From: a virus
Virus record (IMG/VR): IMGVR_UViG_3300014838_000435
Span: 1 to 22,480 of that record
Direction: 5' to 3' (one strand)
DNA: 22,480 nucleotides
The translations under genes were made by a program, and so were the position numbers. Positions 1 through 22,480 of this stretch are shown piece by piece. The notes under the pieces were generated by a model. That model saw nothing but the letters and a program-made list of their open reading frames with translations. It had not been told where the DNA came from and made no database searches. Numbering within the stretch: the stretch's first letter is position 1; each line of letters opens with the position of its first letter.

Positions 1-2
1 AT

Positions 3-746
3 ATTTCTAATTCAATTCTCCCAGGAACTAATAATATTGGAGTTACTGGAGTAGCTCAAGGATCAACAACAGCTGGAGAAATTGGTGAGTTAGTTCAAGG
101 TGCCGTTACAACAGCAGCTCCTACTTATACTACAGGGCAGACAAGTCCTTTATCATTAACAACTATTGGAGCTTTAAGAACTGATAATACATCATGGCTT
201 GGGTCAGTAGCACCAACTGTTGGTCAAAAGACAATGGCAAATTCAGTTCCCGTTGTTATTGCTTCTGATCAATCAGCTATTCCAGTTAATCAAGGAACAG
301 CTAATACGATAGCAAATGCTTGGCCTGTTAAAATTACCGATGGCACAGATACAGTAGCAATTAATACAGATGGTTCTTTAAACGTTAAGCAAAATCCTGC
401 AAATCTATCGGTAACAGCTACAGCTGCAACAGGGGTTGCTGTAACAGCCACTCTTCCTGCAGTAGCTGCTGACTTTCATTATATAACTATGATTGAGATT
501 ATAAAATATGCCACTGCTGCAATTGCTGGATCTGCTACTCCTGTTCTTGTCACAACAACTAATTTTCCAACTGCTAATGTATTTACCTTTGGAACAGCTC
601 AGGCAGTTGGTGCAACACTTAGCTATGTTTATGCTCCAGCTTTACCAATACGTTCAGCTGTTGTGAATACTGCAACAACAATTGTTTGCCCAGCAACACC
701 AAGCGTAATATGGCGTGTAAACGTATATTATTACGCAGGAGTATAA
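3..746 (+). CDS. Virion structural protein, 5' end outside the window
   Basis: The reading frame is open from the first complete codon at base 3 to the stop at 746, so the gene starts upstream of the window. The ATG at 234 is an internal methionine with no Shine-Dalgarno site. The visible 247 residues are rich in Ala, Thr, Val and Ser and predict as beta-strand. They include TTGQTSPLSLTTIGALRTD followed by VPVVIASDQSAIPV, a pattern I associate with phage virion proteins of unknown exact role. The C-terminal half (FHYITMIEI onward, ending WRVNVYYYAGV) looks like a compact beta-sandwich, as in decoration or fibre-tip domains. The next gene starts 1 base after the stop, so the two are probably co-translated. 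The structural assignment is fairly safe but the exact position in the virion is not. Confidence 0.75.
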   Translation: MSNSILPGTNNIGVTGVAQGSTTAGEIGELVQGAVTTAAPTYTTGQTSPLSLTTIGALRTDNTSWLGSVAPTVGQKTMANSVPVVIASDQSAIPVNQGTANTIANAWPVKITDGTDTVAINTDGSLNVKQNPANLSVTATAATGVAVTATLPAVAADFHYITMIEIIKYATAAIAGSATPVLVTTTNFPTANVFTFGTAQAVGATLSYVYAPALPIRSAVVNTATTIVCPATPSVIWRVNVYYYAGV

Positions 747-747
747 A

Positions 748-1395
748 ATGAAAATAGCTCCATTGGATTACTCCACATTTTGGCCATTAATTTCTACTAA
801 GAATCTTCTTCCTCAGTTTCTGGATACTGGTGATACTTATCAAGTATTTGCTTTAGAATCTAATATTTCTTGGGAGACTTTTATAGCAAAAGATGGTGGA
901 CACAATCAACTAGATTTTGAGACAAATTATAAAGCGACATGTAATCAACCTTTAGAATATCGTAGTGTAGATGGATTGCCTAAATATGCCTCTGCAATGT
1001 TTACGGATAATTTGTCTTATTGGGTAGATGGAAGCAATGGGATTCTCTCAATTCCCGCAGGTCAAACAGGTTATATTAAGACAAATTTTTCTTTTCCTTT
1101 TAAACTTCAAGGAATTGACTTCCATTGGGACGGTTCTAATTTTGGAGACTATATCAATTTTGAAGCTGGTGTATATAACAATAATGACACATCTTCTGAG
1201 GCTAATTTTATTCAGTTGTCACAATATGCAAATCAATATAGAGTCATTGGTTCAGATACGAAGTCTTTTATAGTAGATACTGTTAAAACCGTTCCACCAA
1301 CATATAATGGGTTAAATATTTATCTTCGTACAACTTATGTTAATGCAGGTAGCGCATCGGTTAGCTTATGTGTTAATTTGATAGGATACAGGTAA
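748..1395 (+). CDS. Putative virion or tail-fibre-associated beta-sandwich protein
   Basis: This 215-residue protein has no family I can name. An AGGAG at 737-741 lies at good distance from the ATG at 748, which supports this start. The N-terminal 90 residues contain WPLISTKNLLPQF and a patch of aromatics. The rest (from about residue 95) has alternating hydrophobic strands with Gly/Asn turns, such as GYIKTNFSFPFKLQGIDFHW and GLNIYLRTTYVNAGSASVSL, typical of jelly-roll or fibre-head domains. No signal peptide or membrane segment is present. It lies between a virion protein and a 44-codon gene whose start overlaps its stop (TAATG), so the three form one translation-coupled group. A role in the virion surface is inferred from composition and context only. 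Confidence 0.6.
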   Translation: MKIAPLDYSTFWPLISTKNLLPQFLDTGDTYQVFALESNISWETFIAKDGGHNQLDFETNYKATCNQPLEYRSVDGLPKYASAMFTDNLSYWVDGSNGILSIPAGQTGYIKTNFSFPFKLQGIDFHWDGSNFGDYINFEAGVYNNNDTSSEANFIQLSQYANQYRVIGSDTKSFIVDTVKTVPPTYNGLNIYLRTTYVNAGSASVSLCVNLIGYR

Positions 1396-1529
1396 TGATA
1401 ATTACTGTAATTTCTGTTGTTGATGATGCCAATCCAGTTGAAGTTCAAACTTGGCTAGATAACAATCCAAATGTAAAAATTATCTTCATGACTATTAAAG
1501 AGAATAAATTTTATATAGTATATATTTAA
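1395..1529 (+). CDS. Small hypothetical protein (44 aa)
   Basis: The start codon overlaps the previous stop as TAATG, the usual sign of translational coupling, and the frame runs 44 codons to a TAA at 1527-1529. The product begins MIITVISVVDDANPVEV and continues with WLDNNPNVKIIFMTIKENK before FYIVYI. The alternating pattern suggests a small beta-alpha-beta fold. Composition matches the neighbours. I do not recognise a family. The reading frame is credible because of the overlap, the amphipathic pattern and the absence of any other gene in this stretch. Confidence 0.65.
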   Translation: MIITVISVVDDANPVEVQTWLDNNPNVKIIFMTIKENKFYIVYI

Positions 1530-1534
1530 ATAAA

Positions 1535-2044
1535 ATGATCAATAAAAAATTATTAAAGCCTTGTGATGTGTTACTTTTTAGAACTACTCATCGTTCTACG
1601 ATAGTTGATCGAGCAATAGTTTGGGGTCAAAAGACCTTCTATCATGCACCAAAAAATGCCAGATATTGCCACGTTGCTTTGGTAGATAGAAATACAGACT
1701 TAATGCTAGAAGCAGTATGGCCTAAAACCCATATAACACCAATTGATTTCTCTACTTATAAAGAACGTGAACAAATTGAGGTATATAGAGTTAAAGATAT
1801 TACAGAAGAGCAGATAGATGCCACTTTAAAATGGGCATATAATCATGTAGATGAATGGTATGATGTCCCATTGTTATTAACTGGGTGGATTGACATAAAA
1901 CATGCTGAAGTTTGCTCTACTTATGTGTCTCACTCATTTGAAGGTGCAGGTTTAGAAATCCCTAGTGGTAGCAAGGGAAAAAGAATCGTGTTGCCAGATG
2001 ACTATTATTGTGATATACTTAAGTTAGAACATATTATTATGTAG
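1535..2044 (+). CDS. Permuted NlpC/P60 (YiiX-like) papain-fold hydrolase
   Basis: This 169-residue protein has the order seen in circularly permuted NlpC/P60 enzymes of the YiiX/YaeF group. An N-terminal strand reads CDVLLFRTTH. The candidate catalytic His46 lies in CHVALV, an acidic residue (Glu59) in LMLEA, and the candidate nucleophile Cys127 in HAEVCSTYV near the C-terminus. In the standard order the Cys comes first, so the His-then-Cys order identifies the permuted branch. Known members of the superfamily cleave peptide, amide or acyl bonds. The substrate here cannot be read from sequence. There is no signal peptide, so it could be a virion-borne cell-wall enzyme or act in the infected cell. 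The Shine-Dalgarno site is weak, and the 5-base gap after the 44-aa gene suggests coupling. Confidence 0.7.
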   Translation: MINKKLLKPCDVLLFRTTHRSTIVDRAIVWGQKTFYHAPKNARYCHVALVDRNTDLMLEAVWPKTHITPIDFSTYKEREQIEVYRVKDITEEQIDATLKWAYNHVDEWYDVPLLLTGWIDIKHAEVCSTYVSHSFEGAGLEIPSGSKGKRIVLPDDYYCDILKLEHIIM

Positions 2045-2057
2045 ATGAGGATTTCGA

Positions 2058-2219
2058 ATGTGTCCAAAATGTTCACGTAAGAGGTACACGGAAAAGATTA
2101 TAAAAAAAGGTAAGCATAATTTTTTGGTTAAGCAATGTCTTGGATGTAAGACGGAATACTCACTTATTCGGGTAAGAAAAAGTACTTTGACAAATGAGTG
2201 GGTTGAGGAAGATAAATAG
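2058..2219 (+). CDS. Small zinc-ribbon protein (53 aa)
   Basis: An ATG at 2058 follows a GAGG at 2047-2050 and opens 53 codons ending in TAG. The product begins MCPKCSRKRY and has a second pair, QCLGC, about 24 residues later. Two CxxC knuckles separated by a basic strand are a classic four-cysteine zinc ribbon. The remaining residues are basic (Lys/Arg-rich) and then acidic at the end (EEDK). Such proteins often bind nucleic acid or scaffold other proteins, but no specific function can be given. The gene fills the space between the hydrolase and the next virion gene. Confidence 0.7.
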   Translation: MCPKCSRKRYTEKIIKKGKHNFLVKQCLGCKTEYSLIRVRKSTLTNEWVEEDK

Positions 2220-2248
2220 ATTTTTAGTTTTCATTAAGGAGAAATACT

Positions 2249-2902
2249 ATGGCATATTTACAGAGTATCGAGATTGATTGGAATACATTTAAAACATTGA
2301 AGGCTGGATCTGGACTTCATGCTACATTGTACTACTTGCAAAATGATTTGCAGTATGTACCCTTTATTATTGCTCCTAATGCAGATACTATTCCCGACGG
2401 AGAATCAATTTATTTTGCAAATGTAAATAGAGATCCTTCTTCTGTGAGCGGTCCTTATGCTGCTTTAACATCTGGAGCTAAAGATTCTCTCCATCTCCAA
2501 GATATCACTTATACAGCTAATGCTTATGGAACTAGTGGTATTACTGTAGCTTATGTGAGTGATGCTACTGTGGTTGGTCAGGAATATGTCACAGTTGTGG
2601 GAACTGCCATTACCGTCCATATTGTTAGTGGTCAATCCACAGCACAGCAAGTTCAAGCTGCTGTCAATGGATGGAACGCTTATACAGGTTTATCACAATA
2701 TAATTCCGCTGCTTCTTCTTATTTGGTATCTGCAGTAATTGACGCAGGTAAAGAAGGGAATGCTCAAACGACAGTAGGAGCTACAGCATTAGCTGGTGGT
2801 GCAGCTGCTGTAACAGTGTTGTCAGATTGGGAAACAAATTATAAATCTTCAGCAACCTTAGTAGCCAGTTTCGCAATTGGCATAGCGTTATCGGTTGCCT
2901 AA
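2249..2902 (+). CDS. Virion structural protein with an inserted beta-rich accessory domain
   Basis: The 217-residue product starts at an ATG behind a strong AAGGAG (2236-2241). Residues 1-84 (start MAYLQSIEIDW, GSGLHATLYYLQNDLQYVPF) and the last 30 residues (LSDWETNYKSSATLVASFAI) look like one conserved core. Between them, about residues 85-184 form a separate unit: DITYTANAYGTSGITVAYV, then a hydrophobic strand, STAQQVQAAVNGWNAY, and a closing TALAGG. Units of this build (strand, helix with AAxVxAAxN, closing GG) occur as insertions in phage structural proteins. A related one is seen in this window in the tail-terminator-like gene at 16419. The position before the first HNH gene and the composition argue for a virion role, probably in the head-neck region. 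Confidence 0.65.
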   Translation: MAYLQSIEIDWNTFKTLKAGSGLHATLYYLQNDLQYVPFIIAPNADTIPDGESIYFANVNRDPSSVSGPYAALTSGAKDSLHLQDITYTANAYGTSGITVAYVSDATVVGQEYVTVVGTAITVHIVSGQSTAQQVQAAVNGWNAYTGLSQYNSAASSYLVSAVIDAGKEGNAQTTVGATALAGGAAAVTVLSDWETNYKSSATLVASFAIGIALSVA

Positions 2903-2918
2903 TTAAAAGGATAAAAAG

Positions 2919-3773
2919 ATGCCAAGTAAGTTACAATTAGAAGGACAAAGATTTAACCGATGGCTTGTGTCCACTTGTGTGGGGAAGGATAAATGGGGCC
3001 AACGTTTATGGAGTGTTATTTGTGATTGTGGTGAAAAAGGAATTGTTACAGGGCATACTTTGAAGAATGGTACATCTAAATCTTGTGGGTGCTTACAAAT
3101 AGAAAGTGCTACAACTCATGGTATGAAGAATACACAGATTTGGAATACTTGGCATGGGATTAGACAACGTTGTTTTAATCCTAAAAATAGGTCGTATAAA
3201 GATTATGGTGGTAGAGGAATTACTGTATGTTCCGAATGGTTAACTTTTGAAGGTTTTTATAGGGATATGGGACCTGCTTATGAGAAATGTATAGCTAATG
3301 GAGAGAAGATTTCTTTAGATCGTTTTCCTAACAATGATGGCAATTATGAACCTGGGAATTGTCGTTGGGCAACACAGGTAGAGCAAAATAGAAATATGCG
3401 TACTTCTTCTAGAACAACCAATTTAATGCTGCATATAAAAAATCGAAACACTTTTATGGGTTATCTATATATTATGGTTATAAATGGGAAATGCAGTACT
3501 AAATTATTTGAATACCGATTTGGTGCTACTCTTGAAGAAGTTCGAAAATATATACAAGAGCAATTTCTTTCAGGCATGACTTGGAATAATCATGGATGGA
3601 AAAGGGGTCAATGGGAATTTGACCATAAGATTGAATGTTATAAATTTGATCTTTCAATTGAGAAAAACTTGTTAAAATGTTTTCATTATACAAATTTAAG
3701 ACCTATGTGGTCTGAGAAAAATCGCACAAGAAGTAAGATATCAAATCTGATTGAACATGAGGAGTTAGTATAA
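2919..3773 (+). CDS. HNH-type homing endonuclease, two-module chimera
   Basis: The 284-residue product has three recognisable parts. Residues 9-60 hold a cysteine-rich element (GQRFNRWLV, ICDCGEKG, SCGCL) common in phage homing proteins. Residues 73-160 carry the WxGxRQRC, YGGRGITVCSEW and LDRFPNNDGNYEPGN-RWAT signatures. Residues 200-275 hold a second HNH-like unit: LEEVRKYIQEQF, then EFDHKIECYKFDLS and CFHYTNLRPMW followed by Asn and basic residues. Free-standing HNH proteins like this cut DNA at a target site and spread by homing. The gene has its own weak Shine-Dalgarno site (AAAGGA). Its stop overlaps the next start (TAATG), so it sits neatly between two virion genes. A paralogue lies at 20806. 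Nuclease activity is inferred from family knowledge. Confidence 0.85.
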   Translation: MPSKLQLEGQRFNRWLVSTCVGKDKWGQRLWSVICDCGEKGIVTGHTLKNGTSKSCGCLQIESATTHGMKNTQIWNTWHGIRQRCFNPKNRSYKDYGGRGITVCSEWLTFEGFYRDMGPAYEKCIANGEKISLDRFPNNDGNYEPGNCRWATQVEQNRNMRTSSRTTNLMLHIKNRNTFMGYLYIMVINGKCSTKLFEYRFGATLEEVRKYIQEQFLSGMTWNNHGWKRGQWEFDHKIECYKFDLSIEKNLLKCFHYTNLRPMWSEKNRTRSKISNLIEHEELV

Positions 3774-4591
3774 TGTCATTGACGATACCGCAGCCCCCTG
3801 TAATCACGAACATAGGTAGTAACTTTTTCACGGTTAATATCCTGCCCAATAACCCTGTAGGTACCTATTATGCTATTCAAGTAATATTTAATGGCACTGC
3901 TGGATTCGTTACAGCCCTTGGTACTCTTCAGCCTGTTCAAATGTGGATTAACACCACTTTGATTATGGTAACTGGGCTTACTCCTGGAACTAATTATTCC
4001 ATTCGTTTAAGTGCAGCTGACGATTCCATTGGTACAAACCAAACAGCATTTGGTACTACAACCAATATCACTACCATTACAGGGCAGACAAGTCAAAATA
4101 TTACTCAATTTACCAGTGTTGAGCAACAAGTAATTGCTCAGTCTAGAAAATTGATGCCTGAAATTTTCTCCCGTAATACGAGGGATGAAAAAATCTTAGC
4201 TTATGCTAATTTAATTTTAGCTGAGATTAACAGTTTCCCCCCTTTGACTGGATTTACAATTAATGACATTGCAGGAAATCCTATTTTATCGGAGCTTTTA
4301 TATTTTGGTATATCTTTGATGACGGAATTATTTTTACAAGCAAGGGCTACTTTGGAAGATTTTCAGTATAATGATAATGGGTTATCCCTAAATGTAGACC
4401 AAGTAGGTAAAATTTCCCAATCCTATGCAAATATGCTTGCTTTCTATCAGCAGATGATTCTAAACTGGAAGAAGACGCTAATATTTAGTATGGTAGGAGC
4501 AACGGGATTAGGAACGCCTCGCTACCAAAGTCAGATCGGGCAGTTCCTCAAGGTCGCGTTGGGTTCAGCATTCAGTTGGAATGTGCCTTAA
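3773..4591 (+). CDS. Fibronectin-III-fronted virion structural protein
   Basis: The 272-residue product has an N-terminal fibronectin type III-like domain (about residues 5-100). It contains GTYYAIQVIFN and the typical late-strand motif LTPGTNYSIRLSA. A helical C-terminal domain runs from about residue 115, with EQQVIAQSRKLMPEIF, LILAEINSFPPLTG and the DNGLSLNVDQVGKISQSY segment. I recognise the C-terminal pattern as a conserved large-phage virion protein but not its exact place. The fibronectin domain is clearly related to the first domain of the protein at 7815 (shared NTT, SxRLxAAxDxIGT motifs). The ATG overlaps the stop of the HNH gene, and a GAGGAG at the end of that gene serves as its ribosome site. 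It is bracketed by two homing-type genes. Confidence 0.7.
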   Translation: MSLTIPQPPVITNIGSNFFTVNILPNNPVGTYYAIQVIFNGTAGFVTALGTLQPVQMWINTTLIMVTGLTPGTNYSIRLSAADDSIGTNQTAFGTTTNITTITGQTSQNITQFTSVEQQVIAQSRKLMPEIFSRNTRDEKILAYANLILAEINSFPPLTGFTINDIAGNPILSELLYFGISLMTELFLQARATLEDFQYNDNGLSLNVDQVGKISQSYANMLAFYQQMILNWKKTLIFSMVGATGLGTPRYQSQIGQFLKVALGSAFSWNVP

Positions 4592-4674
4592 TAATTGATT
4601 ATCAATACTTTTAGTAAGTTTCTTTAATATAAATATTTGTTAACTTTTTAGATAATATTTTTGAAAAATAATAG

Positions 4675-4703
4675 TTGCAAATTTATGAAATATATGCTAT
4701 ACT
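4675..4703 (+). promoter_or_regulatory. Extended -10 sigma-70 promoter for the Vsr-type nuclease
   Basis: TTGCAA (4675-4680) and TATACT (4698-4703) are separated by exactly 17 bases, and TGC directly precedes the -10 box, which is an extended -10 element. The start of transcription would fall near 4710, immediately before the AGGAG (4710-4714) that serves the ATG at 4723, so the leader is very short. The 131-base gap after 4591 is otherwise AT-rich with nothing else evident. The promoter is read from sequence and has not been tested. Confidence 0.75.
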
Positions 4704-4722
4704 ATAAGTAGGAGAAATTAGA

Positions 4723-5796
4723 ATGCCTAATTATAGATGGAAACAAATTTTAGAAATGTACCCAAATCAACAAGAAGTAATTGATTTGTATAATTCTAAA
4801 CAAATAAAAGAATTAAAAGAGCTTTGGAATTGTTCTGTGGATTGTGTTCGAACTGTTAGAGATAAACTTGGATTACAAAAGAAGAATATCTCTCAGATTG
4901 AATTAATACAAAGATACACAAAAGAACAATTAGAAGATTTATATTTTAATAAGTATGATCGACATTTGAAAGATATGTCTGCAGGTCTTAATGTTTATCA
5001 AGATACGTTGTCTCAAGTTTTTGAAACCTTGAATATTGTTCAACAACCACATCATGTAAGTGAGTATGTTGAAGTGAGACAAATTTTAAGTGAAAAAGCT
5101 AAAGAAAGAGCAAAAATTGAAAATCCAATTAATCACATTTTAGATCATCCTGATTGGATTGATAATATGGTAAAGGCACGACAAGATAATGATAGTTATC
5201 AAAAGCCTCATCATAAGAATGAACATGCTTTGGCAATTCCTCTTGAACAATTAAAGCAGGAGGTACAATTTTTAGGCATTCAAGAAATGGCAAAGAAGTA
5301 TGAATGTAGTCCGTCTACTTTATATCAAATTTGTAAAGATAATAATATTGAATTATCTACAGGGGCTCCTCTTGCGATAAGGCAGACCGAGAAGTATAAA
5401 CAACAAGCTTATAGACGTGGTGTATTGGGAGTTTTAAAAGTAAAGAGAGCAGATACTGACATAGAGAAGTTGTTAAAACACGAATTGAGATTTAGGAAAA
5501 TCAAATTTAGAAGTCGAAAGCGTTTAATAAAAAGAACTATCCCAGATGTCATTATTCAACCCAATATAGCAGTTTTTACTGATGGGTGTTTTTGGCATGG
5601 TTGTCCTGAACATTGCCCAACAAGTAAAATTGGATTGGGACGTTCTGTGGTAGATTTAGAAATTAATATTGAGTTAGCTAAGAAAGGTTATAAAGTATTT
5701 AGAATTTGGGGTCATGATGTGAAAGATCCTATTAAATTAAAAGAATTTGTTAACACTGTAGAAGCCTATATCAATGAGCAGAAAAATAGAAGATAA
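4723..5796 (+). CDS. Vsr-like (EDxHD family) homing endonuclease
   Basis: The C-terminal 120 residues of this 357-residue protein match the very-short-patch-repair endonuclease fold. They include RxDT at 242-245, PDV at 274-276, the hallmark DGCFWHGC at 287-294, HC at 297-298, and a late VFRIWGHD at about 325-332. Vsr itself is about 150 residues. Here about 235 N-terminal residues come first, with at least two helix-turn-helix-like units (about 17-51 and 174-208, the latter IQEMAKKYECSPSTLYQIC). This layout fits the free-standing Vsr-like homing endonucleases related to I-Bth0305I rather than a mismatch-repair enzyme. It has its own promoter and ribosome site, and its last 23 bases overlap the next gene. 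Target and activity are inferred from the family. Confidence 0.82.
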   Translation: MPNYRWKQILEMYPNQQEVIDLYNSKQIKELKELWNCSVDCVRTVRDKLGLQKKNISQIELIQRYTKEQLEDLYFNKYDRHLKDMSAGLNVYQDTLSQVFETLNIVQQPHHVSEYVEVRQILSEKAKERAKIENPINHILDHPDWIDNMVKARQDNDSYQKPHHKNEHALAIPLEQLKQEVQFLGIQEMAKKYECSPSTLYQICKDNNIELSTGAPLAIRQTEKYKQQAYRRGVLGVLKVKRADTDIEKLLKHELRFRKIKFRSRKRLIKRTIPDVIIQPNIAVFTDGCFWHGCPEHCPTSKIGLGRSVVDLEINIELAKKGYKVFRIWGHDVKDPIKLKEFVNTVEAYINEQKNRR

Positions 5797-5971
5797 TCCA
5801 CTTTGTATTTGTGGGCATCATCAAGGAATTCATCTTATGGATGGTAAGACTAGATGCCTTTGGGAAGAAAATGAATTATCACCTAAATATGATTGGTGTA
5901 GATGTAATAAGTTTAAACAAGATAACCTTAAGTTTTTAGAGATGCACTATGAAAAGAAAACCAAAATTTGA
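5774..5971 (+). CDS. Small Cys/His-rich putative zinc-binding protein (65 aa)
   Basis: The 65-residue product contains CICGHHQGIH near residue 11, a single Cys at RCLW and a closing WCRCNKF. This spacing of Cys and His is expected for a small zinc-binding fold, and I have seen similar short phage proteins with CxCGHxxxxH and CxCxxF. The start overlaps the end of the Vsr-type gene by 23 bases, with no strong Shine-Dalgarno site. Translation may therefore depend on ribosomes leaving that gene. Before the nuclease gene arrived, this gene probably followed the virion gene ending at 4591. It ends in TGA, which shows that TGA is a stop in this genome. Function unknown. Confidence 0.65.
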   Translation: MSRKIEDNPLCICGHHQGIHLMDGKTRCLWEENELSPKYDWCRCNKFKQDNLKFLEMHYEKKTKI

Positions 5972-6173
5972 CCAAATATTATTTGAATGCCAATATGTGG
6001 CTGCTTTAAAAGCAGTTGACGCTTATTTTAAAAATGAAGTTAAAGCTGAAATTTGGCTGCAGACTAAAAACCCCTTATTGGGAGATGTTTCTCCAGTTCA
6101 TATGATAAAAGTAGGTCGTTTTGACAAGTTGATTCAGTTCATTTACGATAGGATATCCGAGGATAGAGTATAA
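5949..6173 (+). CDS. Orphan Xre/MbcA/ParS-type (DUF2384-like) small protein
   Basis: The 74-residue product has a helical N-terminus and then, at residues 33-66, the pattern of the MbcA/ParS/Xre antitoxin toxin-binding domain. This reads AEIWLQTKNPLLGDVSPVHM followed by IKVGRFDKLIQFI. The landmarks of that domain are the Trp, the N-P-L-G turn, the S-P helix start and the G-R before the last helix, and all are present. Family members neutralise RES-type toxins, often with an added DNA-binding helix-turn-helix. Here the protein is short, no RES toxin gene is adjacent, and it lies next to a holin-like gene. It overlaps the preceding gene by 23 bases. It may be a structural homologue with another job. 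The match rests on motif spacing read by eye. Confidence 0.6.
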   Translation: MKRKPKFDQILFECQYVAALKAVDAYFKNEVKAEIWLQTKNPLLGDVSPVHMIKVGRFDKLIQFIYDRISEDRV

Positions 6174-6206
6174 TATTTCTGCGTATTATAGGGGATCTAC
6201 ATGTAT
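6167..6206 (+). promoter_or_regulatory. Leader element, copy 1 of 2 (with 17793-17833)
   Basis: Bases 6167-6183 are identical to 17793-17809 (17 bases, starting AGTATAAT). After one inserted base in the other copy, nine more bases are identical (TATTATAGG). Similarity continues through a ribosome-site-like GGGG, CTAC, the start codon and TGTA. The first part contains TATAAT (6169-6174) but no -35 box at normal spacing from it. A TTGACA lies at 6121, with TACGAT 17 bases on, inside the preceding gene. The element directly precedes the holin-like gene. It could be a phage-specific promoter or a conserved translation leader. Confidence 0.55.
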
Positions 6207-6497
6207 CAGAAACTTTTAACTAGAATTTTAGGCATCTTTGATATTCCAAGTGGTCCAATTGTGGGTCTTTGGAGTTTGGTCATGCTTGCTGGATGTGCCT
6301 ATAGTATTTATTATACGAAACAGATTTCTCAGCCTGTAGCCATAATTTTTTCAACTATTATTAGTGCATTTGCGGGACATAAGATTGTGAATGTTTGGAA
6401 AGGAACAGGAACGAATAGTAATAATAGCCCAGATGGTAAGAATATAGATGTGAATGGAGACGATAATGATGACAATACTGACAAGCTTAGTAAGTAA
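6201..6497 (+). CDS. Holin-like small membrane protein with acidic tail
   Basis: The 98-residue product has a short N-terminal amphipathic stretch and two predicted membrane helices, at about residues 18-36 (VGLWSLVMLAGCAYSIYY) and 44-62 (PVAIIFSTIISAFAGHKIV). A hydrophilic tail rich in Asn, Asp and Gly (NGDDNDDNTDK) follows. Size, two membrane spans and a charged tail fit class II-type holins, which open the inner membrane at lysis. Its neighbour at 6466 is also membrane-anchored, which supports a lysis role. Holins have little sequence conservation, so this is an inference from topology. It is preceded by the duplicated leader element and a GGGG ribosome-site-like stretch at 6191-6194. Confidence 0.6.
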   Translation: MYQKLLTRILGIFDIPSGPIVGLWSLVMLAGCAYSIYYTKQISQPVAIIFSTIISAFAGHKIVNVWKGTGTNSNNSPDGKNIDVNGDDNDDNTDKLSK

Positions 6498-7026
6498 GAT
6501 TAAGTCCAATTTGAAGCTATATGCGATTGTAGGGCTATCAATCCTTTTAGGGCTATTCGGCTTCAAGTGTTGCAGGAAAGTGCAGCAGAAGCAGGATAAA
6601 CAGGCTACAAGCACCATTCTGCAGCCAGGTCAGGCCGAGAAGATTGTAGTTAATCCTGCTAATCATACAATTGAGATTGTGACACCTAAAAAGACGACTA
6701 CAACGTATTTGCCTGATAGACCCACTCAGATCATTGAGAACAAGGATGGCTCTGTTACAATTGTAGACCATAAATTTGGAGTGGAAAATCGTCCATTTTT
6801 TGGTGCAGGTGGAGCTTTTGATGGTACACCACGAGTTTATGTAGGTTCTGATGTATTTTATTTTCATAGGCTAGACTTAGGTGTAGGTATTAATACAAAT
6901 CCAGCTGAATTAAAAGATGTTCGTGTGAACTTGAGCTTGGGCTATAATTTTTATTCAAATACAAGTATTGCTCTAAGTGTTGATAATCATAGGGTTCCAG
7001 GGCTTTTTCTTAAAGTGCGCTTTTAA
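6466..7026 (+). CDS. Membrane-anchored beta-rich protein, possible lysis or virion accessory
   Basis: A GGAG at 6456-6459 places the start at the ATG at 6466 (or 6469) better than the upstream in-frame ATG at 6454, which lacks a ribosome site. This gives about 186 residues and a 32-base overlap with the holin-like gene. A single membrane helix (LYAIVGLSILLGLFGF) is followed by CCRK and a Gln/Lys-rich linker. A soluble beta-rich part then ends in LDLGVGI, VRVNLSLGYNFYSN and GLFLKVRF, alternating strands resembling part of a beta-barrel or sheet. The topology (short cytoplasmic end, long external part) recalls spanins, but the C-terminus is not coiled coil. Codons at 6560-6660 favour CAG and other G/C-ending forms, unlike the neighbours. 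Function is uncertain. Confidence 0.6.
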   Translation: MMTILTSLVSKIKSNLKLYAIVGLSILLGLFGFKCCRKVQQKQDKQATSTILQPGQAEKIVVNPANHTIEIVTPKKTTTTYLPDRPTQIIENKDGSVTIVDHKFGVENRPFFGAGGAFDGTPRVYVGSDVFYFHRLDLGVGINTNPAELKDVRVNLSLGYNFYSNTSIALSVDNHRVPGLFLKVRF

Positions 7027-7223
7027 TGGTTAAATATATTGGAAAACGTTTTGTTGTATTTGGTTCCCATCTGTTAGGTGGTGGATGGGATGATTATATT
7101 ATTGAGCATGATACAATGAAGAAAGCAAAACTTGAGGCTTGGCATTGGCTTCAAGATGGTTATAATAGCTTTGTACTTGACCAAAAGACAAATAAACAAA
7201 TAGAAATAAGACTTAAGAAGTAA
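7026..7223 (+). CDS. Small hypothetical protein (65 aa)
   Basis: The ATG overlaps the previous stop (TAATG). The 65-residue product begins MVKYIGKRFVVFGSHLLGGG and continues through a helix with KKAKLEAWHWLQDGYNSF. A closing strand (FVLDQKTNKQIEIRL) completes an apparent beta-alpha-beta layout. It is basic and has no cysteine pairs or membrane segments. I do not recognise a family. The tight coupling to the membrane protein suggests joint expression, not necessarily joint function. Confidence 0.6.
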   Translation: MVKYIGKRFVVFGSHLLGGGWDDYIIEHDTMKKAKLEAWHWLQDGYNSFVLDQKTNKQIEIRLKK

Positions 7224-7275
7224 CATTGTAGTTCCTAATTCAAATCCAAACATTCCTGTATAATTGAGGTCTTTT

Positions 7276-7812
7276 ATGGTTTACAATTATCTTCCCGAAG
7301 ATGAGCGTTTTAATGATTCCAAATTAAATGGAATCTACCGTGTTAGCTTTGAGGTTAAAGTAACATCAGATCAGGATTTATCCTTGTCAGACGTTACACA
7401 ATCTCTAACTGAGGGATTTGAACGGGGTTTTGGTACAGGATTTGTCGAGAGGGTTGCAGAACTATCCGTTGAGAAAATTACAAAGAAAGCTATTAAAGTG
7501 CTAAAAGTTGGAGATAAGGTTCAACTTAAAGAAAATATTCAGTTGAAGGCTAACATCTATTCTGATGATGGGTATGTGTTTGTTGGTAATAAGAATGAGA
7601 TATCAGAAATTGTTGGTGAGAATGTTGCTTTGGCTATTGAGGCTGGATCTGTTGGTTTTATTAATAAGATTATAGGTAGTAAAATTGAAGTTGCAGATCT
7701 TGATAGAGTGATTGAGAAGTACGCTGAGATTGGTTTAGATTCAGTTAATGTGGACTTGATCACTGTAAATGCTGAGCAACTAGAGAAAATCGATCCCGAA
7801 GAGGTAAAGTAA
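7276..7812 (+). CDS. Hypothetical protein (178 aa)
   Basis: The best start is the ATG at 7276, six bases after a GAGG (7267-7270 region). A TTG four codons upstream overlaps that ribosome site and is unlikely. The N-terminal 65 residues contain IYRVSFEVKVTSDQDLSLSD and an amphipathic helix. A segment VLKVGDKVQLKENI follows, resembling the entry strand of a small beta-barrel (SH3/KOW-like). The C-terminal third is acidic and helical (DLDRVIEKYAEIGLDS) and ends EKIDPEEVK. No family is recognised with confidence. It is followed two bases later by the fibronectin-III gene and shares its AT-rich codon use. The 52-base gap before it holds no clear signal beyond the ribosome site. Confidence 0.6.
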   Translation: MVYNYLPEDERFNDSKLNGIYRVSFEVKVTSDQDLSLSDVTQSLTEGFERGFGTGFVERVAELSVEKITKKAIKVLKVGDKVQLKENIQLKANIYSDDGYVFVGNKNEISEIVGENVALAIEAGSVGFINKIIGSKIEVADLDRVIEKYAEIGLDSVNVDLITVNAEQLEKIDPEEVK

Positions 7813-7814
7813 TC

Positions 7815-9170
7815 ATGCCATTAAATACTCCCACAACACCTAGCATTTCAGGCGTTACTCCTACCCAGGCTTTAATTACAAAGGGTGCAGATAGTAACCC
7901 ATCTTCGACATATTATGCCTTCCAGCTAACCTATAATATCAATTTATCAACTGAGGTGAAATATCTTCAGTTCGACGGAACGTTTAGTGATATCCCTACA
8001 TGGTTGAATACTACTAGCCTTCTTGCAGTAGCCCTTGTCCCAAATACTTTTTTCAGTGTTCGTCTAGCAGCTGCAACAGATGCTATAGGAACTGGTGACA
8101 CAGGATTTGGTCCTCCCGCTACTTTTACAACAGCCGCTGCTCAGCCTCTATATCAACCTTTTAGTGGTATATATTCTACACAAGTAACGGCTAATTGGCT
8201 TCCTAATTATAATAATGATGAAACAGTTTATCAAGTACAGCTTTCAACTGATCCATCCTTTGTATTTGTTTCATTTGATACAGGGTTGACAGTAGTAAAT
8301 AATTCTTATACCTTTACAAATCTTTTACCAAATACGATCTATTATGGACGGGTACAAGCTACCAATGGATTTCTCACATCAGGTTATACAACTTTAGGTT
8401 CTGTAACAACTTTAGCAGGACCAGGAGTTGTGCAGGGAATTCGTTCTACGAATCTCTTGGCCAATCGTGGATTTATTATTCAATGGTCGTCTAATCCAGC
8501 ACCAAATATTTCAGTTTATAGAGTGTATCGAAGTAGTTCTCCTACTGACAACAGTAGTTTTTACATGATTGGAACTACACCAGCAAATGTGACTTCTTGT
8601 ATTGATAATGTTCCCTATACTTTTGGGATTACCTGGTATTATAAAGTTACTGCTCTTGATAATGGTAATAACGAGAGTAGCCTTGATCTTACTTCACCTG
8701 TTCAAGATATGTCGTTTTCTCAATTCGTTGAGCAGCCCTTTCCCACTCAAGTTGAGGTGGGGGATTTGGTTAATGATGAAATTCCAAGTGGATTAATAAA
8801 TGGTATATTCACTACAATTACAACAGTAACAGACGGCACTCATCTGGTAGTAGGAAGTACAGCGGGTTTAATACTTGGAGCAGCTGAGGATTTAACTGCT
8901 GGTATTCCCTTCACTATTGTAACTATAACAGATGGTACACATCTCATTGTTTCTAATACTGCTGGAATGACGGCAGGTGATACAACTGTTCAAGGGAATA
9001 CTTTATATACAACTACTTATCCATTTAAAGGCAGTTCACTCAGTATCTATCTTAATGGTGTGAAATTGATGCAAGGCATTGATTTTATTTTGAATATCCC
9101 CCAGCAATTTACACTTTTGGCTCCTCCTGAAACTGGGGATTACTTGAGAGTATCCTATCTCAAGTACTAG
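7815..9170 (+). CDS. Multi-fibronectin-III virion protein with inserted repeat module
   Basis: The 451-residue product has three fibronectin-III-like domains, at about residues 5-110, 112-200 and 203-305. Each has the late strand pattern (LVPNTFFSVRLAA, LLPNTIYYGRVQA, GITWYYKVTALDN). The first domain is paralogous to that of the 3773 gene. A C-terminal domain follows, starting EVGDLVNDEIPSGLING and ending SLSIYLNGVKLMQGIDF and PPETGDYLRVSYLKY. That end domain is interrupted at residues 332-397 by two VTDGTHLVVGST-type repeats. The same end domain, uninterrupted, closes the fibre at 9767. Fibronectin-III domains on phage virions are thought to aid weak surface binding. A GAGG at 7801 supports the start, and the gene follows its neighbour by two bases. 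Location in collar or fibre is inferred. Confidence 0.75.
   Translation: MPLNTPTTPSISGVTPTQALITKGADSNPSSTYYAFQLTYNINLSTEVKYLQFDGTFSDIPTWLNTTSLLAVALVPNTFFSVRLAAATDAIGTGDTGFGPPATFTTAAAQPLYQPFSGIYSTQVTANWLPNYNNDETVYQVQLSTDPSFVFVSFDTGLTVVNNSYTFTNLLPNTIYYGRVQATNGFLTSGYTTLGSVTTLAGPGVVQGIRSTNLLANRGFIIQWSSNPAPNISVYRVYRSSSPTDNSSFYMIGTTPANVTSCIDNVPYTFGITWYYKVTALDNGNNESSLDLTSPVQDMSFSQFVEQPFPTQVEVGDLVNDEIPSGLINGIFTTITTVTDGTHLVVGSTAGLILGAAEDLTAGIPFTIVTITDGTHLIVSNTAGMTAGDTTVQGNTLYTTTYPFKGSSLSIYLNGVKLMQGIDFILNIPQQFTLLAPPETGDYLRVSYLKY
8808..9005 (+). repeat. Inserted THL-repeat module, copy in the fibronectin-III protein
   Basis: Two protein-level repeats of about 33 residues are visible. Their cores are VTDGTHLVVGSTAGL and ITDGTHLIVSNTAGM, with the first tail ending AAEDLTAGIPF and the second GDTTVQGNT. 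They interrupt the C-terminal domain between GLINGI and YTTTYPFKGSSLSIYLNG. The same type of repeat occurs at 10895-11290 and 17379-17567. DNA identity between copies is modest. Confidence 0.7.
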
Positions 9171-9178
9171 GGAATACC

Positions 9179-9742
9179 ATGAAAGATTCTAAACCACCTA
9201 TAGAGACTCCTTCTCATAGAGCTAAGCGCACTCTTTCTAGGAGAGTTAAGAAACCTGTAGTTTCCAATAAATTGTCTGCTCCAAAGTTGTCAATGCCCTT
9301 AACTCTTGATCCTCCAGATCCTCCTCAGATACCTTTTAAGTATATTAATGCCCCAGAACAGATACGTGGAAATGTGGGATCTGGTGGAGTTGCCTCTTTA
9401 CAGATTGATTCTAATCCCTCTATTACAGGAGAAATTCAGTTTGTATCTGGAACAAATATTACATTAGATCAAACTGGACAAGTTATAACAATCAATTCAA
9501 CTGGTGGTTCTGGGTCATATTTCAAAGATATATTTACTGTTACAGTTCCCTCCAATAAAGAGTTTGATTTGTCATATGCACCAATTGCTAATTCAGAAAT
9601 TGTATCTTGGAATGGGATAGTCTTAGCTCCTGGAGTAAGTAATGATTATATTGTAGTTACTAGCCCCACAAATCAAGTACAGCTATCAGGTAGTATTGTA
9701 TTAACTGTTGGTGACATCATAACCGTTTCATATGCAAGATAA
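9179..9742 (+). CDS. Small virion protein with shared fibre C-terminal domain
   Basis: The 187-residue product has a basic, proline-rich N-terminus (KRTLSRRVKKP, DPPDPPQIPF) that is probably extended. It then reads FKYINAPEQI, nearly the same as FKHINAEEQI at the start of the LamG gene at 13776. Residues 70-110 (GEIQFVSGTNITLDQTG) form a beta-strand pair common in fibre shafts. The C-terminus from about 118 (FTVTVPSNKEFDLSYAP, SWNGIVLAPGVSNDYIV, VGDIITVSYAR) is a divergent copy of the YLNG-type end domain seen in the flanking genes. The basic leader could thread into a neighbour in the virion. Codons and spacing match the rest of the fibre cluster. A virion role is likely but no specific partner can be named. 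Confidence 0.65.
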   Translation: MKDSKPPIETPSHRAKRTLSRRVKKPVVSNKLSAPKLSMPLTLDPPDPPQIPFKYINAPEQIRGNVGSGGVASLQIDSNPSITGEIQFVSGTNITLDQTGQVITINSTGGSGSYFKDIFTVTVPSNKEFDLSYAPIANSEIVSWNGIVLAPGVSNDYIVVTSPTNQVQLSGSIVLTVGDIITVSYAR

Positions 9743-9766
9743 AGATTTAAAAATCGGAGAATTTTT

Positions 9767-12022
9767 ATGAGCGAGACACAAATAAATTTATCAACACAGG
9801 CACAGGACTTAACACTAATAGATTCAAAAATTGCATATCATACAATTACCTTAGATAAGCTTGCCACTATTGGTGATGGTGAGATTATTGTAGGTGCTGT
9901 TACTACGGGGTATCCTACTGCTGTTACTGCTTCTGGGGATATTACAGTCAGTAATACAGGTGTTATGACTGTTTCTAGTGCTGCTATTACGGGTTCAAAA
10001 ATTGCATCTGCAACAATTACTAGTTCTAATATTGCTTCTGCGACTATCACAGGTTCTAATATTGCTTCTTCCACAATTACAAATACAAATTTATCTTCTG
10101 GTGATTTTTCTGCAATTACGGGAATAGGTATACAAGATCAAGCATTAAATATGAACAGTCATAAAATTAATAATGTGACTGATCCCTCCTCAGCTCAAGA
10201 TGCGGCAACAAAACATTATGTAGATACTACCACTACTACCTCCACTCTTGCCTCGGGTGATATTTTTGTAGGTAATGGCTCAAATGTAGCTACAGCAGTT
10301 GCCATGACTGGGGATGTCCATATTGATAATACGGGTGATACAACGATTCAAGCTAACGCAATTACAGATTCTAAAGTTTCTGCTACAGCTGCTATTAATA
10401 TAACAAAGTTGAATACGGGTACAAATGCTCAGATTATTATTTCTAATGGTACTACAAATAGTTGGGAAACTATAAGTGGTGATGTTACTCTCTCTAATGC
10501 TGGGGTAACTGCCATTGGCTCAGGTGTTATTACAAATTCTGAAATTAATGCCTCCGCAAATATTGCTCTTTCAAAATTAGCTGATGGCTCAGCTATTTTA
10601 CTCTCTGATACGAGTGCTACGATTCAAAACGGAGTTCGCTATACCTATTCAACAGCACAGACATTTGTAAATCCTGGAGATCTTATTGATAAAGCATATG
10701 TGGATGCAACTGCTTCAGGTTTAAACGTTAAAGCGGCAGTTCGCTTAGCTACAACAACTGGTTTAACTGCTACCTATAATAATGGAGTTTCTGGTGTAGG
10801 GGCTACTTTAACAGCTACTTCTAACGGACTTTTGTTTGTTGATGGTTTTCCTGTTGCTACAAGTGATCGAATTTTAGTAAAAAATCAAGTGGATATTCCC
10901 CTTACAATTACCTCTGTGACTACGGGTGTTCTAAATGTTTCTAGTAACACAGGAGTACTTGCAGGAGATCCAATCGGACAAGCACTAAAATTAAATATTA
11001 CTTCTGTAAGTGGGGATGGGGTAACATTGAATTTAACAAGTTCTACTGGAGTAACAGTAGGAGATACAATTACTCAAGGGGCTACTTCTTCCGTTGTTGT
11101 TACTATTCCTGGTGGAACTTCAATTACGGTTGTAAGTAATGTTGGTTTTACTGCAGCCGCTGCAACTGATACAACACAGTTCAATTACTATAATACGTAT
11201 GTTACTTCTACTTCTGGAAGTACTATTATTAATGTTACAAGTAGCACAGGTTTCTATGCAGGATCTGCCACAGATATTAAAGCCGCTACCAATGGTATTT
11301 ATGTTGTCACTCAGACTGGAAGTGCCTCTCTCCCATATATTTTAACTCGTTCAACAGACTTTAATGGAAGTATTGGTTCAGTAATTGTGGCTGGAGACTT
11401 CGTATTCGTTTCAATTGGTACTGTAAATGGATCTACAGGTTGGGTAGCAAATACACAACCCCCCTACACTGACGTTGTATGGGGAGTTACTGAAATTGAT
11501 TGGCTTCAATTTAGTGCAGCTGGAGTTGTTACAGCAGGTGCTGGATTAACCCAAGTGGGATCAGTAATCAATGTTGTGTCTGCAAATGGTGGTATTGTAG
11601 TTAATGCTCATAATATTGCCTTGACATTAGCTGATAGTACATTATCTATTAGTAGCAGCGGCTTGTCACTTGCAGCTCTTCCTAGTGGTGATATTCTAGT
11701 TGGTAATGGTAGTAATGTGGCTACAGCAGTTACCATGAGTGGTGCTGTCACTATTGATAATACAGGTCTTACTACCATATCTTCTAGTTACCCAACATAT
11801 TCCAGTTTTGTTACTCGTGAGGTTCCAACAGGATCAATTAATAATAGCAATGTGACTTATACACTTGCAAATACTCCAAAACTTGGGTCAGAATGTGTAT
11901 ATTTGAATGGTTTGCTCCAGAATGTTGGCGCAGGGAATGACTACACTATTTCAGGAGCTGTAATTACGTTCAATCAAGCTCCAGAGACAGGCAGTGACCT
12001 TTTAGTAAATTATCAGAAATAG
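9767..12022 (+). CDS. Tail fibre or collar fibre protein, repeat-rich
   Basis: This 751-residue fibre protein is full of known phage-fibre signatures. These include decapeptide beta-helix-like repeats (SNIASATITG, residues 76-105), LNMNSHKINNVTDPSSAQDA followed by ATKHYVD, two copies of a 32-residue SGDI(F/L)VGNGSNVATAV unit, and a hairpin domain with DRILVKNQ and NGIYVVTQ. That domain normally joins those two motifs by a few residues. Here about 130 residues of repeat module separate them. The C-terminus (EVPTGSINNSNVTYTLANTP, VYLNGLLQ, APETGSDLLVNYQK) is the uninterrupted form of the end domain in the 7815 gene. A GGAG at 9756-9759 supports the start. The role is host or surface contact; receptor specificity cannot be read. 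Confidence 0.8.
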   Translation: MSETQINLSTQAQDLTLIDSKIAYHTITLDKLATIGDGEIIVGAVTTGYPTAVTASGDITVSNTGVMTVSSAAITGSKIASATITSSNIASATITGSNIASSTITNTNLSSGDFSAITGIGIQDQALNMNSHKINNVTDPSSAQDAATKHYVDTTTTTSTLASGDIFVGNGSNVATAVAMTGDVHIDNTGDTTIQANAITDSKVSATAAINITKLNTGTNAQIIISNGTTNSWETISGDVTLSNAGVTAIGSGVITNSEINASANIALSKLADGSAILLSDTSATIQNGVRYTYSTAQTFVNPGDLIDKAYVDATASGLNVKAAVRLATTTGLTATYNNGVSGVGATLTATSNGLLFVDGFPVATSDRILVKNQVDIPLTITSVTTGVLNVSSNTGVLAGDPIGQALKLNITSVSGDGVTLNLTSSTGVTVGDTITQGATSSVVVTIPGGTSITVVSNVGFTAAAATDTTQFNYYNTYVTSTSGSTIINVTSSTGFYAGSATDIKAATNGIYVVTQTGSASLPYILTRSTDFNGSIGSVIVAGDFVFVSIGTVNGSTGWVANTQPPYTDVVWGVTEIDWLQFSAAGVVTAGAGLTQVGSVINVVSANGGIVVNAHNIALTLADSTLSISSSGLSLAALPSGDILVGNGSNVATAVTMSGAVTIDNTGLTTISSSYPTYSSFVTREVPTGSINNSNVTYTLANTPKLGSECVYLNGLLQNVGAGNDYTISGAVITFNQAPETGSDLLVNYQK
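9992..10081 (+). repeat. Tandem 30-bp (10-residue) repeat in the fibre
   Basis: Three in-frame 30-base units encode GSKIASATIT, SSNIASATIT and GSNIASSTIT, and a partial fourth follows (NTNLSSG). The second and third share an exact 17-base block (GTTCTAATATTGCTTCT). The regular hydrophobic spacing suggests a short beta-solenoid shaft. Confidence 0.75.
10253..10348 (+). repeat. 32-residue intragenic repeat, copy 1 (copy 2 at 11684-11779)
   Basis: Bases 10253-10348 and 11684-11779 are both 96 bases, in the same frame. They encode closely similar 32-residue units beginning SGDIFVGNGSNVATAV and SGDILVGNGSNVATAV and ending IDNTGDTTI and IDNTGLTTI. They frame the central part of the fibre and may have arisen by duplication. 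Confidence 0.75.
10895..11290 (+). repeat. Inserted THL-type repeat module, doubled copy in the fibre
   Basis: Four repeats of about 32 residues, with cores VTTGVLNVSSNTGV, VTLNLTSSTGV, SITVVSNVGF and STIINVTSSTGF, occupy residues 377 to about 508. They lie between DRILVKNQVD and NGIYVVTQ. Tails alternate between a GDTITQG form and an A-ATD form, as in the other copies of the module. Length is about twice that of the copies at 8808 and 17379. Confidence 0.65.
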
Positions 12023-12025
12023 TGG

Positions 12026-12054
12026 TTGCAGATTTAGAAAAGATGTGCTATAAT
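12026..12054 (+). promoter_or_regulatory. Extended -10 sigma-70 promoter for the coiled-coil gene
   Basis: TTGCAG (12026-12031), a 17-base spacer and a perfect TATAAT (12049-12054) preceded by TGC form a strong promoter four bases after the fibre stop. It closely resembles the promoter at 4675 (TTGCA, then ATTTA, then TGC before the -10). Start of transcription is expected near 12061. The AGGAG near 12086 and the ATG at 12096 follow. Confidence 0.8.
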
Positions 12055-12095
12055 TAAAAGAGAAGTTTATACTACGAGTTAATAGGAGAGCTAAG

Positions 12096-12353
12096 ATGAG
12101 TGATGAAATTAAGGCTGTAGAAGCAGAAGTTGTTGCAGACGTTAAGAAGGTAGAGGAAGTAGTCGTTAGTGAAGCTGAAAAGATTAAGGCTTCTGCTCTT
12201 GCTCAAAAGTCTGATTTTATGAAGCAGCTAGAGAATGTGAAAAAAGATATGGCCTCTCTTCAGAAGCAATTTGAAGACAAAAAGGTCCTTGGTATCCGCT
12301 TGGAAGGAGCCCTGGAAAGTTTAGAAATTCTTTTAAAGTCCATAGTAAAGTAA
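12096..12353 (+). CDS. Small coiled-coil protein in its own transcription unit
   Basis: The 85-residue product is almost entirely helical and charged. An N-terminal half rich in Val, Glu and Lys (EVVADVKKVEEVVVSEAEK) is followed by FMKQLENVKKDMASLQKQF and a Leu-rich end (LEGALESLEILLKSIV). Heptad-like spacing suggests a coiled coil or helical bundle. There is no membrane segment or known motif. It has a strong sigma-70 promoter at 12026, an AGGAG ribosome site and a terminator at 12381, so it is an independent unit inside the fibre cluster, the layout of a moron gene. It could be a fibre-assembly chaperone, a host-modifying factor or something else. The sequence does not decide. Confidence 0.7.
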   Translation: MSDEIKAVEAEVVADVKKVEEVVVSEAEKIKASALAQKSDFMKQLENVKKDMASLQKQFEDKKVLGIRLEGALESLEILLKSIVK

Positions 12354-12380
12354 ATTCACAAATTCAGTAAATAGATTATA

Positions 12381-12420
12381 AATAATAGGGCCTCTTTATT
12401 GGAGGTTCTGTTATTATTTT
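12381..12420 (+). terminator. Rho-independent terminator after the coiled-coil gene
   Basis: Bases 12381-12394 pair with 12402-12415 over 14 positions, counting three G-U pairs, around a 7-base loop. The inner CCTC/GAGG is the strongest part. The descending arm runs into TTATTATTTT (12411-12420). It ends 12 bases before the next fibre start, so late transcripts must read through it, or the next gene needs another promoter. Confidence 0.7.
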
Positions 12421-12432
12421 AAAAGGGCATAA

Positions 12433-13737
12433 ATGTCAACTCCTACCGAGATTCAAGTAGATCAAATACGTCCAGGATCTGCCTATCAATTAATAGGTGC
12501 CAATTCTGTTGCCACTAAGAATGTATACCTATCATTGGCAGGGACAACTAACCAAATTAGTGTTGGTACCACAGGTACTACTTTAACTCTGAGTACTCCG
12601 TTGACAAGTTCTTTGTCCTATACATTTCCCTCATCCAGAGGAACTAGCGGATATTTCTTGCAAACAGATGGAAGTACTGCTAATTTAGTTTGGGCTGCAG
12701 GGGGTGGTGTAACTGGTGTTAAGACAGGTGCTGGAGCTACTGAAACAGGAGTAATTACCTTAACCGCTGGAACTAATGTTACTATTACAGATAGTCCTGC
12801 AGGGACATTTACAATTAATTCAACAGGTAGTAGCTATACAGCAGGAACTGGTCTTACCTTAACAGGTACTGTATTTAGTCTCACTAATCCAGTTACAGTA
12901 GCATTAGGTGGTACAGGTGATACTTCTTTAACAGCTTATGCAGTTTTAACTGGTGGTACTACTTCAACAGGTGCAGTTCAATCAGTATCAGGAGTAGGAA
13001 CTGCTGGTCAGGCATTGACATCTAATGGTGCTGGGGCTCTTCCGACATGGCAAAATGTATCTGGATCAGGAACAGTTAATAGTGGTACAGCAGGTCAACT
13101 TGCTTATTATGCTACTTCTACGAATGCTGTTAGTGGTAGTTCTATAACAGTTAGTGGTTCTACAATAACAGGTTCATTAACAGGTCATTCTAGTTTAGAT
13201 TTAGCTTTAACTGGCGGCACTATGTCAGGTGCTATCGCCATGGGTTCCAATAAGATTACTAATTTAGCTAATGGTACAGCGGCAACTGATGCAGTAGCCT
13301 ATGGGCAACTTCAAATTTTACAGTCCTTGGTATCTTCTACTACTACGGGGGATACTAGTACAACATCCACCACTTTTGTAACTACGGCTTTTTCCGTATC
13401 AATTACTCCAACATCTGCAAGTTCACGCATTCTTCTTAGAGTATATGGGAATTTGGGCTGTACAGCTTCAAATGTTGTTGGGGCTTACAGTATTGCGACT
13501 ATTTACCGAGGGTCTAGTACAAATCTAGGAGACGCTACGTTTGGTTTGGCTTTTAATACATGCGAGGTTAGTGGCGTTGCTAACTACCAGGCTGTCGCAT
13601 TTGGGTACATAGATTCACCAGCAACAACAAGTGCAGTAACATATACGGTTTATTTGAGATCTAGTTCTGTTGGCAATACAGCAAGATGGGATGCTAGTGC
13701 AGTTCCTCAATTATTTACTGCTGAGGAGATAAGATAA
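12433..13737 (+). CDS. Tail fibre protein
   Basis: The 434-residue product is a typical phage fibre. It begins MSTPTEIQVDQIRPGSAYQL, then has a FPSSRGTSGYFLQTDGST segment and GTNVTIT/GTFTINSTG strands. The widespread shaft motif ALGGTGDTSLTAYAVLTGG and GQALTSNGAGALPTWQNV follow. A GSNKITNLANGTAATDA unit matches fibre sequences elsewhere. From about residue 300 the C-terminal domain (TSTTFVTTAFSVSITPTSAS, SRILLRVYGNLG) looks like a terminal beta-sandwich head. An AAGGG at 12423 precedes the ATG. Together with the 9767 and 13776 genes it makes the receptor-facing part of the virion. The stop overlaps an 11-codon frame that leads into the next gene. Confidence 0.8.
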   Translation: MSTPTEIQVDQIRPGSAYQLIGANSVATKNVYLSLAGTTNQISVGTTGTTLTLSTPLTSSLSYTFPSSRGTSGYFLQTDGSTANLVWAAGGGVTGVKTGAGATETGVITLTAGTNVTITDSPAGTFTINSTGSSYTAGTGLTLTGTVFSLTNPVTVALGGTGDTSLTAYAVLTGGTTSTGAVQSVSGVGTAGQALTSNGAGALPTWQNVSGSGTVNSGTAGQLAYYATSTNAVSGSSITVSGSTITGSLTGHSSLDLALTGGTMSGAIAMGSNKITNLANGTAATDAVAYGQLQILQSLVSSTTTGDTSTTSTTFVTTAFSVSITPTSASSRILLRVYGNLGCTASNVVGAYSIATIYRGSSTNLGDATFGLAFNTCEVSGVANYQAVAFGYIDSPATTSAVTYTVYLRSSSVGNTARWDASAVPQLFTAEEIR

Positions 13738-13772
13738 TGACTTCTGCTCAAATAGTTTTACAAGGAAAATAA
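13737..13772 (+). other. Possible 11-codon leader frame between fibre genes
   Basis: A TAATG overlap begins an 11-codon frame (MTSAQIVLQGK) ending three bases before the next ATG. The frame contains the AAGGA (13762-13766) that serves the gene at 13776. It may be translated only to carry ribosomes onward, or it may be the remnant of a longer gene. Nothing shows that the peptide itself has a function. Confidence 0.3.
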
Positions 13773-13775
13773 TTT

Positions 13776-15125
13776 ATGGGATTACCAGTTTTTAAACATA
13801 TTAATGCGGAAGAACAGATATTTGATGGTACAATTGCAACATCACTGTATGCTCTGAGGTCTGTTACTGTTGCTGTAATGAACATTGATGGAAATCTTAC
13901 TTTTAATAACAATCAAGCATTAAACTTTAGACTTGAAAACGTCTCTTCTCTTCCTGCTGCAGGTAATCCAGGAAGACTTGTTTTGGATACAACAAATAAT
14001 ACTATTTATGTTGATACAGGTCTTTCATTTCAACCTATTTCTGGTGGTGGGACTCCAGGAGGTTCTTCTGGCGATATTCAGTTTAATGATAGTGGGGTAT
14101 TTAGTGGTGACAGCAATTTAACATATTCTAATGGTACTTTAACGTTAGGTAAAGCTCCTGTATTTCCAATTTCTACGTTCTTAGCTAGTTCTACTCTGAT
14201 CGTCCCAGATTACACAAGTAATGGTAATACTTTAAATTTTAATAATTCGATCCCCCGATCTTCTGATGTTCCAGCTCAACTCCCCAGTATTTCCTCATCC
14301 CTTGCATTAGATGGAACAGATGTTGGTACAAATTCTATTCTTGGAACGGCAGATAATTTATCAACATTTTCTGTTAGCTTTTGGATTAAATTTACTTATG
14401 TTTCTAGTCGAGTAGAAATTATTGGGAAAGTTAATTCCTCTCCAAATTATGGATGGTTTTTTTGGACAGAAACTAATGGGGACGTAAACTTTGCAATTTC
14501 AGGTCTTGTTGGGCAATCCACTATAGCTACCTCACCCCTAAATGATGGTAATTGGCATAATATTGTTGGGACTTTTACTACTTCAGGTTCTAATAATATG
14601 AATTTATATGTAGATGGGTCTTTAGCTAGTTCTTCTACTACAGGGACGATTGGCTCTTTTGCAGCAGACAATCCAGTTAAAGTAGCCGATACTATGATTT
14701 GGTCTCCTTCTTATACTGGGAAATTAGTAGATGCTAGAATTTATTCTGTAGCACTTTCTTCAGTTGATGTTTCTAGCATATTTTCTGGAGGTGATCCAGA
14801 ATCATCTTTTAAATTGTTAGAATGGGTTCCTGCAAGTATAGCTATTGATGCACAACTTAGTTCAACTGTTATAGTTACTGTAGATGATCCCTGTGTTCTT
14901 TCTGGTCCTATTAATCCTTATGACGGTCAGAAACTTACATTTAGATTTGATCAGGATAGTACAGGTCATGCAGTTACTCTAGCTACGGGATCTGGTAATT
15001 TCAGATTTGGATCAGATATAACATCCTTCACAGCTTCTGGAGCCAATTTGAAAGATTATGTTGGGATTATATGGGATAATTCAGCTACTATTTGGGATGT
15101 TGTTTCTGTTATTAGGGGATTTTAG
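13776..15125 (+). CDS. LamG-like lectin-domain virion protein
   Basis: The 449-residue product starts MGLPVFKHINAEEQI, sharing that motif with the 9179 gene. It runs through fibre-like beta-segments (PGRLVLDTTNNTIYVDTG, GSSGDIQFNDSGVF). A laminin-G/concanavalin-like lectin domain lies at about residues 165-330, with FSVSFWIKF, YGWFFWTETNGDVNF, NDGNWHNIVGTF, MNLYVDGSLA and KLVDARIYSVALS. These are the standard landmarks (WIK opening, DGxWHxI, LYVDG, and a final D-x-RIY). A separate C-terminal domain of about 100 residues (GPINPYDGQKLTFRF onward) may fold on the virion. LamG domains bind carbohydrate or protein, so host-surface binding is likely. The next gene encodes a second LamG protein. Confidence 0.78.
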   Translation: MGLPVFKHINAEEQIFDGTIATSLYALRSVTVAVMNIDGNLTFNNNQALNFRLENVSSLPAAGNPGRLVLDTTNNTIYVDTGLSFQPISGGGTPGGSSGDIQFNDSGVFSGDSNLTYSNGTLTLGKAPVFPISTFLASSTLIVPDYTSNGNTLNFNNSIPRSSDVPAQLPSISSSLALDGTDVGTNSILGTADNLSTFSVSFWIKFTYVSSRVEIIGKVNSSPNYGWFFWTETNGDVNFAISGLVGQSTIATSPLNDGNWHNIVGTFTTSGSNNMNLYVDGSLASSSTTGTIGSFAADNPVKVADTMIWSPSYTGKLVDARIYSVALSSVDVSSIFSGGDPESSFKLLEWVPASIAIDAQLSSTVIVTVDDPCVLSGPINPYDGQKLTFRFDQDSTGHAVTLATGSGNFRFGSDITSFTASGANLKDYVGIIWDNSATIWDVVSVIRGF

Positions 15126-15128
15126 TAT

Positions 15129-15839
15129 ATGCCTACTGCGACATCTCTTTGGTCTATTGACTTATCTTTAACATCCTCTGGAAGTAATAGCAATAATGCC
15201 TTAGCGGATAGTCTCCCACAATTTTCAGGAAATTTTTGGCTTAAATGGACTAGCTCTCAGACTAATATGGGAATCTTTATTAAAGGGGAAACAGCATCAC
15301 CTGGATGGCTATTCTATACAGATGATCATGGTGGTGGTTTTCAGTTCCAAATTATCTATAATGATTTACAGGAATACAATGTTCAGTGCAGAGGGGCACA
15401 TAATGATGGACTTTGGCACTCCATTGCCTTTACTTATGATCAAAATAGTGCAGGTTTGATTTATGTAGATGGTGTTCTGCAGACTCTTTTGCATGATTTT
15501 CTTCCCAGTCCTCTTGTACAAGGATTTAATGCCACACAACCTTTTGTAATGGGAGTAGGTATAGAAGATAACCCAGCGTTATTTAGTTTAGATGAAGTTG
15601 CGTTATGGAATCGTGTTTTGTCAGTTGATGAAGTAAGAGCATTGGCGGCTGGTAATTCTCCCAGTAGTTCAGGGTTATTATCTTATTGGAGAATTGAAGA
15701 GGGAAGCGGATTAGTTCTTAATGATTCATCTGGAAATGGGAATACTGTTACTTTTAATGATATAACTTGGGATTCAAGTGTTCCTCCACCCTTTTGGCAA
15801 CCAACGTATAGATCTAGTTCTATGAATTTAGTTTTTTAA
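15129..15839 (+). CDS. LamG-like lectin protein
   Basis: The 236-residue product is essentially one LamG/concanavalin-like domain. It shows FWLKWTSSQTNMGIFIKGE, PGWLFYTDDHGGGFQFQI, NDGLWHSIAFTYDQNS, GLIYVDGVLQ, FSLDEVALWNRVLSVDEV and a closing LLSYWRIEEGSGLVLNDSSG. The DGLWHSI and DEVALWNRxLS motifs are diagnostic. Unlike the previous gene it lacks a virion-type N-terminus, so it may be a free adhesin that attaches to the fibre encoded upstream. An AGGGG at 15114-15118 gives its ribosome site. Only three bases separate it from the 13776 gene, and the tandem pair probably arose by duplication followed by divergence. Confidence 0.78.
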   Translation: MPTATSLWSIDLSLTSSGSNSNNALADSLPQFSGNFWLKWTSSQTNMGIFIKGETASPGWLFYTDDHGGGFQFQIIYNDLQEYNVQCRGAHNDGLWHSIAFTYDQNSAGLIYVDGVLQTLLHDFLPSPLVQGFNATQPFVMGVGIEDNPALFSLDEVALWNRVLSVDEVRALAAGNSPSSSGLLSYWRIEEGSGLVLNDSSGNGNTVTFNDITWDSSVPPPFWQPTYRSSSMNLVF

Positions 15840-15852
15840 AAGGAGCAATAAC

Positions 15853-16416
15853 GTGGGCGATTCATTTCAGATACTTCCAGATCAAAGTACCCATGGCCCA
15901 GACGGTTTGGAGTGGTACTTCCTTTCTATTCGAGAAAAGGACAAGTGGCTCCTCAATCAATCAGGAGAACGGATTTTATTATATAAACGAAGATACGAAG
16001 GCCAACGTTGTCCTCTTTTTGACGAAGTAAGACATACTAATGCCCAACATGAGGATACAACTTGTTACGGTACAGGGTGGATCGCAGCCGATGCAAATTT
16101 GACAGGTCCAAATGCTGGTGGTCCTTATTATGGATTTTTTCAACCAATTGAAATTGTCGTAAGTTTGCTTTCAAGTGGTCCTGAAGATTTAGCATTATCT
16201 GATTATGGGCAGACTAGAATTTACAAGCCTCATTCATGGACTGCACATGAGCCACTTTTGACTCCTGGCGATATGTTAGTTCGTAGAAACAATGAAAGAT
16301 TTTTAGTAACAGAAGTATTTCTTAGACGTTGGAAGCATTTCGTGCTTCACCAGGACTTCAATCTTGCTGAGGTAGAACGTGGATCGATCCTATATCAATT
16401 GCCAAGTGGATTATAA
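15853..16416 (+). CDS. Neck or head-tail connector-type virion protein
   Basis: The start is GTG, behind an AGGAG at 15841-15845. The 187-residue product has WLLNQSGERILLYKRRYEGQ, RCPLFDEVRHT, a TTCYGTGW turn, YYGFFQPIEIVV and the end pattern SWTAHEPLLTPGDMLVRRNN, VEVERGS-type residues and YQLPSGL. I recognise the order CP-x-D, CYGTG, PIEI, P-x-L-x-PGD and Y-x-LP as a conserved phage virion family that lies just before the tail-terminator gene. The paired cysteines (RCP, TCYGTGW) may hold a metal, but other conserved ligands are not evident. Position before the terminator and sheath genes supports a neck location. The exact function is inferred from synteny. Confidence 0.65.
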   Translation: MGDSFQILPDQSTHGPDGLEWYFLSIREKDKWLLNQSGERILLYKRRYEGQRCPLFDEVRHTNAQHEDTTCYGTGWIAADANLTGPNAGGPYYGFFQPIEIVVSLLSSGPEDLALSDYGQTRIYKPHSWTAHEPLLTPGDMLVRRNNERFLVTEVFLRRWKHFVLHQDFNLAEVERGSILYQLPSGL

Positions 16417-16418
16417 CA

Positions 16419-17765
16419 ATGAATAGTAACCCTTATCTCATCCTTACACGAGTACGCAATGCAGTCATCCTTGAGCTTAGAGAAATTTTTGTACCTAGAC
16501 ATAATCTTGCGGTGCCTAATTTCGAATATCCTTACATTGAATCAGCAGCTACTGGATCTGTTCAGTTTTATGGTAATCCTGCTGTCAATGATACTTTTGT
16601 CATTGGTTTAAATACAATTACTTTTGGTGTCACTGTTCCTATTGGTCTGACACAACAAATTACTTTAGCAAATTTAGTTGCCTATATTAATGCTAATTCC
16701 TCAACTTTACTTGTAGCAGCTACAACAAATTCAATTCCAAATAAAGTGTCTCTTACTGCAATTGCAACAGGTGCTGCTGGAAATGCAATTACTTTAGCTA
16801 TCTCCTCAACTGCTTTAAGAGTTTCAGCTCCTACTCTTACTCAAGGTGGACTATTTGATTTTGATAATTCAGAAATTTTTATAAGTGATGCAGTGCCTCA
16901 AGATTTTCAGGACTGGCCTTGTCTAATTGTTGATACCGCTAGTGCAAGCGAGACACGATACTTAGGACCAGAGGACTCTTTCGAATTAAAGAATACCTCT
17001 AATGTAGTAACACAATCAGAAATATTTTCAAGTTTGGTAGTGAATGTAAATATTAAACTTTATGTAATTGATGACACTTTAGCTAGAGATAAAATTATTG
17101 ACTTGATTTATAATAATATGTCAGAGATTAGACACCAGTTGGCTGTAAATGGAATTGAGATGATTGATCGTACTATGCCTAATGAGACAAGAATAGCTCA
17201 GAATCAAAGAATTTATATAGAAAACCATTTTATTTTAAGGGTTTATTGTGAATGGTCTGATAGTCTTACTCCAATAGTGAACGTTTCTGGAATAGGAGTA
17301 TCAGTTCCTGTTCAAACAGCTCTTGCTCCAATTATAAATAGTCCCTTAAGTGCTTCTTATAGTCATGGGATGCAATTTGTAGTGGATACCGTTGTTGATA
17401 GTACCCATTTAAATGTAGAAAGTGCTTATGGAATGGTTAATGGAAACACAATTGTTCAAGGTACACATAGCACAACAATTGTAAATGTAATAGATAACAA
17501 TCATTTAGAAGTAGGATCTACAACAGGCTGGATAGCAGGAATTGCCACAGATACATCGGCTAATTTGCCTTTTAATTACTTGATTACCGCCTTAAATAAT
17601 CCTACTTCCTATGCAGCTATAGGACTGCCTACAGGACTCTCTGTAAATGCTTCAAATGGGCTTATAAGTGGCATTCCTAGCCCAGTTGGTACCTACTATG
17701 CAACTTTGTCAGCTATCAATGCAACAGGCACAGGAACACAGAGTTTGACCATCACAGTATCTTAA
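16419..17765 (+). CDS. Tail-terminator-like neck protein with two inserted or appended modules
   Basis: The 448-residue product has an alpha-helical start (LTRVRNAVILELREIF) and a core at about residues 148-290 (SDAVPQDFQDWPCLIVDTAS, MSEIRHQLAVNGIEMIDRTM, ENHFILRVYCEWSD). These match a tail-completion or terminator type protein by position and pattern. A beta-rich unit of about 100 residues is inserted between them (GNPAVNDTFVIGLNTITFGV through TLTQGG). A putative-Ig domain is appended (APIINSPLSA, LPTGLSVNASNGLISGIP, TLSAINATGTGTQSLTITV). Residues 321-383 inside that Ig domain are a THL-repeat module. The core would cap the tail tube. The extra domains would decorate the neck outside. The Shine-Dalgarno site is weak, and the start sits two bases after the previous stop. 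Confidence 0.65.
   Translation: MNSNPYLILTRVRNAVILELREIFVPRHNLAVPNFEYPYIESAATGSVQFYGNPAVNDTFVIGLNTITFGVTVPIGLTQQITLANLVAYINANSSTLLVAATTNSIPNKVSLTAIATGAAGNAITLAISSTALRVSAPTLTQGGLFDFDNSEIFISDAVPQDFQDWPCLIVDTASASETRYLGPEDSFELKNTSNVVTQSEIFSSLVVNVNIKLYVIDDTLARDKIIDLIYNNMSEIRHQLAVNGIEMIDRTMPNETRIAQNQRIYIENHFILRVYCEWSDSLTPIVNVSGIGVSVPVQTALAPIINSPLSASYSHGMQFVVDTVVDSTHLNVESAYGMVNGNTIVQGTHSTTIVNVIDNNHLEVGSTTGWIAGIATDTSANLPFNYLITALNNPTSYAAIGLPTGLSVNASNGLISGIPSPVGTYYATLSAINATGTGTQSLTITVS
17379..17567 (+). repeat. Inserted THL-repeat module, copy in the neck protein
   Basis: Two repeats with cores VVDSTHLNVESAYGM and VIDNNHLEVGSTTGW lie between SYSHGMQF and PFNYLITALNN, splitting a putative-Ig domain near its beginning. 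The tails read VQGTHS and GIATDTSA, the same two tail types seen in the other copies but in reverse order relative to 8808. Confidence 0.7.
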
Positions 17766-17792
17766 GTAGATAAGTTTGATTTAAGAAGAAAA

Positions 17793-17833
17793 AGTATAAT
17801 ATTTCTGCGTTATTATAGGAGTACTACGTGTAG
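17793..17833 (+). promoter_or_regulatory. Leader element, copy 2 of 2, upstream of the sheath gene
   Basis: This copy shares 17 identical bases with 6167-6183, then TATTATAGG and the following ribosome-site and start region. The aligned start codon is GTG (17828-17830) followed at once by TAG, so no protein can come from it. A 6-bp inverted repeat (CTACGT and ACGTAG around GTAG, 17824-17839) forms just here. The 146-base gap from 17766 to 17911 holds this element, the hairpin and, at its end, the AAGGAG (17900-17905) of the sheath gene. TATAAT at 17795-17800 has no matching -35 box. Confidence 0.55.
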
Positions 17834-17911
17834 ACGTAGGATGTTGCTATTTATAAAACAAATTTTTGTAGCTAAATCGATTTAAAACTTAGTAGTTATA
17901 AGGAGATTCCT

Positions 17912-20176
17912 ATGCCCCAAGTTAATGGCCAATTTGTAACCCCAGGTGTGTTCACAACTGTTCAGGCTAACGCTGAGCCTACAAGCGGCCAGGGTGTACG
18001 CATACCTGCTCTGATAGGAACGGGAAAGCTAACGAATACTGCATCTAACGTTGCAATTCTTCGTGGTAGCGGATCTACAGATACATTATCTCCTGCTGCA
18101 GTTTCTATCGATGGAAACATTCAGGATTCAAATTTTATTATCTATTACAATGGTGTAGATTTTACATTGAATAGTGGTAATGTAGAATGGCTTTCTCTTG
18201 CTGCTCAACTTACTGGTACAACCTTTGATCCTTATGCAAGTCTTAGTGGATTGAATTTTCAGTTGGCTATTGCTAATGGTGCAGTGCAGACAATTCCATT
18301 TACAACTGAGACAACCGCAGCTGAAGTGGCTGCTACATTGAATGTATGGTTTACGGGGCATTCTATTGCAGCAGTGGCATCGGCTACCGAAATTACAGTA
18401 CCTGCTCTTGCTTCTGCAGCTACATATGCAGTTATTGCAAGTAGCACAATCACAAACACAGGAAGCACAACTCTTACAGGAAATGTTGCTCTCAGCCCAG
18501 CAGGTTCTATTACAGGAACACCAACCGTTGTTGGCACTACACATAATGGTGATGCAGCTGCCGCAACAGCTTTAGCTGACGCTAATACTGCATACACTGC
18601 TTTTGCAGCTCTTACTGGTGCAACAGTTCTGACAGGCGATTTAGGTGGACGTACCCTCACTGCAGGAGTTTATAAATTTTCTTCTTCAGCAGCTCTTACT
18701 GGTACTCTCACATTAGATGGTCAGGGCAATCCTAATGCTCAATGGGTATTCCAGATTGGTTCTACCCTAGTAACCGCTGTTGCCTCTTCAGTTGTTATGA
18801 TTAACAGTGGAAATGCAGGTAACGTTTATTGGCAAGTTGGAAGTTCTGCTACATTAGGAACGGGCTCATCTTTTAAGGGAACTATTCTTGCTTTAGCAAG
18901 TGTTACTGATGATGGTGGGAGCACAATTTCTGGTCGTTTGTTTGCTCTTACAGCAGCAGTGACTTTAAATAATACTGCAGATACAGTTGTTGCAGGATCT
19001 TCTACTCCAGGATCTCTAATAATTGCAACAACTGCTGTTTCAGATTCTTCTTTGTATATTGGTGCAGGAACAGCTAATGCAATTCTTGGATTTACTGCAG
19101 GTTCATTTGTAGAAACTCCTCAAGCCCCTCTTGCAGGTGTTACTTATTATGTAACTTATGAGTATGCTAAAGTTGCAGCCGATTATACACCTAAGTTTTA
19201 TTTTACATTAGCAGCAGTTGTAACTGATTATGGTCCAGTTAGCATTTCTAATTCTATTTCACTTGGGGCAAGTTTGGCATTCCAAAATAGTGCTCCAGAA
19301 GTTTGTGTATGCCAGGAAAGTCCATTTGACGGTGGATCACCTATCGCTCAAGTTCAAGCTGCTTTGAATAAACTTCTTTCTACACAGAATATTAGTATTG
19401 TAGTTTCCTTGGAAGGAGCTTCGAATGCACAGCTTCTGTCAGCAATTAAGCAGCATGTAGATACTGCAAGTTCTACTATTAATAAACTAGAAAGAACAGC
19501 CATTGTTGGTTTTGATGAAACGGTTGCCTCTTATTCAGATTCAGATATGACTCAATATGCTGCAGCAGTAGCTGACAATCGTATTGTTCTTTTGAATTCT
19601 TCAACTGTTAAGAATACAATGTTTATTGGACAGGCAACAACTGCAACAGCGGTTGGTAGTCAATTTGTTGCAGCAGCCTTGGCTGGTGTTCGCTGTAATC
19701 CAGCTTATGATGTAGCACAGCCAATGACTCGTGAAGTTATTTCTGGCTTTGCAACCATTGCAAATACTTTGACTCAGGCAGAAAAATCCTTGCTTATTAA
19801 TGAAGGCGTTTGTGTAATTGATGTACTTCAGTCTGTTCCAAAAGTTTTGTTCGGTACAACAACAGATCCTTCTACAGTATTGTCACAGTTGTTCCAGGTG
19901 ACTCAAATCGCGGATTACACCACACAGACATTGCGTGGACTTCTTGACCCAATTTTCATCGGTCAGAAACTTTTGGCAAATACGCCAAGCCAAGTAGCTA
20001 CTGTTGTATCAGCTATTCTTTCAACTATTCAACAGAGTAATATTATTGTTTCATTTACACAACCTGTTGTAACTGTTGATGCTAATGATGCGACGAGGTT
20101 GGACGTTTCAGTAGGTATCGTGCCCGTCTTAGAGGCAGATATAATTTTCATAACACTTGGGCTTAACCTTCAGTAA
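17912..20176 (+). CDS. Contractile tail sheath protein with an inserted ice-binding-type domain
   Basis: The C-terminal half of this 754-residue protein fits a tail sheath. It includes QVQAALNKLLSTQNISIVV, DSDMTQYAAAVADNRIVLLN, VAAALAGVRCNPAYDVAQPM, TQAEKSLLINEGVCVIDVLQ and QTLRGLLDPIFIGQKLLAN, matching the GVR, late-loop and C-terminal arm region of sheaths. The N-terminus (VNGQFVTPGVFTTV) fits too. Residues 100-410 hold accessory domains. Within them residues 172-360 match the DUF3494 ice-binding-protein fold: AVIASSTITNTGSTTLTGN, GDLGGRTLTAGVYKFSSSAA, LTGTLTLDGQGNPNAQWVFQ, VYWQVGSSATLGTGSSFKGT. The sheath polymerises around the tube and contracts to drive it into the host. The extra domain would point outward. 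An AAGGAG and the tube gene downstream support the call. Confidence 0.88.
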   Translation: MPQVNGQFVTPGVFTTVQANAEPTSGQGVRIPALIGTGKLTNTASNVAILRGSGSTDTLSPAAVSIDGNIQDSNFIIYYNGVDFTLNSGNVEWLSLAAQLTGTTFDPYASLSGLNFQLAIANGAVQTIPFTTETTAAEVAATLNVWFTGHSIAAVASATEITVPALASAATYAVIASSTITNTGSTTLTGNVALSPAGSITGTPTVVGTTHNGDAAAATALADANTAYTAFAALTGATVLTGDLGGRTLTAGVYKFSSSAALTGTLTLDGQGNPNAQWVFQIGSTLVTAVASSVVMINSGNAGNVYWQVGSSATLGTGSSFKGTILALASVTDDGGSTISGRLFALTAAVTLNNTADTVVAGSSTPGSLIIATTAVSDSSLYIGAGTANAILGFTAGSFVETPQAPLAGVTYYVTYEYAKVAADYTPKFYFTLAAVVTDYGPVSISNSISLGASLAFQNSAPEVCVCQESPFDGGSPIAQVQAALNKLLSTQNISIVVSLEGASNAQLLSAIKQHVDTASSTINKLERTAIVGFDETVASYSDSDMTQYAAAVADNRIVLLNSSTVKNTMFIGQATTATAVGSQFVAAALAGVRCNPAYDVAQPMTREVISGFATIANTLTQAEKSLLINEGVCVIDVLQSVPKVLFGTTTDPSTVLSQLFQVTQIADYTTQTLRGLLDPIFIGQKLLANTPSQVATVVSAILSTIQQSNIIVSFTQPVVTVDANDATRLDVSVGIVPVLEADIIFITLGLNLQ
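18425..18985 (+). other. DUF3494 (ice-binding protein type) domain inside the sheath gene
   Basis: The segment encodes residues 172 to about 358. Landmarks in order are a start with AxxSTxTNTGxTxxxGNxxxSP, GTTHNGDAAAATALAD (helix), LGGRTLTAGVYK, LTGTLTLDGQGNPNA, FQIGSTL, QVGSSATLGTGSSFKGTILA and SGRLFALTAAVTL. Length and order match the whole discontinuous beta-solenoid domain. It interrupts another accessory domain, whose halves are NFQLAIANGAVQTIPFTTE (with AAEVAATLN) before it and SLYIGAGTANAILGFTAG after it. Confidence 0.85.
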
Positions 20177-20219
20177 TTTGATAAAGAAAAGATTTTAAAG
20201 AACCTTAAGGAGAATCACA

Positions 20220-20750
20220 ATGGCTGAACTCGGTAATACTAATGCAAGGCTGTCAACTAGTGTTTCACTATTCCTACTTCCAAAAAATTTGGATGCAACT
20301 ACACTTAGTAATCCTGCAGCTCTTCTTTCATTGGCTCAGCAGTCAGCCAAGATTGGGGCTGTTCAATCTTTTACGCAAACTCAGCGTCGAAACACAGACT
20401 TTCGATTTGAGCTTGATTCTGATCAACAGGGGAAACCTGTTGAGCGTTTACCAAGAACTGTTGATGAGTATTCTCTTCATGCAGATCGAGTTATGCTGTA
20501 TGTTTCGGATGCTTTAGAAATTCTTGGAATTTCTGGTGATGACATCGTGAATAATAATGCTAGTTTTGGGATTTTGAAGGTCGAAATTTCGCCCACAGGT
20601 TCTGGTGTGCCTACAAAATCTACAATCTTCACAGGAGTTTGGTGCCACTCTGTATCAGCTAGTTATAATATAAATGGTGGGGATCTCAGAATTTTAGAAG
20701 GGGTAGATTTTGGTTACACTTCTTCTACTGTTGTTGGTGTACCCGCATAA
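20220..20750 (+). CDS. Tail tube protein
   Basis: The 176-residue product follows the sheath gene, the position of the tube gene in contractile-tailed phages. It has a mixed N-terminus (LSTSVSLFLLPKNLDATTL), an extended charged section (TQRRNTDFRFELDSDQQGKP) and alternating strands with VMLYVSDALEILG, FGILKVEISPTGSG and FTGVWCHSVSASYNINGGDL. The small beta-barrel layout and size of about 18-20 kDa fit tube proteins that stack in hexamer rings inside the sheath. An AAGGAG at 20207-20212 sits at normal distance from the ATG. A promoter and HNH nuclease gene follow, so the tube and chaperone genes are split by a mobile gene. Confidence 0.75.
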   Translation: MAELGNTNARLSTSVSLFLLPKNLDATTLSNPAALLSLAQQSAKIGAVQSFTQTQRRNTDFRFELDSDQQGKPVERLPRTVDEYSLHADRVMLYVSDALEILGISGDDIVNNNASFGILKVEISPTGSGVPTKSTIFTGVWCHSVSASYNINGGDLRILEGVDFGYTSSTVVGVPA

Positions 20751-20758
20751 AATAAGCA

Positions 20759-20787
20759 TTGTAAAATAGCTTAATATATGATATACT
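20759..20787 (+). promoter_or_regulatory. Extended -10 sigma-70 promoter for the second HNH gene
   Basis: TTGTAA (20759-20764), a 17-base spacer and TATACT (20782-20787) preceded by TGA form an extended -10 promoter just after the tube gene stop. Start of transcription is expected near 20794. GAAGG (20795-20799) and the ATG at 20806 follow, so the leader is short, as at the 4675 promoter. Confidence 0.75.
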
Positions 20788-20805
20788 TATAGTTGAAGGT
20801 ATACT

Positions 20806-21699
20806 ATGAGAAAATTAAAGACAGATAGAGTTTTAGTTAAGCGTGAAAATTTTTCAATTTTGAAAAGATTTGGAAATATTTCTAAATTTGGAGATTGGGA
20901 AATTATTGATTATGCAGGGCATGAAAATAATAAGACCGATTATTGGACATGTAAATGTGCTAAAGATGGAACAATTCGTTTAGTTAATGCCTTTCATTTG
21001 CTAGATGGCTCCTCGAAAAATTGTGGATGTGCCTCAATAAATAGATTAGGGGATTTGACCAGAACTCATGGCATGTCTCATACCAGATTAAATGGTATTT
21101 GGCAACATATGATGCAGCGTTGCCTTAATCCTAATAATTCAAGATATGAAGATTATGGAGGTTCTGATATAACTGTATGTCCTGAGTGGCAAACATTTGA
21201 AGGATTCTACAAAGATGTTGGTGAATCATATAATAAACATGTAATTGAATTTGGTGTAAAAGAGACAACTTTAGATAGATTTCCTAATCAGACAGGTAAC
21301 TATGAACCTGGAAATGTTAGATGGGCAACCTATAGAGAGCAAGCTCAAAATACAAAAAGTTCTGTAACCTCTGAAAATTATAAACAACATGAGTATTATA
21401 GACATAAATTTGAAGCAGATTTGTATCAAGCTATCATAAAAAATAAAACTACTCCTTTTTTTCTTCATTATGTTGGGTTAACTTCTGACGAGTTTAAAAA
21501 GTATATTGAGTCTTTATGGCTTCCAGATATGAATTGGGGTAATCGTGGAAGATGTAATAAGAAGAAAAAAGTATGGCAAATAGATCATTGTAAAGCAAAG
21601 CATCATTTTGATTTAAGTAAAGAAAAAGATCGTTTAGAATGCTTTAATTATAAGAACTTGCAGCCACTCTGGTGGCAAGATAACAATTATAAAAGATAA
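20806..21699 (+). CDS. HNH-type homing endonuclease, paralogue of the 2919 gene
   Basis: The 297-residue product has the same order of parts as the 2919 protein. First is a Cys element (WTCKCAKDG, NCGCAS). Next come GMSHTRLNGIWQHMMQRCLN, YGGSDITVCPEWQTFEGFYK and LDRFPNQTGNYEPGNVRWAT. The C-terminal HNH-like unit has WQIDHCKAKHHFDLS and CFNYKNLQPLW ending in Asn-Tyr-Lys. The first module differs in part: GGSDI replaces GGRGI, and the Cys of GNCRW is Val, so ligand geometry may differ. It has its own sigma-70 promoter. It sits between tube and chaperone genes, which are normally adjacent, so it is an insertion. Homing activity is inferred from the family. Confidence 0.85.
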   Translation: MRKLKTDRVLVKRENFSILKRFGNISKFGDWEIIDYAGHENNKTDYWTCKCAKDGTIRLVNAFHLLDGSSKNCGCASINRLGDLTRTHGMSHTRLNGIWQHMMQRCLNPNNSRYEDYGGSDITVCPEWQTFEGFYKDVGESYNKHVIEFGVKETTLDRFPNQTGNYEPGNVRWATYREQAQNTKSSVTSENYKQHEYYRHKFEADLYQAIIKNKTTPFFLHYVGLTSDEFKKYIESLWLPDMNWGNRGRCNKKKKVWQIDHCKAKHHFDLSKEKDRLECFNYKNLQPLWWQDNNYKR

Positions 21700-21716
21700 G
21701 TATAAGGAGTCTCATC

Positions 21717-22070
21717 ATGGATTTGACAAATTTCGCCTCGCTGAATCGAGTTGAAAAAGAGTTTGAAGTAGTAAATGGTTTGAAAATTAAGATGCATACC
21801 TTAAGTGTGCTTCAGCAACAGGCAGCTCTTTCCCAATTACCTACTTCCCCATTGGGTCAAGATCCAGCCCTTCGTGCAGTTGTTCTTCAACAGGCATTAT
21901 TGATCTATGCATTAGATTCTGTTAATGGTGAGAAAATTAGCCTCGAAGATGCTACTAAGTTCATTCAAAATCTTCAGGCCCCTATTTTCAACGAGATTTA
22001 TAATTGTTATGATGCTATGGCACAAGAACAAGATACAACCTTAACTGAACTAAAAAAAAAGAAAATTTAA
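21717..22070 (+). CDS. Tail assembly chaperone, short form
   Basis: The 117-residue product begins MDLTNFASLNRVEKEFEVVN and is then mostly helical (LSVLQQQAALSQLPTSP, LRAVVLQQALLIYALDS, ATKFIQNLQAPIFNEIYN). It lies after the tube gene and before the expected tape measure gene, where the lambda G-type chaperone lies in tailed phages. It ends with a lysine run read from the A-rich slippery stretch at 22052-22060 and a TAA. A strong AAGGAG at 21704-21709 precedes the ATG. In the family this short form is made in excess and coats the tape measure during tail assembly together with the frameshifted long form. Confidence 0.8.
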   Translation: MDLTNFASLNRVEKEFEVVNGLKIKMHTLSVLQQQAALSQLPTSPLGQDPALRAVVLQQALLIYALDSVNGEKISLEDATKFIQNLQAPIFNEIYNCYDAMAQEQDTTLTELKKKKI

Positions 22071-22414
22071 TCTTCCGTGATCTTTGGATAGTTGCAAAAT
22101 CCCTCCATGTATCCCCCTTCTCCCAAGAAATTTCTAACCTATCACCTGCACAGTATACATGGATTTTGACCAATCATTTTAAGGATCAAGAGGAAGATTT
22201 TGAGTCTACAAAATTGCTTTGTCGTTTCTTAAATCCACAAGCTGCTGAAACAATATTTGACGGTAAGAAAGTTGAAAAGACTGAGAGTACCAAAGACACG
22301 ATGTTTGAAAATATGGCTCGTGATCTTAAGGGTAAATATACTCCAGAAGAACTGGCCGCTATGATGCATGATCCGAAGCATTATGAGGGTCTTGATAGGA
22401 TTGAGAAAGCCTAA
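21717..22414 (+). CDS. Tail assembly chaperone, -1 frameshift long form
   Basis: A -1 slip at A AAA AAG (22055-22061) joins 115 residues of the short form to a second frame running from 22061 to the stop at 22412-22414. This gives about 232 residues. The second part reads ENLIFRDLWIVAKSLHVSPF, then TNHFKDQEEDFE, LLCRFLNPQAAETIF and GKYTPEELAAMMHD. It has no start codon with a ribosome site. The only candidate is a TTG at 22166 with no Shine-Dalgarno site, which would drop the conserved-looking FRDLWIVAK segment. This is the G/GT arrangement of tail chaperones. I see no strong stimulating hairpin after the slip site by eye. Confidence 0.8.
22055..22061 (+). other. Programmed -1 frameshift slippery heptamer
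   Basis: In the zero frame the heptamer is A AAA AAG, the very efficient -1 site known from dnaX. It lies within a run of nine A residues, three codons before the zero-frame stop at 22068-22070. The -1 frame is open from 22049. Confidence 0.85.
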
Positions 22415-22439
22415 CATTCCTTAACATTCAAAATAGCCC

Positions 22440-22468
22440 TTGACAATGTTATCTTCTCCTGTTATACT
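22440..22468 (+). promoter_or_regulatory. Near-consensus extended -10 sigma-70 promoter at the right edge
   Basis: TTGACA (22440-22445, perfect), a 17-base spacer and TATACT (22463-22468) preceded by TGT form the strongest promoter in the window, 26 bases after the chaperone stop. An ATG at 22474 lies too close to be the start of a gene with a ribosome site, so the gene it serves should begin beyond the window. Confidence 0.75.
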
Positions 22469-22480
22469 GTAGTATGGAAA

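Follow-up and report, generated by a model that had tools for sequence, protein, structure and literature searches.

The question raised by this locus is whether a domain of the ice-binding DUF3494 type forms part of a contractile tail sheath and, if so, what it would do along a phage tail. The window, that is, the whole stretch of viral DNA of 22,480 nucleotides that was analysed, harbors only one DUF3494 gene, whose features and downstream neighbour are as follows.

17900..17905, + strand: ribosome-binding site AAGGAG, 5′ of the sheath ATG at 17912 (sequence)
17912..20176, + strand: tail sheath gene, 754 aa (phrog_2839; Phage_sheath_1C; fold of an insert-less orthologue)
17912..18193, + strand: sheath core, N-terminal part, residues 1-94 (alignment to insert-less sheaths; fold)
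18194..18400, + strand: accessory domain, first half, residues 95-163 (alignment to L013-L020; strands in the models)
18395..18997, + strand: DUF3494/PF11999 insert, structural domain, approximately residues 162-362 (profile, model and superposition)
18431-18976, + strand: PF11999 Pfam match, residues 174-355 (profile search)
18554..18607, + strand: helix of the DUF3494 fold, residues 215-232 (model)
19007..19093, + strand: accessory domain, second half, residues 366-394 (alignment)
19094..20173, + strand: sheath core, C-terminal part, residues 395-754 (phrog_2839 profile match; other comparisons)
20220..20750, + strand: next ORF, 176 aa, presumably the tail tube by position (conserved neighbour in the related contigs G001, G010 and G026)

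The sheath gene and the domain inserted in it

The 754-aa ORF is a contractile tail sheath with conserved N- and C-terminal core parts, as an earlier note made from the letters alone had proposed. In PHROGs, the 'tail sheath' profile phrog_2839 matched residues 427-717 (E 4.1e-36), and Phage_sheath_1C of Pfam matched with an E of 0.003, under its curated cut-off. Since the sheath core was poorly modelled by AlphaFold2 in the window protein (15 sequences, pTM 0.39), the insert-less orthologue L015 was modelled in its stead from 21 sequences (pTM 0.69), and this model superposed on the sheath of phage 812 (8q1i) with a Z of 31.9, at 2.9 Å over 313 residues. The gene sits in a tail gene cluster with Baseplate_J (PF04865) downstream, as judged from the gene order in G001, G010 and G026. 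Between the sheath families phrog_2839 and phrog_279, the window protein matched only the former, and one relative, L020, was matched by both profiles, which indicates that the two families are distantly related. A pattern scan of bacterial and archaeal genomes revealed no sheath relative that might point to a host.

As to the other genes of the window, the 176-aa ORF had no family match in Pfam or PHROGs, and an HNH endonuclease ORF (20806-21699), also found in G001, directly follows this probable tube gene. Pfam revealed decoration-type domains in five ORFs (13776-15125, 15129-15839, 7815-9170, 16419-17765 and 12433-13737), namely two Laminin_G_3, one fn3, one YadA_stalk and one He_PIG with a weak Flagellin_IN match. 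A weak enoyl-CoA hydratase-like PHROG match (E 3e-7) was observed at 1535-2044.

The nature of the insert was addressed by the profile search and the structure prediction that the earlier note had asked for, and both bore out its proposal. PF11999 matched over profile positions 1-205 of 208, scoring 180 bits where the cut-off is 28.7 (E 4.9e-53), and all three motifs quoted in that note are present. AlphaFold2 predicted, with a pLDDT of about 90-96 over most of the insert, a beta-solenoid braced by a single helix (residues 215-232), which superposed on the ice-binding protein AnpIBP (7bwy) with a Z of 34.6, at 0.9 Å over 199 residues. For the other DUF3494 proteins of solved structure, the Z was 29-35. 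A chance match or an artefact of composition was ruled out by the full-length profile match together with the close superposition on crystal structures, and an assembly chimera by the presence of the same architecture in at least 10 contigs.

Neither did the insert prove to be terminal. In the insert-less sheaths L014-L020 (559-624 aa), a hairpin of the accessory domain is closed at the point where the window protein is longer by 200 residues, and the alignment to these sheaths shows accessory-domain sequence on both sides of the insert, in agreement with the split accessory domain described in the earlier note. In AnpIBP, the coils follow the order b1-b6-b5-b4-b3-b2, the first solenoid coil being stacked on the last (PMC7277481), so that the ends of the domain would lie side by side, an arrangement fit for insertion into a turn. 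At the same insertion point, the sheath L013:6001-7962 carries another extra segment, for which no Pfam match was found; this sheath has a phrog_28344 match at residues 159-280.

In a survey of 112 sheaths (PMC9230969), additional domains were mostly Ig-like, located away from the tube and considered perhaps adhesive, and a cementing of the tail was also proposed for them; the survey mentions neither 'ice' nor 'solenoid'. No paper combining a tail sheath with ice binding was found in the literature searched, which agrees with the remark of the earlier note that no described sheath was known to have this fold, and this would be, as far as that literature goes, the first phage tail sheath to contain a fold of the ice-binding type. 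An accessory sheath domain is thus of a known kind, and what is new is the unusual fold, the coordinated set of tail modules, the mobility and the permuted second family described below. While the accessory domains of the phage 812 and T4 gp18 sheaths (PMC9230969) are Ig-like or of other folds, an ice-binding-type beta-solenoid is predicted here, and unlike those domains it occurs in coordination with further copies on tail-fibre-like proteins.

Mobility of the insert and its copies across the phage

The insert is mobile among sheaths, since the insert tree conflicts with the tree of the sheath cores and since neighbours on the latter differ in the presence of the insert. In the core tree, the window protein forms one clade with L002, L003 and L004, separate from L005-L010; in the insert tree, the window groups with L002 and L005-L007, and L003 falls outside. 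Sheaths with near-identical cores differ in insert presence, three sister pairs of the core tree (L009/L015, L012/L017 and L010/L019) differ in it, and the distribution of the insert on this tree is most parsimoniously explained by five gains or losses, at least three of which are forced by well-supported branches. The comparison with L006 revealed an abrupt shift of identity, from 44% in the N-terminus and 54% in the core to 93% in the insert.

The domain itself is a mosaic, as indicated by residues 316-375, which are L006-like in a sequence otherwise like that of the closest relative, L002. The DNA is mostly 90-100% identical to that of L002 and falls to about 62% around these residues, and the corresponding segment (18857-19036) matches L006 instead, with up to 97% amino acid identity. 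The insert is evidently under purifying selection, with a dN/dS of 0.07-0.16 against the diverged sheaths L003, L005, L006 and L007, and of 0.30 against L002, the latter value being inflated by the local mosaic segment.

The presence of the domain was then surveyed in 50 records that encode a sheath of one or the other family; the sheath carries DUF3494 in 21 of them and lacks the insert in 29. The former were all positive, as they must be. Further copies, outside the sheath, were observed in 12 of the 13 DUF3494-sheath contigs of at least 20 kb, and DUF3494 was found in none of the 29 insert-less records (24 of them are of at least 20 kb, and these 24 total 2.46 Mb). For the records of at least 20 kb, Fisher's test gave a p of 7e-9, a value that contig fragments and the relatedness of the phages make too optimistic. 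The domain thus seems to come and go as a set, in the sheath and in further proteins encoded by one phage.

The window stops 2.3 kb past the sheath, before the point at which G001, 94% identical to it over 17762-22374, has its other two copies. In G001, the sheath is followed by the probable tube, the HNH endonuclease, several ORFs and Baseplate_J (PF04865, E 1.2e-17), and directly after this last gene come two proteins, of 635 aa and 806 aa, each with one DUF3494 domain. The same order was found in G010, in which the first gene after Baseplate_J has two such domains and the second has one. The DUF-negative G026, whose sheath core (L017) is sister to that of G010 (L012), has both of these genes without DUF3494: its second protein presents a clean empty site, the G010 counterpart aligning to it over residues 1-378 (76%) and 598-684 (84%), and in its first protein both ends are retained (67% and 59%), with fibre-type sequence replacing the module in the middle, as judged by eye. 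Moreover, the domain of the G001 806-aa protein is 78% identical to that of the G010 sheath, which shows that the module is exchanged between genes of the sheath and of the fibre region. In other contigs, some of the extra copies could be placed in minor-tail-like, baseplate-like and unassigned proteins.

Two genes past the fibre-region proteins of G001 lies a virginiamycin B lyase-type beta-propeller protein (L251:1781-2920, − strand). Two of the viral-contig DUF3494 ORFs, L058 and L070, have an apparent hydrophobic leader and are more like secreted cellular proteins.

A permuted domain in a second sheath family

With the DUF3494 domain as the query, a scan of viral contigs yielded 105 relatives in 77 kept loci, and several of the carriers were sheaths of another family, phrog_279, so that the survey of sheaths suggested in the earlier note did find the insertion elsewhere, including in a second sheath family. 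The domain was present in 14 of the 72 phrog_279-family sheath ORFs examined, a set that includes L118 and L120, both of the window's own sheath family. From the order of the profile matches, 13 of these 14 ORFs contain a circular permutation in which the helix and coils 2-6 come first and coil 1 comes last. For the fourteenth, L130, the profile search gave the first part only, and the same order emerged when this ORF was aligned (as L092). A further diverged sheath of the phrog_279 kind, L088/L090, is also permuted. The permutation links coils 6 and 1, adjacent to each other in the fold, and no report of a circular permutation of this domain was found in the literature searched. The permuted ORFs are listed below.

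Permuted DUF3494 sheath ORFs, phrog_279-type: L056, L086, L098, L122-L131, L155, L195 and L088/L090

The B-face and the possible ligand

The six strands of the B-face, which forms the ice-binding surface of AnpIBP, were mapped onto the insert from the six AnpIBP strands (7bwx; PMC7277481).

18443..18460, + strand: b1, STITNT, residues 178-183 (alignment to AnpIBP 7bwx)
18683..18700, + strand: b2, SSAALT, residues 258-263 (alignment to AnpIBP)
18761..18778, + strand: b3, STLVTA, residues 284-289 (alignment to AnpIBP)
18842..18859, + strand: b4, SSATLG, residues 311-316 (alignment to AnpIBP)
18896..18913, + strand: b5, ASVTDD, residues 329-334 (alignment to AnpIBP)
18953..18970, + strand: b6, AAVTLN, residues 348-353 (alignment to AnpIBP)

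By this alignment, 83% of the outward positions are Ser, Thr or Ala and none is bulky, consistent with the flat face rich in Thr and Ala that the earlier note had named as needed for ice binding. Strand b4 is identical to S153-G158 of AnpIBP, including S153 and T156, both of them needed for ice binding, as the substitutions S153Y and T156Y reduce activity to 17% (PMC7277481). Nearly the same face was observed in 19 cellular relatives (72% Ser/Thr/Ala outward), a comparison in which the AnpIBP row was taken by hand from the HMMER alignment, and PF11999 is known from ice-free environments (PMC12337378). The ice-binding face of the sheath insert thus appears intact, yet it is not diagnostic of ice as the ligand. 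The outward positions were not significantly more conserved than the remaining insert (p 0.15), which left the idea of the B-face as the most conserved patch unsupported.

The type 1 DUF3494 ice-binding proteins (AnpIBP, 7bwx/7bwy; EfcIBP, 6eio; FfIBP, 4nu2; SfIBP, 6bg8) share their fold with the insert (Z 30-35), as well as the full domain, the helix, the B-face of small Ser, Thr and Ala residues and the SSATLG strand. The difference is that they are secreted or anchored to cells, whereas here the domain is an insert in a sheath subunit of the virion, repeated along the tail.

The reading we favour, with a probability of roughly 0.6, is that DUF3494 serves in adhesion, as an exchangeable module exposed along the tail. 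With its ends side by side, the module would slot into the beta-hairpin of the accessory domain, leaving the sheath core undisturbed, and would project from each sheath subunit, its outward exposure being suggested by published sheath structures (PMC9230969). As the same uncultured tailed phages also place DUF3494 on the tail-fibre-like proteins after baseplate J (G001 and G010), a single type of binding surface may cover the tail all the way from the sheath to the baseplate. The flat Ser/Thr/Ala-rich face could make many weak contacts with a regular surface, for which polysaccharide of the host envelope or matrix, mineral and ice are candidates, and such contacts would keep the virion close to its host or on a substrate. 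In the Ig-like domains of Fraser et al. 2006, as that work is cited in PMC9230969, a likewise promiscuous module occurs across virion proteins and is swapped between phages, and weak carbohydrate binding was proposed for it; the present module has another fold and would be present or absent as a set per phage.

True ice binding is rather unlikely; by this reading, the DUF3494 array would adsorb the virion to ice or inhibit recrystallisation in its surroundings, and would thereby protect the phage or hold it in position where the habitat freezes. The composition of the outward face and its SSATLG strand would suit such a role, and ice-binding proteins are the closest solved structures, but the nearly identical face of the cellular relatives and the ice-free occurrence of PF11999 weigh against it. 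The fuller version, in which ice-binding modules that were acquired more than once, with a circular permutant in one sheath family, coat the tail from the sheath to the fibre region and the virions thereby adsorb to ice or survive freeze-thaw, is unlikely; if true, the virion surface would itself act as an antifreeze or as an anchor to ice. A structural role, in which the inserts have no ligand and either stiffen the tail through contacts with their neighbours or with the accessory domain, or serve as a spacer, is more doubtful still. It would accord with the cementing function proposed for additional sheath domains (PMC9230969) and with the tolerance of orthologues to loss of the insert, but the module also occurs in fibre-region proteins and moves between both contexts, and contacts with neighbours would hardly survive such swaps. 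A pure spacer is made less likely by the purifying selection and by the sharing of the module with tail-fibre-like proteins.

The locus bears on the function of accessory sheath domains, which becomes directly testable with related phages that have and lack the module, with the well-studied assays available for it, and with its coordinated set across the sheath and the fibre region. A virus-encoded ice-binding-like protein was interpreted as the product of an auxiliary metabolic gene, with S-SKS1 named as its main viral homologue (PMC11515562). The Arctic viral contigs of that study also encode PF11999, treated there as genes for host cryoprotection; unlike those genes, the domain described here belongs to a predicted structural virion protein. 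This is also a warning that PF11999 matches in viral contigs may mark components of the virion and not auxiliary metabolic genes.

No match was obtained when cultured phages were searched by tblastn with three DUF3494 queries, under a low-complexity filter that may mask Ser/Thr-rich sequence, and a PF11999 profile search of Tunturi_5, Mx1 and S-SKS1 (NC_020851) gave none either. Large sheaths are present in Tunturi_5 (1204 aa) and Mx1 (953 aa), both with no Pfam match. Among the entries of BFVD, three from Hyperionvirus that are described as DUF3494 proteins (A0A3G5A745, A0A3G5ACG7 and A0A3G5AEI1) match the insert.
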